Source: Vulcanisaeta moutnovskia 768-28
GTDB taxonomy: Archaea > Thermoproteota > Thermoprotei > Thermoproteales > Thermocladiaceae
Assembly (NCBI RefSeq): GCF_000190315.1
Contig: NC_015151.1
Location: forward strand, 992,001 to 1,056,000
Direction of reading: 5' to 3'
Length of the DNA stretch: 64,000 bases
Shown here: positions 1-64,000 of the stretch, one piece after another
Position numbering within the stretch: the stretch's first letter is position 1
Layout: each line of letters starts with the position of its first letter
Notes under the pieces: generated by a model
What the model was told of the DNA's origin: nothing
The model's input: the letters and a program-made list of their open reading frames with translations, nothing else
Database searches by the model: none
Made by a program: the position numbers and the translations under genes

Positions 1-309
1 GAGGCCATCAACCCCAGTCTTCAAAACCGGCATCCTACTCAACGCCTCAACCCTCTCCCTAGCCGAGACAGCCATTGGCGATTCAGCGAGCAACTCCCTA
101 GCCGTGTTGATCAACCTCCTAGGCAAATCAGTGTCAGGCGAGCCGAGGAGTTCCTGAAGCTCCTCGGCGTTGAATAGTAGGATGTGCCTGAGGGACTTGA
201 CGCCGGCACTAACCAGCCTATCAATCGTCTGCCTACTGAAGCCAAAATTAACAAGCCTGCCGAGCTCGTTTTCCCCAACCTCACTAGATTCAGCTTTCCT
301 CCTTGGCAC
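1..309 (-). CDS. RadA-family recombinase paralog (N-terminal part; cut by window edge)
   Basis: The 103 visible residues start at a GTG (307-309), which directly follows an in-frame TAA at the far side of a palindrome. Residues about 15-75 read as a helix-hairpin-helix region (for example HILLFNAEELQELLG), and the fragment ends in LKTGVDGL, which matches the segment just before the RecA ATPase core in RadA proteins (typically TGSKALDELLGG). RadA paralogs assist strand exchange and recombinational repair. The ATPase motifs lie beyond base 1, so whether this is the main RadA or a paralog cannot be settled; the GTG start and the context with a SWIM protein favour a paralog. Its promoter architecture mirrors that of the regulator gene at 1340. 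Confidence 0.75.
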   Translation of the reverse strand, partial: MPRRKAESSEVGENELGRLVNFGFSRQTIDRLVSAGVKSLRHILLFNAEELQELLGSPDTDLPRRLINTARELLAESPMAVSARERVEALSRMPVLKTGVDGL

Positions 310-325
310 ACCAGTAATTACTGGT
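310..325. promoter_or_regulatory. Perfect 16-bp palindrome, likely operator of the RadA-like gene
   Basis: ACCAGTAATTACTGGT is its own reverse complement and ends at the base before the GTG start of the RadA-like gene. A TATA-like TTAAAAGG on the minus strand lies just upstream (about 329-337), so the palindrome would cover the transcription start. A near copy sits in the same position before the ribbon-helix-helix gene at 1340. Binding by that regulator is inference. Confidence 0.6.
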
Positions 326-332
326 TACCCTT

Positions 333-455
333 TTAAGGTAGGTCAATGCAGACGTCGAATTCCACCTCCCAATCCCCGTAGTCTTTACCGACATTGATGC
401 ACGTCCTACGGCCATTGGGGTCTTCCAATGGCCTCAACCCATCCTTAATACTCAT
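333..455 (-). CDS. Small protein of unknown function (40 aa)
   Basis: An ATG (453-455) follows immediately after the TGA stop (456-458) of the upstream gene, giving a 40-residue acidic product that begins MSIKDGLRPLEDPNGRR and ends DVCIDLP. It contains two cysteines and no membrane segment. The stop-start coupling with the 180-residue gene and the sensible composition argue that it is translated. It lies 23 bases before the RadA-like start, but the palindrome and TATA element between them suggest the RadA-like gene also has its own promoter. No function is recognised. It could be a chance ORF. Confidence 0.4.
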   Translation of the reverse strand: MSIKDGLRPLEDPNGRRTCINVGKDYGDWEVEFDVCIDLP

Positions 456-998
456 TCAAACAACCCTAACGCCCAGCTTGCTTAAGGCATTATTTACGTA
501 CTGACCAGCCAAGCACGGCCTTGGAAACCTCCAGAACGGCTTCCCCCTACCGAGCTCCCTCACCTCAATTATGCCGACTAGCGTTGGCGTTGTTGATATA
601 GCTGCTTGGATATTGAGTATTGTCTCAGCCCTGATCAGTCCTTGATTAACGAGCCTACGGTAAATCCTGATTATGTTTGGTGGCTTATCCAAACGCTCAA
701 TGACTAAGGCGTAGCCCGAGTCAACAAGCGTGGTTAGGGCATTCACGTTCTCTGGCGGCCATATGAAGTTACCATCCCAACAAAAATGCCTCCTAACCCT
801 ACCCCTAATCAAGGTATCATTGAGACTTATTGGTTCCTCCTGGGCGTTGAATGACCTCGGTATTGCCGAGACTATTAGGATCAAGCCCTTGGTAACTAGG
901 GCTATGGAGCCAAGCCCAACAGTCACCGATGTCGGTGACCTAAAACCGTAGACATAGACCTCCCTCCTCCTAATCAAGCCCTCACTCAACGTGAGCAT
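456..998 (-). CDS. Hypothetical protein (180 aa)
   Basis: I do not recognise the family. The product is soluble with mixed alpha/beta composition. A glycine- and valine-rich N-terminal half (VTVGLGSIALVTKGLIL) is followed by RRHFCWDGNF at about 69-78, then a helical stretch and a final conserved-looking CLAGQYVNNALSKLG. A TATA element (ACTTATAAGG on the minus strand, about 1017-1027) sits roughly 25 bases before the ATG, so the mRNA should be leaderless. Its stop abuts the start of the 40-residue ORF, and the RadA-like gene follows, so a role linked to DNA recombination is possible but only by association. Confidence 0.65.
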   Translation of the reverse strand: MLTLSEGLIRRREVYVYGFRSPTSVTVGLGSIALVTKGLILIVSAIPRSFNAQEEPISLNDTLIRGRVRRHFCWDGNFIWPPENVNALTTLVDSGYALVIERLDKPPNIIRIYRRLVNQGLIRAETILNIQAAISTTPTLVGIIEVRELGRGKPFWRFPRPCLAGQYVNNALSKLGVRVV

Positions 999-1016
999 CG
1001 CTAGTTAGCGGTAAAC

Positions 1017-1027
1017 GCCTTATAAGT
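1017..1027 (-). promoter_or_regulatory. TATA element for the 180-residue gene
   Basis: The minus strand reads ACTTATAAGGC about 20-29 bases upstream of the ATG at 998, as expected for a leaderless crenarchaeal promoter. Confidence 0.5.
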
Positions 1028-1101
1028 ATGTGAGCAAGAACCAGCAATCCTAAGGGGTTGCAGAGCAATGTCCAGTTAGCTTCCGGTGAGTAAAGAGTGA
1101 A

Positions 1102-1122
1102 TTTCCTCGTTTCTCGAGGAAA
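1102..1122. repeat. Perfect 8-bp inverted repeat (hairpin) in a gene-free stretch
   Basis: TTTCCTCG at 1102-1109 and CGAGGAAA at 1115-1122 are exact inverted copies separated by TTTCT. No T-run follows on either strand, so it is not an obvious terminator. The gene-free stretch 999-1311 holds this hairpin and the TATA element of the minus-strand gene. The only ORF in it (1136-1318) has no promoter or recognisable composition, and I did not call it. Confidence 0.45.
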
Positions 1123-1311
1123 AGCCTCTTAACCATTGCTTGGGGTCACCCTAGGGAAAACAAACCAAGATTCTATTGTTTTGCTGTTTGATGTTTCACG
1201 CCTTAGCCTCGCTGCTTTCGTGTATACGCGTGGCTACATGTTTGTGTTTTCGGCTGTGCCTTTCATAGCCCTCGCGTTACATGGCTCCTGCCCACGTGGC
1301 TACGCGTCCTC

Positions 1312-1339
1312 CTTTTAAGTCAACACCAGTAATTGCTGG
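1312..1339 (+). promoter_or_regulatory. Promoter plus palindromic operator of the RHH gene
   Basis: CCTTTTAAGT (1311-1320) is a TATA element about 25 bases before the ATG at 1340. The imperfect palindrome CCAGTAATTGCTGG (1326-1339) fills the gap and ends at the base before the ATG. It differs by one base from the perfect palindrome at 310-325 and occupies the same place. The layout suggests repression by blocking transcription start, probably autoregulation by the ribbon-helix-helix product. Confidence 0.6.
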
Positions 1340-1660
1340 ATGAGGTTTAGGGTTGTACGTGTTAGGGAGGACGTGTATGAATTGCTAAGGGCCCTGGCTG
1401 ACTCTAGGGGTGTCTCTGTGGGTGAGGTTATTCGGCAGTTAATCAATGCATACCTCGCCATGAGTGAGGTCAAGGAAATGCTCAGGCAGTGCCTGAGCCG
1501 AGCAAACACGGAGGTGGTTAAGGACTCAATTAGGGAGAAATCCGTTGAATTAGGTAGTGAGTCCTCAATCAGCCTTGAGGACAACCCGTGGGTGCAGATC
1601 ATAAGGGCCAGGGTGGTTAGGAATGAGGGTGGTGAGGGACGTCGAGGAGTTGGCGGTTGA
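1340..1660 (+). CDS. Ribbon-helix-helix transcriptional regulator (106 aa)
   Basis: Residues 2-40 have the RHH layout: a short basic strand (FRVVRVREDV), a helix (YELLRALADS), a GVSVGE turn and a second helix (VIRQLINAYL). RHH proteins bind palindromes as dimers, using the paired strands to read DNA. The remaining 60 residues are helical and acidic, perhaps a partner-binding tail. The start is fixed by the TATA element at about -25, making the message leaderless. The 3' end overlaps the SWIM gene by 38 bases, so the two are co-transcribed. The likely operator is the palindrome touching its own start codon and its twin before the RadA-like gene. Confidence 0.7.
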   Translation: MRFRVVRVREDVYELLRALADSRGVSVGEVIRQLINAYLAMSEVKEMLRQCLSRANTEVVKDSIREKSVELGSESSISLEDNPWVQIIRARVVRNEGGEGRRGVGG

Positions 1661-2201
1661 AAAGCTCAAAGAGAAGTTCCCTGGCAAATCAAGCTCGTGG
1701 ATAAGGAGGGCCTTGAGGCGTTTCGAAAACGGCTCTGTTAGGCAAGTAGCCGAGAATGCGTGGGTCGTGCGTGGTGATCCGAGGCTTGGGGATAGGTACC
1801 CTAACTACGTCGTTAGGCTTAGGGATGGGAGGTACCAATGCTCATGCTTCGAGACGGGCTGGGGCTTGAGGAGGAGAGGCGAGGTCTGCACCCACATAGC
1901 CGCAGTGATACTACACCGAGAGTACTCGAGGCTGATGCAGCCAATATACGCGGCGGTCATAAGCATGGAGTGCGAGGGAGATTATTACATCGAGGTCCTG
2001 GACAAAGGCGTGAAGGCAATAAGGCGAGTAAGGGCGTTGAGCAGTGACCTAACCAAGCCAAGGTACAGGGTCACGTACGTAATAACGAGTAACGAGCCAA
2101 GGACAGTGAGGATAAGGTACGCATGCGGAGACGAGACTGGCGAGACTGAGGTGGCGTTGAGTAAGGTGATGAGGTTCGTAATTGAATTGATGAAGGATTG
2201 A
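1623..2201 (+). CDS. SWIM zinc-finger domain protein (192 aa)
   Basis: The SWIM motif CxC-x13-CxH is present as C73, C75, C89 and H91 inside YQCSCFETGW...GEVCTHIAAVIL. SWIM proteins such as eukaryotic Sws1 act with Rad51/RadA paralogs in homologous recombination, and archaeal genomes carry SWIM proteins of this size. The C-terminal half looks like a beta-rich domain. The ATG at 1623 overlaps the RHH gene by 38 bases; a GTG at 1632 is an alternative. The neighbouring RadA paralog on the opposite strand, under what looks like the same operator, supports a Sws1/RadA-paralog (Shu-like) pairing, though this remains inference. Confidence 0.75.
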   Translation: MRVVRDVEELAVEKLKEKFPGKSSSWIRRALRRFENGSVRQVAENAWVVRGDPRLGDRYPNYVVRLRDGRYQCSCFETGWGLRRRGEVCTHIAAVILHREYSRLMQPIYAAVISMECEGDYYIEVLDKGVKAIRRVRALSSDLTKPRYRVTYVITSNEPRTVRIRYACGDETGETEVALSKVMRFVIELMKD

Positions 2202-2217
2202 CCACTAATACAACTGT

Positions 2218-2958
2218 TTATATTTTCATAAACCTAATGAGAAGCTCAATAAGATACTTTAAAGCAATAGATAATACTTTAGATAATACTTTCTTACATA
2301 CCTTCTTTATTTTTCTCCAAAATTCGTACCAGAACACGTTTAGTTGTTTTAGCGCGATTGCGCAGAGGTAATACTCGAGGGGTTCGTTCATTGCGTTTGG
2401 ATTGCATATTGTGAACGCAACCTCATTAGCGAGCCTTACATCATTTTTTTCCATTAAGTACAGCGTTAGTAGTGCGGTGTTAAATCTATTGACGTAATCC
2501 CTCCTATCGGCCTTGCTTCCCATGAATTGCTTACTGATTATTTCACGGACAAGCCTATTCACATAATCATCATTGCCATAAGCAATCCTCAGAGCCAACA
2601 CAACCCTCTGTACCTGATCCTCACCTGCTATGTCTCTGAACCTCTCGACGAACCTAATCACTTCATCCCTGTATTCATAAAGTAGGTTCTCGGCACTTTG
2701 CGAGTACGTGCTACAGATCCTGAGTAGTATTAATGACCCAATTCTGTAAGTATAGTCAGGGTTTTGCAGATTGATAGATCTAAAATCGAGCTTGTTACAC
2801 AGGATCCTGGAGTACTCCTCATACCTATTTCTATCAAGTTCTTTTAATGCCAGTAGGTACATTGCGTATTCGTATGGATTCTCCTCATCGATTTTTGGAT
2901 TATGGATAAATCCACGCAATTTAAAATCGCAGAATTCTATGATGTCTTTCATTATCAT
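2218..2958 (-). CDS. Argonaute-associated helical protein with cationic amphipathic tail (246 aa)
   Basis: The ATG overlaps the Argonaute stop by four bases (ATGA), so the two are translationally coupled. The protein is almost entirely helical, with repeated Tyr/Leu-rich helices reminiscent of TPR- or HEPN-like bundles, but I recognise no family. Residues 209-246 are striking: a long helix with Lys/Arg at 215, 216, 218, 219, 222, 223, 227, 234, 242 and 245 on a hydrophobic backbone, ending YLIELLIRFMKI. Such tails bind or perforate membranes. Inactive Argonautes usually act through a partner effector, and the Sulfolobus islandicus system uses a membrane-active one, so I infer this is the effector or adaptor. 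No nuclease motif is visible. Confidence 0.7.
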   Translation of the reverse strand: MIMKDIIEFCDFKLRGFIHNPKIDEENPYEYAMYLLALKELDRNRYEEYSRILCNKLDFRSINLQNPDYTYRIGSLILLRICSTYSQSAENLLYEYRDEVIRFVERFRDIAGEDQVQRVVLALRIAYGNDDYVNRLVREIISKQFMGSKADRRDYVNRFNTALLTLYLMEKNDVRLANEVAFTICNPNAMNEPLEYYLCAIALKQLNVFWYEFWRKIKKVCKKVLSKVLSIALKYLIELLIRFMKI

Positions 2959-4790
2959 GTGTTGTCACTGAGCCATGGAGCGAAACGCGCCACCCTCCTT
3001 GAGTAACTTATTGTGGCGGGCTCTACGATGAACCTTGAGGATGCTGGGTAATACATGTGTCGAAGAAGTTCAATAAACCTCAAATGCCTCATCATCACGT
3101 CCCTATCAACATTATCCCCATAGATCCTTATCGTGAGTGGGTGGTACGCCCTTTCATGAGGCCAGTACATAACCTCCACGTGGGACTTACCACGCTTAAT
3201 CATGGTTAATGAATCCATTCTGCCATCACGAACTAGGGTAATATCGTCCCTCTTACGAATGGATAGCAACCTTACGTTAACGTTAAGGTCCTGTAAATAC
3301 TCGTAAAATAAGCCGTACTCATCATCACTGAGGAATTTCGAAATATGTATCACCAACTCATTAACGTTATATAACTCCTTATAATCCTTAAGGACTCCCT
3401 TGATATTTGAGACTATTTCGTGCATGTCGGAAGCCTCAAACTTCCCGCTACGCATTTTTCGTTTTAGAACAATTGCTCGCGTTATTATCCTGGCGGAGTA
3501 TGGGTCTATAAGGGCGATACCGCCCTTCGTATAGCCCTTCCTTAATGGCTTAGAGAGGGCTATGCCGACGAATAAATTGTTCGCTAAAACGTCAATGTTG
3601 CCCCTGAGGACGGGCATGTATGGCGTGCCCTCAACCCTGAAGAGTATTGAGTTAACTATGTTAGCTTTAACCGCATAGCTATCTAGCTTAGAGATTGTTT
3701 CATTGGTTATGAATTGTGATTTGAAATAGAAGTTTTTCTTTAAAGTTAAGGGCTTTATTGACATAAAGATGGGTCCTAACCTATTCTCCTTACTAAGGAC
3801 CAAAAGACATGATCCGCTATTTATGAATCTATCCCTTACCAACTTAATTACGTCTCCAAGAGGTTTGTCGTGAGAAAACTTGTGCTCATCATCGATATTA
3901 AGCTTTATTCCTAAACCATCCTTAATCGTGTCTTCTAGAACTTTAGTTAACTTCTTTGCCTGGCTGGCTAACGCATTCTCGTAAACAAACACTACATCTA
4001 TTTTCTCTTCCTCACCTGGCAGGAAATAGGGACCAAGCTTCAAGATGTCGGTAACATTCTCACCAGTACTATTTCCCCTAAAACGGAAGGTAATAATAGC
4101 CGGTGGCTTATATTCAATTTCTAGGAACTTAAGCTCCCTATTCCTCACCATATCGTCGTTGAGGACTCGAGTAATAATCTTTAAATCGTTAAGGTAGCTT
4201 GGAAATGCCTCCATAAATTCTGCGTGAATTTCATTCATAACCTCTGGTGATAAACGTCTACTTTTCTTCACTCGGTAATTAAGCGCTATTGGTAGGTACT
4301 GATCCTGCTCATCAATGAGTGACCTGATTACATTGACCTTAAGGCACACCTTCACGGGGTTACGAATTAATTTACCATAATAGTTACTTACGCATAGGTA
4401 TTTACCACGACGCATCTCTTCGTAGGAGTATTGGAATCCCTTGCTCGTTAATAACACACTTAATTGGTAATTAAGCATTGCCGACATCATTGACACCAAG
4501 TTATTGGAGGGAATCCCCTTTAGAACCTCCTTAACCTCATGCTCGCCAAGCCTCCTGCCAGGTACGAGGTCGTCGACCTTTGTGCCTTCCTTAACGCCAA
4601 ACACAAAGACATTCCTCCCATACCTATAATGATACATTACACTAGCTTTGATTAACCTCTTCTTCAAATCCTCCGTCGATAAGCCCTCACTAACCTCATA
4701 AACCACAGCATGACCACTATGTACACCCTCAAGAAACGCACGCTTAAGGTCGTCCAACTTCACGAAAATTAAGTTACTATTAAATGGCAT
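2955..4790 (-). CDS. Prokaryotic Argonaute, catalytically inactive PIWI (611 aa)
   Basis: Residues about 120-260 look like a reduced PAZ/linker region ending in LKLGPYF (250-256), typical of the segment before the MID domain. The MID domain (264-398) keeps SIK (K346), SQFIT (Q359) and a basic R385 before GTPYMP, matching much of the 5'-end pocket. The PIWI domain (405-605) has VGIALS where VGIDVS is expected, so the first catalytic Asp is Ala411. VIHIS (480-484) replaces the usual vihRDG, losing a second Asp. The tail PATISYSRRVARFAP matches the PIWI C-terminus. It should bind a guide and target without cleaving. A promoter lies at about 4813-4824. Length is short for a long-type pAgo. This is an established family; the class assignment is my judgement. 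Confidence 0.85.
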   Translation of the reverse strand: MPFNSNLIFVKLDDLKRAFLEGVHSGHAVVYEVSEGLSTEDLKKRLIKASVMYHYRYGRNVFVFGVKEGTKVDDLVPGRRLGEHEVKEVLKGIPSNNLVSMMSAMLNYQLSVLLTSKGFQYSYEEMRRGKYLCVSNYYGKLIRNPVKVCLKVNVIRSLIDEQDQYLPIALNYRVKKSRRLSPEVMNEIHAEFMEAFPSYLNDLKIITRVLNDDMVRNRELKFLEIEYKPPAIITFRFRGNSTGENVTDILKLGPYFLPGEEEKIDVVFVYENALASQAKKLTKVLEDTIKDGLGIKLNIDDEHKFSHDKPLGDVIKLVRDRFINSGSCLLVLSKENRLGPIFMSIKPLTLKKNFYFKSQFITNETISKLDSYAVKANIVNSILFRVEGTPYMPVLRGNIDVLANNLFVGIALSKPLRKGYTKGGIALIDPYSARIITRAIVLKRKMRSGKFEASDMHEIVSNIKGVLKDYKELYNVNELVIHISKFLSDDEYGLFYEYLQDLNVNVRLLSIRKRDDITLVRDGRMDSLTMIKRGKSHVEVMYWPHERAYHPLTIRIYGDNVDRDVMMRHLRFIELLRHMYYPASSRFIVEPATISYSRRVARFAPWLSDNT

Positions 4791-4812
4791 TTTAAGGTGA
4801 TGATTTTACACT

Positions 4813-4824
4813 TTACTTAAAAAT
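4813..4824 (-). promoter_or_regulatory. Promoter of the Argonaute operon
   Basis: The minus strand reads TTTTTAAGTAA about 25-33 bases before the Argonaute ATG at 4790. The identical 11-base core precedes the membrane-protein gene starting at 6485. The 240 bases from 4791 to 5030 hold no gene, only this promoter in AT-rich sequence. Confidence 0.55.
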
Positions 4825-5030
4825 CTTTATCAACATTTTTGATTGATATGACTCTTCATTCCTTGTACTTATCGGATTAAATATTAAAAAGATTATGCAT
4901 TATTTTTGAGGATTAATGCTAGTGAAATTAAAAGGAAACCTAAAATACCCGATTTTTAGGCGTTAATGAAGTGAGCCGTAGAAATTTTGTGGACTCATCG
5001 ATCATAGATCCCCAAACCTTAACGCTAGCC

Positions 5031-5608
5031 TCAATACACTGAGTTAACCTCATCCTTAAGGACCTCTAAGTGCGCCCACGGTTTGCCTAAGTGAAATGCT
5101 CCTTAAGTACTCTTCGAGCTCTTTCCGAAATGGTGCATTGTTTAGATCTAAGTCACTTACAGATAGGGTAGCAGCCCTTACCCTCACCTTCTGTGGTACT
5201 GGTATTCTGAGGTGTATATTGTTGTTAATCCTCAAAACTCTCAGTACCGTTATCTCAACAATCACGTCATTATAGACGTCACTGATGTTGCGTTTACTAC
5301 CTGTCGGGTTTCTGAAGCGTAGCATTAACGGTATCTCACCATGCTGCTCATACCTACACCTATGTTTATCCACGTTTATGTTGGCCCCATTAAATCGTAA
5401 CCACCCCAGGTTCTTGCCCACTAGATTTACACATGTAAACCCTGGCTCGGGCAACCACGTTCTTAGCAGGTATCTTTGCGTCAATATTCTTCACTCTAGA
5501 CGCCACCCTCAAGGCAGCTTCATGCCCATCCTTAATTCTCCAAATGGAAATTATATTACCACTCTCACCCTTCCTAACCTTATTGCTGGCCGAGAGGGAA
5601 GCAAGCAC
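5031..5608 (-). pseudogene. Decayed gene upstream of the Argonaute operon (two frameshifts)
   Basis: Three minus-strand frames join into one plausible protein of about 190 residues. The first, from an ATG at 5608, opens MLASLSASNKVRKGESG. A second frame from about 5450 on contains NLGWLRFNGANINVDKH and a beta-rich HLRIPVPQKVRVRAATLSV. A third frame near 5060 would continue HLEVLKDEVNSVY to a TGA at 5031. Neither single-frame piece has a good start and full length by itself. The family is not recognised. It may be a lost component of the Argonaute cassette or an unrelated relic. Two single-base errors in the assembly would also explain it. Confidence 0.45.
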
Positions 5609-5729
5609 TTATTAATGTTCATTACAATAGCAGTGTAGCTGGAGCGGAGTTTATTTCGCTATATAATGAACGAAGGATGGGACTTATTAAAGGGAGTCAT
5701 TAAGATGCAGATTTATAGATAGCTTTTTA

Positions 5730-6485
5730 TTAATTCGTCTCGGCACACTTTTTATTTATTATTAATCTAATCCGACTTAGTCGCCTAAGTATAGGCACGA
5801 AATACGCCATCCATAAACCAAACAGTAGATGGATAATTATAAAAGCTATGACTGCTTGAAATAGAAGAGAGTAACTACTAGTCCTCGCCTCTATGGGAAT
5901 TGAAGGCAAAAGAACGTTTAGCCACAGGACTAATATGCCTGCAAAAGCGCCTAACGTAATAATAGAAGCCAGCTGAAGGCTTATCCTAAGTTCTGCATCA
6001 TGAAGTAATTTTAAAGCCTCAATACTCCACCTCTCAAATTCAGGTTCAATAAACATTTCCTCAAGCTTATAATAAATCCAAATACTAATAATGACAGAAA
6101 AGACAAAGATATAGAATAGATTCGAAGGCCACAGGATACCTTTTATTAAGATGAAAAGAGGAGCAGAACTCGCAAACGAGATGGAGAATCCATAGAGAGC
6201 TCGTTTGCTAATGCCTTCTTCATATGCCTTACTTATGCTCAGCTTCTGAAGATCTTTGGCCATCACTACTATAAATAAAATGCAAATTAACGAGATGTAA
6301 ACTAAAGAAGCAAGATATTCTTTAAGTCCAAAAGTATAGGGAGAAGGCTTGTTCCAGATATCTTTGGAAAAATTGACAGAAATAAAATGGTTGCTCAACA
6401 GTAAAAAATAACCAAACCATAAATAGATCGCAATCCAAATCCACGATATAACGTGGACTTTTCTATTCGTATTCCTCAAGATCAT
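5730..6485 (-). CDS. Multi-span membrane protein (251 aa), possible cassette member
   Basis: Hydrophobic segments are visible at about 12-32, 57-78, 97-115, 121-139, 172-192 and 206-230, giving five or six membrane spans. A cytoplasmic-looking helical segment (140-170, rich in Glu) sits between spans four and five, and a basic tail (RRLSRIRLIINKK) ends the protein. I recognise no family. The ATG at 6485 has a TATA element at about 6508-6518, so it is leaderless. The promoter core TTTTTAAGTAA is identical to that of the Argonaute gene. With the decayed gene between them, all four lie on the same strand, so it could be a membrane effector of the system. That link is speculative. Confidence 0.6.
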   Translation of the reverse strand: MILRNTNRKVHVISWIWIAIYLWFGYFLLLSNHFISVNFSKDIWNKPSPYTFGLKEYLASLVYISLICILFIVVMAKDLQKLSISKAYEEGISKRALYGFSISFASSAPLFILIKGILWPSNLFYIFVFSVIISIWIYYKLEEMFIEPEFERWSIEALKLLHDAELRISLQLASIITLGAFAGILVLWLNVLLPSIPIEARTSSYSLLFQAVIAFIIIHLLFGLWMAYFVPILRRLSRIRLIINKKCAETN

Positions 6486-6505
6486 TAGTGATTTTCTGCT
6501 GTTTT

Positions 6506-6519
6506 GTTACTTAAAAATG
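6506..6519 (-). promoter_or_regulatory. Promoter of the membrane-protein gene
   Basis: The minus strand carries TTTTTAAGTAA about 23-33 bases before the ATG, the same core as in the Argonaute promoter. The rest of 6486-6730 holds no gene that I can support; a weak imperfect stem around 6588-6616 is too poor to call an RNA. Confidence 0.5.
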
Positions 6520-6730
6520 CTCTTTTCACGAAATAAGAAAAATAATTACATTACAACATATGAATAATTTTGATAGGGCCCCTCAAGTCTCGCAAGCTTC
6601 GGCAAAGAGTCCGAGAGAGACACAGGAGTAAATAGAGAGATTGATAAAAAGATTTTGGTTTTAGAATGGCGAAAGTTGCGTTATTACGTATGCCTGTGAA
6701 AGGAAAAAGAATTGAAGATTTTAATCGTGG

Positions 6731-8368
6731 TTAACCAACCCCCACCAAATCCGCTAGGTACTTCACGATCGTGAGTGTTGTGCGGTAGGCGTACTCAGCG
6801 TCGGCTGATGATGTGTTCATGAGCACTTGGTCCAACTCCTCATGTATGAACCTACTCACGTAATCGGCAGCACTCCTAATCATCTTCTCAACTTTTTCAA
6901 GGATATCTTCATAGAACTTGCCAGTATCGCCTCCAAACCTCCTCATTATCAATTCCCTAACCTCACCCCTAATAACCCTCTGCTGTTTCTTGACCTCCGT
7001 AATGTCGTTGTAAATCACATTCCTACAAACCTTAATAACCTGTATGTAATCAAGCCTCTCAAGGGCTTGTTTAGCCAGCAATAAGTTATTCACAGCATCC
7101 GCAAGACTCTTAACACTAATACTAACCTGGGGTATTGGCATCGGGACACTCAATGTTATGTAGCCTACATAACCAACCTTACGAACAATATCACCAACAT
7201 CATCGCTCGAAAGAATTATGGAGCCGGGCTTGTCCTTCTCGGTCTCGATTCTTACGGTCATGTCGCAGTACGCGATTACGCCGTTACCACCAGTAATTAG
7301 TGCGTATGGTGGTTCATACATAGTATCTACGGATGTGTTGAAGGCTGGGTTCGCACCCGCATTAACAATTTCCATGAATTCCCTGAGGAGGCTCGGCGTA
7401 AGCTCGATGCTCAGCCTAAGAGGCCCCTTGAAAGTATGCTCAGCCTGTTGGTGTGCGGCTCCCTCGGGTCGGGTATACTTTATAAGTTGTGTGTCGAATA
7501 CGCAGCCCTCGAGTATCGAGTTTACGGGCTCGAATGTACGTGAATCCCTCCTAAACCTATAAAGCGATACTAGGTACTTGAGGCTTGGAACTGCTTGGCC
7601 TGGTGGCGGTGGTGGGATTAGTATTACCTCAATTGTCTCATTGGCTAGGGGTATGGTTGGTTGGCCGAGTGATGTGGCTCGCCAGCCCATGATGATTGAG
7701 CTGTTTATAATCCATAGGCTGTTACTTACCACAGGCCCATAGCCAATCCAATCACCTAGGTAGATCATGTATATCCAGTTGGCTTGCGGTATATTGGGGA
7801 CGTTAGTGAGCATGGGAATTCCAATTTCACCAAGTAATCCGCTCTGCCCTAGCACCATTATGAAGAATGAGACTGAGGTCATTAATTGCTCACCAGCCTT
7901 AGTCCCAGAAGATGCCTCCCACTCAAAAATGGTATTATTCCGCAAAACAACGCTCCAGAGTTGGTTTGGTGGTAGCCAGTAGCCTAGGGTCCAGATTGTG
8001 CCGTTGCTGAAGATTAAGCTGTAGAGGTGGCACGTACCTGTGCCTAGGACATCACCAAGCGGCGCATTGCCAATGGGCACGTACACGGTCTTATTCACGT
8101 AAACAGTCACAGTCCTGTTTATGTATACTGGCACTGTCTGGTTTATGTATTTCGTCACAACGATGGTCTGGTTCACGTACACCGTGTGGTTTATGGGCAC
8201 GTAGACAGTCTGCGTCTGAACCAAGCCCAGCGCCCTTGGTATTGACTGCAGCGGCCTGTAGTGCGCCCCGGCAATCACCAGCGCCAGTATTACTATTGCG
8301 GCCATGCCCACTATTGTCATTGCCTTGGTTATGGTGCCTGTGTAGTACCACCAGTTGCTCAGTCCCAT
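6731..8368 (-). CDS. Membrane-anchored surface protein with N-glycosylation-rich stalk (545 aa)
   Basis: An N-terminal membrane segment (about 17-35, MTIVGMAAIVILALVIAG) is followed by a low-complexity stalk at about 50-98 built from repeats of the type VYVN-x-T, with N-x-T sequons in almost every unit (NHT, NQT, NQT, NRT, NKT). A large beta-rich extracellular region follows, with more sequons, and a helical C-terminal part from about 420. I recognise no enzyme motif. It is probably an exported, heavily glycosylated cell-surface protein, which would be a natural acceptor for the glycan machinery encoded later in the window. The start is the ATG at 8368, with TTAATAATTTTA about 25 bases upstream. 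Confidence 0.65.
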   Translation of the reverse strand: MGLSNWWYYTGTITKAMTIVGMAAIVILALVIAGAHYRPLQSIPRALGLVQTQTVYVPINHTVYVNQTIVVTKYINQTVPVYINRTVTVYVNKTVYVPIGNAPLGDVLGTGTCHLYSLIFSNGTIWTLGYWLPPNQLWSVVLRNNTIFEWEASSGTKAGEQLMTSVSFFIMVLGQSGLLGEIGIPMLTNVPNIPQANWIYMIYLGDWIGYGPVVSNSLWIINSSIIMGWRATSLGQPTIPLANETIEVILIPPPPPGQAVPSLKYLVSLYRFRRDSRTFEPVNSILEGCVFDTQLIKYTRPEGAAHQQAEHTFKGPLRLSIELTPSLLREFMEIVNAGANPAFNTSVDTMYEPPYALITGGNGVIAYCDMTVRIETEKDKPGSIILSSDDVGDIVRKVGYVGYITLSVPMPIPQVSISVKSLADAVNNLLLAKQALERLDYIQVIKVCRNVIYNDITEVKKQQRVIRGEVRELIMRRFGGDTGKFYEDILEKVEKMIRSAADYVSRFIHEELDQVLMNTSSADAEYAYRTTLTIVKYLADLVGVG

Positions 8369-8398
8369 GTGCTATAGTCAGCTTTCTGCTTAATAATT

Positions 8399-8800
8399 TT
8401 ATGGGTCGTTCACCCTACTGGCAATCTTCCTGGCGAGCTCCGTGACTCTCCTGTACTCTCTATTCGCGATTATTCTCCTGGTTATTTCGAGGTCGACCAC
8501 TGCGTATTGATGAACGACGATATTCCTGAAGGCCAATACTGACTTATAAAAGCCTTAAGTCCTCGGGGCTAATCACGCCGAGCATGCTTAACTTCTTGCC
8601 TGTATCCACGTAACCGCTGACCTCCATTCCCATGAGCGTTGCCACCCTCTGGGCTAGGTCGATGAGGGCTTGGGCCTGTGTCTGGAGTAGGTATACGGCG
8701 GAGTAGTACGCTTAATGTCGCTTAGTTCGTCGGGTGAGTACCTATTGAGTAGCGCCTCTCGTTCCTCGATGATCCTCAATAACCTGCCTATAATGGCCAT
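8399..8800 (-). pseudogene. HEPN (HepT-type) toxin gene broken by two frameshifts
   Basis: Reading from an ATG at 8800, the product starts MAIIGRLLRIIEEREALL, loses frame near 8712, continues YYSAVYLLQTQAQALIDLAQ, loses frame again near 8550, and ends with LAFRNIVVHQYAVVDLEITR before a TAA at 8399. The RNxxxH motif and Tyr two residues later are the HEPN ribonuclease/toxin signature of HepT (DUF86). It overlaps the MNT gene by 13 bases, the normal HepT-MntA arrangement. Both breaks are consistent with single-base indels. Either the toxin is inactivated while its antitoxin survives, or the assembly has two errors here. Confidence 0.75.
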
Positions 8801-9186
8801 GGCGCCTCGCCGAGGCCCAGCTTTTTCATGCTTATGAAGAAGTCGATGCATGGGTTTTGAAGCCTGAACCTGATCTCTAGGTATTTCTCGGTGTCCCTTA
8901 CATATATTGGCTTGTGGCGGAGTATCTCGATTATTAATTGGCAGGGCAGCCTATAATTAAGTGGTACGAGGTCTATCAATTCCTCCCTAACATCAAGAAA
9001 CCTAGCCAGTGATACCAGTAGGTCCGCGTAACCATTAATATCGTTGAACCAAACGGCTATATCCCAATCACCCTTAACAACCCTCCCGCCCACCCTGGAC
9101 CCAAAGAGTATTGCGAATTCGATGTTAAATTCCTGCCAGGGAAATAGATTTAAGTCCCGCATTCTCTCAGTATTGACTATATTCAT
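8788..9186 (-). CDS. MNT-type nucleotidyltransferase, antitoxin of a HEPN/MNT pair (132 aa)
   Basis: The Pol-beta-type nucleotidyltransferase motif GS...DxD is present as G29-S30 with D40 and D42 (VVKGDWDIAVWF). MntA proteins of this size AMPylate and thereby silence the partner HepT toxin. The C-terminal half is helical. The downstream HEPN gene starts 13 bases inside this gene but is frameshifted, so the antitoxin appears orphaned. No strong promoter is visible in 9187-9336, which otherwise holds nothing I can name. Confidence 0.75.
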   Translation of the reverse strand: MNIVNTERMRDLNLFPWQEFNIEFAILFGSRVGGRVVKGDWDIAVWFNDINGYADLLVSLARFLDVREELIDLVPLNYRLPCQLIIEILRHKPIYVRDTEKYLEIRFRLQNPCIDFFISMKKLGLGEAPWPL

Positions 9187-9336
9187 TCTGGTAAATTAAT
9201 ATGTTGCTAAATTGCGCTACTCATAGTCACTGTATCAATAAATTACCTCGTTAAATCGTCAAGCTCGTACATATTAAATAAATCACGTAATTGAGGTACT
9301 CATGGATTTTTTAACCTAGCTCAACGCCCTCATTAA

Positions 9337-10014
9337 CTACGCTGACCTAGCGACTCGAGCGAGCTCTGGCATGAGACCCATTATCATCTGTTGCCTACTT
9401 AATGTTCTCAACCAAGCTTTACCAGGCCCCTCGATATGGGCTAGCCACAAACCCTCTTCGCCGAAGAGCATTGTCCTCAAGCCACCAACACGCCTAATGC
9501 TGACTCTCATGCCCTCGTCAAAGGCCAGTACATGGCCGGCCTCAACATCGATACTCTCCCCAGGCCTAAGCTCAAGCATTAGGGCGTCACCAATGGCATG
9601 TAGGAATACTCTACCATTGCCCTGGAGCCTAGCCATCAGAAGGCCCTCACCTCCTAACCATCCAAAACCTAGGCCGACGAGTTTGACATCATAATTTACC
9701 GTTGGTTCCATTGCCAGGAAAGCCCTGTGCTCAACCATGACGCCATTACCGCCTAGGTCAATCTCCACAATCTTACCTGGGGCGAAGCCGGCAATATCAA
9801 TGGCTCCCGGCCCCTCGAGCTCAAGTACAAAGAAGCTTGCCCCCGTGATTGCTCTTTTTAGGCCTGCCATGAAGCCACTGCCTGTTGTGGCCTTTATATT
9901 AACGCTTGAGGATTTCCAAATCAAGTGTCCACCCTCTGCGTATATCCTATCACTAGGTCCTAGTTCTACGTAGAGGTGCTGTATGTCGTTGCCCATTATC
10001 TTGAAGTTTATCAT
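9337..10014 (-). CDS. AIM24 / TIGR00266 family protein (225 aa)
   Basis: The sequence is glycine-rich, all-beta and matches the AIM24 fold: an opening IYAEGGHLIWKSSSV, a mid-section GFMAGLKRAITGASFFV, and ELRPGESIDVEAGHVLAF followed by GGLRTMLFGEEGLWLAHIEGPGK. The family, related in fold to the TRAP-like protein family, is widespread in bacteria and archaea, and its biochemical role is not established in archaea. Length is normal. It stands alone, facing away from the thermopsin-like gene at 10126. Confidence 0.8.
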   Translation of the reverse strand: MINFKIMGNDIQHLYVELGPSDRIYAEGGHLIWKSSSVNIKATTGSGFMAGLKRAITGASFFVLELEGPGAIDIAGFAPGKIVEIDLGGNGVMVEHRAFLAMEPTVNYDVKLVGLGFGWLGGEGLLMARLQGNGRVFLHAIGDALMLELRPGESIDVEAGHVLAFDEGMRVSIRRVGGLRTMLFGEEGLWLAHIEGPGKAWLRTLSRQQMIMGLMPELARVARSA

Positions 10015-10125
10015 AGTAACAAGTAATTCCTTAGGGGGTTATAATAAGGTATTCTTCGGATAAAGAGTTTTGGGTTTTAAATGGGTGAGATTAATTTATT
10101 AATGGTTTTTACCGTTATTTAAGCA

Positions 10126-11310
10126 ATGAAGCTTGGAGATGTTGCCCTGGTGCTTATAGTTGCATTAATTGCGATTGTGATGTTAACAAGCCCGGCGTTT
10201 AATGACTTGGTGATGACGAGTATTAAGGGCGCGATTAATTATTTGATTGGTAATGCTACAGTTATGCCGACATTAATCACGGGTTCGGTAAGTGGTCCGT
10301 GTGGTTCCTGGGGTCTTATTAATGTCAATTTGACCAATGATGAATCCCTGTTTTTAGAGGTTGTTAATGGGTCGTATGTTTACCTGCTTAGTGGTTATCA
10401 ATTACGTGGATGGGGTGGTGGGCCTAGGGCTCCCAGTAATTATACCTGGTTTAGTTCTGTGCCTGGTATTTACGTTGTTAATCCAGGTCCTGGAAACTAC
10501 AGTTTGCTTGTTTGTGGTAATACAGGGGTTATTTATAGGGTTCTTAATTATACGGCCATGGGGGTTGCCGCGTATTACGGGCCAGGTTATGGCAACATCA
10601 CGACTGATGCGGTCCTTGGTTTCTTCAACATAACCAGTGCCAATATTGAGAACTCCACTGGAGCAGCTGCACCTGGCTTCTCACTTCAGTTGAATGCCTA
10701 TGTTATCATTGAGTACGGTGATGGTGAGGAGATTCATTGGGTTCAGGATGCCCTAGTTATTATAGATGATCAGTATTGGTTTCAGGGTGAGATGGATGTT
10801 GTTAATTACATTGGTTCATCTAGGAACTTCATCTATGAGCAGGGTAAGTGCGTTCTCGGGTGCTTTGAGACACCAATGTCTGGTGTATTAGTAATTGCCG
10901 TCAACTCCACGGGCTATGGAGTCGTTATTAACTTCGGCTATGCATTACTACGGCTGGGTAATGAAACCTTTAGTCCCAGGGTTAATTGGTTTGCGCATGA
11001 ATTAATACCAATACTGAACGCCACGGCATACATAATGACAAGCCCTGCTGAGGGTCCGTATGGTTGGCCCATGGATACTGAGTTAGTGATTGGTGGTCCA
11101 GGCAATGGAGGTGGTGTTAAGTTTAGGGAATTGGATGCATACCTATCGTTACTTTATTGGAATGGCACATCGTGGGCTCCATACCCAATAACCTACACCT
11201 TTGGTGTGTCCACTGGTGAGTATGCAGTTAATGTTTATGTACTACCCATTAGCCCTGCCACGGCTGAGTTGGTGACTGGGCATAATGATTATCAGCAGTT
11301 GAGTGGTTGA
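10126..11310 (+). CDS. Thermopsin-like (peptidase A5 family) secreted protein (394 aa)
   Basis: An N-terminal membrane segment (about 6-24) is followed by a long extracellular domain with many N-x-S/T sequons. The stretch MGVAAYYGPGYGNITTDAVL, then FSLQLNAYVIIE, then HWVQDALVIID matches the thermopsin order (apmGiadyG, aslQLN, yWvQnv). Thermopsins are acid proteases of crenarchaea. The usual Asp of the ADYG motif is AYYG here, so activity is uncertain. A TATA-like TTTATTAATGG lies about 30 bases upstream of the ATG. The protein may also be a non-catalytic surface relative. Confidence 0.65.
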   Translation: MKLGDVALVLIVALIAIVMLTSPAFNDLVMTSIKGAINYLIGNATVMPTLITGSVSGPCGSWGLINVNLTNDESLFLEVVNGSYVYLLSGYQLRGWGGGPRAPSNYTWFSSVPGIYVVNPGPGNYSLLVCGNTGVIYRVLNYTAMGVAAYYGPGYGNITTDAVLGFFNITSANIENSTGAAAPGFSLQLNAYVIIEYGDGEEIHWVQDALVIIDDQYWFQGEMDVVNYIGSSRNFIYEQGKCVLGCFETPMSGVLVIAVNSTGYGVVINFGYALLRLGNETFSPRVNWFAHELIPILNATAYIMTSPAEGPYGWPMDTELVIGGPGNGGGVKFRELDAYLSLLYWNGTSWAPYPITYTFGVSTGEYAVNVYVLPISPATAELVTGHNDYQQLSG

Positions 11311-11352
11311 TAACCACAGCATTTATTAATGCATAAATTACTGGTATTATGT

Positions 11353-11712
11353 ATGAGTAGTGAAGACGTTAGGAGGTTCAGGGAGAACCCTGAAGTCCTT
11401 ATTGAGGCATTAAATGACTTACTAATGACGAATCCAGAGGCATTAATAAGGGCCTTGATGAATAGGCCAGAAACACTCATTAGGTTTATGACACTAACGG
11501 CATCACTACCCCTGGTAATACCAACAATGTTGCTAAGAATACTTGCAGCGCTTGTGATACCACCGGGGAGTTATGGCGATGCAGATGCATTGAGGGCTAG
11601 GATTGGTGATGTTGAGAGGAGGCTTGATGAGATTGAGGGTAAGATGGTTAAGAGGGAGGATTTGGAGGCTTTAATTAAGGAATTGATTAGTAAGTATGGA
11701 ATTAAGGGCTAA
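11353..11712 (+). CDS. Small helical protein with C-terminal coiled coil (119 aa)
   Basis: I chose the ATG at 11353 because a TATA-like ATTTATTAATGC lies about 25-30 bases upstream; an ATG at 11329 would add eight residues. The product opens with repeated helices (ENPEVLIEALNDLL, NPEALIRALMNRPETLIR), has a hydrophobic segment at about 46-70 that may be a membrane span, and ends in a coiled coil (RARIGDVERRLDEIEGKM). I recognise no family. Its stop overlaps the convergent gene on the other strand by four bases. Confidence 0.55.
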   Translation: MSSEDVRRFRENPEVLIEALNDLLMTNPEALIRALMNRPETLIRFMTLTASLPLVIPTMLLRILAALVIPPGSYGDADALRARIGDVERRLDEIEGKMVKREDLEALIKELISKYGIKG

Positions 11713-12095
11713 AGGCCATTATGTACTGCTCTATGTGTTGATGCGGTATGAACATAATCAACAAGTCGATCCAAATCCCTAACCCTAGTAACAATGGAAT
11801 CCGCACTGCATTCAGTTGATGAGCATTTAATTAGAAAGTCCCTTAAATCGCTACTAATTATTTCACTTGGTATGAAGTCATGAGCAACCTGAACTAAGTA
11901 ATCCAAGTCCCTAACTCTAATACCCTTAACAGCTAGGAAAGCCTTTATAGCATTATCATAAATTGATAGGCTTAGTTTCACGATATCATTAAGAACATCC
12001 ACATCCCTAGTCCGTTCATAGGTATTCACTAGGTTTATCACGGTTTGAAGGTCTTTCCGTGCGTTATTGACCAGGTTTATTGGGTCTGAATCCAC
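11709..12095 (-). CDS. Helical, possibly HEPN-like protein (128 aa)
   Basis: The middle of the protein (LSLSIYDNAIKAFLAVKGIRVRDL, about 47-70) has the helix layout and the AIKAFLAVKG signature seen in HEPN-fold proteins, where a paired helix carries Ala-Lys-Ala-like residues. The RxxxxH catalytic motif is not clear; the protein ends HRAVHNGL. It is therefore either a divergent HEPN protein or a non-catalytic helical bundle. No nucleotidyltransferase gene is adjacent. It converges on the coiled-coil gene with a four-base overlap. Confidence 0.5.
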   Translation of the reverse strand: MDSDPINLVNNARKDLQTVINLVNTYERTRDVDVLNDIVKLSLSIYDNAIKAFLAVKGIRVRDLDYLVQVAHDFIPSEIISSDLRDFLIKCSSTECSADSIVTRVRDLDRLVDYVHTASTHRAVHNGL

Positions 12096-12243
12096 GTATT
12101 ATTATACTTAATCCAATTTTTAAGGCTTAAGCTATAGAACATCTTTTTCTATATTTTCTTGAGGCAAATACTGTTTGTCCAGGATTAATTATATAAATAA
12201 TAAAGGAATTAATGATTATATAAATATTTTACTTTGATGAAGA

Positions 12244-12891
12244 TTAACGCACACTATAGATGGCATCCCAAAACATCTTCTCATAATTCTGAATTATATA
12301 TGCCATGTTCTTAGCCCTTATAATTGATTGATCATCAATACCCCTAATCACCTCAAGGGCCTTATTCTCTAACTCTGTAAATGGTCCTCTAAAGGCTTCG
12401 AAGAATCCACTCTCCCTAATACCGTACTTACTACGTAGTGCATTGCCGAGCCTAACTACGTTTTGTCCCCACACTGGCATGTTTACTATTATTGCCAATA
12501 CGAACTCTGGCATGCTGGCGTAGTTTGATAGCCAGGCCAGGTAATGCGTGTACTGCACGGCTTCCGGTATTATATCAAGCATTAATGGGTCCTTAATCTC
12601 AATCCCCAACTCTCTCATTAACTTCATTAATTCATGGAGAGCATTGTAATCGCCATCAAGGAGCATCTTCATGAATTCAAGCTCTGCAGTGCTTCTAGCC
12701 CTGCCTAGGGCTATGGCTAGCGATCTAAGATCGTAATTAACTATATACCATTGATTCATAACGAATGCCTTAATGGTATTCATAGATAAACGACCATCCT
12801 CCGCATCCCTAATCATTGGATGATTTATTATCACCTCATTGAGCGGTTCCAGGGCCTTCCTAATGCTTTCGAGTAATTCCCTAGGTTCCAC
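12244..12891 (-). CDS. TenA/PqqC-like haem-oxygenase-fold protein (215 aa)
   Basis: The all-helical sequence fits the TenA/THI-4/PqqC superfamily in length and pattern: an early NHPMIRDAEDGRLSMNTIKAFVMNQWYIV segment (hPf..a..G.l..e.l..f..q.y.iv in the family), a mid-section HYLAWLSNYASMPEFVLAI, and a final ENKALEVIRGIDDQ helix. Members degrade or rearrange thiamin precursors or oxidise small substrates. I cannot tell thiaminase from PqqC-type from the sequence. It is monocistronic with AT-rich flanks. Confidence 0.65.
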   Translation of the reverse strand: MEPRELLESIRKALEPLNEVIINHPMIRDAEDGRLSMNTIKAFVMNQWYIVNYDLRSLAIALGRARSTAELEFMKMLLDGDYNALHELMKLMRELGIEIKDPLMLDIIPEAVQYTHYLAWLSNYASMPEFVLAIIVNMPVWGQNVVRLGNALRSKYGIRESGFFEAFRGPFTELENKALEVIRGIDDQSIIRAKNMAYIIQNYEKMFWDAIYSVR

Positions 12892-12966
12892 GCATTAAAT
12901 TAATTGGTTTAACTTAAAAGCATAGCACCGACCTTAGTCATTGCAGTGTATTGGATTGGTGATTGA

Positions 12967-13848
12967 ATGAGAACTACCACAAGAGGTCTCAATGACGTTG
13001 AGAGATTTAGGATGATGCTTAGGGCATTGATTAATGGTGAGCGCATCGAGGTTGACCAAGGCATTATTAGGTTAGCTGGTCTCAATAAGGTGTTACTTCA
13101 TGTCCTTAGGGTTGTTGATTATCGAGGTGAGTTGCGGTGGAAACAAGAGGATGGTCTAAGGAGGATTATTAACATGGTATCTGAGATAGAGGGTGCATTG
13201 GATGGTATTGAGCATGCCTTCATTAAGTTAATTAAACCAGTCGTGTATGTGCCTGCTGATGTTGATGTGCTCGTTAGGAGGGATCAGGTGCTGTTGGCTG
13301 CAGCTAAATTGACTAGGCTTGGTTATAGGTTGCTGCTTTATGAGCCCTACACAATAACACTTGTTAAGGATGGCATTAACGTTGACCTATACATCCATCC
13401 ATCAGCGGCCGACCTCACCTATGCTAGGGGTGAGGAATTCCTTAGGTTAAGGACCCGTGGTGAGTATCATGGGATTGAGGTAAATACAATAGATAGGCAT
13501 GCTGAGGTCGTACTAACGATACTGCACGCCATTTATAAGGAGGGTATTTTAACGCTTAATGATGCTGTGACAATAATGACTTGGTTAAGTAATGATTCCG
13601 TGAAGCTATGTGAGCAGTTAAGATGTAGGAACGCAATGGAATTAGCCTTATCCATAATACTATCATCGATCACCGGATCATTAGTATTGCCGTATAAGTT
13701 ATCACTGGGTTTCTGGGCAATGAACCTACTAACAAGAGTTCTAGGCCACAGGGAGTATGCTCCATCACTAATGCAGGGAATTAGGAGGATTTGGGACGCG
13801 AGATCAATTACGCAATTCACTAATCGTGTCATGAGAATAAGCTATTAA
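12967..13848 (+). CDS. Nucleotidyltransferase-fold protein (293 aa)
   Basis: The motif VPADVDVLVRRDQVLLAAAK at about 97-116, then GYRLLLYEPYTITLVKDG and NVDLYIH, follows the pattern of the minimal nucleotidyltransferase families used for sugar or antibiotic modification (DxD plus a third Asp in the DLYIH strand). The N-terminal 90 residues and the helical C-terminus are unassigned. GGTGA (12958-12962) is a good ribosome-binding site before the ATG. The substrate is unknown. Confidence 0.55.
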   Translation: MRTTTRGLNDVERFRMMLRALINGERIEVDQGIIRLAGLNKVLLHVLRVVDYRGELRWKQEDGLRRIINMVSEIEGALDGIEHAFIKLIKPVVYVPADVDVLVRRDQVLLAAAKLTRLGYRLLLYEPYTITLVKDGINVDLYIHPSAADLTYARGEEFLRLRTRGEYHGIEVNTIDRHAEVVLTILHAIYKEGILTLNDAVTIMTWLSNDSVKLCEQLRCRNAMELALSIILSSITGSLVLPYKLSLGFWAMNLLTRVLGHREYAPSLMQGIRRIWDARSITQFTNRVMRISY

Positions 13849-13888
13849 ATACTGCTTCCCATAGTACGGCCATGATTTAAACCACAAA

Positions 13889-13902
13889 CCCTTATAAATA
13901 AG
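13889..13902 (+). promoter_or_regulatory. Promoter of the coiled-coil nuclease-like gene
   Basis: CCCTTATAAATAAG is a strong TATA element about 25 bases before the ATG at 13923, giving a leaderless message. Confidence 0.6.
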
Positions 13903-13922
13903 GAACAATAATTTCAATTGAG

Positions 13923-14768
13923 ATGTCTCTTCGTGATGAGTTTTTGCGTTTGTTGAGGGAGGATGAGGTTTTTAGGCTTGCTGTTATTGGGCTTTTGGGT
14001 ATCTCGGATATTCAGTCGGCTCTTAGGCAGTTGGTTGATGCTGTTGGGAGGCTTGTTGATGGTCAGGAGGCTTTGGCTAGGAATCAGTCAGTGATGATGG
14101 AGGTTTTGAACAAGGTTCTCGAGGCAGTCCAGAGGCTTACCGAGAACGAGGAAAAACTTTGGGAAAACCAAAACAAACTATTGGAGGAGAATAACAAGAT
14201 TTGGCAGGAAATAAGGGCTCTACGTGAGGGCCAGGAGGCAATGAGGATTGACATAGGCAAGTTATGGGAGGAGGTTAGGAGAATCAACGAGAACATAGAA
14301 AAACTCTGGGAGGAAAATAATAGGATTAACCAAAACATCGAAAGACTATGGCAAGAAAACAACAAAATATGGAGGGAAATAAGGAGTATTAGGAGGACTT
14401 TGGAGCATGTGACGTTGTCAATTGAGGAGGAGGCTAATGATGTTGTTCAGTATTTCCTTAGGGAGAGGGGTATTGCCGTGGAGACTAGGCCTACGCATTT
14501 GAATACTAAGTATGAGTTTGATATTTATGGTAGTAATGGGCAGTTGACGATTGTTGGTGAGGCTAAGATTAGGGCTGGGCCAAGCACTGTTAGGAGAGTT
14601 GTTGAGAAGATAGATAATGCCGTTAAGGCAATGCCCGACAAGTTCCCTGGAAAGATCATTAAGGTCATCTACTGCCTAAGGGCCATGCCTGGAGCAATTG
14701 AGGAGGCTAATAGGCTTGGTATTTGGTTCCTTGAGTCCGGTAGGGAGAGGAATTCGCCAAGTATTTAA
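13923..14768 (+). CDS. Coiled-coil protein with PD-(D/E)XK nuclease-like C-terminus (281 aa)
   Basis: Residues about 30-165 form a long coiled coil containing near-repeats (LWENQNKLLEENNKIWQEI, LWEEVRRINENIEKLWEENN, LWQENNKIWREIRSI), visible also in the DNA at about 14150-14380. The C-terminal domain contains D200 in EFDIYG and E213-A-K215 in VGEAK, the D...ExK core of the PD-(D/E)XK fold. Similar crenarchaeal proteins are annotated DUF3782. Nuclease activity is plausible but unproven. The gene is leaderless and converges on the kinase gene with a four-base overlap. Confidence 0.7.
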   Translation: MSLRDEFLRLLREDEVFRLAVIGLLGISDIQSALRQLVDAVGRLVDGQEALARNQSVMMEVLNKVLEAVQRLTENEEKLWENQNKLLEENNKIWQEIRALREGQEAMRIDIGKLWEEVRRINENIEKLWEENNRINQNIERLWQENNKIWREIRSIRRTLEHVTLSIEEEANDVVQYFLRERGIAVETRPTHLNTKYEFDIYGSNGQLTIVGEAKIRAGPSTVRRVVEKIDNAVKAMPDKFPGKIIKVIYCLRAMPGAIEEANRLGIWFLESGRERNSPSI

Positions 14769-15400
14769 TTTTGCCTTTGCTTAGCCATATTCAATTCATT
14801 TATTAGCTTAATTAATGATTGAATAGGGGTGCTACTGCTCGTATCCACCCTACTTAGGTTTAGGTACCTCGCTAATGCATTATATATGACCCACTGCCTC
14901 GGTAGTGTCCTTGCGGTTGGTTCACGGCCCTTACGCCTAATTAGGACCTTTAAATCCGCTATTATGAATACATTCCTGCAATGCCTAAGCGACAACGCCA
15001 GCGTCGCCCTACCCCACAGCGTCCTGAGGAAAACAGGCTCGGTGGTTACACAGACCCACACCAGGAAGTCCAGGAGACCCCTCTCTCCAATCACGGTTTC
15101 GTAAAAACTGGGCATTATGAACCTAAAGAACCAATTGGGTAGTACTGATATGAATTCAAGGAACCACCAAAGTGGTCTTAAATTCCTTGGTATTGAAATA
15201 CCATAATAAGGATTATCGGCACCCCTCATACTTGGGAATAGCGCCAGGAACCTAGCCAGTAGTGATGCCGCCATGTGCGATCCTCTAATCCAGGAAATCC
15301 TCACATTATTATCCCTGGACACGTAATTAGCCAATAACCTGGCGAGTGTACTCTTTCCAGAACCGTCTGGCCCAAATAAGCATAGCCTTTGATGGACCAT
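14765..15400 (-). CDS. Thymidylate-kinase-like P-loop kinase (211 aa)
   Basis: A Walker A GPDGSGKST (10-18) opens the protein, followed by a thymidylate-kinase-like core with an ERG (IGERGLLDF) corresponding to the DR(Y/F) region and a RKGREPTAR segment like the lid. A hydrophobic middle (LRPLWWFLEFISVLPNWF) suggests membrane contact. It starts ten bases after the DUF58 gene ends, so it may be the last gene of that operon. Three related kinases occur in the glycan island (32143, 42515, 61935). The true substrate is unknown; I doubt it is dTMP. Confidence 0.65.
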   Translation of the reverse strand: MVHQRLCLFGPDGSGKSTLARLLANYVSRDNNVRISWIRGSHMAASLLARFLALFPSMRGADNPYYGISIPRNLRPLWWFLEFISVLPNWFFRFIMPSFYETVIGERGLLDFLVWVCVTTEPVFLRTLWGRATLALSLRHCRNVFIIADLKVLIRRKGREPTARTLPRQWVIYNALARYLNLSRVDTSSSTPIQSLIKLINELNMAKQRQN

Positions 15401-15410
15401 CTACCACACC

Positions 15411-16997
15411 TTATATTAATATGGACTTAACACCACCATAGCCGTACAACCTCAGTAATGCGTTATAGATATCGTTCAAGAATCTCTTCTCTCCGATAAG
15501 TATTATCGGGACCTCGACATGGAACTTTGATAATAGTTTAACAAAATCCTCCTGATAGACCCTTCTTATTCCCGCAAATAATTCTGTTCCATAACTCTTA
15601 CCAATAAGATTGACACCTAAACTGTTGGTAGCACTTAGTAGCTTAGTAACGAGGTCTGCGTAATTGCCGTTCCAATCGATCCTAATTACCTTACCCGTTA
15701 ATACATTGATTACTAAGTATTTTGGTATAACGCCATGATTAAGTAGCTGAATCGTAACTACCAACAAGGCTTCATTAAGCCTATCAAGTATCTTCGAATT
15801 AGTTGTGTTCGCTATTACTATTACCGTACTCGTTAAATTACTTGATAACTTAATTACGTACTTATCGAACTTAATCGACTTAGCCCAATGAATCTTCTTA
15901 ATAGGGTCTCCTGGCGTGTACTCCTTAATACCGACAACATCACCTAACCTCTTACCTGCAAAACCACTTAGTATTCTCTGATAAGTACCGACTAAATACG
16001 TGGCCCTAGGCACCACGAGTATTGATGGGTGTGAAATCTCTCTAATGACGTTAATGAATCCCCTGGGATCAACAAATCTAATGAGAAATCTAGGCCTATA
16101 TACGCCACTACTTTCGAAGGTTGCATTAACCTTGATCTCAGCATGACCTCTAAAATCCGAAGATTTTGGCTCCACCTTGAAACCCCGTGGTGCATCTATA
16201 TTAATAATCGCACTTACCTTCGGTTTCGATGTAATAATCATGCCGTAATTAAGCTCATTACCAACTATCGTCCGTAGGAACCCCTTAATATCGATCTTTA
16301 AATCAATCATTAAGTATAGCAACCAATATGCGAGAGCTGAAAACACAAAATAGACTAATGGTATGAATAATACTACGGCCTCATAAAATCCAGTTAATAT
16401 ATATGCGAACGCTGAACTCGCAGCAAATGATGCAGTTATTATCCATGGATTATAACGATACCTCATCAACTCACTATCAAGTATTACCGTTAATATTACC
16501 GAGAACCCTATGGCCGCGGAGAAAGGTAACATAAGTACTATTAATACATTAAATATTGTGAGAGCAAGACCAAATTTATCCTTATTGTAGAAATACCACT
16601 CAATAGATAATGCTAACATGGAAAACATTAAGACTAACGGGTTAATCATTGATGAGAAAGTTAAATAAATCGCATACGTTATTGGTAATAACTTACGAAT
16701 TAAATACATATTGGCCATGATATAATGTAATCCTAGCTTGATGGATTGTGCGAAAGTACGTATACTCCAACCTAACAATATACCCAGCGGTGGTGTTATT
16801 ACATATTGTAGTAGAGATAATATGATTGATAAAATATATAATGGATTTATTAAATAAAAGACCACTAGAGCTAATGCAATTATTAGTATATAAACCACGG
16901 ATATTAATAACATCACGATTATGGGCGGTCTTAAATAACCAATAGATATGAAGAAAGCCATGAGAAAAATAATTATTAATGCAATTAGTAATATCAT
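15411..16997 (-). CDS. DUF58 membrane protein (528 aa)
   Basis: The N-terminal half has about ten hydrophobic segments. The C-terminal half is a soluble domain with the DUF58 hallmark IKEYTPGDPIKKIHWAKS at about 349-366, then a von Willebrand-A-like region. DUF58 proteins pair with MoxR ATPases, which act on them as chaperone-like partners. The MoxR gene ends four bases upstream, confirming the operon. The role is probably assembly or remodelling of a cell-envelope complex, inferred from the family and the membrane character of every neighbour. Confidence 0.8.
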   Translation of the reverse strand: MILLIALIIIFLMAFFISIGYLRPPIIVMLLISVVYILIIALALVVFYLINPLYILSIILSLLQYVITPPLGILLGWSIRTFAQSIKLGLHYIMANMYLIRKLLPITYAIYLTFSSMINPLVLMFSMLALSIEWYFYNKDKFGLALTIFNVLIVLMLPFSAAIGFSVILTVILDSELMRYRYNPWIITASFAASSAFAYILTGFYEAVVLFIPLVYFVFSALAYWLLYLMIDLKIDIKGFLRTIVGNELNYGMIITSKPKVSAIINIDAPRGFKVEPKSSDFRGHAEIKVNATFESSGVYRPRFLIRFVDPRGFINVIREISHPSILVVPRATYLVGTYQRILSGFAGKRLGDVVGIKEYTPGDPIKKIHWAKSIKFDKYVIKLSSNLTSTVIVIANTTNSKILDRLNEALLVVTIQLLNHGVIPKYLVINVLTGKVIRIDWNGNYADLVTKLLSATNSLGVNLIGKSYGTELFAGIRRVYQEDFVKLLSKFHVEVPIILIGEKRFLNDIYNALLRLYGYGGVKSILI

Positions 16998-17001
16998 AGC
17001 A

Positions 17002-17961
17002 TTACCTCGGAACTGGAACCCTATTTATGGCGTCCCTTATAACGTCGGCAGGTCTAATCACATCTCTAAATTCAGGTTTAATTACGATTCTATGGCTAAG
17101 TGCTGGGTAAGCCATTGCCTTAATATCGTCTGGCACGACATAGCTTCTTCCATTAATTAATGCATAGGCCTGGCTAAGTCTATATAGGCTTATGACACCA
17201 CGTGTACTAATCGGTACCATGACCCTATTATCCCTCCTAATCTCATATACCAGGTTTAGTAAATAATCGGTAATGGCATCATCAACATAAACCTCACGCA
17301 CAGCACTCATAGCCATTAAAAGCTCACTAAGACTTACCGGAGATACAAGCTTACTTGTAGTGAGCATGTCTTCTATCATGTATGAATTCTTTATAACCTG
17401 CTTTTCCTCGTACTTACCAACGTACATCGTTTGCACATTACTCATAAATCTATCGAGAAATACTAAGGATAATTCAGGCATAAAACCTAGCTCAGCCTCT
17501 GTGGTATTCATTGTTGCTATTATTAGGTGTGGCTTAGGCAATTCAAGTACATTTCCATCAAGGGATACCTTGCCCTCCTGCATTGCTTGTAAAAGGGCTG
17601 AGAGAGTTCGAGGTGGTGCGTTATTTATATCGTCCAACAAAACCACGTTGGCGAATATGGAGCCCTTAACAATATTAGCAATGCCTTCCCTAGTATAGAC
17701 AACAAAGCCTAGTAGATCTGAGGGTAATGTCTCATTGCTCATTTGAACCCTACTAAACGTGCCACCTATGGCTTTAGCGACACTTCTGGCTAGCGTTGTC
17801 TTACCAGAGCCTATGGGACCTGTTATTAATACATGACCTTCAGCAAGTAGTGTTGCAGTAATGACGAATATTGGCTGTGGATCGCCAACGATAATTTGCC
17901 TTATGAAGTCTATGATCCTTTTAATCACAGGGAATACGTCAGAAGGCTTATAACTACTCAT
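17002..17961 (-). CDS. MoxR-family AAA+ ATPase (319 aa)
   Basis: Walker A GPIGSGKTT and Walker B VVLLDDINNAPPRTLSALLQ are intact, followed by the MoxR pattern MQEGKVSLDG, ATMNTTEAE and the arginine-containing LVFLDRFM. I prefer the ATG at 17961 to a GTG at 17970, because the two GTG codons there form a GGTGGTG ribosome-binding site. MoxR ATPases fold or remodel partner proteins, here most likely the DUF58 protein. The gene overlaps the upstream DUF4350-like gene by eight bases. Confidence 0.85.
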   Translation of the reverse strand: MSSYKPSDVFPVIKRIIDFIRQIIVGDPQPIFVITATLLAEGHVLITGPIGSGKTTLARSVAKAIGGTFSRVQMSNETLPSDLLGFVVYTREGIANIVKGSIFANVVLLDDINNAPPRTLSALLQAMQEGKVSLDGNVLELPKPHLIIATMNTTEAELGFMPELSLVFLDRFMSNVQTMYVGKYEEKQVIKNSYMIEDMLTTSKLVSPVSLSELLMAMSAVREVYVDDAITDYLLNLVYEIRRDNRVMVPISTRGVISLYRLSQAYALINGRSYVVPDDIKAMAYPALSHRIVIKPEFRDVIRPADVIRDAINRVPVPR

Positions 17962-18820
17962 GCGCACCACCTTTTATCTCTCTTACAATTGCCCATATCA
18001 TAACTAAAATAAGTGGAACTACTACTAATAAATAATTAACCCCAGTTATATGCGATGCTGAATATACGTAATCTCCGTAAATCATGAGCACGGACAATGG
18101 AGTAACCTTAGCAATAAAGTTCTCTAGAAATACTGTTCTTCCTTTACCGCATATCCAGCGAAGCAGGTTAGAATTACCATATTTATTAATAATTGAATTC
18201 ATAAATACGGCAGGGTCCGATATTAGAATTATGGAACCGTTGCCATACGGTATCAATACCACCACAGGAAAGGGACCACTATTATTGCCAGAGACACTGA
18301 ATATGCTTGTCTTTGCTATTACCGTGTAATCACCACTACCCAGTAATAATATATAGGAGGAGTTATCAAGAAGCACGTATTGGGTACCAATAACATTAAT
18401 GAATTTACTACTTATGAGGGCTATGGGCAGGTGCTCATTCACGTAGTCCAAAATGGGGTCTATAACAATATATCCAGAAAACCTGGCGCTCACGTTCATA
18501 ACGCTCAATATATAGTTTCCAAAATATTGCCCGTTGTCTAAAATAACGAGAGTCCCTCCGCTTCTCGTAAAATTCATTAATTGGGATACAAAGTATTGCG
18601 TTGGCTTTATCATCGGTATTAAAATTACTGTAGATGCGTTCTGAATATTGCCATAACTTACTGTGGCGTTGCAGTAGGAAATTGCTGCTGAATATCCATT
18701 CCAATAAATATTGTATGCATCGTATGGGTTAGGCTCAGGTATTAACGGTGGAATTAAAACTAATAATGCCAGAGCTAATAGGATTAGGAAAAACCATGTT
18801 AATACTGTTGATGCTTTCAT
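17954..18820 (-). CDS. DUF4350-like membrane protein (288 aa)
   Basis: A signal/anchor helix at about 7-27 and a C-terminal membrane span at about 259-280 bracket an extracellular domain. The domain contains the DUF4350-like pattern VILIPMIKPTQYF followed by FTRSGGTLVILDNGQYFGNY. Such proteins belong to MoxR/DUF58/DUF4129 operons. It overlaps the upstream DUF4129-like gene by four bases. Sequons are common, so the domain probably faces outward. No catalytic motif is seen. Confidence 0.65.
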   Translation of the reverse strand: MKASTVLTWFFLILLALALLVLIPPLIPEPNPYDAYNIYWNGYSAAISYCNATVSYGNIQNASTVILIPMIKPTQYFVSQLMNFTRSGGTLVILDNGQYFGNYILSVMNVSARFSGYIVIDPILDYVNEHLPIALISSKFINVIGTQYVLLDNSSYILLLGSGDYTVIAKTSIFSVSGNNSGPFPVVVLIPYGNGSIILISDPAVFMNSIINKYGNSNLLRWICGKGRTVFLENFIAKVTPLSVLMIYGDYVYSASHITGVNYLLVVVPLILVMIWAIVREIKGGAHE

Positions 18821-20811
18821 ACGGAATCACCAACGATCTTCATACTCCTATTAACACTATCCACCTCATTGCTACTAGGCGTATAATTACCATAAAGTAT
18901 CTTCTCAACAAAGTCATTAATAGATAATAATGTCTTATAGGTAGCTTCATTTAAGAATGGGCTAAGTTCTTCCACGATCTCCCTTAACGTCATACTCCTA
19001 TCAACCGTAACATTGTACTTATTTATTAACTTGTTAAGGGTGTTGATATAATTCTCATATACTAAAAGTGCTACCTTACTCCTTATTTTACTCTTAACAT
19101 CGTAAATTAACTCAACAATTGGTTTAATATCAGGAGGTAATATGGCAATTTCTCGTTTTGGCTCATTACTCTCTCTAGGCAACTTAACGACAATCATGGC
19201 AGGTATTAGGGCTATCACAAATGTTATGGCAGCAACTTCTATTGGATTTATTACAAATACATTAATTAACGTTGTATAACCACTATATGGTGGATTTGGT
19301 AGTAGAGTTACATTTATTACGTAATTACCTGTCTGTATTAATAGCGGTAATGTAATTTCTGTATCGAAATCACTATTAGTGGTGGTTATTATCTCCCCTA
19401 CCGTACCGATGGTTATGATTAATTTCCAGGGACCTCCTAAGGACTTATTCATGGGTATTATGCCAACTATTTTAAATGGGACGCCAGCAACCACATACTT
19501 ATTAGTACTTACGCTCAATGTTGCTGGTAATGCTATCACTGAAATAGTCTCATTGAGATATGCGGGGGCATACGCACCTTTAGGTTCCGCATATATCGTC
19601 ATAACATAACTACCGGACTTTAGAAACAGTGTGCTTATTGATAGGTTAAATGTTCCATCCTCACTTGTGGTTGTTGATATTACCTTTCCGTCAATTAGGA
19701 TTTCGATTGTCCTATTACTGGGGCCATTAACCCAACCACTTATATTCAACGGCTCGCCCCAAATAACATTATTATTCAACGATACTGTTATAACCGTGTT
19801 TGCATATAATACATTAAATACAAGATATTGATTACTTGGTGCATAACCACTATCATTTTGTGGAACATACGATATCAGTAGGATTAATCTATCTCCATAA
19901 AATTGCGGTATCGTTATGTATGTCGAGAAATATCCCGTGGCATTCGTCGTCACGTTCGCAATTGGGTAATACCTACCCCTATTATTGTAATATATCGTTA
20001 ATGTGGCATTTCCAATACCCACACCTTCGCTATTCTTAAGCACTCCGTAAACTCCTACTGTTAGACCGGGTATCACGTAACGCGTATCTGACCATGCACT
20101 AATCGTTGTTTTATTATATTTATTTAGAATTATAATCCGACTCTGAATATTCTTAATATTATTTAATGCGTTACTATATGTATTATTAACCTTAAGGTAT
20201 ATCTTATTAATGGTTTTGTTTAATATTAATATGTATGTTAAGTTTAGGTTTAGTGGGTTTGATGGCAAGAACTTGGCGGTTAATGGATTTAATACATCAC
20301 CGCTACTATTTAAATAACCTGTTACTGTTAAAAAGTATATTAAATTTCCCATATCCCTCTGTATATAGCTAAGTGTATTCTCTAACTGTGCAGTGATTAT
20401 TAATGTCTGACTGAACATTAACATGCTTTCATTAACATTCTGCTGCCTTAATTCCTGTATGCCCGTTGTATATAATTCATTTAATAATGTGATCTGAGTT
20501 ATTAATGCCGATATCTCGTTGCTGATCGAACTAGTTATTTCGAGATTTTGAAGCGGAGATGCAGATAGATAATTCATCAATTCATTGGCTTCAGTATAAT
20601 TATTTTGAGCTATATAATTTAGGATGTTGATGTATATTGTAGGTAATTGGGATATACCTACGTGAACCTTAACATTATTTGGATTATATACATTTATCGT
20701 ATTAAGGTAATGTTTTACAATTGTGATTGAAACAAAGACAAGTGACATAAGCATGATTATGAGTATTGCGAAGCCGGTAGCGCTTGTAATATTGATTTTC
20801 TTGACACTCAT
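18817..20811 (-). CDS. Large membrane protein with Ig-like repeats and C-terminal DUF4129-like domain (664 aa)
   Basis: One membrane segment lies at about 13-34, then a Thr/Asn-rich exterior helical region to about 240. Three beta-rich Ig-like repeats follow (for example YGVLKNSEGVGIGNATLTIYY and NVIWGEPLNISGWV). A second span at about 545-566 leads to a cytoplasmic tail rich in helices with LREIVEELSPFL, resembling DUF4129. The tail is the likely contact with MoxR/DUF58. It lies ten bases after the small three-span gene and overlaps the DUF4350-like gene by four bases. Confidence 0.65.
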   Translation of the reverse strand: MSVKKINITSATGFAILIIMLMSLVFVSITIVKHYLNTINVYNPNNVKVHVGISQLPTIYINILNYIAQNNYTEANELMNYLSASPLQNLEITSSISNEISALITQITLLNELYTTGIQELRQQNVNESMLMFSQTLIITAQLENTLSYIQRDMGNLIYFLTVTGYLNSSGDVLNPLTAKFLPSNPLNLNLTYILILNKTINKIYLKVNNTYSNALNNIKNIQSRIIILNKYNKTTISAWSDTRYVIPGLTVGVYGVLKNSEGVGIGNATLTIYYNNRGRYYPIANVTTNATGYFSTYITIPQFYGDRLILLISYVPQNDSGYAPSNQYLVFNVLYANTVITVSLNNNVIWGEPLNISGWVNGPSNRTIEILIDGKVISTTTSEDGTFNLSISTLFLKSGSYVMTIYAEPKGAYAPAYLNETISVIALPATLSVSTNKYVVAGVPFKIVGIIPMNKSLGGPWKLIITIGTVGEIITTTNSDFDTEITLPLLIQTGNYVINVTLLPNPPYSGYTTLINVFVINPIEVAAITFVIALIPAMIVVKLPRESNEPKREIAILPPDIKPIVELIYDVKSKIRSKVALLVYENYINTLNKLINKYNVTVDRSMTLREIVEELSPFLNEATYKTLLSINDFVEKILYGNYTPSSNEVDSVNRSMKIVGDSV

Positions 20812-20821
20812 GGGTGGGCAC

Positions 20822-21094
20822 CTACGCGTAGTACTGAGTTGGTGGCTTCATCAGTATTGGATATATGTACATTGATATTAATATCAAAGAGACCGTAATC
20901 AATATACCCATTACTAACACGTTTATTATTCTCACACGTCTATTGGTTGGGTTAAAAATCATCGCTGTTAATATGTAAATAATTGTATATGCAAAGAAGT
21001 AGTAATTTACGTTAGTAACCCCTACGTAATAAAGGAATGAGAAAACCACCATAATCAGTAATAATTGTGTTAGGACCATAAGCCTTACAGACAT
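20822..21094 (-). CDS. Small three-span membrane protein (90 aa)
   Basis: Three hydrophobic segments (about 4-23, 28-46 and 56-79) fill the protein. I recognise no family. It shares one base with the stop of the upstream gene and sits ten bases before the DUF4129-like gene, so it belongs to the MoxR/DUF58 operon, probably as an accessory subunit. Confidence 0.55.
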   Translation of the reverse strand: MSVRLMVLTQLLLIMVVFSFLYYVGVTNVNYYFFAYTIIYILTAMIFNPTNRRVRIINVLVMGILITVSLILISMYIYPILMKPPTQYYA

Positions 21095-21834
21095 CAGCCA
21101 CCACCTATAGGCAACCTTACTATGTATATGCTACGTCTATTACTCATGACCTCCTCCCTATCGATATAGACTGGTGTACCTAAGGCTTCGGCCACCACAC
21201 TAGCCACAACACTTGCAATAGGTGACCCAAGTATTTTTTCCACAATCGTTCCTTCATACATGCGCCTTAATCTCGATCCGGCTATGTCGATTCTAAAACC
21301 GTCATGTGTCTCCTGCAGGCTTACCCTCTTGATAAGTGCTAAGTGATTTATTAGGCATGATGTTAAAGAGGTCTGCGGATTGCCGATGCTTATTGCACCA
21401 GCATCCCTACACATATTAATCACCTTAGTACCTGGTGTAAACAATAAAATACCTGCTCCAGAAATTCCTAACCTAACGCTTAACTTCAATGGTAGTTTTG
21501 TTAATCTAACGCCCTCAGCGATAGTTAACGGTACCAATGCCATGCTTTGCCCAGACTCTATATAGCCAGAGGGTAAATACACCGCGCGTCTAATTATGTT
21601 CAATTCTTCAAACATCAACACAATATTATCCCAAGAGTTATAAAGATCAATAGTAGGATCGTTAGACGAACTCTCATCCCACATAAGTACAAGACCTAAT
21701 GGTATTAATGAGATCCCAATTATTAATATGGGTGATGAATAAAGGGCTAGCAGACTTATCGTAATTATTACTAATCCCACTAAAATGAGGGATATACTTA
21801 TGTAACTAACCATTGGACTCACACCACTTGCCAA
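21094..21834 (-). CDS. Membrane-anchored protein of the MoxR/DUF58 operon (246 aa)
   Basis: Two membrane segments (about 9-29 and 33-51) are followed by a soluble domain with strands and helices (LSVRLGISGAGILLFTPG, GFRIDIAGSRLRRMYEG, SPIASVVASVVAEALGTPV). The soluble part looks cytoplasmic. I recognise no named family. It overlaps the upstream DUF1616 gene by 29 bases and the downstream gene by one, so expression is coupled. Confidence 0.55.
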   Translation of the reverse strand: MASGVSPMVSYISISLILVGLVIITISLLALYSSPILIIGISLIPLGLVLMWDESSSNDPTIDLYNSWDNIVLMFEELNIIRRAVYLPSGYIESGQSMALVPLTIAEGVRLTKLPLKLSVRLGISGAGILLFTPGTKVINMCRDAGAISIGNPQTSLTSCLINHLALIKRVSLQETHDGFRIDIAGSRLRRMYEGTIVEKILGSPIASVVASVVAEALGTPVYIDREEVMSNRRSIYIVRLPIGGG

Positions 21835-22417
21835 TATTCATGTATATTGACGCCTTTCTAGCAAGAGCCAATATAAGCATTATTGACGCCAGAATCGTTA
21901 ATGCTGCAGATACCGAGTAAACCGTATACTTAAATGGCATATAACTAAGTATAACACCAACAATAGGGATAATAGTAATGCTAAGACCTAATGATAACAC
22001 GAACCTCTCTAGAGGACTAACTTCATCACCCTTGGGATATACGAACTCAACAACTGCGTAACCAAGTACAAATGTAATAAATATAGCTCCAACAAAATAC
22101 CTAATGAAGTTGATTACTAGATTATTTACATATATTGATGCAAAGGCAATATACGTAATTGCCAGAGATATCCAAAACCAAAGTGATTCAATGCTAAATA
22201 AGTACTGAGCTGCTGAACTTTGTGTATTAAATGCACTTAAATTAATAAGGCCTTTTTTCCATAATAACCATACTTTATATGCAATCAAGTAATCTGGCAG
22301 ATTGTACTTCCTTGATAAATTACTTATTAAATCGCTAACACTTATACAAGGATTATTATGAATAATCATGAGAATCTCATCATCAAGTTTACCAATACTA
22401 TTTGCTGAGTTCCCCAT
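21806..22417 (-). CDS. DUF1616 membrane protein with N-terminal winged helix (203 aa)
   Basis: Residues about 8-60 form a winged-helix-like domain (LDDEILMIIHNNPCISVSD, then YKVWLLWKKGLINL). The rest has four membrane spans with the DUF1616 signature GYAVVEFVYPKGDEVSPLER followed by FVLSLGLSITIIPIVGVI. It is the first gene of the operon. The AT-rich gap 22418-22705 holds its promoter (TATA-like TTTAAATC at about 22445-22457) and that of the divergent GT2 gene, and nothing else I can see. Confidence 0.7.
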   Translation of the reverse strand: MGNSANSIGKLDDEILMIIHNNPCISVSDLISNLSRKYNLPDYLIAYKVWLLWKKGLINLSAFNTQSSAAQYLFSIESLWFWISLAITYIAFASIYVNNLVINFIRYFVGAIFITFVLGYAVVEFVYPKGDEVSPLERFVLSLGLSITIIPIVGVILSYMPFKYTVYSVSAALTILASIMLILALARKASIYMNIGKWCESNG

Positions 22418-22444
22418 AACGTCATGCTTATTCTAAGGTAAGCT

Positions 22445-22457
22445 GATTTAAATTTTT
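22445..22457 (-). promoter_or_regulatory. Promoter of the MoxR/DUF58 operon
   Basis: The minus strand carries AAAAATTTAAATC about 30-40 bases before the ATG at 22417, the best TATA element for this operon in the divergent gap. Confidence 0.4.
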
Positions 22458-22705
22458 CTTTCTTTAAAAGAGTACCTGTGTATCTACTTTGGAAATATTT
22501 AATCATGATTACGTGCATAATTAATTGAAAATGATACAAATATATATTAATAAAAATAATATATATTACAATGCTTGATAAGAAAATATTTAGTTACTTT
22601 GATTCAATAAATAAATAATATTTAGCATAATAATAGAGCCTTTAATTCTCTTTGAATAGAAAAGATTAAAAAGAAATCTCTTCTTGAAAGTGTTATAGTG
22701 CCTTT

Positions 22706-23647
22706 ATGGAAGTGAATGTTGTAGAGCAAGGTAGGAGGAATCGTAATCTTGAGCATGCATTCACCGTGGTAATACCTACACTTAATGAGGAGAAGGCCAT
22801 TGGGCCTGTTTTGGAGGAGGTTCTTGGGATTAAGGTACCCAGGGATTATATATTGGTGGTTGATGGTGGTAGTACCGATAGAACCGTAGATATTGCTATG
22901 AAATATGGAGTTAAGGTCATAAGGCAGGAAGGTAAGGGAAAGGCTGATGCGATAAGAACGGCTCTTAAGTATGTTGATACGCCATACATGTTGGTAATGG
23001 ATGGTGATTATACATACCCTGCCATGTATATCCCAGAATTGCTAAAGACGGCTTTGGAGACTAATAGTGATGAGGTTATTGGTGTTAGGATGATGAGTAA
23101 TGGTAATCAGAGCTTGATCTATAGGTTTGGTAATTGGTTACTTACGAATTTCTTTAATTTAATCTTTGATTCTTCACTTCATGATGTTTTAAGTGGTATG
23201 TACTTGGTTAGGGTTGATGCTTTAAGAGATGCTCTTATGGAGATGAAAAGCTTTAGTGTGGAGGCTGAGATTGCGGCCCATATGGTAAGTACTGGTAAGA
23301 CCATTACTGAGATACCCATTGAGTATAGGAAGAGACTGGGTGACAAAAAGCTTGGTATTAAGGATGGTCTATTCATATTTAGGGATATAATTAGACTTGC
23401 CATGAGGTATAACCCAATGTTCCTACTCTTCTTTATGGGCGCCCTACTAATAATACCTGGACTTTTGTTGGGTGCCTATGTCGGTTATTGGTACATATTC
23501 TACGGTATTAAGTACTATCTTAAGGGACTTATCGCAATAATGCTATTTCTAATAGGACTGCAATTTTTAGGAATGGCTATGTTATCGTTATACATAAAAA
23601 GGATGGAGTACAGGCTTAGGAAGGCCATTGAATCATTACATAAGTAG
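22706..23647 (+). CDS. Polyprenyl-phosphate GT2 glycosyltransferase (DPM1-like, two membrane spans) (313 aa)
   Basis: The GT2 fold is clear: VVIPTLNEEKAIGPVLEEV, VVDGGSTDRTVD, and the metal-binding DGD at 99-101 (VMDGDYTYP). Later DVLSGMYLVR and SVEAEIAAHM match dolichol-phosphate mannosyltransferase-type enzymes, which load a sugar on polyprenyl phosphate. Two C-terminal membrane helices (about 236-258 and 267-290) anchor it. It is the first plus-strand gene of the glycan island. A TATA-like GATTAAAAAG lies about 40 bases upstream. The lipid-linked sugar could feed GT-C enzymes. Confidence 0.85.
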   Translation: MEVNVVEQGRRNRNLEHAFTVVIPTLNEEKAIGPVLEEVLGIKVPRDYILVVDGGSTDRTVDIAMKYGVKVIRQEGKGKADAIRTALKYVDTPYMLVMDGDYTYPAMYIPELLKTALETNSDEVIGVRMMSNGNQSLIYRFGNWLLTNFFNLIFDSSLHDVLSGMYLVRVDALRDALMEMKSFSVEAEIAAHMVSTGKTITEIPIEYRKRLGDKKLGIKDGLFIFRDIIRLAMRYNPMFLLFFMGALLIIPGLLLGAYVGYWYIFYGIKYYLKGLIAIMLFLIGLQFLGMAMLSLYIKRMEYRLRKAIESLHK

Positions 23648-23657
23648 GTGTTTCATC

Positions 23658-24104
23658 ATGATCCATATTAATAAGTTAATAATGAGATCTCAAATTCAGG
23701 AAAGGGTAATTGAATTAGTAAGGTCATTCTTAAATACAAATCTTAAAAACTGGACGGTCCTAACAAACCCCTCCCCATTAATTAGCGTGAAGCGTAAGGC
23801 CGTTAGGATGGGTATTTGGTGGAGAATGCAGCCTTTGAAGAGGGCCTTGCTTGATGCAACAATAATGTTTCTGAGGAGGGGAGGGGTTGTTAGGGCCGTG
23901 AGATTAATAAACATGATTAAGGAAATAGTTCAGGAATTACTCACGTACATACTGAGTAGGAAGGTTGTTTTCGTAGCCTATCTGGTTGGCAAGGAGTTAG
24001 TGAGGAGGTTCAGAGAGTATCTAGGGATTGTTAATGATGTGAAGTACATAATACATCTTGGGATCCAGTGGTTGAATACACCATTGATCTATAGAGGGCC
24101 TTGA
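23658..24104 (+). CDS. Conserved-looking protein of the glycan island (148 aa)
   Basis: I chose the ATG at 23658 because AGGTG (23646-23650) lies just upstream; an earlier TTG at 23628 is less likely. The protein is basic and helical with an amphipathic character (RAVRLINMIKEIVQELLTYIL) and no clear membrane span or catalytic motif. It starts 11 bases after the GT2 gene and ends three bases before a GT4 gene, so it is part of the same operon. Family unknown. Confidence 0.5.
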   Translation: MIHINKLIMRSQIQERVIELVRSFLNTNLKNWTVLTNPSPLISVKRKAVRMGIWWRMQPLKRALLDATIMFLRRGGVVRAVRLINMIKEIVQELLTYILSRKVVFVAYLVGKELVRRFREYLGIVNDVKYIIHLGIQWLNTPLIYRGP

Positions 24105-24107
24105 TAA

Positions 24108-25295
24108 ATGAGGATTTTGGTTGTTAGTAGGTACACGTGGCCTGAGGGTGGAGGAGCCGAACTAGCCACTTGGTACTATCTAAGGGAGATGAGTAAGTAC
24201 TTCAAGATCACCCTGATCTCCGGCACGAGAAACCCAAGCAGGGATTTACTCAGTAGGGTTAATTACGTATTCCTACCTGGATTAAATAATAGTGGTTTTA
24301 AGTTAAAGGATTGGATAATATTAACTAAATATAAGGATTTATTGAGCAGGCTTATTAGGGCTCATGACTTAGTCTATATACCATCTAAGAACATGTATCC
24401 TGCAGCGTTACTCGCGAAATCTATAGATCCGAAAAAGCCCGTTGTTATTCATGTGCATGATTATCAACCAATAACATACACAGCCGCAAAGTTTCCCGGC
24501 ATTGAACCTGGTATTAAGACTGACATTACGTATGAGAGACTCGAGCATTCTATGCTCAAGTCCGTCATTGTTGGTTATCTATCGATTATAAATACCGTAA
24601 ATAAGCTTGCCGTAAAGTACGCAGACCTGTTAATATTTGTGTCGAAGAGACAAGCGGATTACGTGATGAGTACAATGCCAGAACTTAGAGGTAAGGGTGT
24701 TGTTATTTATAACCCACCGTTATCAATAGGCAGGGATTCGAAGAGGTTTAGTGATGAACCTACGGCTATGTTCATGGGTGGTTCATCAAAGACGAAGGGC
24801 TTTACATTGCTCATAGGTTCGTTAATTAAAGCCCTAAGGGATGGTGTTAAGGTAAGGGTCTTAGTAACTAATTATATATTAAATGGTATTAAGTTACCAA
24901 GTTGGCTCAATGGCATCATACAAGTGCTTGGTAGGATTAGTCATGACGAGTTATTAAGTAAGTTAGGTGAGACCTGGTTTACTGTCCATCCATCCATATA
25001 TGAGGAGCCACTACCGTACTCGCTTCTTGAGGGTTTGTTCACCCATAATTTAGTTATTGCATCTAGGGTTGGTGGTATACCCGAAATACTCTCTGGAACA
25101 CCCATGGAGAGTTTCCTGTTTGATCCTCTCAGTATTGATGAATTTACGGAAAAAATTGAACGCTCAGTGAGTCTAGACCCTGGAACTATTTATGATTTAT
25201 CCGAGAAGTCTATGAAAATCGTAAGTGATAGGCTTGTACAGAGCAGTTCCCGCTTCATACCAATAATTAGCGACCTGGTTAATAACTATGGATAA
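24108..25295 (+). CDS. GT4 glycosyltransferase (395 aa)
   Basis: The N-terminal glycine-rich acceptor loop is VSRYTWPEGGGAELATWYYL. The C-terminal domain has FMGGSSKTKGFTLLIGSLI (donor phosphate binding) and HPSIYEEPLPYSLLEGLFTH, the E-x7-E of GT-B/GT4 enzymes, then ASRVGGIPEILSG. It transfers a sugar from a nucleotide-sugar to a growing glycan on the cytoplasmic face. It overlaps the oxidoreductase gene by eight bases. The sugar is unknown. Confidence 0.85.
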   Translation: MRILVVSRYTWPEGGGAELATWYYLREMSKYFKITLISGTRNPSRDLLSRVNYVFLPGLNNSGFKLKDWIILTKYKDLLSRLIRAHDLVYIPSKNMYPAALLAKSIDPKKPVVIHVHDYQPITYTAAKFPGIEPGIKTDITYERLEHSMLKSVIVGYLSIINTVNKLAVKYADLLIFVSKRQADYVMSTMPELRGKGVVIYNPPLSIGRDSKRFSDEPTAMFMGGSSKTKGFTLLIGSLIKALRDGVKVRVLVTNYILNGIKLPSWLNGIIQVLGRISHDELLSKLGETWFTVHPSIYEEPLPYSLLEGLFTHNLVIASRVGGIPEILSGTPMESFLFDPLSIDEFTEKIERSVSLDPGTIYDLSEKSMKIVSDRLVQSSSRFIPIISDLVNNYG

Positions 25296-26286
25296 GGTTA
25301 GGGTCGCGATTATAGGCTTTGGGAAGATGGGAGTGCTACATGGTGCGTTAGTAAACGCTACTGGACTTGGCGAGGTTGTGACTATCGTGGATAAGGATGA
25401 GAAGATAATCAAGGCATTAAGAAGGCTATTTCGCGGTAGGGTAAGCATTGTGACCAGTATTGATGAGCTAACGGATGTAGATGCTGTATTCATAACCACA
25501 CCAATACCAACGCACTACGCACTAGCTAAGTCGAGTTTAAAACTAGACATTAAGGGCTTGTTCGTGGAGAAGACGCTTACGGATTCTGGGGCTAAATCGA
25601 GGGAATTACTCAAGGATGCCGCGTCAAGGGGCATAGTTAATGCCGTTGGTTTCCAGAAGAGGTTCATACCAACCTTTAGGTACCTAAGGGAGTGGGTTCA
25701 AAGTGTTGATGTTTCCCGTATTAAGGCTATCAGGGCATATGCGTATTCAGAGGATTTCCTTGGTGTGAATAGGTCCGTGGGCTTACTCGAACCTAGGGGC
25801 GGCGTGCTCAGGGATCTAGCCAGTCACGCTATTGATTTGCTATTCTGGTTATTTGGGTATACCAAGGCTGAGATTCATAATGTCAATATCGAGAAGACCA
25901 ACGATGCGCCCTGTGGTGAGGTTACGGTGAGGGTGTTGATCAGCGATATCGATACTACTGTGAGTACTTCATGGTGTAAGGAGGGTTATAGGGTTCCTGA
26001 GGTTGGCATTGACATAGTTACTGATGATGGTGAAGTAATTGCTAATGATTATGAAGTCGTAATCAAAAACGGTGGCAATATTAAGAAGGTCTATGCCGCA
26101 GAGCTTGAGGAACCCGTTAAGTACTTGCTCGGTGCACCTGAGTATTATAGGGAGGTTGAGGAGTTCCTTAAGAGTGTAGTGCGTGGTAAAGGGTTTGATG
26201 GCGCTACGTTTAATGACGCAGTATTGATTGATGAGTTCATAGACGAGGCCCTGAGGGTCCATAATGCACGTACTAGTGGGAGATAA
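25288..26286 (+). CDS. Gfo/Idh/MocA-family oxidoreductase (332 aa)
   Basis: A Rossmann GxGxxG-type VAIIGFGKMGVLHGALV opens the protein. The family's EKP motif appears as FVEKTLTDSG, and a C-terminal alpha/beta domain follows (GGVLRDLASHAIDLLFWLFG, with the HxxD-like catalytic region). Members oxidise or reduce sugars, often nucleotide-sugars made for surface glycans. Its position between glycosyltransferases and the 23-base overlap with the next gene suggest a sugar-modifying pair. The EKT in place of EKP is a minor deviation. Confidence 0.8.
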   Translation: MDKVRVAIIGFGKMGVLHGALVNATGLGEVVTIVDKDEKIIKALRRLFRGRVSIVTSIDELTDVDAVFITTPIPTHYALAKSSLKLDIKGLFVEKTLTDSGAKSRELLKDAASRGIVNAVGFQKRFIPTFRYLREWVQSVDVSRIKAIRAYAYSEDFLGVNRSVGLLEPRGGVLRDLASHAIDLLFWLFGYTKAEIHNVNIEKTNDAPCGEVTVRVLISDIDTTVSTSWCKEGYRVPEVGIDIVTDDGEVIANDYEVVIKNGGNIKKVYAAELEEPVKYLLGAPEYYREVEEFLKSVVRGKGFDGATFNDAVLIDEFIDEALRVHNARTSGR

Positions 26287-27133
26287 CCCCTTCCACGGGA
26301 TTAAGCACCTAGCCCAGTCAGAGGCCAGGTTTAGGGGTGGCGTTAAGGATCTTAGATACGCAATTAAGTTAGTAATTGGCTCTAGGGATGCTGGTGCTGA
26401 TGGCTTTATGCTCTCAGTGAGTGATACGACACTCTCGATACTCAGCGGCATTAGGAACCACGTTGATAGGAGAAAATTCCTGATCGCAGCCATTGCTCCA
26501 TACGCCTATGAGTATGTTAGGAAAGCGACTGTGGTCGGTACTGTGGGTTTAGTTAAGGAGTTTGTCGATAATGTTACTAAGTCGTCTAACATCAGGGCTA
26601 TCTATCATGGCTTTAAGGCTGCGGTGAGTATGGACTTGCTCAATGGATTGAAGGCGTTAATTGATTATGAGCTTGGACGTATTAAAAATGCCTACGGTTC
26701 TAAACCGTGGACTTTGATGCTCCATGAGTTAATCGTCGATACGCTAGTACCGTATGGACTTGCCGAGGTCTTGGCAGAGGCCCTTGAGTACATTAGGGGT
26801 AGGGGTGTCATCCCTGGTATTGAGACTAGGAACCTACCTACGGTATACAAGGCATTGGGGGAGTACTCAGTAATGGATTATGTCGTGTTTAGTGCGCCGT
26901 TTAATAGGGTTGGCTTTCAAATGTCGCCGTCTAAGGAGGCATATGAGGAGTTCGTTAGGAGGTACCCAGGTAAGTTAATAGCCTTTAGTGTGCTGGCCAG
27001 CGGTTTGTTGAAACCAAGGGAGGCCCTGGATTACGTGGCCAAGTTCAAGAACGAACTTCTTGGCATTGTTATCGGTGTTTCAAAGGAGGAGCAAGTATCT
27101 GTGTTCAAGTTGGCTAGGGAGTTATTAGGATGA
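26264..27133 (+). CDS. TIM-barrel-like protein paired with the oxidoreductase (289 aa)
   Basis: The protein begins MHVLVGDNPFHGIKHLAQSE and shows alternating strands and helices suggesting a TIM barrel (DAGADGFMLS, RKFLIAAIAPYAYEYV, GKLIAFSVLASGLL, ELLGIVIGVSKEEQ). The last segment resembles the aldo-keto-reductase-type end of a barrel, but the AKR catalytic residues are not evident. It overlaps the Gfo/Idh gene by 23 bases and the next GT4 by four, so it likely works on the same sugar. Function not assigned. Confidence 0.55.
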   Translation: MHVLVGDNPFHGIKHLAQSEARFRGGVKDLRYAIKLVIGSRDAGADGFMLSVSDTTLSILSGIRNHVDRRKFLIAAIAPYAYEYVRKATVVGTVGLVKEFVDNVTKSSNIRAIYHGFKAAVSMDLLNGLKALIDYELGRIKNAYGSKPWTLMLHELIVDTLVPYGLAEVLAEALEYIRGRGVIPGIETRNLPTVYKALGEYSVMDYVVFSAPFNRVGFQMSPSKEAYEEFVRRYPGKLIAFSVLASGLLKPREALDYVAKFKNELLGIVIGVSKEEQVSVFKLARELLG

Positions 27134-28311
27134 GAGTTTTAATGGTTGGTAGGGAGTACCCGCCATACACCGTTGGTGGCGTCGCAACACACACGTACCA
27201 CTTAACCCAGGCTCTAAGAAGGTTAGGCGTTATCGTTGATGTTATTTCATTCGGAAACCCAGCCAGATCTAATGATGGCGTTATGTTCATAGGACCTAGA
27301 AGCGCCATTATTAAGAGGACCAATATTAAGTTTGGTGAAGCATTGGCGATAATGTACGATATCGCTAGGCTAACCCGGATTGTCGATAGTCTGCTGAGGA
27401 GGGGTGATTACGATGTTGTTCACGTTCAGGAGCCCTACGTTGGTGGTCTTATAAGGTTTCGTAGTAAGGTTACTACGATACACGACACGAGTTATGGCGA
27501 GGTTAAGTCAATATTTACACATGAGGTTAATAGGGATTGGAAGAGGCTTGGTTTTTACCTGGGCCTTGGTTACTTCATGGAGTACTCGTCAATTGCCACT
27601 AGTAGGGTTATCATAGCACCATCACCCCAGGTTAAGGATGAGTTGGTGAGCAAATACGGCCTTGATTCACACAGAGTTAGGGTGATAATGAATGGTGTTG
27701 ATCCTAACAACAAGTATCTTGGCATTAGTAAGGAGGAGGCTAAGAAAATGCTTAGTATTGACAAGCCATTAATATTCACATCATCACAACACGTTGCTAG
27801 GAAGAGGCTGGACGTCTTCTTATACGCAATGAAGATGCTTGATGAGTGGGGCATCCTGGATAAGGTTGAGGTTAGGATTGGCGGTAATGGACCATTAAGG
27901 CCGATGCTTGAGGATTTAGCGAGGAGATTGGGGATCCTGGGTAGGGTTAGGTTCATGGGTTGGTTAAGTAGGGATCAGTTGGAGCTTCATTATAGGGCTG
28001 CCGATGTCTTCGTAATATCCTCGGATTACGAGGCCGGCCCAATAACAATGCTTGAGGCCATGATTGCGGAGACTCCAGTGGTTTCTACTAGGATTAGGGG
28101 ATTCCCTGAGCTGGCTAGGGATGGTGTTGAGGCGATGCTCGTTAATCCTGGTGACTACGTTGCCATGGCTAAGGCTCTAATTGAGGTTCTGACTAATGAG
28201 GACTTGGCGAGGAGACTCGTACGTAATGGTAGGGAGTTCGCCATGAGATTTACTTGGGATAGAGTTGCCGAGAGGACCTTAGGGGTTTATAGGGAGGTCG
28301 TGGGTGGTTAG
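27130..28311 (+). CDS. GT4 glycosyltransferase (393 aa)
   Basis: The opening MVGREYPPYTVGGVATHTYH is the typical GT4 acceptor loop. DYDVVHVQEPYVGG follows, and the C-terminal domain carries FTSSQHVARKRLD and VISSDYEAGPITMLEAMIAE, the E-x7-E donor site, then PVVSTRIRGFPEL. The ATG overlaps the previous stop by four bases. It is intact and of normal length. The sugar is unknown. Confidence 0.88.
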   Translation: MRVLMVGREYPPYTVGGVATHTYHLTQALRRLGVIVDVISFGNPARSNDGVMFIGPRSAIIKRTNIKFGEALAIMYDIARLTRIVDSLLRRGDYDVVHVQEPYVGGLIRFRSKVTTIHDTSYGEVKSIFTHEVNRDWKRLGFYLGLGYFMEYSSIATSRVIIAPSPQVKDELVSKYGLDSHRVRVIMNGVDPNNKYLGISKEEAKKMLSIDKPLIFTSSQHVARKRLDVFLYAMKMLDEWGILDKVEVRIGGNGPLRPMLEDLARRLGILGRVRFMGWLSRDQLELHYRAADVFVISSDYEAGPITMLEAMIAETPVVSTRIRGFPELARDGVEAMLVNPGDYVAMAKALIEVLTNEDLARRLVRNGREFAMRFTWDRVAERTLGVYREVVGG

Positions 28312-28314
28312 GCC

Positions 28315-29388
28315 GTGAGGATTCTCCTGGTCGGCCACGCCTACCCACCGTACGCTGGTGGGTTGTCTCATGTGCTGTATAATGTATCGCTTAGACTTGT
28401 GTCTATGGGGCATGAGGTTACCGTGCTGGGGCTTAGGTATGGCGGTAATGCACCAAACATAGAGTTACCTAGGTTGAGGGTGATTAGGGCGGTGGGCATA
28501 GCGCCTAGGGACTCGTACTTTGCGCCAACTCATGATTTCATAATTAAATTCACCAAGTTAGTTAGGGAGTTCGACCCAGACGTAATCCATATACACAACG
28601 TGGGATCCCTAATAACGCCGACCGCGGTTATTCTAAGCAGGTTCTTTAATAATATGGATAGAGTTGTCTTGACACCGCACCATCATGAGGAGGGTAGTAG
28701 GATCGATACTAAGGCCATGTGGATGTTATACAAGCCTGTACTTAGGCGAATCCTTCGGGTGATAAATAGGGTACATACCGTATCTCAATTTGAGAGGTTA
28801 CTCGTGCTTAGGGATTTTGGTATTGATTCCGTTGTCATACCTAATGGTGTCTCTGAGGACGTGTATGACGTTAAGAGGGAGGATCCCGACCTGCCCACTG
28901 TTACCTATGCAGGTAGGGTTGAGGAGTATAAGAGGGTTGATTTAGCGGTTAGGGCTGTGGCGAAGGCTCAAGAGTTTTTGGGTGTGAAGATTAGGTTTAA
29001 GGTCATTGGTGATGGACCAGCGATAGGTGGTATTAAGAGATTAGCTAGGGAGTTAGGTGTCGAATTGATGCATACTGGTTTTTTACCTAGGGTTGATTAT
29101 TTAAGGGAGTTGGCTAATTCCACGGTATTCATAAACTTATCCAAGTATGAGGCCTTTAGTATAGTAACCGCAGAGGCGTTGGCACTGGGTCTTCCTGTGG
29201 TTATTGCCAGGCCGTGGGGTAGGGTATTCAGTGCCTTTGGTGCATATGTTATTAACCCAGACAATCTGTCCGAGACAGTAAATACATTAGTTAAGGCATT
29301 AAGTGAGCCACCAAGCATTAGGGCTAAGATCCCGACCTGGAGCGAAGTTGTTAAAGAGTACGTAAGTAAACTATATTGCGCCAAGTAA
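28315..29388 (+). CDS. GT4 glycosyltransferase (357 aa)
   Basis: A GTG start three bases after the previous stop gives VRILLVGHAYPPYAGGLSHV, the GT4 N-terminal loop. HIHNVGSLITPTAV and TPHHHEEG belong to the acceptor domain. The C-terminal domain has YAGRVEEYKRVDLAVRAV and LSKYEAFSIVTAEALALGLP, the E-x7-E site. It is intact and closes a run of three coupled sugar-transfer genes. Confidence 0.85.
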   Translation: MRILLVGHAYPPYAGGLSHVLYNVSLRLVSMGHEVTVLGLRYGGNAPNIELPRLRVIRAVGIAPRDSYFAPTHDFIIKFTKLVREFDPDVIHIHNVGSLITPTAVILSRFFNNMDRVVLTPHHHEEGSRIDTKAMWMLYKPVLRRILRVINRVHTVSQFERLLVLRDFGIDSVVIPNGVSEDVYDVKREDPDLPTVTYAGRVEEYKRVDLAVRAVAKAQEFLGVKIRFKVIGDGPAIGGIKRLARELGVELMHTGFLPRVDYLRELANSTVFINLSKYEAFSIVTAEALALGLPVVIARPWGRVFSAFGAYVINPDNLSETVNTLVKALSEPPSIRAKIPTWSEVVKEYVSKLYCAK

Positions 29389-29433
29389 GTACTGCTTTAA
29401 GCCCTATACCTAGACATTACTGGTGAGTACTAA

Positions 29434-31269
29434 ATGACGTATATAGGGGTTAGGATTGTGGAGTTTGCGGACAAATTATTGAGTAAGATGGACATTACAA
29501 GCTTTGGGAAGGCCCTTGTATACATGACTGCATTATTGACCATAGTATTCATAGTTTTAGCCATAATAGCAATACTATCGCTTAGAAGAGGCGCTGCAGC
29601 AACGAATGGTGGATTAATGAGAATTAGTAAATATAATAAGTTATTGGAATTATTGATTCTGGCTATATCAACAATAATACCGATATCTGCAGCAGTGCCT
29701 ATAGACTCGATATATAGATTCTTCGGATACTTCATATTAGCGACAATCAATACGGTATTGATGGCCCTATACATAATGAGCAATGGGCAGAGGAAGTCAT
29801 ATTTACTGTACGGAGCCACCGTGATATTACTAACGGCTGTAGTCTCCGTATTCGTAAAGAACCACTTCTTTGGTTCTACATTCCCGTATAACTTCAAAGA
29901 CGAACCTCTTTATACGCAAGGAAATCTTACAGAGTATCAAGTAACTGCAATTAAAGGAGGCTTTTATTATTTCATACCCACAGATGCGATTAACCTGGTG
30001 ACCATAGGCCTCTACACAAACTTAGTGGATCCTCTTGCGGTGCTTTATGATTCATTATTTGCGGTAGTTACCGTGCTCTCGCTAATAGCGTTTTTTGAAA
30101 GATTTAGGTTAAGAGGCGCCGTACTGAGTACTTTCCTAATATTTGTGCCACCGCTCTCATTCTTGATAGCTAGGGTTAGTTCATTACCGTATACGGCCTC
30201 CGCACTTATGTCACTGGCAATTATGCTCACCGGAGGCTCCATCATGGGCACAGCAGTATTATATGCATTATTTGCGTTAGACGCAATATTCGCGCATCCA
30301 GTGGGTCCCGTAGCTATGACCGAATTATTATTAATAGCTTACTTGATAATACCAATGATTAAGATACCACGTGATGAGAAGGCAAGGATTAGGTCAATAA
30401 TCGGTAAGGCACTGGCTATACTCACGATTATGGAATTCGCATACTGGGTAGGAGTTGATATAGCTATGTTCTTAATAATAATTAAGGTAAATAGAACAAT
30501 AAATGCCCTTCAACTATTCACAAACACGATAGTTGGTGGAAATACAACAGCATTATACAATATATCACCTACGGTAGCTCCAGGGTACTCAAGCCCGGAG
30601 GTTAGGGTTTTCTCGTACATATGGGCATTTCCCATAGCCCTCTCACTGGTGTTGATTGCATTAATCATAATCTACGGTATTAATAGAATGAATAAATTAA
30701 ATACTATGAATTGGTTAGGGCTTGTCATAGGATTCTCGTCCTCGCTATCCTCAATATTAGCCACGGCATTTGGTTATGCAGATTACACAGCCGGGTTAAC
30801 CACAGGTCAGTACCTATTACCCGTAGCGTATCTATTAGCTCTAATCGGTGCCACAACAATGATAAGCATATTCCTTAGAAGTAAGTCGAGAATTATCGCG
30901 GTAGTATTTACGTTATTATTCGCAATATTCGTATTCTTAGGAGTATACTCCCCTGACTGGGCGCCTATTGAGAACTCATCAATATTCCATGTAATGGCTA
31001 TGGTACACCCATACTATATACCCCTAGAATCTAAACAATTAAGCCCAGTAATACCGAAAAGCACACCGTTTTACGCACAGGATGGATTACCCTTTGGTAG
31101 TCAGGGCAAAATACCATCAGCATACATACTCCAAGACTTCTCAACATGTAATTACGATACATTTCTCGGTGTGTATATGAGTCAGGTACCACAATGCGTA
31201 CTTAATAATGGCGATTTATCACTAATGACAACGCAGGGCTATGCAATATTAACACCAATCAATCACTAA
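29434..31269 (+). CDS. Large multi-span membrane protein of the glycan island (611 aa)
   Basis: Some twelve to thirteen hydrophobic segments alternate with short loops, for example 26-48, 65-84, 90-110, 119-136, then clusters to about 510. The C-terminal 100 residues are extracellular-looking (STPFYAQDGLPFGSQG, a CNYD...QCVL cysteine pair). There is no clear family. Its size and topology fit a GT-C-type glycosyltransferase, polymerase or ligase. A short DEPLYTQGN near residue 160 could be the acidic loop of a GT-C enzyme. It is co-directional with the GT4 run, 45 bases downstream. Confidence 0.6.
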   Translation: MTYIGVRIVEFADKLLSKMDITSFGKALVYMTALLTIVFIVLAIIAILSLRRGAAATNGGLMRISKYNKLLELLILAISTIIPISAAVPIDSIYRFFGYFILATINTVLMALYIMSNGQRKSYLLYGATVILLTAVVSVFVKNHFFGSTFPYNFKDEPLYTQGNLTEYQVTAIKGGFYYFIPTDAINLVTIGLYTNLVDPLAVLYDSLFAVVTVLSLIAFFERFRLRGAVLSTFLIFVPPLSFLIARVSSLPYTASALMSLAIMLTGGSIMGTAVLYALFALDAIFAHPVGPVAMTELLLIAYLIIPMIKIPRDEKARIRSIIGKALAILTIMEFAYWVGVDIAMFLIIIKVNRTINALQLFTNTIVGGNTTALYNISPTVAPGYSSPEVRVFSYIWAFPIALSLVLIALIIIYGINRMNKLNTMNWLGLVIGFSSSLSSILATAFGYADYTAGLTTGQYLLPVAYLLALIGATTMISIFLRSKSRIIAVVFTLLFAIFVFLGVYSPDWAPIENSSIFHVMAMVHPYYIPLESKQLSPVIPKSTPFYAQDGLPFGSQGKIPSAYILQDFSTCNYDTFLGVYMSQVPQCVLNNGDLSLMTTQGYAILTPINH

Positions 31270-32168
31270 TGAATGAAAAACCATACATAACAATCTGCGG
31301 AACAACATACCAAACAGCAAAAACATTAGATGCAAGCCTATCATCGGTCGTCAACGTATTCAACGAGTTAGGAGTACCGTACGAAGTGGTGATAATCGAT
31401 AACTACTCAACAGACGGAACATACGAAAAACTACTGGAGTGGTCAAGGAAAATACCACTCAGGGTTTACAGATACAAATGCTCCCGAGGACTAGGAAGAG
31501 CACTATGCGTCAGGCTTGCCCGTGGTAAATACATATTCATGATAGACCTGGACAGGATATATAATACAAACGCCTTGACCAAGCTAATAAAGTGCCATTT
31601 TATCATTAGCGAGAAGCTAAATATTGAATGCACAGGGTTTGGTAATAAGGACCCGATCATTAAAACTAATTATAGGGATTTGAATAGGGCTGAGGATACC
31701 GACTTGTTTGCAAGATCAATAAAAACGGCGCACTATCACTACATATTCCGCTAGATGAACCATTATATAGGGAAATAAGGCTTTCCCATACGCACATAGG
31801 CTTTTTGTTACAAACATCCGTATCCGAGTTAAGATACGTAGCAAATATAGCGAATTACCTACAAAGAATCATGAGAAACGTACTCGACTTCCTAACTGGC
31901 GGAGCGTACATTGGCCGTGTCATTTCTACTCCTAATACTTCACCTAAGAGGAGTGCCTAGGTACGAAGTATCTAAACTCCTAAGCAATCACCTACTTATG
32001 GAACTCCATGTATCACTAATATCAATATTATCCAAGAAATTACTCAGCAACCTATGCATGGATAATAATTATGACTATAAAAACGACATAGCAGACATCG
32101 TTAAGGACCCAGTATTTAGGTATGCATGGACAATGTACTCATATGAGAGGAAGATTCATAGTAATTGA
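31269..32168 (+). pseudogene. GT2 glycosyltransferase broken by two frameshifts
   Basis: The GT2 N-terminus is clear: ITICGTTYQTAKTLDASLSS, VVIIDNYSTDGTYEK, and DLDR (IFMIDLDRIYNT) as the DxD. Frame 1 stops at 31754 after an AAAAA run near 31722; adding one A would restore KNGALSLHIPLDEPL. The second frame then runs to about 31910 and a third frame (LAVSFLLLILHLRGV) continues to 32168, where YSYERKIHSN ends. The whole would be about 300 residues. Codon style is strongly A-ending. Either real decay or two indel errors. Confidence 0.7.
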
Positions 32169-32838
32169 TGGACCAATAGCCAGTGGGAAAACGACAATCA
32201 AGTACATGATAAAGGAGCTAATCAAAGAACCGTCAATAGCGATTACCCAATCACCATACGCACTATTGACATATGCTATAACCAAAGCATTGGCAACTTT
32301 AATAACCAAGGATAAAAAAGTGAAGGAAATATATCCATTAACCTACTTGGAAATGGCTAAGCCGCAATTGCTGGCTAAAATACTGAAATTACTCATAGCA
32401 ATGGACCTACTCCAATCAATAGTCATAGCCACGGCATCAAAGATAATGAACCTAATGGGCATAAACGTATTAATAGAGGACTACCTACCAACAATAATCC
32501 TAGACCACATAGAATATGCAAGACTATACATGGAAGACCACGAACTAGACAGGGATAGGGCAATTAAAGCGCTGTACAAATTATCATTAACCCTAATGAA
32601 CATGCTTACGCCCATAGCAATATATGTACATGCCAACACCAAAACGAGACTAAGCAGGAGCATCAATAGGGGTTATAGGATTGTGAACCCAGATATACTA
32701 CACGATAACCTAAGGAGCAAGGCATTACTAACCGTGATGAGACTATCAATGGGTAACAATGTACATGTAATCAACAACAACGGCCCACTAAGCGAGACAA
32801 GGAGACAATTAATCGATATTGTGGCGAAAAATGATTAG
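32143..32838 (+). CDS. Thymidylate-kinase-like P-loop kinase (231 aa)
   Basis: FIVIDGPIASGKTTIKYMI contains Walker A (GPIASGKTT). VLIEDYLPTIILDHIEYAR sits where thymidylate kinases have the DRY motif, and SRSINRGYRIV resembles the lid. I chose the ATG at 32143, because the ORF before it belongs to the broken GT2 gene. It overlaps the next GT2 by eight bases. It is one of four such kinases in this window. The substrate is probably not dTMP, and may be a sugar or lipid intermediate. Confidence 0.65.
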   Translation: MRGRFIVIDGPIASGKTTIKYMIKELIKEPSIAITQSPYALLTYAITKALATLITKDKKVKEIYPLTYLEMAKPQLLAKILKLLIAMDLLQSIVIATASKIMNLMGINVLIEDYLPTIILDHIEYARLYMEDHELDRDRAIKALYKLSLTLMNMLTPIAIYVHANTKTRLSRSINRGYRIVNPDILHDNLRSKALLTVMRLSMGNNVHVINNNGPLSETRRQLIDIVAKND

Positions 32839-33748
32839 CGACTGCCTACTATCAATAATAGTCGTAGCACTAAACGAGGAGAAGAGACTACCAACACTGC
32901 TGAAATCAATAAGTAACGAGGCAAGCAATAATGACATCCAGGTAATAATGATTGACAACGGCTCAACAGACCGCACATACAAAGTAATGCAGGAATACGC
33001 AGGAACTCGTAAAAACGTAAAGGTAGCAATAATAAGAGGACCGCTTGGACATGCATGGAATGAGGCGTTGAAAATGGCAGACTGCGAATACGTAATGTTC
33101 CTTGGCGCTGACATGTACCTGCCAAGGGGTTGGTATGAGAGAATAAGGAAACTATTGAGCAGGGGTAGGTACGATGCCGTAGTCGCCAGGTTAATACCAC
33201 TATTTAGGTACCAAGGACCACTGAACAACTACGACCTAGCCTACTTCCTGGGCGACACGGCAAGTGACGGTCCCTGGAGAGAGCCAACATTCCACAGCGG
33301 TGGGTTAATAGTGAGGAGGAATGCGGCCCTTAAGGTGGGCTTTAAGCCATTACCCACGTCTGAGGATGGGGAGTTCTCATTTAGATTCCTAAGGGCCGGG
33401 TACCATACTTACTACTTCCCAAGCCAGCACTACGTATTTGATGAGCATTACTATGACGTAAAAACAATGATGAGCTACTACAGGAAGCTAGGAACATCAC
33501 TAATAGTCCTAATAAGAAGCACAGGCGCACTATCAGTACTAAAGATGATGATAAGGACGGTGATGGAACCACTAACACCGCACTACCTAATAATTAGGTA
33601 TAGAAAGGCAAGGAAGTACGTACCGATCAAGTACACGACATGGATCGCGGCAGGACTAGTGAGGATATACGCAATACTAACCTCAATAATACTGCACACA
33701 ATACTACTAAAACCAATACCAACAAAAATAATCAGAACAAAACTATGA
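32831..33748 (+). CDS. GT2 glycosyltransferase (305 aa)
   Basis: The start at ATG 32831 gives MISDCLLSIIVVALNEEKRL; an upstream TTG at 32819 is possible. MIDNGSTDRTYKVM and the DxD-like FLGADMYLPRGWYERI fit GT2. A basic C-terminal helix with membrane-seeking segments ends the protein (AAGLVRIYAILTSIILHTIL). The whole gene uses A-ending codons, unlike the T-ending style of genes upstream of 29 kb. It overlaps the kinase gene by eight bases and the next GT2 by four. Confidence 0.82.
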   Translation: MISDCLLSIIVVALNEEKRLPTLLKSISNEASNNDIQVIMIDNGSTDRTYKVMQEYAGTRKNVKVAIIRGPLGHAWNEALKMADCEYVMFLGADMYLPRGWYERIRKLLSRGRYDAVVARLIPLFRYQGPLNNYDLAYFLGDTASDGPWREPTFHSGGLIVRRNAALKVGFKPLPTSEDGEFSFRFLRAGYHTYYFPSQHYVFDEHYYDVKTMMSYYRKLGTSLIVLIRSTGALSVLKMMIRTVMEPLTPHYLIIRYRKARKYVPIKYTTWIAAGLVRIYAILTSIILHTILLKPIPTKIIRTKL

Positions 33749-34758
33749 AGATATTAATAGGCATACCAACATACAGTAACTCAAGGTTCGGCTATACGAT
33801 TCGTCAGACCCTAGAAGCCTTAGTCAATCAATCCTTCAAGGACTTTCGTGTTTTAGTTGTTTATAAGCCGAGTCCTGGTGATAGGACTTTGGACGTTGTT
33901 GATGAGTTCAAGGACAAACTCGACATAGAGGTCAAAATACAAAGCGATGGGTACTTCGAAGAAGCCCTAAACATGATATATGAGGTCGCCAAGGACTACG
34001 ACATAACACTAACAACAGACGACGACGCAACACCAACAAAAACCTGGATCGAGGAGCACATAAAATTCCACAAAAACCACGAAAAAATAGGAATTGCGCA
34101 GGGTATTGTAATACCGAGTCGTAATTATTGTTATGAATCCTGGTATCTACCTAGATCGTTGATTGGTTATCATAAACCATTACTGAAGGAATTGAATGAT
34201 TACAGCACTATCGTTAATGATATGGGATTGCTTGCGTGTAAAGGTAAATGGAGAGACTATAGGTTTAATAATAGGGGTTATGTATTATCTATTGAGATTC
34301 GTGGAGTAAATATGAGCCTTAAATCTAGATCATACATTGACGGCTTTGCTTTACCAGGATACACGAAGAGAGGGTTGCATAATGAGACCTTGCTTGCCTT
34401 ACATTACGTTAGGCAAGGATTACATAGTGCTTTATTCAACGGCGGCATCGTTAACCATTTAAAGAGAGATTCATTGTCAAGACCTAGAAGTCCCATATCG
34501 AGATTTATGACAACGTTGGAAAGTCATTTACTTCCCTACGGCATTTATTATTATGGCTTTAAACTAAACATGAGAAAACTTAAGCTATATTATGGAGTCA
34601 TTGATTTATATAGTAAGTTTAGAAAAACATTATTATCAAAAACCTATGCCATAGGACTTAAGCTGGCAATCGAAGCTATAAGTAGTGATTATGAACCGAG
34701 CGAAGTAAGGAGTAAGTTATTAGAGATTGAGAAAAACGCAAAGGCGAGGTATGAGTAA
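33745..34758 (+). CDS. GT2 glycosyltransferase (337 aa)
   Basis: I chose the ATG at 33745, overlapping the previous stop by four bases, which gives MKILIGIPTYSNSRFGYTIR. The DxD site is TLTTDDDATPTKTWIEEH. Further on, YDLTLTTDD-like acidic residues and a His-containing HNETLLALHYVRQG match GT2 family enzymes. The codon style changes sharply around 33906-34090, the DxD segment, from T-ending to A-ending codons and back. The gene overlaps the methyltransferase by eight bases. Confidence 0.82.
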   Translation: MKILIGIPTYSNSRFGYTIRQTLEALVNQSFKDFRVLVVYKPSPGDRTLDVVDEFKDKLDIEVKIQSDGYFEEALNMIYEVAKDYDITLTTDDDATPTKTWIEEHIKFHKNHEKIGIAQGIVIPSRNYCYESWYLPRSLIGYHKPLLKELNDYSTIVNDMGLLACKGKWRDYRFNNRGYVLSIEIRGVNMSLKSRSYIDGFALPGYTKRGLHNETLLALHYVRQGLHSALFNGGIVNHLKRDSLSRPRSPISRFMTTLESHLLPYGIYYYGFKLNMRKLKLYYGVIDLYSKFRKTLLSKTYAIGLKLAIEAISSDYEPSEVRSKLLEIEKNAKARYE

Positions 34759-35587
34759 GTTTTACGAGTTACTTGGGAGGAAAGCACGTGGATTATTATT
34801 CACGTTAAGAACCATGGGTCCTTATTACGTGTTTAGGGAGGTCGTTAGGAGACTGCTTGGTGTTCCCTATACTTATCGTGGAATTACGATTGATAACGTT
34901 AAGACCTTTAAATTGATCAGTAGTTTACTCTATCTCGGTATCGATTTTGGGCGTGATGGCGATGACTACTTCGTTAAGACTAAGTATGGGGTAATCTACG
35001 GGAAGGTACCTGATATTTTGTTAACATTCACTTTTGAATTTGAAAATGATTATTTAGTGCTTGACGTGAAGAATAAGGTTGTAATTGACGTTGGTGCTTA
35101 CCTTGGTGATACAGCATTAGCTTTCTTAAATTGGGGCGCTAGAGTAGTTTATGCCTATGAACCTATCTCTCGCTTCTATGAGGGCCTTGTTAAAACGATT
35201 AGGGCTAATGGTGTTGAGGATAGGGTTAAGGTGTTTAATTATGGTTGGTGGTTCTATAATGGTACATTAAGGCTGAGGCTCGGTTACATAGGTACGGGTG
35301 CGTTGCCTGGTGATGTCGAGGTTAGGGTCGTTGATTCGACCGAGGAGTTGTTAAGGATTGGTAGGGATATTGGTAATGACTTTGTTGTTAAGATGGATTG
35401 TGAGGGTTGTGAATACTCACTATTAACTGTGCCCTGCAAGGCTCTAAGGCTTGCTAGACAATACGTTATTGAGGTACATGGTGCATTAACGCCATTGATC
35501 TATAAGTTTATTAACTGTGGGTTTAAGTACGAGGTCGTTAGGCAAACAGGGAAGCGCCTATTCATCGTTAATTTCACTAGAGATTAA
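34751..35587 (+). CDS. FkbM-family methyltransferase (278 aa)
   Basis: I chose the ATG at 34751, which overlaps the GT2 stop. The SAM-binding motif is VVIDVGAYLGDTALAFLNWG, followed by VYAYEPISRFYEGL. DCEGCEYSLL is the FkbM hallmark before the catalytic region. FkbM enzymes O-methylate sugars or polyketides; here they should methylate the glycan. A broken copy lies at 57068. The start of the next GT2 gene lies one base after the stop. Confidence 0.85.
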   Translation: MSKFYELLGRKARGLLFTLRTMGPYYVFREVVRRLLGVPYTYRGITIDNVKTFKLISSLLYLGIDFGRDGDDYFVKTKYGVIYGKVPDILLTFTFEFENDYLVLDVKNKVVIDVGAYLGDTALAFLNWGARVVYAYEPISRFYEGLVKTIRANGVEDRVKVFNYGWWFYNGTLRLRLGYIGTGALPGDVEVRVVDSTEELLRIGRDIGNDFVVKMDCEGCEYSLLTVPCKALRLARQYVIEVHGALTPLIYKFINCGFKYEVVRQTGKRLFIVNFTRD

Positions 35588-36241
35588 ATGGGTAGACCCT
35601 TCATTTCTGTTGTTACGGCCTATAGTAGGCGTGAGTTCCTTAAGTACGCTGTAAAGTCCGTGATTAATCAAACCCTGGACAAAAGTCTCTATGAAATAAT
35701 CGTTGTGAAGAACTTCAGGGATCCGGAGGTCGATCATGCAGTCAAGAGCAATAGGAGTAAAATAATCGAGGCAGGTGACGAACCAGTAGGCAAGTACCTA
35801 GCAACAGGAATAAACGAATCAGAAGGCGAAGTAATAGCATTCCTTGACGATGATGACATTTTCCATAGCCGCAAACTAGAACGATTATTCAAAGTGTTTA
35901 ATTATGATCTTGATTACTACCACCATAATCTTATTGCAATTAATGAGCTAGGGGATATCTTGCCCCTTGATATTGATAGGGTTAATGAGTACTTAAGGCT
36001 CGTCAGTATTAATGATAGAATTAAGGCAGTTAAGATGTATGGGTTTAAGTGCGGTAGTGGTATGAGCGCCATAGTTGTACGTAATCGATTAGCCATCATG
36101 CTTTCAAAGTACATAATGCATCATGTAATTGACGCTCCAGACTTCATAACCTACGCCTTCGCATTAGATTACGGTAAAGTACTAATACATGAACCACACG
36201 GTCTCGCATTCTATAGAATTCATGGAAAAAAATACCAGTAG
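35588..36241 (+). CDS. GT2 glycosyltransferase, probably C-terminally truncated (217 aa)
   Basis: SVVTAYSRREFLKYAVKSVI, VVKNFRDPEV and AFLDDDDIFHSRKLERLF (DxD region) show GT2. The protein stops at 217 residues, short of the usual 280-320, after GLAFYRIHGKKYQ. Directly after its stop begins the C-terminal half of a GT4 gene, so a deletion probably removed its end and the GT4 start. The codons around 35755-35890 again switch to an A-ending style over the DxD segment. Confidence 0.72.
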   Translation: MGRPFISVVTAYSRREFLKYAVKSVINQTLDKSLYEIIVVKNFRDPEVDHAVKSNRSKIIEAGDEPVGKYLATGINESEGEVIAFLDDDDIFHSRKLERLFKVFNYDLDYYHHNLIAINELGDILPLDIDRVNEYLRLVSINDRIKAVKMYGFKCGSGMSAIVVRNRLAIMLSKYIMHHVIDAPDFITYAFALDYGKVLIHEPHGLAFYRIHGKKYQ

Positions 36242-36250
36242 GGGTTTTGA

Positions 36251-36754
36251 GGGCGACTTGAGAAATTCATGATAAGGGTGCCCACCTCATTCCTGAGATT
36301 GCCAGGAGACTTAGTGGTATTACTATTCATGTTATGGGTGATGGATACCTTAGGGACTATATAATAAGTGCCTCTAGGAAGTATGGTAACATTGTTTATC
36401 ATGGTTTTGTTAGTAATGAGGAGAAGGTTAAGATAGTTAGTAATTCGTTCTTGGTAATAATGCCTATTAATTGGGTTGAGTTATACTCATATACCGTTGT
36501 TGAGTCTTTTGCTATGGGTAAGCCTGTGGTCTCCTTTGGTGTTGGTGGTCCTAAGGAGTTGATTGAGGATTCTGGTGCAGGGCTTTTGGCTAGGCCCTTT
36601 GATGTTGATGATTTTATTAGTAAGGTTAGGTATTTGCTTGGTAATGAGGATTTAGTTAGAGATGGGTGTTAGGGGTAGGTCGTTTGTTGAGCGACTTACT
36701 GTTGATTCGTATGTTAAGAGAGTGTTGGAAATTTATCGTGAGGTTTCACATTAG
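36251..36754 (+). pseudogene. GT4 glycosyltransferase remnant (C-terminal half)
   Basis: The fragment begins GRLEKFHDKGAHLIPEIARR (with a frame change near 36266), continues HVMGDGYLRDYIISAS, and carries the GT4 donor site NWVELYSYTVVESFAMGKP and VSFGVGGPKELIEDSGAG. It breaks again near 36660 and ends GRSFVERLTVDSYVKRVLEIY before a TAG at 36754. The N-terminal acceptor domain is missing. The remnant abuts the truncated GT2. Confidence 0.75.
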
Positions 36755-36800
36755 GTTTATTTGGTTTCTCTTTCAATTTGTTTGGTTGAGAGGGTTTTTA

Positions 36801-36838
36801 TTTCAGTTTCTGAATGTTTCATAGTTGTGAAACTGAAA
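36801..36838. repeat. Perfect 10-bp inverted repeat before the beta-helix gene
   Basis: TTTCAGTTTC (36801-36810) and GAAACTGAAA (36829-36838) are exact inverted copies with an 18-base loop that itself contains GTTTCA and TGAAAC. It lies between a TATA-like TTTTTATTT (about 36795-36803) and the ATG at 36849, so it covers the expected transcription start and leader. It could be an operator or an mRNA hairpin. Confidence 0.6.
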
Positions 36839-36848
36839 GGTGGTGCCC

Positions 36849-38969
36849 ATGGTTAATATTGAGCGTAGGAAGTTGCTTGAGTCACTGTTTATGGCAGGAT
36901 CAGTAACTGCCTTACTAGGTGCATTACCTGAGATAGTTAGGGCTTATAGTCCTAGTAATATTATTATTGATCCTAGGTCAATAGGTAATATGCAGACAAT
37001 TCCATCTAAGTGCGACGTGCATGTTCAGCCGCCGAAGAGCCCCACCGGTCAGTCTCAGCCTATGGTTGTTGCTGCTGATGGCACTGTGATTGTTGATTCC
37101 AGCGGTACTATTGTGAACAGCCTCGGTTGTTGGTCAACATACACAAATTATGCGAAGTCTTCGTATTCCTCATTTACGTGTCCAGGTGGTCAGACGTTGA
37201 CGTCCGGTATTCAGGAGGCTATCAACTACATAATTAACACTAAGGGCAGTGCCGGTGGTGTTGTTTGTATTGCTCCGGGTACGTACTATGTTACGTCAAT
37301 ATACAGCACAGCGATTAGTAACAGTGTTGGGTTGGTGCTTGAGGGGTTGGGCAACATAGCCTTCGTGGGCTCTGGAATGGACAAAACAATCATTCAGTTC
37401 CAGAGGGTTCAGTACCTGCCGTACTTCTTCGACCTATATAACGCCAGCAACATAACCGTTCGAGACCTCACGTTACTAGCCTACGACACAAACAACAATC
37501 CTGGGCAGGGAATGTTCCTGGCTAACACGGATGGCTTGCTGATTGAGAACGTGCATTACAAGGGCAATGCGATACTGAACACGGGCCAATACCCATGGGC
37601 ATCATGCCCATCAACGGGGTGCTCGGGAGGCTTAACCAACACATTTAATTTCGGTAAGCCCAACACGAACATAGTACTGCGTGGGAGCATACTCGAATTA
37701 AGCCACGCCCAGTTTAACCTACGCTTCACCCAGAACGTGCTTATTGAGGACAACATATTTAGGTACAGCGTTGGCGACCACCTAATAATCAGCTACAACA
37801 ACATACCGCAGGAGCAGTGGATACCCGTCACTAATGTCGTGATTAGGAACAACAAACTCCTATGGGCTGGCGACACGGCGATAGACTTCATAAGCCTTCA
37901 CGGCGGTCACGTGATTGAGGGCAACTACATAGAGACCGCTGGGAACGCCATACTCCTCTTCAGCCAGGTGGAGACTGACCTAGTCATCAACAACGTGATT
38001 AAGCAGGTAACCGGTGCGGAGAACGGGATAACCACCGGGTTCGAGGCTACTGCAAACCCAGGCGCGTTAATAATGAACAACAGGCTCTACAACAGCCCTG
38101 CGATTATTGGCAGGTACATAATCAACAACTACTGCGAGAATTGCGGCGGCATATACACATACCCCGGCACAGGCGAGGACTGGTTCATATTCGGTAACAC
38201 ACTGAAGAACACGCCATTCGGCATCAGGTGCGGTGGTTTGTACACGGTGAATGGTTGCACGGGGGTAGTGGCTAACAACAGGCTATACATGTACGGGCCG
38301 GCAGGACCAATGAGTAGCAGTATATTCGACTTCAGGGGCCCGATACACGACACGTTGATAGCCAACAACTACATAGAGGGCCCACCACTGAGCACGAGCC
38401 TGCCAGGGGGTCTCGGCTGCAGCGGTTACTACATGCCCTATGGAATAAACCTGGGGATACACAGCGCAAGTGTGAACAACGTAATCACGGGGAACACGAT
38501 ACTGAACGCCAAGTGCGCATACCCACTTGAGGGTAAGGTGGACCCATGCATGTGCGGGTTCAGCGGGATGTCAAGCGCCTGCGGCACAGCTTGGTTACCA
38601 ATAGTCGTTGCAAGCCCCAACAACTACATATTCGGGAACACAGCATACGCAACAGGCGGGCAGTACAACTACGGCAACCTATACCCAATACCGCCTGGCA
38701 TATTGAAACTACTCCTTACGCCCGGAACCCCAGTCCAAAACCCATACCCATTCGACACCGAATTGGACATACCGATAAGCGCAACGTCAACACCAGCCAA
38801 CGTGCAGGTATACATAGGGCCAAGCCAATCACAACTAACCCTAGCCATACAGAGACAGTACAGCAGTACCGGCATAGACACAATAAGCATTAAGTTACCG
38901 GCGGGTTGGTGGATACAGGTAAATACAACAAACACAGCCATAGGAACCCCAGTGGTGGTTGGCTTATGA
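36849..38969 (+). CDS. Tat-like exported right-handed beta-helix protein (706 aa)
   Basis: The N-terminus VNIERRKLLESLFMAGSV has a twin-arginine-like ERRKLL followed by a hydrophobic stretch, suggesting folded export through Tat. From about 100 onward many turns of parallel beta-helix are seen (NITVRDLTLLAYD, NVVIRNNKLLWAGDTAIDFI, HVIEGNYIETAGNAILLF, LIANNYIEG), as in pectate-lyase-like glycan-binding or glycan-cutting proteins. Several cysteines could form disulphides. The GGTGG before the ATG at 36849 is a good ribosome-binding site. It is coupled by a four-base overlap to the pilin-like gene. I see no defined catalytic triad. Confidence 0.75.
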   Translation: MVNIERRKLLESLFMAGSVTALLGALPEIVRAYSPSNIIIDPRSIGNMQTIPSKCDVHVQPPKSPTGQSQPMVVAADGTVIVDSSGTIVNSLGCWSTYTNYAKSSYSSFTCPGGQTLTSGIQEAINYIINTKGSAGGVVCIAPGTYYVTSIYSTAISNSVGLVLEGLGNIAFVGSGMDKTIIQFQRVQYLPYFFDLYNASNITVRDLTLLAYDTNNNPGQGMFLANTDGLLIENVHYKGNAILNTGQYPWASCPSTGCSGGLTNTFNFGKPNTNIVLRGSILELSHAQFNLRFTQNVLIEDNIFRYSVGDHLIISYNNIPQEQWIPVTNVVIRNNKLLWAGDTAIDFISLHGGHVIEGNYIETAGNAILLFSQVETDLVINNVIKQVTGAENGITTGFEATANPGALIMNNRLYNSPAIIGRYIINNYCENCGGIYTYPGTGEDWFIFGNTLKNTPFGIRCGGLYTVNGCTGVVANNRLYMYGPAGPMSSSIFDFRGPIHDTLIANNYIEGPPLSTSLPGGLGCSGYYMPYGINLGIHSASVNNVITGNTILNAKCAYPLEGKVDPCMCGFSGMSSACGTAWLPIVVASPNNYIFGNTAYATGGQYNYGNLYPIPPGILKLLLTPGTPVQNPYPFDTELDIPISATSTPANVQVYIGPSQSQLTLAIQRQYSSTGIDTISIKLPAGWWIQVNTTNTAIGTPVVVGL

Positions 38970-39739
38970 GGCATACCGGTATTAGTAATGTCATCGCCAC
39001 AGTACTTCTCATAGCCGTTGCCATGGCCTTGGTCGCTGCTTTAGCGTCCTTTGTTTTTGGTATCCTAGGGAACACCGTTAGGAATCCTAATTGGCCGTTG
39101 ATGTATTATTCATTATATAATAATTACACGTCCCTTAAGAGAAATTACACATTATTATTTCAACAGTACGAGGAACTTCAGAGTAAGTATGAACAACTTC
39201 TAAACAAGGCCGTTCAGTGTTCATGCGTTAATGATGTATACGCAACGTCCACGACTAACTCATTGCAAGGGACCTTGACAAATAGTCAGAATACGACCCT
39301 TAATAATTCTAATAATACTAATACGAGTCCCTTGGGTTATGATTATGACTCATTGTTTATGTACCCCAGCTACTTTACTTATGAAATATCGAATATAAGT
39401 ACCTTCTTTATTGTCTTGACTATCCATAATGGTTTGAATACGACGGTTACATTATATAACATCACTATATATGTTAATAATGACGTCATCGGCAACGCAA
39501 CCATTGGTGCTACTTATAGTGTTAATTCTACTGATGATATATTGATAGCGTTATTCCCTGGCACTAGAATTGGTGAATCGTCATCATTAGGGAATTACTT
39601 CAATAATGAGGTGATTCTATTCAATTCCACCTTACCTACGAACATTACGGCCATAAACGTATTGATTGGTTACGGCTATGGCAATAAGACATTCACCTAT
39701 AGTTATGCCATTAATCAAAGCACAATGCTTAATACTTAA
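38966..39739 (+). CDS. Archaeal type IV pilin-like / surface-anchored protein (257 aa)
   Basis: The start at ATG 38966 overlaps the previous stop by four bases. MRHTGISNVIATVLLIAVAMALVAAL is split here as GISNVIATVLLIAVAM followed by ALVAALASFVFG, a class III (type IV pilin/archaellin) signal and hydrophobic helix. A coiled coil (YEELQSKYEQLLNK) and an N-x-S/T-rich linker (about 110-145) follow, then a beta domain. It may be a pilin-like anchor or subunit working with the beta-helix protein at the surface. Confidence 0.7.
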   Translation: MRHTGISNVIATVLLIAVAMALVAALASFVFGILGNTVRNPNWPLMYYSLYNNYTSLKRNYTLLFQQYEELQSKYEQLLNKAVQCSCVNDVYATSTTNSLQGTLTNSQNTTLNNSNNTNTSPLGYDYDSLFMYPSYFTYEISNISTFFIVLTIHNGLNTTVTLYNITIYVNNDVIGNATIGATYSVNSTDDILIALFPGTRIGESSSLGNYFNNEVILFNSTLPTNITAINVLIGYGYGNKTFTYSYAINQSTMLNT

Positions 39740-39766
39740 TGGTAATAGTTCGAGAATTCCTGAGAT

Positions 39767-41320
39767 ATGGGTATTGTAGGTAAGAGAGCAGCGTCAAGCA
39801 TATTTTATGGAGTTACCGGCAGTATTGCATCAACATTGGTAGCATTTGCTGGTAGTGTTGTTCTTGCTAGGCTGCTTGGACCTAACTATTATGGTCTAGT
39901 CTATGCACTGGTAGCCCTACCTCAATCACTAGTTGGCCTTGTCGATCTCGGTCTCAGCGGCATTATTGTTAGGTATGGTTCTAGGAATGAGTGGGATACT
40001 GCCTTATCGGCTGCATTTTTACGAACGACACTCGTAATAATAATGACCACGGCATTCCTATTATTATCCAGGTATATAGCCTATGTATTCAAAAGGCCAT
40101 ATATAATACATTACATGCTTTTCGTCACACTTTACTTCTTTGCGTATTCCCTCGCATTAATGATGGAGGCACTTGTGGGCGCGCTGGGACTATTCCGTGT
40201 CACTAATGCTATGATTGTAACCAGAACCACCGTTAGGGTATCGATTGCCATAGTACTTGTCATACTTGGCTTTGGCGCTATTAGTGTTATAATAGGCTTG
40301 ATAATTGGGTACTTGCTTGAAGCGTCGGTATTGGCATCAATAGCTATTTATAAGTTACGGCAAAGAATAATTCAGTTAATTCGCGATACTAAGAGATTAT
40401 CTCGTGGCATACGTGAGGTGATAGTGAAAATGATGCCGTTAATTGCGAACGTTGTTGTTAGTTCGATAGTATCTCCCGTAATTTCTACGTTGCAGATTAG
40501 GTACTCGAATAATGAGCTTCTTGGGAATTTTAATGTGTCATCTAACATAGCCGCTATCCTTGATAGAATAGCCAATACAGTTAGTGGTGGCGTAACTTAC
40601 GGCATAACCGCATCTAAGGATCCAGATACTATTAATAAGTCCTTCATAAAGGGGTCAATGTACTCGATATTAATAATCGGATTCTTTTCCATTGGTGCTC
40701 TTGTTTTTGCCAATAAACTTACCGCTGTTCTTTACGGGAGTACCTATAAATATGCCTACCTAATGCTTATGCTGCAATCAGTTACGTTGCTTGGCGCAGT
40801 TTTTGGACAAAATACTTCGTTTCTATGGGCAGTTGGTGACACGAGATTGATAGGCTTACTTGGTGTAATCAACGCCCCGGTTTCTCTAGGTGCTGCCGTG
40901 ATTTTGATCATGAAATTTGGCGGTGTTTGGGGGTCCCTATATACATTCATATTTAGCTCTTACTTTGGCAATATTCTCTCCCTCATATTAACATACAAAG
41001 TACATAAAGCTCTTCCTGACCTTAAATCTAATTTACGTGCATTAGTACCGAGCTTACTATCTGGCGCCATTATTTACCCATTCACATTATTCCTTACTCC
41101 GAAAATATCACTGCTACTGGCTATACCATATACATTATTATTTGCCTTATTTACGGCGTTGTTTCTCAGGGCTAAAGAGATTAATGAGTTAATAAGGGTA
41201 GTGGCTGCAGATAGAATGTTAAGTCTAATTCTGCGTAAACCATTACTATTAATATTGAGGATTAATACCTACTTATACAATATGGGTTGGCTGCAGGAAA
41301 GGCTGCGTTATGATGAATAA
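39767..41320 (+). CDS. Wzx-type polysaccharide flippase (517 aa)
   Basis: The MVF/MATE-like architecture is evident: the opening GITGSIASTLVAFAGS-like region followed by VVLARLLGPNYYGLVYALVA and DLGLSGIIVRYGSRNEWDTA, then twelve to fourteen membrane spans. Such proteins move lipid-linked glycans across the membrane. It is the only flippase in the island and probably serves all the lipid-linked products. It overlaps the next GT4 by 11 bases. Confidence 0.85.
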   Translation: MGIVGKRAASSIFYGVTGSIASTLVAFAGSVVLARLLGPNYYGLVYALVALPQSLVGLVDLGLSGIIVRYGSRNEWDTALSAAFLRTTLVIIMTTAFLLLSRYIAYVFKRPYIIHYMLFVTLYFFAYSLALMMEALVGALGLFRVTNAMIVTRTTVRVSIAIVLVILGFGAISVIIGLIIGYLLEASVLASIAIYKLRQRIIQLIRDTKRLSRGIREVIVKMMPLIANVVVSSIVSPVISTLQIRYSNNELLGNFNVSSNIAAILDRIANTVSGGVTYGITASKDPDTINKSFIKGSMYSILIIGFFSIGALVFANKLTAVLYGSTYKYAYLMLMLQSVTLLGAVFGQNTSFLWAVGDTRLIGLLGVINAPVSLGAAVILIMKFGGVWGSLYTFIFSSYFGNILSLILTYKVHKALPDLKSNLRALVPSLLSGAIIYPFTLFLTPKISLLLAIPYTLLFALFTALFLRAKEINELIRVVAADRMLSLILRKPLLLILRINTYLYNMGWLQERLRYDE

Positions 41321-42455
41321 TAGGGAGATCAGGGTTGGGATAATACATAAGTCAATATTTAGCCGACACGGCGGTGGAGGGGCTGAGATATTCTCCTTAG
41401 AATTAGCCTCAGCATTGAAGGAGTTAGGGTTCAGGGTTATTTACATAGCAGGAGATGAATATAACTGGGGGTATTATAGGAAGATTAGCGGAGTTAATGT
41501 CAAGATTGATGGTGAAATTTTGTTTCGTAATCCGCCATTATTTAAGGCATATGATGAGTTCATTGATATGCTAAGACTTAATAGCATGCGTAGGGAAATT
41601 GATATTTTGATAAATACCAATGGTGGCGTTAAACCCATACCTTTTGTTGATATTACGTACATTCACTCACCATTATTATTCAACATGTGGTATTCGTGGC
41701 CTTCCATATACAAGGCATACCTATTTCCTCGCAATGCTATTCTCAAATCATTCGCTAAGCATAACATGTTGGGACTCATACTAACTAATTCTAGGTTTAC
41801 AAAGATAGAAATTAAGAAGGTGATGGGGCTCGACTCAATAGTTCTTTATCCACCTATCGATGTGGAGAGGTACATGAAGTATTCAAATAATGAGAAGAGG
41901 GAAAGGCTCGTTATCTCAATTGGTAGGTTTTCACCAAAAAAGAGGTATGAAGATCTTATCGAGATTGCGAGTAGGGTTAAGGATGTCAAGTTCGTAATAA
42001 TTGGTGCCGTTTCTGACGTGAACTATATGAGGAGAATTACCAGGCTAATTAAGGAGAAGGGCCTTAGTAATGTTATCGTTAAGCCTAACGCATCATTCCA
42101 GGAAAAACTGGAACTTTTGAGTAGGGCTAAGGTTTATCTCCATACGGCACGTAATGAGAGGTTCGGCATATCCATAGTGGAGGGTATGGCCGCAGGCTGT
42201 GTACCCGTGGTATATAGGAGCCGTGGCCCCTGGTTAGACATACTTGAGGAGAGACAGGGTGTTTATGGATTTGCATATAGGGACCTTGACGAGGCAGCCT
42301 CTATGATTGGCAATGTGTTGGATAATGACGTATTGTGGAGGGAGATCCTGATTAATACTAGGTCTCATGTACTTAAATTCTCAAGAAACGCCTTTAAGAG
42401 GAAGCTCATGATGATTATGAAAGAAACTTTAGCGACCCGAAATCATTATGATTAG
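41310..42455 (+). CDS. GT4 glycosyltransferase (381 aa)
   Basis: HKSIFSRHGGGGAEIFSLEL is the acceptor loop. ISIGRFSPKKRYEDLIEIAS and ARNERFGISIVEGMAAGCVP supply the donor site with the E-x7-E arrangement, then VVYRSRGPWLDI. Similar to ALG11-like enzymes in the ERFGISIVE pattern. It overlaps the flippase gene by 11 bases. Confidence 0.85.
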   Translation: MMNNREIRVGIIHKSIFSRHGGGGAEIFSLELASALKELGFRVIYIAGDEYNWGYYRKISGVNVKIDGEILFRNPPLFKAYDEFIDMLRLNSMRREIDILINTNGGVKPIPFVDITYIHSPLLFNMWYSWPSIYKAYLFPRNAILKSFAKHNMLGLILTNSRFTKIEIKKVMGLDSIVLYPPIDVERYMKYSNNEKRERLVISIGRFSPKKRYEDLIEIASRVKDVKFVIIGAVSDVNYMRRITRLIKEKGLSNVIVKPNASFQEKLELLSRAKVYLHTARNERFGISIVEGMAAGCVPVVYRSRGPWLDILEERQGVYGFAYRDLDEAASMIGNVLDNDVLWREILINTRSHVLKFSRNAFKRKLMMIMKETLATRNHYD

Positions 42456-42514
42456 GCATTATTTAGATAATGAATACCCAAGAGGACGTTAATAATAAGT
42501 CGCCGTTCTAAACA

Positions 42515-43228
42515 ATGCCTAAGTTAATATATCTAGTCGGACCTGAAGGTGCCGGTAAATCCTCTAATGCTAGGTTAATCAAGTATTACCTTACTAAGTA
42601 TTATGGTAGATGCGTTGCTGTTCCTAAACCTGGTGGTGAAATTAGAAGCAGGAACCTATTTGTTGATGTGCTTGCCAGGTTCTTAATGAGGGTTGGTAGA
42701 GTTGAGTATGACTATAGGCCTGAGGGTAAGCTCATGCGTAAGGTGGATAGCGTCCTAATGAGTAGGATACATGGATTATGGATATTCATAGAACTTCTCG
42801 GCTTTCTAACTGCCTACTTTGTTAAGGTAATTGCCGTACAGCTTTTCGGCTGTGACGTCGTGCTTACTAGGTTCATAATTGATTTCTTAACAGACATGTT
42901 CCTACTAAGTAGGCGCGCTGGTAAATCATTTAGGTTGGTCAGTACATTAACGTATGTATTCTTAAGGCCGATGTTCGGTGTTGACTTAATAATTTACTTA
43001 GATGCTGATTATTCAGTATTAAGGAAGCGCTATTATATTGCTAAGCGTGATATGATAGAGCCTCCGTGGAGGATCGCCAGGATACGAGTAATTAGTAGAG
43101 CGTTATTTAATATGATTAGTAAATATTACGATGATTTGATGTACATAGACACAACGGATAAGAGGTTGTCCCAAGTCTTTAATATAGTCTTCAGTAGGGT
43201 AAAGGGTTTATACGAGGATCATGGATAA
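42515..43228 (+). CDS. Thymidylate-kinase-like P-loop kinase (237 aa)
   Basis: YLVGPEGAGKSSNARLIKYY contains Walker A (GPEGAGKSS). A hydrophobic middle (IELLGFLTAYFVKVIAVQLF) sets it apart from soluble thymidylate kinases, and TRFIIDFLTDMF occupies the DR(Y/F) position. IYLDADYSVLRKRYYIAKRD resembles the kinase lid region. It overlaps the next GT4 gene by eight bases. The function is unknown; phosphorylation of a lipid or sugar intermediate is a guess. Confidence 0.65.
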   Translation: MPKLIYLVGPEGAGKSSNARLIKYYLTKYYGRCVAVPKPGGEIRSRNLFVDVLARFLMRVGRVEYDYRPEGKLMRKVDSVLMSRIHGLWIFIELLGFLTAYFVKVIAVQLFGCDVVLTRFIIDFLTDMFLLSRRAGKSFRLVSTLTYVFLRPMFGVDLIIYLDADYSVLRKRYYIAKRDMIEPPWRIARIRVISRALFNMISKYYDDLMYIDTTDKRLSQVFNIVFSRVKGLYEDHG

Positions 43229-44378
43229 AATCGTAATACTCGGCTGTAATGGAGGGACAGATATAGCATACGGTGGTGGTGCTTATGTGGTTACTGCAAT
43301 GGCTAAGTGCTTATCTGAGAATGGGTTTGAAGTGCATTTAGTATCTACAATAGGCCTTGACCCACATGAACTAGTATCTGTGCACAATATATCATTTGGC
43401 AACAACGTATACACGCATTACCTATTCAAGTACAGCAGAAGTACTAAGATACCCTATATTATTGCCCTAAGATTACTCTCCAGACTTAAGAAACTGCTAA
43501 ACTCATTAAATCCAACACTCGTAATTTATAACGATGATTACCTACTAAGTATTGACCGTGAACTACGTAGGAATAAAGTTCCGAGAATACTCTATGCGCA
43601 CTTTCCGTATATAACAAGGCGAAGGCTTGGTTTAGGTTTCACGTACAGGACGACGGAGTGGACATTAACTGAGGCCACAATTAATTATATTAGTATTGAT
43701 AATATGTTTGGCGATCTAAGGGATATTGATTATTTAATAACGAATTCGGAGGGTTTAAATAACGTAATTAGGGTTGTTCATAACATTAATAATATAACCA
43801 CTTTAAGACCGCCACTCATACAAATAACTGGCAATACCAGACGTAAGTTAAGACCCATATTCCTGCATGCAGCAAGGCAGGATAAGACGTTCCTTCAGAA
43901 CGAACTCACAAACTTCATGACAATAATCAATGAGAAGGTTCCAAACTCATTGTTTATAATTAATAGAAACAAGTCTCGGGCATTATTTAAGTTAAGTATT
44001 GGTAATGCGAGGATTATTGCGACTCAATGGATACCCAATGATTTATGGTATAAGGTGTTAAATGCAACAAAGTATTACCTGCACTTTAAGTGGTTTGAGG
44101 GTCTTGGAATAGCCACGGCTGAGGCTGTAATGAATGGTGCAATACCGATTGCGTATAGGTCCTCGTTTAATGGTAGTTGGACTGATATTGCTAGGCTTTG
44201 TGATAGGGATTGTGGATTTAGTAGTGTTGATGAGGCCGTGGAGCATGTACTCGATTTCGAGAGTGATGATACTAAATTCAGTAGAGTTAGTAATTACCTA
44301 GTTAGTGAGCTTTCTAGGGTTATGAACTATGATTACTTCTGTAAGTCCCTAACTTCAATAATTAATAAATTCATATAA
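43221..44378 (+). CDS. GT4 glycosyltransferase (385 aa)
   Basis: GGTDIAYGGGAYVVTAMAKC is the acceptor loop with a GGG. The C-terminal domain contains LHAARQDKTFLQNEL and LHFKWFEGLGIATAEAVMNG, the E-x7-E donor site, then AIPIAYRSSFNGSW. The pattern is close to the 41310 enzyme. Overlap with neighbours is eight bases upstream and one downstream. Confidence 0.82.
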   Translation: MDKIVILGCNGGTDIAYGGGAYVVTAMAKCLSENGFEVHLVSTIGLDPHELVSVHNISFGNNVYTHYLFKYSRSTKIPYIIALRLLSRLKKLLNSLNPTLVIYNDDYLLSIDRELRRNKVPRILYAHFPYITRRRLGLGFTYRTTEWTLTEATINYISIDNMFGDLRDIDYLITNSEGLNNVIRVVHNINNITTLRPPLIQITGNTRRKLRPIFLHAARQDKTFLQNELTNFMTIINEKVPNSLFIINRNKSRALFKLSIGNARIIATQWIPNDLWYKVLNATKYYLHFKWFEGLGIATAEAVMNGAIPIAYRSSFNGSWTDIARLCDRDCGFSSVDEAVEHVLDFESDDTKFSRVSNYLVSELSRVMNYDYFCKSLTSIINKFI

Positions 44379-45385
44379 TGAGGATATTAACGAACACAAC
44401 CAAGATTGGGAAGCTACTCTCTAACTATGCAGAGGTTGAGGTTTTGAAGGTTAGGACTTTACGTGACCTAATAAGTAAAGTTGACATCAATAGCTACGAC
44501 CTAATTTACTTCGCCAAGTACACACCACCGCTTCTAGATCTAGGCTTAATCAATCAATCCAGAACCAAGGGTAAACTAATGATTGGCATGCATGTACCTG
44601 TAAAAATCGACCACATAAATAGGCCACATCACATAATCTATAATCTGCTAATGCCTATGCAAACGACGTATTATTTAAGGATGTTGGGCGCTTATCTCCA
44701 TGTCCTTAATAAGGATGATGAGGAATATCTTAGGAACAGAGTACATAGTAGGTTTAATAGTAGGGTTATATACGCACCATTGTTTACCGACACCAGTATA
44801 TTTAAGCCTGGAAATAAGTATGGTACATTTACATTATTATATTCTGCAAGGGCGTCCTGGCAGAAGGGTACGGATATTGCTGTCAAAATAATTAAGAGGT
44901 TGATCATGGAGTTGAGGGATAATATTGAGATTAAGATTGTTGCATACGGTCCATTAACACACCTATACAACAAACTTAGGAAGTTCAGAAATATTGAAAT
45001 ACTTAATTACTTACCACTTGACGAATTTTCCAGCGTATTGTCAAAATCCCACGTGCTTCTATTCACGAGCAGGTACGAGTCCTTCGCACAGCTACCCCTA
45101 GACTCCTTAGCGTCAGGTACTCCTGTAGTTTCATTTAATGTGAGGGGGTTTGTTAAGGATTACGTTATTAAAGACAAAGTCCTGGGTAAGTACATAGTTG
45201 ATTTTAATGATGTTGATAATATCGTAGATAGGGTGATCGAACTCGCCAAGTATTGGTATAATAACGAAAATTATTACCACGAGTTAGTTAAATACTCAAG
45301 GCAGTTTACTGAGAGGTTCTCTATCGAGAACATATCTAAGATCTACCTTGACGTATTCACTAATATCATTAATAACGCCACCTGA
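44378..45385 (+). CDS. GT4 glycosyltransferase (335 aa)
   Basis: The N-terminal domain is short (about 130 residues). The C-terminal domain has LYSARASWQKGTDIAVKI and FTSRYESFAQLPLDSLASGT, where E aligns with the first Glu of E-x7-E and Asp occupies the second position, then PVVSFNVRGFVKDY. It starts in the preceding stop (TAATG) and ends at the base before the next ATG. Confidence 0.8.
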   Translation: MRILTNTTKIGKLLSNYAEVEVLKVRTLRDLISKVDINSYDLIYFAKYTPPLLDLGLINQSRTKGKLMIGMHVPVKIDHINRPHHIIYNLLMPMQTTYYLRMLGAYLHVLNKDDEEYLRNRVHSRFNSRVIYAPLFTDTSIFKPGNKYGTFTLLYSARASWQKGTDIAVKIIKRLIMELRDNIEIKIVAYGPLTHLYNKLRKFRNIEILNYLPLDEFSSVLSKSHVLLFTSRYESFAQLPLDSLASGTPVVSFNVRGFVKDYVIKDKVLGKYIVDFNDVDNIVDRVIELAKYWYNNENYYHELVKYSRQFTERFSIENISKIYLDVFTNIINNAT

Positions 45386-46519
45386 ATGCGAAGGGATATT
45401 GAATTACTTGTAATAGGGCCTTCGGCAACAACCACCACTGGTTCATTACTTAGGCCATACAATATTTGGTATACACTTAAGGGATTAAGTACCATGAATG
45501 TTAGGTATTTACCAATTACATACCCCATCGAGGTCCTCTTAAACATTAGATCGATAATTAGGAGCAACATAATTATTATTAGTGGTGTATCACCATGGAT
45601 CTCAGCGATGATCCTAATCGTCAGTAGATTGCTTGGTAAGTGCGTGATACTTGATGTACATGGATCCCCATATTATGAGCACATAATGAGTGGGCGTGTA
45701 AGGATTATACGTGAACTCCTTCTTTACGTAAATGAGTATATCTCGTATAGATTGAGTACCAATATTATAGTTGCCTCGAGGGGTCTTATCGGCATTTTGC
45801 ACAAGTACTTCAGGGTAAGACTTAACAAGAGACTGTACGTATTGCCGAATTCGATTAGTTACCTATTCATTAAAATCATTAAGCCATTGATGGGCATTGA
45901 TAGGAGGCTTTTATGGAATGTATTGTTAAAGCCAAAGTTGAATGTGGATATAGATAATAATGATACCAAGATAGTGATATCACCCCTTCCTGATGTATTT
46001 ATTGGTAATTTAATAGCCTATGATACACTCATGAATATGATAAGAGAGTTACGTAGTAATAACATCAGGATAATAATAACAGGTATAAGGAAGGGGTTAG
46101 AACGTATTGATAATCTTATAATCAATGTTGGTTATTTACCATACATTGATTATATAACGCTTCTCCTAAATGCCCAGGCAATATTACTACCCTATCCAAA
46201 CAATTCCGTATGCGGTGGTGTTAGGAATAAGGTTCTTGAGGCTGGTTATTGTGGCGTGCCATTAATATCGACCAAGAATGGCGTGCTTCACTTAGACGCT
46301 AAGGGATGGATCCACTACATACCTCTTGAGGAAGTTCAACTAGGTAATTTATTAATTAATATTGATACTGATGCCATAAAGTCGATTAGTGAAAACATGA
46401 GAATGCTTATCCTAGAGAAGTACTTACCGAACTACTTTTCACGTAATTTACTTACCATTCTTAGAGAAATCCTAAGACGTAGGTTTAGAAAGCTACTATA
46501 TAAATTGGGGAATTATTAG
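45386..46519 (+). CDS. GT4-like glycosyltransferase (377 aa), paralog of the gene at 62654
   Basis: VIGPSATTTTGSLLRPYNIW opens the protein, and LPYPNNSVCGGVRNKVLEAG occupies the donor-site position, followed by ISTKNGVLHLDAKGWIHYI. The whole length matches the gene at 62654 (shared SGV(N/S)PW, LLPYPN, CGG.RNK(I/V)LE, GVLHL). It is shorter in the glycine loop than ordinary GT4 enzymes. It starts at the base after the previous stop. Confidence 0.75.
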   Translation: MRRDIELLVIGPSATTTTGSLLRPYNIWYTLKGLSTMNVRYLPITYPIEVLLNIRSIIRSNIIIISGVSPWISAMILIVSRLLGKCVILDVHGSPYYEHIMSGRVRIIRELLLYVNEYISYRLSTNIIVASRGLIGILHKYFRVRLNKRLYVLPNSISYLFIKIIKPLMGIDRRLLWNVLLKPKLNVDIDNNDTKIVISPLPDVFIGNLIAYDTLMNMIRELRSNNIRIIITGIRKGLERIDNLIINVGYLPYIDYITLLLNAQAILLPYPNNSVCGGVRNKVLEAGYCGVPLISTKNGVLHLDAKGWIHYIPLEEVQLGNLLINIDTDAIKSISENMRMLILEKYLPNYFSRNLLTILREILRRRFRKLLYKLGNY

Positions 46520-46553
46520 CTTAAAATTTATGCAATAAAAGAGCGGTGATGAT

Positions 46554-47939
46554 GTGAATTACCCAAACATAGTCCTTATAGTGATTGATACATTAAGGAA
46601 GGACGTACTGAGCATATACGGCGGGCCTGTACGTGCAGGAAGCCTTGAGTGGCTTGGTAAGGAGGGCGTGGTGTTTCCAAACCCTGTGGCGCCTGCTCCC
46701 TGGTCATTACCATCCCACACATCCATGTTTACTGGGAAATACCCTAGGGATCATGGTGTTCATGAGACGTACGATCTCAAGGAGTATAGTCTCAAACAAC
46801 TCATGGCTAAGGTGCCGTTTAAGACCTTACCTGAGAAATTAAGGGAGTTGGGTTACAACACCGTTGGTATATCGGCCAATGACTGGATAGCACCTGGGAC
46901 CGGCTTTGAGAGAGGGTTTGATGTCTTCCTGCATGTGCATGCCTTTGATCCTGTAAGACCAATATTTAACGAAATAAATAGGATAATTAGGAAGCTGAGA
47001 AGCCTGGGCATACTCGAGAGGGGGGTCCAGGACCCGTTTATTGCGGCTAAGGAGTTAATTAAGAAGAGCAGTTTCAGAGAACTTGTAAGGTTGGTTAAAC
47101 TATATATTAAGGCCTATGGTATTGTCAGGGCATTGGGGTATCCTGAGGATAAGGGTGGTAATGAGATAATTAGGCTTATTGAGAATCTATCGTTGAGGGA
47201 ACCGTTTTTCCTATTCATAAATTTCATGGAGGTTCACCAACCATACAAGACTGATGCGCCGAAATTAACCCTAGCGATGTATAGTCCATTAATATTTCCC
47301 GACCTATTTGGCTATAAGAAAATACCTAGTGAGACCATGGAGAGGATTAGGAGGGATTATCAAAACGAGGTTAGAATTGTGGATAAGTACATATGGAGGA
47401 TAATTGGTTATTTAAAAACGAGGAATTTATACGATAATACATTGATAATCGTGGTTGGGGATCACGGTCAGGAGCTTAAGGAGAGGGGTTATTATGGCCA
47501 TGCTATTTATCTACATAACGAGATAATCGAGGTGCCCTTCGTGGTTAAGTTACCTAGGGGTAGGAAGTTCATGCCTAAGGACGGCTATCAAAGCCTAACT
47601 AAGATACCTGATCTGATAATGAATGCTATTGAGGGTAATTATGAAGATGTCGTGACTAGGGATCTAGCCTTCTCGGAGGCTTATGGTATAACTCATGACT
47701 TAAAGCTCGTGCTGGGTAAGTACATGGGCAGACCTGACTTTAATGAGAAGAGGAGGGTTATTGATTGTGAGAGGAAGGCTGTTTATTATAGGGGTTACAA
47801 GCTTGTGATTAACACCACGCTTAATACTATAGAGGAGTTTTCGCATAATGGCCGTGAATTGAATACAGACAATAATGGGGATATCGTTAAGGAGTTACAA
47901 GAGTTGATTGAATCGTTTAGGAGAGGTGAGGTTGAGTGA
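46554..47939 (+). CDS. Alkaline-phosphatase-superfamily enzyme (sulfatase-like or phosphotransferase) (461 aa)
   Basis: NIVLIVIDTLRKDVLS holds a metal-binding Asp (D12), and APAPWSLPSHTSMFTG is the nucleophile loop. In type-I sulfatases it reads C-x-P-S-R with Cys made into formylglycine; here Ser51 and His55 replace Cys and Arg. GDHGQE (D303-H304) is the second metal site. The loop fits phosphodiesterase or phosphotransferase members better than classical sulfatases. The GTG start has a GGTGAT ribosome-binding site. The product overlaps the next GT2 by four bases. Confidence 0.7.
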   Translation: MNYPNIVLIVIDTLRKDVLSIYGGPVRAGSLEWLGKEGVVFPNPVAPAPWSLPSHTSMFTGKYPRDHGVHETYDLKEYSLKQLMAKVPFKTLPEKLRELGYNTVGISANDWIAPGTGFERGFDVFLHVHAFDPVRPIFNEINRIIRKLRSLGILERGVQDPFIAAKELIKKSSFRELVRLVKLYIKAYGIVRALGYPEDKGGNEIIRLIENLSLREPFFLFINFMEVHQPYKTDAPKLTLAMYSPLIFPDLFGYKKIPSETMERIRRDYQNEVRIVDKYIWRIIGYLKTRNLYDNTLIIVVGDHGQELKERGYYGHAIYLHNEIIEVPFVVKLPRGRKFMPKDGYQSLTKIPDLIMNAIEGNYEDVVTRDLAFSEAYGITHDLKLVLGKYMGRPDFNEKRRVIDCERKAVYYRGYKLVINTTLNTIEEFSHNGRELNTDNNGDIVKELQELIESFRRGEVE

Positions 47940-48970
47940 GTGATTTACCAAGGGTCTGTGTTGCCATATCGACGTACTTCACGGGGGAGGTTATATACGA
48001 GGTTCTCAGATCGATAGCGAATCTTGATTATCCCAGGGATAAGATTACCGTCAATGTGATAATCGCCAAGGATGATCATTCCACATATGAATATGTACTT
48101 AATGCATCCAAGGACTTCAATATTAATGTAAATACCTACATTGTGAATGCGCCAAATGTTGATGTGGAGAGGAATGCGGGAATCAGGAGCTGTAGTGATG
48201 CACCGTACATACTGTTGATGGATGATGATGCAGTACTTCATCCCAATACTATAAAGAAGGCACTCTCGCACTTTAGTGACAATGGGGTTTGTGCCGTTGT
48301 TTTCCCAACCGTTGGTGAATGCAAGAGTTTAGTTGAAAGACTGCATAGTTGTAGGTATTTGAGAGGTATTTTTTATGGTGTAAATACCACCATGCCCGTC
48401 ACAATGCTTAGGAGAGATGCGCTTGATAGAGTTGGTCTTTTTCGTGAGGATATGGGTCCACCATACTCAATACATGAGGATTGGGAGATGGGTTCTAGGA
48501 TTAGGAAGAGTGGGTGTGAGGTTGTGGCTGATGGCGAGTTAATACTTAGGGATTTGGGAGATCAAACGCTGAGGAAGAGGAGGACAGCCCACATTAATGA
48601 TAGACCTGCGAGGAGGAGTATACTAGGCGTCTTTACCGGTTATGTTAGGTCCTATGTAAATAGGAATTGGTGGAGTATGCTTCAAGTATTTAAATCAAGT
48701 CCTACGGATCAATTACTGGAGTATACTTTTTATCTCATTAATCCTGTGTTTTTCATTCTATTACTAACAATCAACTGGCCGTGGGGAGTTGCATATCTAG
48801 GCGTCGTATTGATTGGTACGGTTCTGGAAAACTTAGTTAAGGGTTACTATAGGGTGTTTTCGGTTAGGTATAGGATTCTTTACCCGTTATTAATGCTGGG
48901 CATAAGAACATTAAGAACTTACTTCTTCTTAATTGGACTTTTGGTAAACGCTTTTAAACGGAAAAGGTAG
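47936..48970 (+). CDS. GT2 glycosyltransferase with C-terminal membrane spans (344 aa)
   Basis: CVAISTYFTGEVIYEVLRSI and ILLMDDDAVLHPNTIKKALS (DDD, with the DxD) show GT2. IHEDWEMGSRIRKSGCEVV is the catalytic ED motif. Four C-terminal hydrophobic segments from about 245 anchor it. The GTG start overlaps the previous stop (GTGA). The role is to add a sugar to a lipid-linked glycan. Confidence 0.85.
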   Translation: MSDLPRVCVAISTYFTGEVIYEVLRSIANLDYPRDKITVNVIIAKDDHSTYEYVLNASKDFNINVNTYIVNAPNVDVERNAGIRSCSDAPYILLMDDDAVLHPNTIKKALSHFSDNGVCAVVFPTVGECKSLVERLHSCRYLRGIFYGVNTTMPVTMLRRDALDRVGLFREDMGPPYSIHEDWEMGSRIRKSGCEVVADGELILRDLGDQTLRKRRTAHINDRPARRSILGVFTGYVRSYVNRNWWSMLQVFKSSPTDQLLEYTFYLINPVFFILLLTINWPWGVAYLGVVLIGTVLENLVKGYYRVFSVRYRILYPLLMLGIRTLRTYFFLIGLLVNAFKRKR

Positions 48971-48986
48971 GTCTTTTTATAGTCAG

Positions 48987-49685
48987 ATGATTAGAAGATT
49001 GTTTGTATCATTAACCTTCGATGATGGATTTCTCAGTCACGTGATAATAGCTAGGGAACTAGTTAAGCATGGCATTTACTCGACATTCTTCATAGCACCT
49101 TATTTTAAAGGCAGGGATTTTTTGTCAAATAAATTGAACTCTCTAAATGTAATCTCTAAATTAGGTCATGAAATAGGTTCGCATGGGTTAACACATAGAT
49201 TCCTAACCGCATTATCCCCTGGTGATATTGAGTATGAGGTTAGGATGTCAAAGGCGATTATTGAAGATATAATTGGAAGGAAGGTTTATGGTTTTGCTTA
49301 TCCGTTTGATGCTTTTAATAATCAGGCAGTGGCTATTGTTATGAGGCATTATGATTATGCACGAAGAGGTTTCAATCCAAGTGACTTATTTAACATGAAT
49401 GTATTATTAAATGGATATTTAATAAGCAGATACTTGATTAATTCCATTAATCCGTTATTATCTATAAGACGATTTATACGTATTTTAAAACTTAGAATCT
49501 CGTATAATAATCATCGACGTGATTTTAATGGTGATATCGGTTGGTTAGTATTTACGTTTCATAATGAGCCAATAGAGGAAATACTCCATTTAGTATCAAT
49601 TATTAAGCGATTAGGTGGTTTACTAGGTATTAGGGTTGAGTTTAAGCCCATGTGTAATGTTTTCTTTGGGGAATGCCTAGAGTAG
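48987..49685 (+). CDS. Polysaccharide deacetylase (232 aa)
   Basis: The NodB catalytic motifs are present: SLTFDDGFLSHV (D12, D13), GHEIGSHGLTHRF (H66 and H70, metal ligands) and FAYPFDAFNNQ. It removes acetyl groups from N-acetylated or O-acetylated sugars. No signal peptide is seen, so it would act in the cytoplasm on intermediates. It overlaps the next GT2 by 13 bases. Confidence 0.8.
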   Translation: MIRRLFVSLTFDDGFLSHVIIARELVKHGIYSTFFIAPYFKGRDFLSNKLNSLNVISKLGHEIGSHGLTHRFLTALSPGDIEYEVRMSKAIIEDIIGRKVYGFAYPFDAFNNQAVAIVMRHYDYARRGFNPSDLFNMNVLLNGYLISRYLINSINPLLSIRRFIRILKLRISYNNHRRDFNGDIGWLVFTFHNEPIEEILHLVSIIKRLGGLLGIRVEFKPMCNVFFGECLE

Positions 49686-50542
49686 TTGTTGTGATGCCGG
49701 CGTTTAATGAGGAGAAATTTATCGGCAAAAGCCTAGGTTCAATCATTAGTCAGAGTGTTAGGCCGTATTTGGTGATTGTTTGTGATAATGGTAGTACCGA
49801 TAACACGCCCAGCATAGCCCGTAAGGTCCTTAGTAAGTCCGGCATTGACTATAGTATTGTTAATGTACGTAGGCACCCAGAGTTTGGTAAGTTCAACATA
49901 AACGTAGTTTATCACAGGTGCGCTCTCGAGTCCTTGAGAGAGGTCTCTGATTTCGTGGCAACAATAGAGGCTGACACGATACTTAAGCACGATTATTTCG
50001 AAAAGGTAATACGGGCTTTAAATAATGATGAGGGACTCGGTATAGCCTCTGGTCGTATAATTGCATTTAGTGGATATGAGATTGTTGTCGACTCATTCCC
50101 ACTGCCTGGGAGCTACGTTGGTTTACCTGGATCTGCCAGGGTTTATAGGTATGGTTGTTGGCGTGAGCTTAATACGAAGTTCGGCATGCTACGCCTTCCT
50201 GCCTGGGATACAGACCATGTCGCCCTAGCTGTGGCATTGGGTTGGAGGGTCGCTAAGATACACGATGCCATTGCCTACACTAGACCTGATAGACCGTTTA
50301 GGGGCTTTTATAGAGGCGTTGTTGATGCAATGCATGGCTTACCGTATTGGTGGGCCACGTATAAGGCATTCACTAAGAGAGACCCTAATTATTTAATTGG
50401 CTATTTGAAGTGTAGATTAACTAACTGTGGTAATCATGTACCGCCCATACTAAAGGCCTTGTATGGGGAATCTGCCAAAAACGTGTTTTTAAAGATATTA
50501 TCCTTACCTCCCAAAATGCTCTTCCGCCTTAACAATGCCTAG
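49673..50542 (+). CDS. GT2 glycosyltransferase (289 aa)
   Basis: VVVMPAFNEEKFIGKSLGSI, VCDNGSTDNTPSIARKVL and ATIEADTILKHDYFEKVI (EAD as the DxD) show GT2, with DTDHVALAVALGWRVA as the later ED-like motif. It is intact and of normal length. It is the last plus-strand gene before the convergent protease gene. Confidence 0.83.
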   Translation: MPRVVVVMPAFNEEKFIGKSLGSIISQSVRPYLVIVCDNGSTDNTPSIARKVLSKSGIDYSIVNVRRHPEFGKFNINVVYHRCALESLREVSDFVATIEADTILKHDYFEKVIRALNNDEGLGIASGRIIAFSGYEIVVDSFPLPGSYVGLPGSARVYRYGCWRELNTKFGMLRLPAWDTDHVALAVALGWRVAKIHDAIAYTRPDRPFRGFYRGVVDAMHGLPYWWATYKAFTKRDPNYLIGYLKCRLTNCGNHVPPILKALYGESAKNVFLKILSLPPKMLFRLNNA

Positions 50543-50593
50543 GTCTATTAAGGCTAGTTTAAGAAGCCGTGATTTATTTAAGAACGATGCGCT

Positions 50594-50974
50594 TTAAAGA
50601 AGGTACGGTTCAGCCCTCTCTAATCTACCCGTTTTGGATCCAACCCTGAACTCAAACTTCTCAAGTGCCGTCACACCTAGTAGTGCGTCTACATTTGTGG
50701 GTAGCTTGAGGTTCGGCCATACTTCAACATCCCCGTAGGTTACGGAATCTTTCACCTTAATCTCGCCACCACCATACTTGACTTTAACAATACTACCGTC
50801 AGGTAGTCTCCCAACTCTCTCATACTTAAACTCCATGCCAAGCCCCTGAGCCTTCTCAGGGGTGGTGATAATGTCTCCATAGAAGCCAGTATCAACAAGA
50901 ACCCTTAACCCAACCCCACCACCAGGCCCACGAACCTCCGCATCAACAACTACAGAACCCACAGCGCACACCAA
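50594..50974 (-). CDS. Retropepsin-like aspartyl protease (126 aa)
   Basis: LRVLVDTGFYGDIITTPEKA contains the catalytic DTG (28-30), followed by a beta-rich fold with DALLGVTALEKFEFRV. This matches clan AA archaeal aspartic proteases (AF_0612-like), which are single-domain and act as dimers. It stands alone on the minus strand between glycan genes. The target is unknown. Confidence 0.75.
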   Translation of the reverse strand: MVCAVGSVVVDAEVRGPGGGVGLRVLVDTGFYGDIITTPEKAQGLGMEFKYERVGRLPDGSIVKVKYGGGEIKVKDSVTYGDVEVWPNLKLPTNVDALLGVTALEKFEFRVGSKTGRLERAEPYLL

Positions 50975-51153
50975 GTATTTTTAACTACCAGAAGTATTTT
51001 TAATGCTTGATCCTAAATTTTAGTTTAATATGTTATGTATCGAAGTTTATAGTATGTTGAAGTTTTAAAGAATAATTTTTCTTATTTCTTAGGTATCTCA
51101 AATAATGGAGAGTAATACTCTAAAATAAATATACACAGTGAGTTAGGGTCTAT

Positions 51154-52056
51154 ATGTTATTAATTTCAGGGCAACTGGCGCAGAGAATACTGGAGGAAAG
51201 CGAGGCTATGGGTCTTGATCCACAGCAATACTTAGCTATACTCCTTAATAAGGGTACTCCGCAGCGGAGACTTGACTTATTACCGCTGAAGTATAAGATA
51301 GCCATAGCAGAGGTAGTCACTGAGGCCGCCTTGACTACCTTTAAGAAAGTGGTTGTTGTTTGGAGTGGTGGTAAGGATAGTACAGTTGTGCTGCACCTTG
51401 CTAAGACTGTTGCTGATAGGGTTGGTAAGGCGTTTGATGTAGTTTTCATAGACCACTACATGCATTTTGACGAAACCTTAGAGTTTATCGAGAAGGTTGC
51501 TAAGGAATGGGGCCTTAGGCTGTTCGTTAAGGGTAATGAGAGGCTTAAAGGCTTTAAGTACGGTGACGTGGTTAAAGTCGACCAACTTGACCAGAGGGAT
51601 CGTGATGAGCTCCTCAGGATAGGCTATGCAAAGCCTGAGTTCACCTTCAGCCTAAATAACATAGCTGCAAACCACCTACTGAAGACTGTGCCCCTGAACG
51701 AATTCATTAGTGATGGTCATTACGATGGGGTATTCGTTGGTATTAGGTGGGATGAGAATCCTGCTAGGGCTGGCGAAGTGTTCTTCAGTAGGCGTGAGAA
51801 GCCACTACACATTAGGGTTCATCCCATTCTTCCATTTACCGAGAGGGATGTTTGGGACTACACATTGAGTAATAAGCTACCGATAAACCCACTGTACTAT
51901 AGGGGTTTTAGGAGTATTGATGATAAGTACGAGACTAAGCCGACTGGTGATAGGCCTGCCTGGGAGCAGGATTTGGAGGGTAGTCCTGAACGCGCTGGTA
52001 GGGCTCAGGATAAGGAGGGCATAATGGAGTTACTTAGGCGTTACGGGTATATGTGA
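51154..52056 (+). CDS. CysD-like PP-loop enzyme (sulfate adenylyltransferase / PAPS-reductase family) (300 aa)
   Basis: VVVWSGGKDSTVVLHLAK is the PP-loop (S71-S76). GIRWDENPARAGEVFFSRR and LHIRVHPILPFTERDVWDY, with ERAGRAQDKEGIMELLRRYG near the end, follow the CysD pattern (SERqGR, MErKKR). CysD and the large GTPase CysN make APS; no CysN is visible here. It may activate sulfate for glycan sulfation, or belong to the related PAPS-reductase family. The stop overlaps the next gene start (GTGA). Confidence 0.7.
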   Translation: MLLISGQLAQRILEESEAMGLDPQQYLAILLNKGTPQRRLDLLPLKYKIAIAEVVTEAALTTFKKVVVVWSGGKDSTVVLHLAKTVADRVGKAFDVVFIDHYMHFDETLEFIEKVAKEWGLRLFVKGNERLKGFKYGDVVKVDQLDQRDRDELLRIGYAKPEFTFSLNNIAANHLLKTVPLNEFISDGHYDGVFVGIRWDENPARAGEVFFSRREKPLHIRVHPILPFTERDVWDYTLSNKLPINPLYYRGFRSIDDKYETKPTGDRPAWEQDLEGSPERAGRAQDKEGIMELLRRYGYM

Positions 52057-53345
52057 TCATGAAGAGACCGAACATAATAATACTAGTCATTGATACGTTA
52101 AGGGAGGACCACAGTCAAGGGCTTAACAGGCTCAGCGAGCTTGGCTTTGTGAAATATGAGAATGCCATTGCACCAGCGCCATGGACACTACCAAGCCACG
52201 TAAGCCTAATTACAGGATTGTACCCAAGCCAACATGGAATTCATGAGGGTTTTAGTAGGACTAATGAGGATTTGATGCACATAGCCACCGCAGGCATGAG
52301 TAGGTTAAGCTACGGTTTGTTGGGCGAGTTGAGGGATTACGAATACACAACCCATATAATCACCGCAAACCCGTACCTAAGCACGAAATTCGGGTTTAAG
52401 GCATACGAGAATGTGGTAGTACCTGGAAGGTTCTACTCAGAGAAGCACCTGGCCCTTTATAGGGAGTGGGTTGGGAAGTATGGCCGTAATAGGTATGTGA
52501 TGTTTAGGGATTTCGTTAAGAATGGCAGGTACGTGGATGCCATCCTCGGCATTATCTATAGTTCAATGAATGTCATAGAGGTATTGGCGCATAGGTTAGG
52601 GGTTCATGATTTGAGTATGGAGAAGGGTTCGAGATTGATAACGAGGATTATTGAGAAACGTAGGTTTATGGAGCCATTCTTACTATTAATAAATATAATG
52701 GAGGCTCATAGCCCGTACCTACCTGATGACCTAGGCGATGTGAAGTATAATAATGCTATCAGTAGGTGGATTATTGATGAGTATGTTAATGACCCAATAA
52801 TTGAGAGACTTAGGATTAGTTACCCAAGGCATTCATCCCTTGCCGTTGAGAGGGCCATAGGTATAGTACATGCATTAAGACCCTACCTCGACAATTCACT
52901 GATCATTGTGACCTCTGACCACGGTGAACTGCTCGGTGATGGTGGTTTGGGACATGGCTACTTCCTCAAGGATGGGTTACTCAGGGTGCCGTTATGGATT
53001 AGGTGGCCGAGTGGTGTCAAACCGCCTAAGCAAGCTGGCCACTACGTCAGCTTAACCCAAATACCCAGTATAATCAATAACGTAATTAATGGTGATGAGG
53101 TGAGGGTGGGGAGCAACTTAGCCTTATCAGAGAGCTTTGGGGCACCGCCATACATGGATTACAGTAAAGCAACGCATGAGCAGTTACGTAAGATATTCTC
53201 CCACAGGGTTAGGGTCTACACTAGGGGATGCATATTCACGTACAACGTGAGCATGGAGATAATCGAGGAAGGCAATTGCGAAGAAGGCACGGCAAAGGAA
53301 ATAATCAAGAACTTTATATCGTTAAGACCCCAACCAACCACGTGA
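52053..53345 (+). CDS. Alkaline-phosphatase-superfamily enzyme (sulfatase-like) (430 aa)
   Basis: IIILVIDTLREDHSQ carries the metal Asp and APAPWTLPSHVSLITG the nucleophile loop, with Thr45 and His49 in place of Cys and Arg. TSDHGELLGDGGLGHG is the second metal site. It is a paralog of the 46554 protein. The GTG at 52053 overlaps the CysD-like stop; an ATG at 52059 is the alternative start. Thr nucleophiles are typical of phosphoglycerol or phosphoethanolamine transferases and not of sulfatases. Confidence 0.7.
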   Translation: MIMKRPNIIILVIDTLREDHSQGLNRLSELGFVKYENAIAPAPWTLPSHVSLITGLYPSQHGIHEGFSRTNEDLMHIATAGMSRLSYGLLGELRDYEYTTHIITANPYLSTKFGFKAYENVVVPGRFYSEKHLALYREWVGKYGRNRYVMFRDFVKNGRYVDAILGIIYSSMNVIEVLAHRLGVHDLSMEKGSRLITRIIEKRRFMEPFLLLINIMEAHSPYLPDDLGDVKYNNAISRWIIDEYVNDPIIERLRISYPRHSSLAVERAIGIVHALRPYLDNSLIIVTSDHGELLGDGGLGHGYFLKDGLLRVPLWIRWPSGVKPPKQAGHYVSLTQIPSIINNVINGDEVRVGSNLALSESFGAPPYMDYSKATHEQLRKIFSHRVRVYTRGCIFTYNVSMEIIEEGNCEEGTAKEIIKNFISLRPQPTT

Positions 53346-53362
53346 GGTTTGGTTCACTGGGT

Positions 53363-53923
53363 TTAGCCCTGCTTACCTTTGGGTTCTTCCTTAAGTGCCC
53401 TCAAAGCGTTCTCTATCTCGTCGCTCCATTTTATCCTCGTCCTCAGTTCCTCTATGCGTCTTATTAGTTCGTTTATGAGGAGTCTTATGTCGTAGGCTGC
53501 CTCCTCCCTGCCTCTGTACTTGCTCAACGCCATGTCTGGGTCCGGCCCGTTGTATTGGTAGTCGTGGAGATCCAGCGCTGTGCTCGTCCATGCCGATAAC
53601 CCATCGTAACCTATTTCCTCAAGCATTTGTGACAATGCCTTCATCCTACTTGTCGGTACTCTAGGCACGGCCCTTTCCCTGAGCCACCTCCTCTCTTCGT
53701 CAGTCTTTGCGATTTGCATTAATTTATCGAGCTCAAGCCTCAATAAGGCAGCCAACAAAGCACGCCAGGACTGAAAGGCCTTACCCGCGGCATTCCTAAC
53801 AAGACCATCCTTTAGAAACCTAATCGCCAGTGAGGCCTCGACCAAGGACTCAAGAAGCCACGCATTCACGTAATCCTCCGTCGACGGCTTCGGCAACGGA
53901 TTCTCAAGGGTTTCTGTATCCAC
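53363..53923 (-). CDS. PaREP1-family protein (186 aa)
   Basis: The core AFLKDGLVRNAAGKAFQSW-like segment (here AIRFLKDGLVRNAAGKAFQ) with a following LAALLRLELDKL is the hallmark of PaREP1 proteins, a multicopy helical family in Pyrobaculum and other Thermoproteales. A TATA element (GTATTTAAGTAG, about 53945-53956) precedes a GTG start at 53923, giving a leaderless message. The function of PaREP1 proteins is unknown. The 268 bases from 53924 to 54191 hold that promoter and no convincing gene. Confidence 0.8.
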   Translation of the reverse strand: MDTETLENPLPKPSTEDYVNAWLLESLVEASLAIRFLKDGLVRNAAGKAFQSWRALLAALLRLELDKLMQIAKTDEERRWLRERAVPRVPTSRMKALSQMLEEIGYDGLSAWTSTALDLHDYQYNGPDPDMALSKYRGREEAAYDIRLLINELIRRIEELRTRIKWSDEIENALRALKEEPKGKQG

Positions 53924-54191
53924 GCTATGGTGTTTCGCCTAGCCTACTTAAATACCTTGGCATTAGGCAGGCGCTCATGCGCATGATGACCCATGGCTCG
54001 ACGTGCTGGGAGACTGATCTACTTGTTGGGTGGTTAGTGATTGGGTGTTGGTGGTTTTGTTCCATTATTACTCCGCATATTATGTCGGTGTCTAAGCTTG
54101 GTTCTTTCCAGGGCTTCCTGTCCATGCTCACGGCTATGATTAGTACCTCAGTGGTAAACATGATGGTTCGGGTCCTGGCGTGAGTACCGCA

Positions 54192-56800
54192 TTACTGCCT
54201 AGATGCTTCCAACGCCCTCCTAACGGCATCCCTATGCAGCGGCGACTGCCAGGCCACGTACCTACCTATCCCAAGCTCTAAATCCCTCTCTGGCGGTGGT
54301 TCGTCTATCCACAGCTGTTCCATCCTCCTGGGTAGGAAGTATAGGATTAGGTTTCTGCTTATTAACTCGTTGGTGAGTTCCTCGGGTGCATTAAACCATA
54401 GGTAATCCGGGTCATTAACGGCCTCCCCGAGATGACCATGCTACCTCCTAATAAAGTTATACGTTAGGTTCTTCCTAGTGATTAGGTCGTTAATGACGGC
54501 CTCCGTATCCCAATTAGCCTTGTATAGCATTTCCAAGATCCTTGGGTTTCCCCCGGTTAACCTCCAGGCCTCCTCAAAGTCCGGCTTACCGCCCGGTATT
54601 TGCTCATAGAGCTGCCTGAATCCCTCCTTACCTATGTTCCACATCGGCCTTAAGTTAGCCCACTCGTGCCTACCTATTTCGCGTAGGCTCATTACCTCGC
54701 TCGTGGCTGCTATGGTTACGACTCTCTCATAGGGCCTTGGTGGATGTTCAAGGATTCCTAACATCCCCTTCACATAAATCGCTGCTCTATCAATGCCAAT
54801 GGCCTGGAACACATCGTCAACTATTATCGCAATCCTCCCACGACCAAGGCTTATCGCCTCCCTCGCAACATCGATTACTGACCAAACAACACCACCCCAA
54901 GACAACTGCGACGTGGCCTCCCTAACCAGGCTGATTAACTTATCCCTAAGACTTTGTACGCCGATTTCCACCGTGAACTCCTTCTCGACTGGGTTGATGT
55001 AAATTACGTCGAAGCCACCCAGCGCGAAGGATTTTAGGGCGTCGCTCGGTGTCTCTACTAGTGGTTCTCCTGCTAGGTTGAAGCTCGTGTTTAGGATTAT
55101 TCCCTCGCCGGTCAGGTCCTTGAATGCCTTGATTAGTTCGTACCATGTTGGGTTCTCGTCCTTAGCAACAGTCTGTGGTCTTGCAGTCCCATCAACGTGG
55201 TACACAGCAGGCACAACCTCGCCCATACCCTCCCTAAATTTGAACATTAGTATCATGAACTGATGAGGCACTGGGTCTATGAAGTACTTACCAGCGTCCT
55301 CAACAAGTAGCGAAGGAGCCAACGGCCTCCACCACTCCCTACCCTTAATATCATTCACCAACCTCCACATCTCCCTACGCCTAGGATCAGCCACAATTGA
55401 GCGGTTACCAAGGGCCCTAGGACCCAACTCTGCACGGCCCTGGTACCAAGCAATCACATTGCCCTTGGCAATGAGTTCGGCAACCTCATTGACATCATCA
55501 CCAATGTACCTAGCCTCAAACCTACTACGCTCGACAATCTTCTTTATTTCATCGTCAGAGTACTCAGGACCGAGGTAGACAGTCCTTAACCTTTGATTCC
55601 TCATCTTCCCACCAAGCACGTGCTCGTACACGTACGCGGCAGCACCAACAGTTGTACCAGCATCATTGGCTGCCGGGAAAATGAACATTTCATTGAATAG
55701 TTTAGCATAGTGAATTGCCATGTTGGCCTTGGCATTGAGAGCCACACCACCGGCAAGAGCCAACCTATCCTCACCAGTGTGCTCCCTAGCCCACTCGGCA
55801 AGCCGGAGCATAGCCTCCTCAGTAACAGCCTGAACGGCCCAAGCTAAATCAACGGCATCCCTATTCAAATCGCCACGGGGATTCCAGGGAACACGGCCAG
55901 GAAAGAGGGAGTTAGCAATGACTCGATAAGGCCTCATGTAGGTTGCATCATCACCCTTAACAACCCTTGGTCTAGAACCATCAACACTTATGTAATACGG
56001 GTAATCCTTATCATCAAACCTGAAGTAAGACCTCAACTTCTCATAATACCTGCTTTTTTGGCCATAGGGTGCAAGACCCATGACCTTACCAGGGCCCTCT
56101 AAGCGATCATAACCAATCGTCCGGAAACCTCCTCATAGAGGAGCCCGAGTGACCCATAATAGGTCGGTATTGAGACCACCTTCTCAAACTCACCATTCCT
56201 AACCCTCCAAATAACCGTAGACTCAAGCTCACCGTAACCATCGACAGTAACAACAGCAGCGTTGTTAAAGCCGCTGAAGTAGTAGGCAGAGGCGGCATGA
56301 GCAAGATGATGCTCAACTGGGATTATCCTAACTTTACTCGGCAACTCCTCACCAAGATCATAAATAACCTTCTTAACAAGTCTCTCGGCCCAAACAAGAA
56401 TAGCACCCCTATCCAAAGGCCAAGTGAGATAACGAAAACCGACGCTGATCAAAGCATGAGCCTTGTCAAGTATTGAAAGCTGTCCATAAATACCGCTTAA
56501 GTAATGAAAAGATAACGCATTCATTAAAACGCTTCTTAAAAACTTCATATACAGTTTATTAGGTAATATACCTGGGTGGAAGTTCACGGCATATGCATCT
56601 ATTTCCTTCGGCTTTATCCCATACTTGTTCTTTAGGAATTTAAAGGCTTGCTTTAATGCGTTTATTGGTGGTTCACCCGGCGAGTGCTTATGCCTAGTCC
56701 ACCTCTCCTCCTCACTCGCGAAGACCAACTCACCATCAACAATAACAGCAACCGAGTTATCATGCTCCAAAGGCCAATTAAACCCAACAACAATAGTCAC
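54192..56800 (-). pseudogene. Carbamoyltransferase (NodU/CmcH type) fused to a remnant archaeal ATPase
   Basis: From 56800 the product is a NodU/CmcH carbamoyltransferase: VVGFNWPLEHDNSVAVIVDG, PVEHHLAHAASAYYFSGF and LALAGGVALNAKANMAIHYA are typical, with WYQGRAELGPRALGNRS in the Carbam_trans_C domain. A single missing base near 56092 shifts the frame at GRL/GYDRLEGPGKVMG. After about 54960 the frame runs into an archaeal ATPase C-terminal half (GRGRIAIIVDDVFQAIG, then WRLTGGNPRILEMLYKA) that lacks Walker A. A TAG at 54441-54443, in the same frame, precedes EAVNDPDYLWFNAPEELTNE, where Trp is likely expected. The product ends at a TAA (54192-54194). It is a chimeric, inactivated gene. Confidence 0.75.
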
Positions 56801-56913
56801 AGAAAAGGCGTAGCATTTTTATCTTTAAAACATTATCTCAGTGGTAATAAATCACTATGAATTAATTCCACTATTGTAAATCTAATCATTTATCATTGAT
56901 TCATACCCTCCAG

Positions 56914-57045
56914 TTAAGGGATACGGTCAAGCAACTCCGTGGATAGTAACATCAATCTACTATCAACCTTAAGAACGGTCCAATTAAAGAATTCCTCAAC
57001 CTCGGCATACTCATGGAAGAACTCAATAACGGCCACACTACACAT
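56914..57045 (-). CDS. Small ORF or remnant (43 aa)
   Basis: An ATG (57043-57045) with GGTG seven bases upstream starts MCSVAVIEFFHEYAEVEEFF and the ORF ends LLSTELLDRIP before a TAA at 56914-56916. It lies between the carbamoyltransferase chimaera and the FkbM remnant. The composition is natural, but no family is recognised. It could be the tail of a decayed gene. The remainder of 56801-57067 is AT-rich and otherwise empty. Confidence 0.35.
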   Translation of the reverse strand: MCSVAVIEFFHEYAEVEEFFNWTVLKVDSRLMLLSTELLDRIP

Positions 57046-57067
57046 AGGCCGCACCAAGTAATTAGGT

Positions 57068-58011
57068 CTAGTCTTTAAAGCATGTCAATGTTCCATGCCT
57101 ACTAAGTCCAGTCCTTATGGCTATGTCGTTGTGTGTCCATGTTCGGCATTTGTACCCCATTGGCTCTATTTTGCTGATTAGATCATTGGCTGTGTAGTTC
57201 CTCAGGTAACCCGCGTACTCGACCTTAATGATGTCGAATAGCCTAAGCACGTCAGTCTCGTTACTGACCACATCCCACTCACAGCCCTTACAATCCAACT
57301 TGAGAACCTTGACCCTGAAGCTGCTCAAATCAATACTAAGCCTTGAAACCTCATTAATCAGCGTCCCAAGCCTCATAGACCTAACCCTAGCCTTAAACCT
57401 TTTCACCTCATATATGGATGCTGCACCATCAAACTCGCCATCATAGGATATATTCACATAATCATCCCTATCTGCAATGGCGGCATTGATGGGTAATATC
57501 CTCGGCCTAAGCCCTGGGTTAAGCTCAATATTCCTAATCATCTCCTCGTAATTAATGGGCACTGGCTCAACGGCAATGACGAAGGCGCCTCTCCTAGCGT
57601 AGTAGAGGGCCGTATCGCCAATATACGCGCCAACATCAACAACGAGCCAATTACTGAGGTCAAAACCAAGAAAATGAACATCATAGAGCCAAGTCTCGGC
57701 AATGGTGAATGGGTCGATGTACTTTAGCTTAACACCGTCAGGCATTATGAATAATAAATCGCCATCACCATTAATGAAAACCTAACAACACCATAAAGAT
57801 AAGCCCCACCCACATAATCAACACGCCCTATCAAACCATTACGATAAGCATTGACGAGCCATGAATATGCCGATGGGCTGAGCCTAGCCCCAACCCCGCA
57901 CCTAAATGTGACATCCACATCGCCCTTAGCCAAGCCATGCCTAATGAGCATGTACCTAACGCCGGCCCAAAACCAGTTCTTAAAAAGACCACGACTCCTC
58001 AGGAAAAGCAC
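57068..58011 (-). pseudogene. FkbM-family methyltransferase broken by a frameshift
   Basis: The N-terminal piece (from 58011) reads MLFLRSRGLFKNWFWAGVRY and stops at 57745 after VRFSLMVMAIYYS. The second piece continues in another frame with NGDGDLLFIMPDGVKL, then VVDVGAYIGDTALYYARRGA (SAM-binding), VAVEPVPINYEEMIRNI and DCKGCEWDVVSN, the FkbM motifs. One missing base near 57758 explains the break. It is a paralog of the intact gene at 34751. Confidence 0.72.
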
Positions 58012-58121
58012 TAAACCTACCGAGCAATGCCATTAAGGCAGTGAATCGCTCACTATTTTAAGCCTTACAATCATTAAATGACTGCAATAATGCATTTAAG
58101 GACACATTAATCGGGATCTTA

Positions 58122-59165
58122 ATGGTTAAGGCATCTGCGGTATGACTTAATTACAATAGCATGAGGTTCATAGACATCGCCCTGAGGTCAATCGACTCCG
58201 TGCTCAACCTGGACTTTGATGGTTATGAGGTTATTATTGTTGATAATGCCTCAACCGACGGTAGTTTTGAGGTTATTAGGAGGTTTGTTGAGGAGCATAG
58301 GCCGAGTAACGTTAGGGTTAAGTTCATCCGCAATGATGGGAATCTTGGGTATGCCGGTGGTATGAATGTTGGTTGGGGCGCGAGGGATCCAGATGCCAGG
58401 TACGTCGCGTTCGTAAACAACGACCTAGTGGCAGAACCAGAATCACTAAGAAAAATAATAGAGCACATGGAGAGCGACGAGAAAACAGCAGCAGCAAGCG
58501 GACTAATACACTACCCAGATGGTCGGGTAATATTCTCGGCAGGAGGTTGGATTAGTGAAAGACCAGGTGCTGGTAATGTCTGTGAAGGCCTATTAAAAGA
58601 AGAATGCCCTCAGGTTCATAAGGAGCACTACGTGTCTTACGCTAACGGTGCATATATGGTAGTTAAAACTAACATTCTCTTCAATACGATGCCGAGAGGC
58701 AAGCCTTTTATCGAAGAAGCATTCCTATACTTAGATGATGATCTGCTCGGATTAATATTATGGAATAGGGGATACAGGGTTAAATATATACCTGTAGATT
58801 CTGGTATTCATTTTGTAAATACGACTACAAAAGGATCAATAGGGGCATATTATGGATTAAGGGGATCGGTGGCTTTACTATACATTACCAAAACAAGGTA
58901 TTCGCGCATGGTGCGGCTTCGATTATTAAGACAGTTGTTATCGGGTTACTTTAGAGACAAAGCCCTTTATAAGGCGGTGAAAGATGGTATAGAGTTAGGT
59001 AGAAAAATACTGCATATAGTGAGCTCGTTAAATCTATATTGTGCGCCGTACGTCAAAGTTAATCTATTAAATGAAATAAAACAGATACTACCAGGTCTCA
59101 ATATTAAGGATAAATGCGCAGTTAAGTTAACAGATCTCAGATACGAACCAGTTAAGTGTCGTTAG
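58122..59165 (+). pseudogene. GT2 glycosyltransferase with a premature TGA near the N-terminus
   Basis: Reading from an ATG at 58122 gives MVKASAV, then TGA (58143-58145), then LNYNSMRFIDIALRSIDSV. Archaeal GT2 proteins often read VWLNYNS here, so TGG to TGA at a Trp codon is likely. From the internal ATG at 58161 the rest is intact: IIVDNASTDGSFEVIRRF, VNNDLVAEPESLRKI and EEAFLYLDDDLLGLILW. The internal start would omit the first GT2 strand and probably give an inactive protein. Codons around 58395-58550, the DxD segment, switch to an A-ending style. Confidence 0.6.
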
Positions 59166-59197
59166 ATTACGTGAAAAATGCAAGCTTTAATATACGC

Positions 59198-59847
59198 TCA
59201 CATGCACTTCTCCAAGTTAGCGACTAATTGAGAATCGCTGATGGGACCGACAAAATCAACCCTACCATTAAGCCCTAACCCATTAACTAAATTCACAAGC
59301 TTGCTGAAGTACTCCCTGTCGGTCACCGGACCAACAATCCTCAACATCCACTGAGGATACTTACTGGCCACCTTGGCGAAGGCGGTTATGAGATCGTGAA
59401 CGCCCTTGACTGGCTCAACTCTAGCCACAGTAAGCACAATAGGCTCACGCGGAGTATTAACTGGCTTCAAAAGCTCATCGCAGTAACCATTATACACAAC
59501 CCTAAGTTTAGGGTAAAGGCTGGGCACAGATTTAACTGCATTTAACAAGGCCTCGTAGCTCTCGACAATCATTAAATCAACAAACTTAGAAAACAACGCC
59601 AACGACAAACCCTCACAAACCTCTTAACGCGACCGCCACGAATAACACCATCCCAATCCATCTTAACAACGACACGAAACTTAAGGACCCTACCAAGGAT
59701 TGAGAGTAATAGCAAAAGCAACGGGTAGTAATAAGCAAGCACAAAGTAAGGCCTAGCCCTCACCAATAACCTTACCAACTTAAGGCCATGGTAAAGGGAG
59801 GACGCCAAACCGATCAGTATGTTGCATATAGAGTAATATTGAACCAC
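59198..59847 (-). pseudogene. GT4 glycosyltransferase remnant, truncated at both ends
   Basis: From 59847 one frame gives FVLAYYYPLLLLLLSILG and VVKMDWDGVIRGGRVKRF; it breaks near 59600 and a second frame continues LALFSKFVDLMIVESYEALL, VVYNGYCDELLKPVNTP and VLTVARVEPVKGVHDLITAF, a GT4 core. It ends at VANLEKCM (TGA 59198-59200), before the donor E-x7-E site. Both the start and about 100 C-terminal residues are gone. Confidence 0.7.
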
Positions 59848-59975
59848 GCCTAGGGATAATTGAGACCAAGCTAATACTGTATACCAAGAATGTTATGAGA
59901 AGAATAAGGTTAACTAAAAGTATATTTTGAGTATACCCTCTGCTATAATTTTTAACTATATGAGGGGCCAAATAG

Positions 59976-60168
59976 TTACCAAATAATATCTAGCTCTGGG
60001 TAAAGTTGTGAGAGATAAGATATCCTTGTAAAGAATTTCTCAGAAATCTTAATGCCTCTATGCTCAAGCCTCTTCCTATATGCCATGTATTCATTAAACG
60101 TATAAAACACATAGCCTATCTCATAGATAAGATAAAGCAAGATATTTGCTAGAAATAAATCATAAATA
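59976..60168 (-). pseudogene. C-terminal gene fragment, possibly of a GT2
   Basis: A minus-strand frame from a TAG at about 60169 to a TAA at 59976-59978 reads SIYDLFLANILLYLIYEIGY, then YTFNEYMAYRKRLEHRG and ISYLSQLYPELDIIW. The hydrophobic-then-basic order matches the C-terminus of membrane-bound GT2 enzymes. It has no start and may be the detached end of the GT2 at 60380. The stretch 60169-60379 is AT-rich and holds nothing else I can name. Confidence 0.35.
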
Positions 60169-60379
60169 GACTAAATAACTCTTGAAAAGATTCTGTTATA
60201 TAAACCTTGTAGACAGCTATTAAAAAGAAACCAGTAATTGTGTATTACAAGAAATTTCTATCAATAAAATTGAAAATATTAATAAGTATTAATTGAAAAT
60301 CTTTTTAATCTTATACATGATATATAGGGGATGAGGAGCTTAAGTTTATTTTTCAAGATCCCGTTGAGAACATCCTAGA

Positions 60380-60928
60380 TTAAGCATAGAAAACCCCCTT
60401 TCTCCAATTGAATTCAGGGTAATGTATTATATAGTAACTCTCAGGAAGATCTAAAATCTTCCCATGAACTATTGGTAGCTCATGAACAAGTCCTTTGTAG
60501 AGGACTCGATCCCTCTTGTAAATTCTGATCTGCCTGTTATAAAAGGATCCTAGGATCACTTCACCACAGGATCTATCGTAGTCAACACGTAAGGTACTTA
60601 GAGCACTAAAGCCTCCAAACTCAGCTTTTTGTATGAGATCTCTCAGCTCACTCTTCAACCTCCTACTTAACCTCTCATCCGTATCAAGGTATAGTATCCA
60701 GTCATAGCTAGCTTTCCTCAAGGCGAACATGCGATCGGGATCTGCATAACCCCATGGCTTCCTCCTAAAGACTTTAGCTCCAAAGCTAAGAGCCACCTCA
60801 ACAGTATCATCTACGCTATAGCCGTCAATAACTATTATTTCATCAACCACATCTCCTACATGCTCTAATAACAGCTTAAGTTGCTTACCTGAGTTCCTCG
60901 TGAAAGTTATGAAGGATACCCTTACCAT
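60380..60928 (-). CDS. GT2 glycosyltransferase, probably C-terminally truncated (182 aa)
   Basis: VSFITFTRNSGKQLKLLLEH, VIDGYSVDDTVEVALSFGAK and ILYLDTDERLSRRLKSEL (DTDE) show a GT2 of the WaaE/KdtX-like type. It ends after NWRKGVFYA at 182 residues, shorter than the usual 240-300. The nearby fragment at 59976-60168 may be its lost end. It overlaps the next GT2 gene by seven bases. Confidence 0.72.
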   Translation of the reverse strand: MVRVSFITFTRNSGKQLKLLLEHVGDVVDEIIVIDGYSVDDTVEVALSFGAKVFRRKPWGYADPDRMFALRKASYDWILYLDTDERLSRRLKSELRDLIQKAEFGGFSALSTLRVDYDRSCGEVILGSFYNRQIRIYKRDRVLYKGLVHELPIVHGKILDLPESYYIIHYPEFNWRKGVFYA

Positions 60929-61938
60929 GAATATCCTAACCTCCTCCTCACCCTCCTGGGAAAGAGAAGATCTACATCAATATAATAATCCATAGCCTCA
61001 TTTATGTTGATCTCGTTCACTCTTCTCATCCTCTGTACCTCAATCCTCCTACTAGCTAGTGTTTTAAGCCCTACCGTCCCATCTATGAACCCTCTTATAA
61101 TAGCCTTCACAGCATCTAACCTCCTATTGGGAAAGTTGCCAAGAATGTAGCTTACAAAGATCTCAAGTGAAAATAGCGTGAGCCTAGGGAATAACCATTC
61201 GAGAGAAGAGTTCTTAAATATTGTCCATAGATGGTTACGGGTGATGAAGTAATAGAACCTGGGGCTCTCTGCTCCAAACGTAGCACTACCAATATGATAA
61301 ACCTTAGCCTCCTTAATACATTTAACGCCGTAGCCTAGCAGTCTTAGTCTCCACGAGTAATCAACATCATCCACATATAGGAAGAGATTCTCATCAAACA
61401 TCCCAACACCTCTAAAGAGCTCAGCTCTAGTCATCAGCGCGGCACCTGACACGTAGAAGATTTTCTCACCGCTGGAGCTCACCTTAGGGATAGATGAGAG
61501 CCCTACCTTAAACCCGCAGTTGACAGTACTATCTTTATTTATTACTAGTGGTTGGACTGCACCAAGAGATTCATTAGTCTCCAAAGCTTTTACTAGGATC
61601 TCGATAACATTGCCTCCAAGTAGTATAACGTCGTCGTTCATGAAGAATAGGTACTTAGGTCTCTGGGACATTACGGAAATGGCCCCCCTATTATTCCCAC
61701 CAGTATAACCATAGTTCTTCGGTAATCGGAGTACGTGGCAATTATCATAGGCTATGCAAACACTTCTAAACACTTCATATGTGCTATCTGATGACCCATT
61801 ATCCACTACTATTAGATCTAGCCAGGGGTAGGTTTGTGTTAAAACGCTATCCACAATCCTCCCTATAAACTTTGTGCCTAACTTGGATACACTATTATAC
61901 GCCAATAGTACTACAGATACACTACCCATGATTCTCAC
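60922..61938 (-). CDS. GT2 glycosyltransferase (338 aa)
   Basis: VVLLAYNSVSKLGTKFIGRI, VVDNGSSDSTYEVFRSV and FFMNDDVILLGGNVIEILVK (NDD) show GT2 of the rhamnosyltransferase-like type, with FLYVDDVDYSWRLRLLGYGV as the catalytic ED region. Length is normal. It overlaps both neighbours (seven and four bases), so it is one operon with the kinase and the GT4-like gene. Confidence 0.85.
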   Translation of the reverse strand: MRIMGSVSVVLLAYNSVSKLGTKFIGRIVDSVLTQTYPWLDLIVVDNGSSDSTYEVFRSVCIAYDNCHVLRLPKNYGYTGGNNRGAISVMSQRPKYLFFMNDDVILLGGNVIEILVKALETNESLGAVQPLVINKDSTVNCGFKVGLSSIPKVSSSGEKIFYVSGAALMTRAELFRGVGMFDENLFLYVDDVDYSWRLRLLGYGVKCIKEAKVYHIGSATFGAESPRFYYFITRNHLWTIFKNSSLEWLFPRLTLFSLEIFVSYILGNFPNRRLDAVKAIIRGFIDGTVGLKTLASRRIEVQRMRRVNEININEAMDYYIDVDLLFPRRVRRRLGYSW

Positions 61939-62639
61939 CGGTTATTAATAACATTTAAGATCTTTCTAAGATTCCTCATCATATCTCCAATCCCGTCTAC
62001 CTCTACATGTTTACAATTATTATAGAGTTCGGGAACGTACCTCAGAACAGCGTCGTATACCCTTTCTTGAAATTCTATGTAGGACCTAGGCTCAATAAGC
62101 CCTCTCCGAGCATGCCTCTTTCTTAGAGCACTATAGGGGGCTTTAACCCTCACTATAACACCTCCTCTTAAGGTGCTTCTCGCGAGAATAACTGAGAACT
62201 TAGAGAACATCCTCGCTAACTTAAACTCTCTAGTGCTAGGTTTAGAATAGGCTATTAGGAAGAGTAGATCGGGTAATTGTTTAAATATAAAACCCTCATC
62301 ATCTACAATAATTTCACACCCTTTTACTAACCTAAATAGTCTGAGTTTAAGCAATGACATAATTAACCCAAGCATATGCAAAAGGACTAAAAGTGGTAAA
62401 AACCTCTTAAAGACTTCTGGAGAAGCAGATCTCTGTGGCGGGAGGTTCTCGTAAAATTCCACAAACACAACGTTATCCCTAACAAGCCAGTTAATAAACC
62501 CTATAAACAAGATGTGGAATATCGTATAGTCGATCATCTTAACAATGCAAGGTCTAAAACCTTGAGCTCTAAGCTTTTCAACCAACAGTTTAGCCAGGGT
62601 GGTCTTACCAGAACCCTGAGGACCTATAAGTACTATCAT
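61935..62639 (-). CDS. Thymidylate-kinase-like P-loop kinase (234 aa)
   Basis: IVLIGPQGSGKTTLAKLLVE contains Walker A (GPQGSGKTT). A hydrophobic stretch (LPLLVLLHMLGLIMSLLKLR) precedes CEIIVDDEGFIFKQLPDLLF, where thymidylate kinases have the DRY motif. VRVKAPYSALRKRHARRG is the lid-like region. It has the same membrane-seeking character as the kinases at 14765 and 42515. The substrate is unknown. Confidence 0.65.
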   Translation of the reverse strand: MIVLIGPQGSGKTTLAKLLVEKLRAQGFRPCIVKMIDYTIFHILFIGFINWLVRDNVVFVEFYENLPPQRSASPEVFKRFLPLLVLLHMLGLIMSLLKLRLFRLVKGCEIIVDDEGFIFKQLPDLLFLIAYSKPSTREFKLARMFSKFSVILARSTLRGGVIVRVKAPYSALRKRHARRGLIEPRSYIEFQERVYDAVLRYVPELYNNCKHVEVDGIGDMMRNLRKILNVINNR

Positions 62640-62653
62640 TCAGTCTCTAATAT

Positions 62654-63733
62654 CTAAATCTTCGCACCCCTTAGTAACCTGAGGAGATATATTAAGAGGG
62701 ACTTTTTAAAGTTCTCGAATACATATCTTCGTTCTATGATACTACATAGATTCGAAGCTACCCTAGATACCACAGTACTCTTAAGATTTCTCAGTAGATC
62801 TCCTAGGTTTTCAATGTTGTCTAAGGGTATGTAGTGCTTCCACGGCTTAAGAGGTAGGTGGAGCACGCCAGTTCTCGTCGAATATAGTGGGGTGCAGATG
62901 TAGCCGGATTCAAGTATCTTATTTCGAGCCCCCCCGCATATAGCGGTGTTTGGATATGGTAATAGGATTCCATGTGATATGTTAAGTAGGAGTACGTACA
63001 AGGTATAAGGTAAGTATCCAGTCATGATTACGTTACTTAGTAATTGTTTTTTGGTTTCACGCGTTCCTGTTACGATTATAAGGGTGTCTTTGTCTATGCT
63101 ATCCTTGAGAGATTCAAGCTGTCTATAAGCTAGGATATTCGCTGTGAAGATATCAGGTAGCGGAGCGACGAGTATCACCTTGTAGTTACAAATAGCCTCT
63201 GAGATAGTTTTACATGCAATGCGTGTAAGTACGTCTTTAGGTATCCTCATAAACCTCTCAACAATATGTTGGAAGAGGGGGCTTACGGTATTCTCAACAA
63301 CCTGGATATCTCTATCTCCAAAGTAGTCTCTAAGAACCCTAGCAAGCCATGGGGAGGCAACCATTACATGTGTAGCAAGCCTATATGCTATATATTCGCT
63401 AACTAGCAACAATAACCTGTACAAGCCCCTACCACGCATATAGAGGGACTCCACATACGAGAACCCATGGAAGTCAACTAATGTTTCCTTAGCATTCAAT
63501 CTTCTAAGAAACGTTACTAGTGCTGCCGTCCACGGATTAACTCCACTCACGATCACTAAATCAGCCGATAATATCGTTTTAAGATAGGGTATAATCGCAA
63601 CCACCTTATCCACTTGAATATACTCCACTTGAAGCCTCGAGAACCCACGTAGGCTATACCATATGTTAAGAGCTCTAAGAGAAGACCCAGTAATACGATA
63701 AGAAGGCCCCATTATGACTAACCTGTAACTCAT
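62654..63733 (-). CDS. GT4-like glycosyltransferase (359 aa), paralog of the gene at 45386
   Basis: I prefer the ATG at 63733 (MSYRLVIMGPSYRITGSSL); a GTG at 63742 would add three residues. LLPYPNTAICGGARNKILES and YSTRTGVLHLPLKPWKHYIP match the 45386 protein almost motif by motif. The SGVNPWTAALVTFLRR in the N-terminal domain is also shared. It is the most upstream intact gene of a minus-strand operon. Confidence 0.75.
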   Translation of the reverse strand: MSYRLVIMGPSYRITGSSLRALNIWYSLRGFSRLQVEYIQVDKVVAIIPYLKTILSADLVIVSGVNPWTAALVTFLRRLNAKETLVDFHGFSYVESLYMRGRGLYRLLLLVSEYIAYRLATHVMVASPWLARVLRDYFGDRDIQVVENTVSPLFQHIVERFMRIPKDVLTRIACKTISEAICNYKVILVAPLPDIFTANILAYRQLESLKDSIDKDTLIIVTGTRETKKQLLSNVIMTGYLPYTLYVLLLNISHGILLPYPNTAICGGARNKILESGYICTPLYSTRTGVLHLPLKPWKHYIPLDNIENLGDLLRNLKSTVVSRVASNLCSIIERRYVFENFKKSLLIYLLRLLRGAKI

Positions 63734-63753
63734 AGCATTCACAGACGAAATCC

Positions 63754-64000
63754 CTAGAGTTTAAGTATTAAATTCGAAGACTTTGAGAAGCTTAGCCTCA
63801 ACTCCTTCGCATCAAACTTCTTGGTCGTAAGCTCTCGTAGTCGACTACCAACATCCAGAAGCTCCTCTGTGATAGCGATTTTATATCTTCGATTTTTCCT
63901 GCTAGCTCTCCGGCCTCCCCGGGCGTAAACACGTACTTCTCCGCTGGCGTCCCCTCTAGTATCTCCGTCCGGTGTTCCCCCTGTTCTCGAGACTATTGGT
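63754..64000 (-). pseudogene. GT4 glycosyltransferase C-terminus with two frameshifts (cut by window edge)
   Basis: The minus strand near base 64000 reads PIVSRTGGTP, the usual sequence after the GT4 donor site; a frame change then gives TEILEGTPAEKYVFTPGEA with GELAGKIEDIKSLSQ, and a second change gives LLDVGSRLRELTTKKFDAKE before a TAG (63754-63756). The joined product is a normal GT4 C-terminus. The N-terminal part lies beyond the window. Confidence 0.6.

What the first reader, a model, noticed from the sequence alone, without database searches (positions are those of the whole stretch)
310..1339. One operator for an RHH regulator, a SWIM protein and a RadA paralog
ACCAGTAATTACTGGT (310-325) and CCAGTAATTGCTGG (1326-1339) each fill the gap between TATA element and start codon, one before the RadA-like gene and one before the RHH-SWIM operon. 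This predicts an autoregulated recombination regulon. SWIM/RadA-paralog pairs are known in eukaryotic Shu-type complexes, but a dedicated regulator for such a pair is not something I know to be described in archaea.
Basis: partly seen in the sequence, partly recalled or inferred. Interest (0 to 1): 0.72.

Follow-up and report, generated by a model that had tools for sequence, protein, structure and literature searches.

The report
Twin operators in archaeal recombination cluster
Two near-identical DNA palindromes sit in the same place in two neighbouring promoters of a Vulcanisaeta (heat-loving archaeon) genome, most likely letting one small DNA-binding protein switch off itself, its partner gene and a RadA-like recombination gene; the arrangement is real and unique in this genome, but it is not conserved in the related copies and has not been tested at the bench.

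Summary
CCAGTAATTACTGG (311-324, inside a perfect 16-bp palindrome at 310-325) and CCAGTAATTGCTGG (1326-1339) each fill the 21-nt gap between a TATA box and a leaderless start codon, one before a RadA paralog, one before an RHH-SWIM operon. In the whole 2.30-Mb genome only these two places have a TATA box followed by CCAGN6CTGG; the reversed control gives none. The genome has one RHH protein of this family. This fits a private operator pair for that protein.

The RHH residues expected to touch DNA also differ there, so a lineage-specific, co-evolving operator remains possible. The genes belong to a conserved, multi-copy, partly decayed cluster with pilus- and DNA-transfer-type ATPases, probably a mobile element. 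RHH autorepressors on archaeal mobile elements (SvtR) are known; a recombination pair as target is new to me. The Shu analogy rests on the CxC...CxHxxA motif only; a fold search found no Shu2/SWS1 match. RHH binding is inferred, not shown.

The parts
1..309 (-). 5' part of the RadA-paralog gene radP (328 aa; GTG start at 309-307; continues 677 bases left of the window, L006:6323-7309)
   Evidence: Pfam Rad51 E=1.3e-33; 44% identical to a second chromosomal paralog and 33% to the canonical RadA
310..325 (.). operator-like palindrome 1, ACCAGTAATTACTGGT
330..337 (-). TATA box of radP (CTTAAAAG)
   Evidence: sequence; TATA and spacing conserved at orthologous radP promoters
333..455 (-). small ORF s40 (40 aa) between g180 and radP
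   Evidence: conserved in L102 and L103, 66-68% identical
456..998 (-). g180, 180-aa conserved protein of the cluster, no recognised domain
999..1010 (.). different inverted repeat CGCTAGTTAGCG abutting the g180 start codon; borderline by chance (p about 0.05)
1019..1026 (-). TATA box of g180 (CTTATAAG)
   Evidence: sequence
1040..1047 (.). single half-site ACCAGCAA upstream of the g180 TATA box; may be chance
1312..1319 (+). TATA box of the RHH-SWIM operon (CTTTTAAG)
   Evidence: sequence; conserved in relatives
1326..1339 (.). operator-like imperfect palindrome 2, CCAGTAATTGCTGG
1340..1660 (+). RHH (CopG-type) protein, 106 aa, with a conserved C-terminal EDNPWVQIIR tail
   Evidence: Pfam RHH_1 E=1.9e-7; alignment; AvtR is the only PDB sequence match
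1623..2201 (+). SWIM-type protein, 192 aa, start overlaps the RHH gene
   Evidence: PF04434 E=0.024, below cutoff; CSC...CTHIAA motif invariant in 7 of 8 homologs, with HIGA in the chromosomal one

Best explanation
The two palindromes are operators of the RHH protein encoded at 1340-1660. Two RHH dimers would sit on the two 8-bp half sites, covering the stretch between TATA box and transcription start, and so block RNA polymerase or assembly of the initiation complex. The result would be negative autoregulation of the RHH-SWIM operon and parallel repression of the RadA paralog, keeping a recombination module of a probable mobile DNA-transfer element quiet until RHH levels fall. Shown here: the sites, their placement, their uniqueness in the genome, the domain calls and the conserved gene cluster. 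Inferred: that this RHH protein binds, that binding represses, that SWIM and RadA paralog act together, and any role in transfer.
For: Only two promoters in the genome carry TATA plus CCAGN6CTGG, and they are these neighbours. Match between the two gaps 12 score units, none of 1000 shuffles reach it. Identical 21-nt gap and near-identical register. RHH domain with nearest solved relative AvtR, an archaeal viral RHH regulator. One RHH of this family in the genome. RHH proteins of archaeal viruses bind imperfect inverted repeats and SvtR represses its own promoter and further sites (PMC5569661). radP and the SWIM gene are also linked in L111 (G024) and L112 (G002, another genus), where they are not next to an intact RHH gene.
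Against: No palindrome at orthologous rhh or radP promoters in G014, G016, G018, and no shared replacement motif between rhh and radP promoters there. The rhh-g180 pair of L105 reaches p about 0.04 in about 17 comparisons, which is not significant. No binding or expression data.
Confidence: 0.6

Rival explanations
1. The palindromes are operators, but of another regulator (host- or element-encoded), and the RHH protein has other targets.
For: Location next to an RHH gene is only guilt by association; orthologous RHH genes lack the site.
Against: No other promoter in the genome carries the site, which is unusual for a host regulator with its own gene elsewhere, and one site abuts the RHH start codon as is typical of autoregulation.
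Confidence: 0.22
2. The RHH protein is a partition (centromere-binding) or DNA-transfer accessory factor that also uses these sites, comparable to MobC of RA3 or PrgO-like proteins, with the ParA-like ATPase of the same cluster as partner.
For: Weak sub-cutoff NCBIfam match to PrgO (E=0.0044); ParA-like ATPase in the cluster; [quoted passage not shown]
Against: Only two sites 1 kb apart, each placed exactly in a promoter; the ParA-like gene lies about 10 kb away; no cluster of repeats was seen in the searched 86 kb.
Confidence: 0.08
3. Chance or neutral leftover, for example copying of a short palindrome, without function.
For: The palindrome is absent from orthologous promoters; exact 14-mers occur elsewhere by chance in coding DNA.
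Against: Pairing, register and exclusive promoter placement; the sequences around the two sites are otherwise unrelated, which argues against a duplicated segment.
Confidence: 0.1

Closest known systems
SvtR of virus SIRV1 (RHH autorepressor, described in PMC5569661)
   Same: RHH protein of an archaeal mobile element, predicted to bind inverted repeats and repress its own and another promoter
   Different: SvtR's strongest target is a structural gene with a site about 80 nt from the TATA box; here the site lies between TATA and start and the targets are a SWIM gene and a RadA paralog
AvtR of virus AFV6 (PDB 4hv0)
   Same: closest solved sequence, E=0.0045; 42% identity over 33 residues in the fold comparison
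   Different: AvtR is a tandem double RHH with a different consensus site; the window protein has one RHH plus a conserved NPWVQIIR tail
MobC of conjugative plasmid RA3 (PMC4175270)
   Same: RHH protein of a conjugative element reported to autoregulate its operon
   Different: bacterial, works with a relaxase; no relaxase was identified here
Shu complex (Shu2/SWS1 with Rad51 paralogs)
   Same: SWIM protein with CxC...CxHxxA motif next to a Rad51/RadA paralog
   Different: no fold match to Shu2/SWS1 in PDB; interaction not shown; carried on a probable mobile element
Ted/Ced DNA-import systems of Thermoproteales/Sulfolobales (PMC9905601)
   Same: cluster with HerA/VirB4-like and ParA-like ATPases, small membrane proteins, and recombination genes nearby
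   Different: no sequence match of the pilin-like 137-aa protein to solved pilins; CedD/CedB matches far below cutoff; multi-copy and decaying in relatives, so mobile rather than domesticated

Membership tests
RHH (CopG/MetJ) transcriptional regulators | N-terminal strand-helix-helix domain above the curated cutoff | tested here: met
   PF01402 31.2 bits against cutoff 20.5; helices 10-23 and 27 on in the model, whose strand is not resolved in the monomer
RHH (CopG/MetJ) transcriptional regulators | binding to a short symmetric operator in its own promoter | tested here: inconclusive
   matching palindrome abuts its start codon and occurs at one further promoter only; not found in orthologs; no binding assay possible
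RadA/Rad51 paralogs | RecA-core ATPase related to Rad51 but distinct from the canonical RadA of the same genome | tested here: met
   Rad51 E=1.3e-33; below the RadA equivalog cutoff (152 against 259 bits); canonical RadA encoded elsewhere
Shu2/SWS1 SWIM proteins | CxC...Xn...CxHxxA motif | tested here: met
   CSC...CTHIAA in the window protein and in 7 of 8 aligned homologs in close form; motif definition from PMC6316741
Shu2/SWS1 SWIM proteins | fold similar to Shu2/SWS1 | tested here: not met
   AlphaFold model pLDDT 87, no Shu-like hit in PDB, best hits are unspecific beta-sandwiches
Shu2/SWS1 SWIM proteins | physical interaction with a Rad51 paralog | not testable with these tools
   only gene linkage is seen
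Ted DNA-import system | TedC-type pilin, TedA-type channel, TedB-type ATPase | tested here: inconclusive
   HerA/VirB4-type ATPase present; pilin candidate has no PDB sequence match; membrane-protein homology not testable by profile comparison here

The most novel reading that the evidence does not exclude
A mobile DNA-transfer element of Vulcanisaeta carries its own recombination pair (SWIM protein plus RadA paralog) under a private RHH repressor whose operator specificity changes from copy to copy together with the RHH strand residues, so that each element copy regulates only itself.
Probability: 0.2. Interest if true: 0.6.

Novelty: new member of a known kind. Interest (0 to 1): 0.4.

Why it matters
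If the RHH protein does bind both sites, this would be a two-promoter regulatory circuit, small enough to reconstitute, that controls recombination factors in a crenarchaeal mobile element. Regulation of recombinase paralogs in archaea is little described, as far as I know. It also offers a simple in vitro test (one protein, two short DNA sites) and, through the several element copies in V. distributa, a natural case for studying how repressor and operator change together.

Tried and rejected
(1) Genome-wide enrichment of the bare palindrome: none over the reversed control. (2) Conservation at orthologous promoters: absent. The one TATA-plus-palindrome match in another genome (G022, L124) lies inside a coding frame. 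(3) A shared but different motif in each relative's own rhh, radP and g180 promoters: nothing significant. (4) Homologs of the RadA paralog and the SWIM protein in viral contigs: none. (5) Shu2/SWS1 fold: no match. (6) Literature on archaeal SWIM plus RadA paralogs: nothing on point in the held library. I did not collect the genome in pieces to get round that. (8) An overlapping duplicated segment as source of the two sites: rejected, flanks are unrelated apart from the TATA box.

Full report
What is there. The window is bases 992001-1056000 of a single 2,298,983-base contig. The genus is Vulcanisaeta: same-genus relatives include V. distributa JCM 11216 and Vulcanisaeta sp. JCM 14467. From the genome size I believe the species is V. 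moutnovskia, but no tool output confirms this. Site 1 (310-325) is a perfect 16-bp palindrome and site 2 (1326-1339) is an imperfect one that matches 13 of 14 bases of site 1's core. Each fills the gap between a TATA box and a start codon, and both gaps are 21 nt. Such spacing fits leaderless transcripts, so the palindromes would lie between TATA and transcription start and not in the mRNA (inference).

Is it more than chance? A perfect palindrome with 8-bp arms alone is not remarkable in 64 kb (0.8 expected), and the bare 14-mer is not enriched genome-wide. The pairing and placement are what count. A TATA box followed within 4-14 nt by CCAGN6CTGG occurs exactly twice in the genome, at these two neighbouring promoters, and never in the reversed control. 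Shuffling one gap never reproduced the match. The other copies with 0-1 mismatch that I inspected lie in open frames.

What the genes are. The gene at 1340-1660 encodes an RHH protein (PF01402); its only PDB sequence match is AvtR, a regulator of an archaeal virus. It overlaps a 192-aa protein with a SWIM-type CxC...CxHxxA motif (PF04434 below cutoff; alignment). The gene left of site 1 encodes a 328-aa RadA paralog. The canonical RadA lies elsewhere (826624), as does a second SWIM protein about 5 kb from it. The nearest chromosomal paralog is 44% identical.

Surroundings. In G014, G016 (V. distributa) and G018 the same genes recur as a cluster with pilin-like and membrane proteins, radP, a 40-aa and a 180-aa protein, and divergent rhh-swim. 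Left of the window lie a secretion-type ATPase (PF00437), a HerA/VirB4-type ATPase (PF01935) and a ParA-like ATPase. Several copies, some frameshifted or fragmented, occur in V. distributa and G018. I infer a mobile element with a DNA-transfer-type apparatus. I did not look for an integrase or element ends. radP and SWIM remain linked in G024 and in G002 of another genus, which supports a functional pair independent of the RHH gene.

Conservation of the operator. The TATA box is kept about 20 nt before the start codon in most orthologous rhh and radP promoters, but the gap sequence is different and without a palindrome. A genus-wide pattern search finds no further promoter site. Within each relative, rhh, radP and g180 promoters share nothing significant. 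It is a weak negative, because the available RHH relatives are only 50-65% identical and strand positions 5 and 7, which by alignment to CopG and by the review's rule of alternate strand residues should face the DNA, are V/R in the window and S/R, C/S or S/S in the relatives (PMC5569661). No close ortholog was available to test.

Mechanism. The most economical reading is RHH autorepression with one additional target, as established for SvtR (PMC5569661). It is shown that the sites exist, are unique and are placed like repressor sites. It is inferred that the RHH protein binds them, represses, and that the targets cooperate in recombination.

Comparison. As a regulator it is a new member of a known kind, the RHH autorepressors of mobile elements. 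The target pair is the new part. The Shu label should not be used as a family assignment: the motif is met, the fold search is not, and interaction is untested.

Noticed in passing
window 2955-4790 (-) and 2218-2958 (-): A 611-aa prokaryotic Argonaute (PADLOC pAgo E=1.1e-24) overlaps a 246-aa ORF without any match; the pair lies right next to the SWIM gene but is not part of the conserved cluster in relatives.
   Followed up: partly
window 999-1010: The g180 promoter has its own, different inverted repeat (CGCTAGTTAGCG) abutting the start codon, with a single ACCAGCAA half-site upstream at 1040-1047.
   Followed up: partly
L006 and L118 (left of the window, about 970000-992300 of the contig): Cluster of pilin-like, membrane and ATPase genes (T2SSE, HerA/VirB4-like, ParA-like, a 994-aa protein with P-loop-like motifs) that looks like a DNA-transfer or pilus element; its ends and integrase were not mapped.
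   Followed up: partly
L104, L105, L106, L107, L108 (G016, V. distributa JCM 11216): At least five RHH-SWIM copies in one genome, several frameshifted or split, often at contig ends: a natural series of decaying element copies with divergent RHH strand residues.
   Followed up: partly
L018 and L059 (G000:C1:826624 and 832387): The canonical radA and a chromosomal SWIM gene lie about 5 kb apart; they are also near each other in G014 and G022.
   Followed up: no
window 1580-1612 (RHH C-terminus): The RHH protein ends in a tail EDNPWVQIIR that is nearly invariant among relatives while the middle varies; possibly an interaction motif.
   Followed up: no

Follow-up and report, generated by a model that had tools for sequence, protein, structure and literature searches.

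A probable chimeric pseudogene in Vulcanisaeta moutnovskia, joining a carbamoyltransferase gene in frame to half of an archaeal ATPase gene

Genes of the paREP families have been linked to genome rearrangement in the crenarchaeon Pyrobaculum oguniense. In that genome, paREP genes are described as marking regions of difference, the ends of one inversion as formed by an inverted duplication that includes a paREP-associated gene, and, of the 16 largest regions that P. arsenaticum lacks, six as linked to paREP1/8 (PMC3558965). PaREP1/8 is also counted among the HEPN families (PMC3710099). The locus presented here, from the hot-spring archaeon Vulcanisaeta moutnovskia 768-28, appears to be a further genome rearrangement at a paREP gene in another crenarchaeon, and would by analogy fit this paREP-associated habit; however, long repeats and large segments are involved in P. 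oguniense (PMC3558965), whereas here a short motif inside two unrelated genes seems to have been used.

The window, i.e., the whole stretch of 64,000 nucleotides that was analysed (G000:C1:992001-1056000), belongs to the one-contig genome G000 (2,298,983 bases, 99.97% complete). Two protein families meet in it. The first, of sugar-modifying enzymes, comprises the carbamoyltransferases (CTases) with PF02543 and PF16861, which we take to be those named NodU/CmcH. The gene of the window resembles them in having both Pfam domains and a C-terminal part 86–88% identical to the uninterrupted copies of the relatives G010 and G007, but it is frameshifted, lacks the conserved C-terminal tail, and is joined to an ATPase half. 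The second family comprises the archaeal ATPases of the ATPase_2 type (PF01637), tandemly repeated in Vulcanisaeta, with which the window copy shares a C-terminal half with a Walker-B-like strand, a normal C-terminus, and a PaREP1 gene nearby, differing from them in the loss of the Walker A half and in a TAG in the place of a Trp. The locus is, in our opinion, very probably a recent chimeric pseudogene resulting from ordinary genome decay, and we infer from its sequence that the chimera would be non-functional.

The CTase gene is represented by the following features:
56102..56800, minus strand: N-terminal part of the CTase, 233 aa, terminating past the frameshift (Pfam Carbam_trans_N, E 1.1e-19; 53–78% amino acid identity to the copies in L040, L041, L043, L044, and L045).
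56118..56126, minus strand: frameshift site, one nucleotide shorter than in four relatives (DNA alignment with G007, G010, G023, and G003).
55008..56117, minus strand: C-terminal part of the CTase (87.9% amino acid identity to L040 and 86.5% to L041; Carbam_trans_C, E 8e-62).

Both CTase domains are present, distributed over two ORFs. The 233 aa ORF 56099-56800(-) matched Carbam_trans_N at residues 12–223, and the 546 aa ORF 54441-56081(-) matched Carbam_trans_N at residues 77–148 and Carbam_trans_C at residues 201–364 (E 8e-62), leaving Carbam_trans_N in two pieces that cover profile positions 9–192 and 199–345. A single open frame of about 600 aa, as found for the separate, uninterrupted CTases of G007 (602 aa), G010 (604 aa), and G023 (620 aa), does not exist at the locus, the gene being split near position 56122, where the DNA alignment revealed the lack of one nucleotide with respect to G007, G010, G023, and G003. 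The original prediction had already noticed this split, although it placed it near 56092, some 30 bases away. Genome G002 is seven nucleotides longer than the window at the same site, and its CTase is broken too, as is that of G003. Apart from the frameshift, the C-terminal part lacks only its last 8–12 residues, which read QGWLIRKR or similar in the relatives.

No intact second CTase was detected in G000 by family search, which returned one N-domain in two adjoining pieces and one fragment. The segment G000:C1:64095-64301 (L146), far from the window, matches Carbam_trans_N positions 9–73 within a 99-codon open stretch and is, as judged from this match, a second CTase remnant. Fragments of the CTase tail were also found in G010 and G003; at a second G010 locus (L042:13020-13295), only about the last 76 CTase residues are left, followed by fragments of sulfatase-like type and an ATPase in reverse. 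The CTase locus seems to be often rearranged in the genus.

The transition between both genes corresponds to a single feature:
55005..55019, minus strand: chimera joint, lying on the motif GFD-x-IYI common to both parents, where CTase homology stops and ATPase homology starts, with an overlap of about 20 bp.

Downstream of the CTase domains, the 546 aa ORF matched ATPase_2 at residues 356–519 (profile positions 48–225 of 225, E 4e-39). The E-values on the two sides, 8e-62 and 4e-39, are far beyond chance and support the in-frame CTase–ATPase chimera with an internal TAG that had been predicted; the CTase does run on in frame into the ATPase, not at about residue 330 as first proposed but at residues 355–359. 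The joint reads GGFDVIYINP in the window, the CTase ends of the relatives read GG(F/L)(D/K)AIY(I/L/M)QGW, and the ATPase strand that follows the Walker A helix mostly reads GF(D/E)V(I/V)Y(V/I)NP. When the window sequence was compared with the ends of seven CTases and with 38 ATPase rows, the crossover fitted the codons for G, F, and D. Between CTase ends of relatives and separate ATPases, 12–17 of the 21 bases at the joint are identical (6 CTase ends by 9 ATPases, the latter hand-picked and some of them having the longest identical runs). For the three best full-gene pairs among these 54, only 3, 4, and 8 of about 1.76 million comparison-window pairs from the same two genes scored as high as the joint, and for the worst pair, about 3 in 1000 did. 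The identity is uneven among copies. Even the ATPase nearest on the tree is 0.13 + 0.19 changes per site away, on a contig that starts inside the gene, and the true ATPase parent may be a different copy. We infer from this similarity that the joining took place at short homology, with the shared motif acting as microhomology. The two parent genes share the reading frame of this motif, and for this reason the frame was kept across the joint.

The ATPase portion contributes two features:
54192..55016, minus strand: C-terminal half of an ATPase_2 protein, without Walker A and with its natural stop kept (Pfam ATPase_2 positions 48–225; nearest paralogue on the tree, G003 L075:3-407).
54441..54443, minus strand: TAG within the frame, in the place of a Trp (the column has Trp in 21 of the 58 aligned rows; within the clade of the window copy, 10 of the other 11 rows have it).

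Walker A, GPEGCGKT in most paralogues, lies about 22 residues ahead of the GFDVVYV motif at which the window ATPase part starts, and its absence is explained by the joint falling after that position. A motif scan detected no Walker A between 48000 and 64000; the only one that it detected anywhere in the window, at 42539, belongs to a different gene. With respect to the ATPase_2 family, the copy therefore has no P-loop, and it retains the C-terminal half with the Walker-B-like strand IAIIVDD in its translation. Past the TAG, the same frame remains open for 82 residues up to the stop at 54194-54192, the position at which the interval of the original prediction begins. Of the 60 ATPase copies found, the alignment and tree comprise the 58 that reach 130 residues; L068:995 (103 aa) and L073:2 (52 aa) were left out. 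The TAG column of these 58 C-terminal halves contains 21 Trp, 34 other residues, two gaps, and the TAG itself. The rows with Trp, like the window copy, are those with the shorter loop ahead of this column. Among the clade rows with Trp are the two nearest ones, G003 L075:3 and G004 L072, the only exception being G004 L048:6923. Two further claims of the original prediction were corroborated in this way: the ATPase half without Walker A, as the profile match starts at 48 of 225 and the Walker A of the paralogues lies upstream of the joint, and the TAG at a likely Trp position, given the Trp of 10 of the 11 other clade rows.

The mechanism that we propose would consist of a rearrangement joining the 3' end of the only near-complete CTase found in G000 to the middle of an ATPase_2 gene of the ATPase/PaREP1 repeat family, with a breakpoint on some 20 bp common to both parents, which in both encode GFD-x-IYI. 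Such a joining would have removed the last CTase residues and the Walker A half of the ATPase while retaining the frame. Both frames would have been broken, either before or after the joining, that of the CTase by an indel of one nucleotide and that of the ATPase part by a change of Trp to TAG.

Comparison with the relatives showed signs of constraint on both genes. For the C-terminal part of the CTase (373 codons, a few of them past the joint), dN/dS was 0.085 against G007 (147.7 synonymous and 78.3 nonsynonymous differences), 0.079 against G010, and 0.137 against G023, whereas for the N-terminal part it was 0.307, 0.246, and 0.244, respectively, pairwise values that mostly reflect the time before the damage and do not date the events. 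Changes found only in the window amounted to 48 synonymous and 22 nonsynonymous in the C-terminal part, and to 25 synonymous and 33 nonsynonymous in the N-terminal part. For the ATPase part, comparison of 134 codons with its nearest relative, G003, gave a dN/dS of 0.095, the synonymous sites being close to saturated (dS 1.57). From these values, constraint on both genes seems to have lasted until recently, with less of it on the N-terminal part of the CTase, and the decay looks recent because this constraint is still visible.

The neighbour of the ATPase half is the following gene:
53363..53923, minus strand: gene of the PaREP1 family, often found next to such ATPases (Pfam PaREP1, E 2.5e-29).

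PaREP1 gave 26 matches in G000, 25 of them above the cut-off, and ATPase and PaREP1 copies adjoin in 13 of the 34 loci scanned, all of them chosen for ATPase or CTase matches, in several of the loci as tandem arrays. Tandem ATPase_2 arrays with several broken copies are seen in L046, L047, L048, and L075, with PaREP1 (HEPN) among or beside them in L046, L047, and L075; our guess is that the two genes of this repeat family may work together. Two further genes lie beyond PaREP1 in the window, one sulfatase-like at 52053-53345 (Pfam Sulfatase) and one PAPS-reductase-like at 51154-52056 (Pfam PAPS_reduct). They are part of a glycan-type gene island at 24108-59165, with glycosyltransferase families at 24108, 27130, 28315, 41310, 45386, and 58161, Sulfatase matches at 46554 and 52053, PAPS_reduct at 51154, and an FkbM methyltransferase at 57068. 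The ORF 50594-50974 has no Pfam match, and a relative of it is located beside a CTase tail in L077.

If the direction of the CTase is called forward, the CTase, the ATPase half, and PaREP1 are all forward in the window, and the sulfatase-like and PAPS-reductase-like genes are reverse. The arrangement in the relatives is different. L042 has a forward CTase tail and a forward sulfatase-like gene, followed by PaREP1 and ATPase in reverse; in L079, the CTase runs forward, as do the PAPS-reductase-like and sulfatase-like genes, and a piece of PaREP1 in reverse separates it from these two; in L044, the PaREP1 and ATPase adjoining the CTase are both reverse; and in L040, a reverse ATPase terminates next to the CTase stop. 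A simple deletion between the CTase and an ATPase/PaREP1 pair of the same direction, as had been predicted, is a variant of the pseudogene reading and not exclusive of it, and we regard it as a possible but less favoured route. It would take a single step, the shared motif would be the direct repeat at its joint, and the ATPase half and PaREP1 do lie in the same direction as the CTase. Moreover, the window ATPase was rejected as an orthologue of the CTase-side ATPases, as the tree gives G003 L075:3 as its sister, followed by G004 L072, and places the copies of G007 L040/G010 L042 and of G003 L044 elsewhere, so that another neighbour in another direction could have been present. However, the deletion was not borne out by gene order, since in L040, L042, and L044 an ATPase or PaREP1 located past the CTase, or past its tail, is opposite to it in direction, and the sulfatase-like gene, which runs with the CTase or its tail in L042 and L079, runs against it in the window. 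This last difference suggests an inversion between oppositely directed GFD-x-IYI motifs, with the reciprocal joint lost, as a route at least as likely as deletion, and the gene orders taken together fit it better. Two results speak against an inversion, however: the tree does not make the window ATPase an orthologue of those neighbours, and no reciprocal joint was found.

An inversion with a surviving reciprocal joint was discarded, as the ATPase N-terminal half was absent genome-wide and neither the CTase tail nor the Walker A of this ATPase was present in the window. The two strong N-half matches in G000 correspond to two other ATPase copies and the other four have E-values of 0.002 or worse, and no recognisable remnant was seen between 50975 and 51153, the gap in which the reciprocal joint of a short inversion would be expected.

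A search for the same fusion elsewhere gave negative results. None of the 11 other genomes of the genus, most of them drafts, aligned across the joint; five had no match at all, and three are at least 90% complete. With the genome of origin included, seven of 12 genomes matched (four of the 12 at least 90% complete), and only the window's own sequence crossed the joint. In a protein search over 61 genomes, including its own, none outside G000 spanned both parts among the matches listed, and the chimera is not a conserved gene fusion on these data. Instead, as the original prediction held, two unrelated genes appear to have been joined and to be decaying: the relatives carry them separately and intact (CTases in G007, G010, and G023, and full-length ATPases in many loci), and no relative with the fusion as an intact gene, the case that would have spoken against the prediction, appeared in those 11 genomes. 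None of the papers in the literature collection searched mentions Vulcanisaeta moutnovskia together with the word pseudogene.

Sequencing errors often take the form of single-base indels, and the indel, the TAG, or the joint could in principle be artefacts of sequencing or assembly that disguise two ordinary genes. We consider this unlikely: G000 is a single, nearly complete contig, the ATPase N-terminal half needed for two ordinary genes is absent from it, and the broken CTase and ATPase copies of relatives make real decay plausible, even if some of these are drafts and may contain errors too.

Recoding of TAG by pyrrolysine or a suppressor tRNA is unlikely, since TAG is a common stop here, terminating 18 of the 55 mechanically listed window ORFs of at least 150 aa (54441-56081 among the 18), the single match to the PylS C-domain scored 18.4 bits, where the cut-off is 178, and no CTA anticodon was found among the 32 tRNAs called by ARAGORN. 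These calls come from 44 tRNA loci, 43 of them above the family cut-off; 12 loci received no call, and two of the 32 anticodons are unclear. The ATPase L040:12521-13549(-) of G007, located beside the CTase, and its orthologue L042:15688-16716(-) of G010, near the CTase tail, have an in-frame TAG in common, at a Trp position ahead of Walker A. This pair showed a dN/dS of 0.19 (34 synonymous and 25 nonsynonymous), or 0.24 over a longer stretch, similar to the 0.08–0.23 of six stop-free pairs, which may mean that it is constrained despite the stop or that the TAG spread recently. It would take a bolder step to suppose that an in-frame TAG is tolerated at Trp codons of this ATPase family, in the copies of G007 and G010 and perhaps in the window, and that headless or TAG-interrupted ATPases are made and selected, by read-through or from an internal start just after Walker A, the chimera being another such form, and we hold this to be very unlikely.

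Also very unlikely is a functional new fusion gene, expressed from the 546 aa ORF or by TAG read-through, to which the frame open for 546 codons plus 82 past the TAG, the constraint visible on both parts, and that on the TAG-interrupted ATPases of G007 and G010 could be credited, but which would lack the CTase N-terminal part and Walker A, has no counterpart among the matches listed for the genomes searched, and owes its in-frame joining to the shared motif; read-through would, in addition, involve a codon for which the above signs are of an ordinary stop.

In conclusion, this probable pseudogene, with a breakpoint readable to about 15 bases, would illustrate cleanly how the gene next to a multi-copy ATPase/PaREP1 repeat can be disrupted by it in archaea. 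It would also be a warning that strong Pfam scores on either side of an in-frame chimera may reflect an accident, the frame being fixed by a motif common to unrelated genes.
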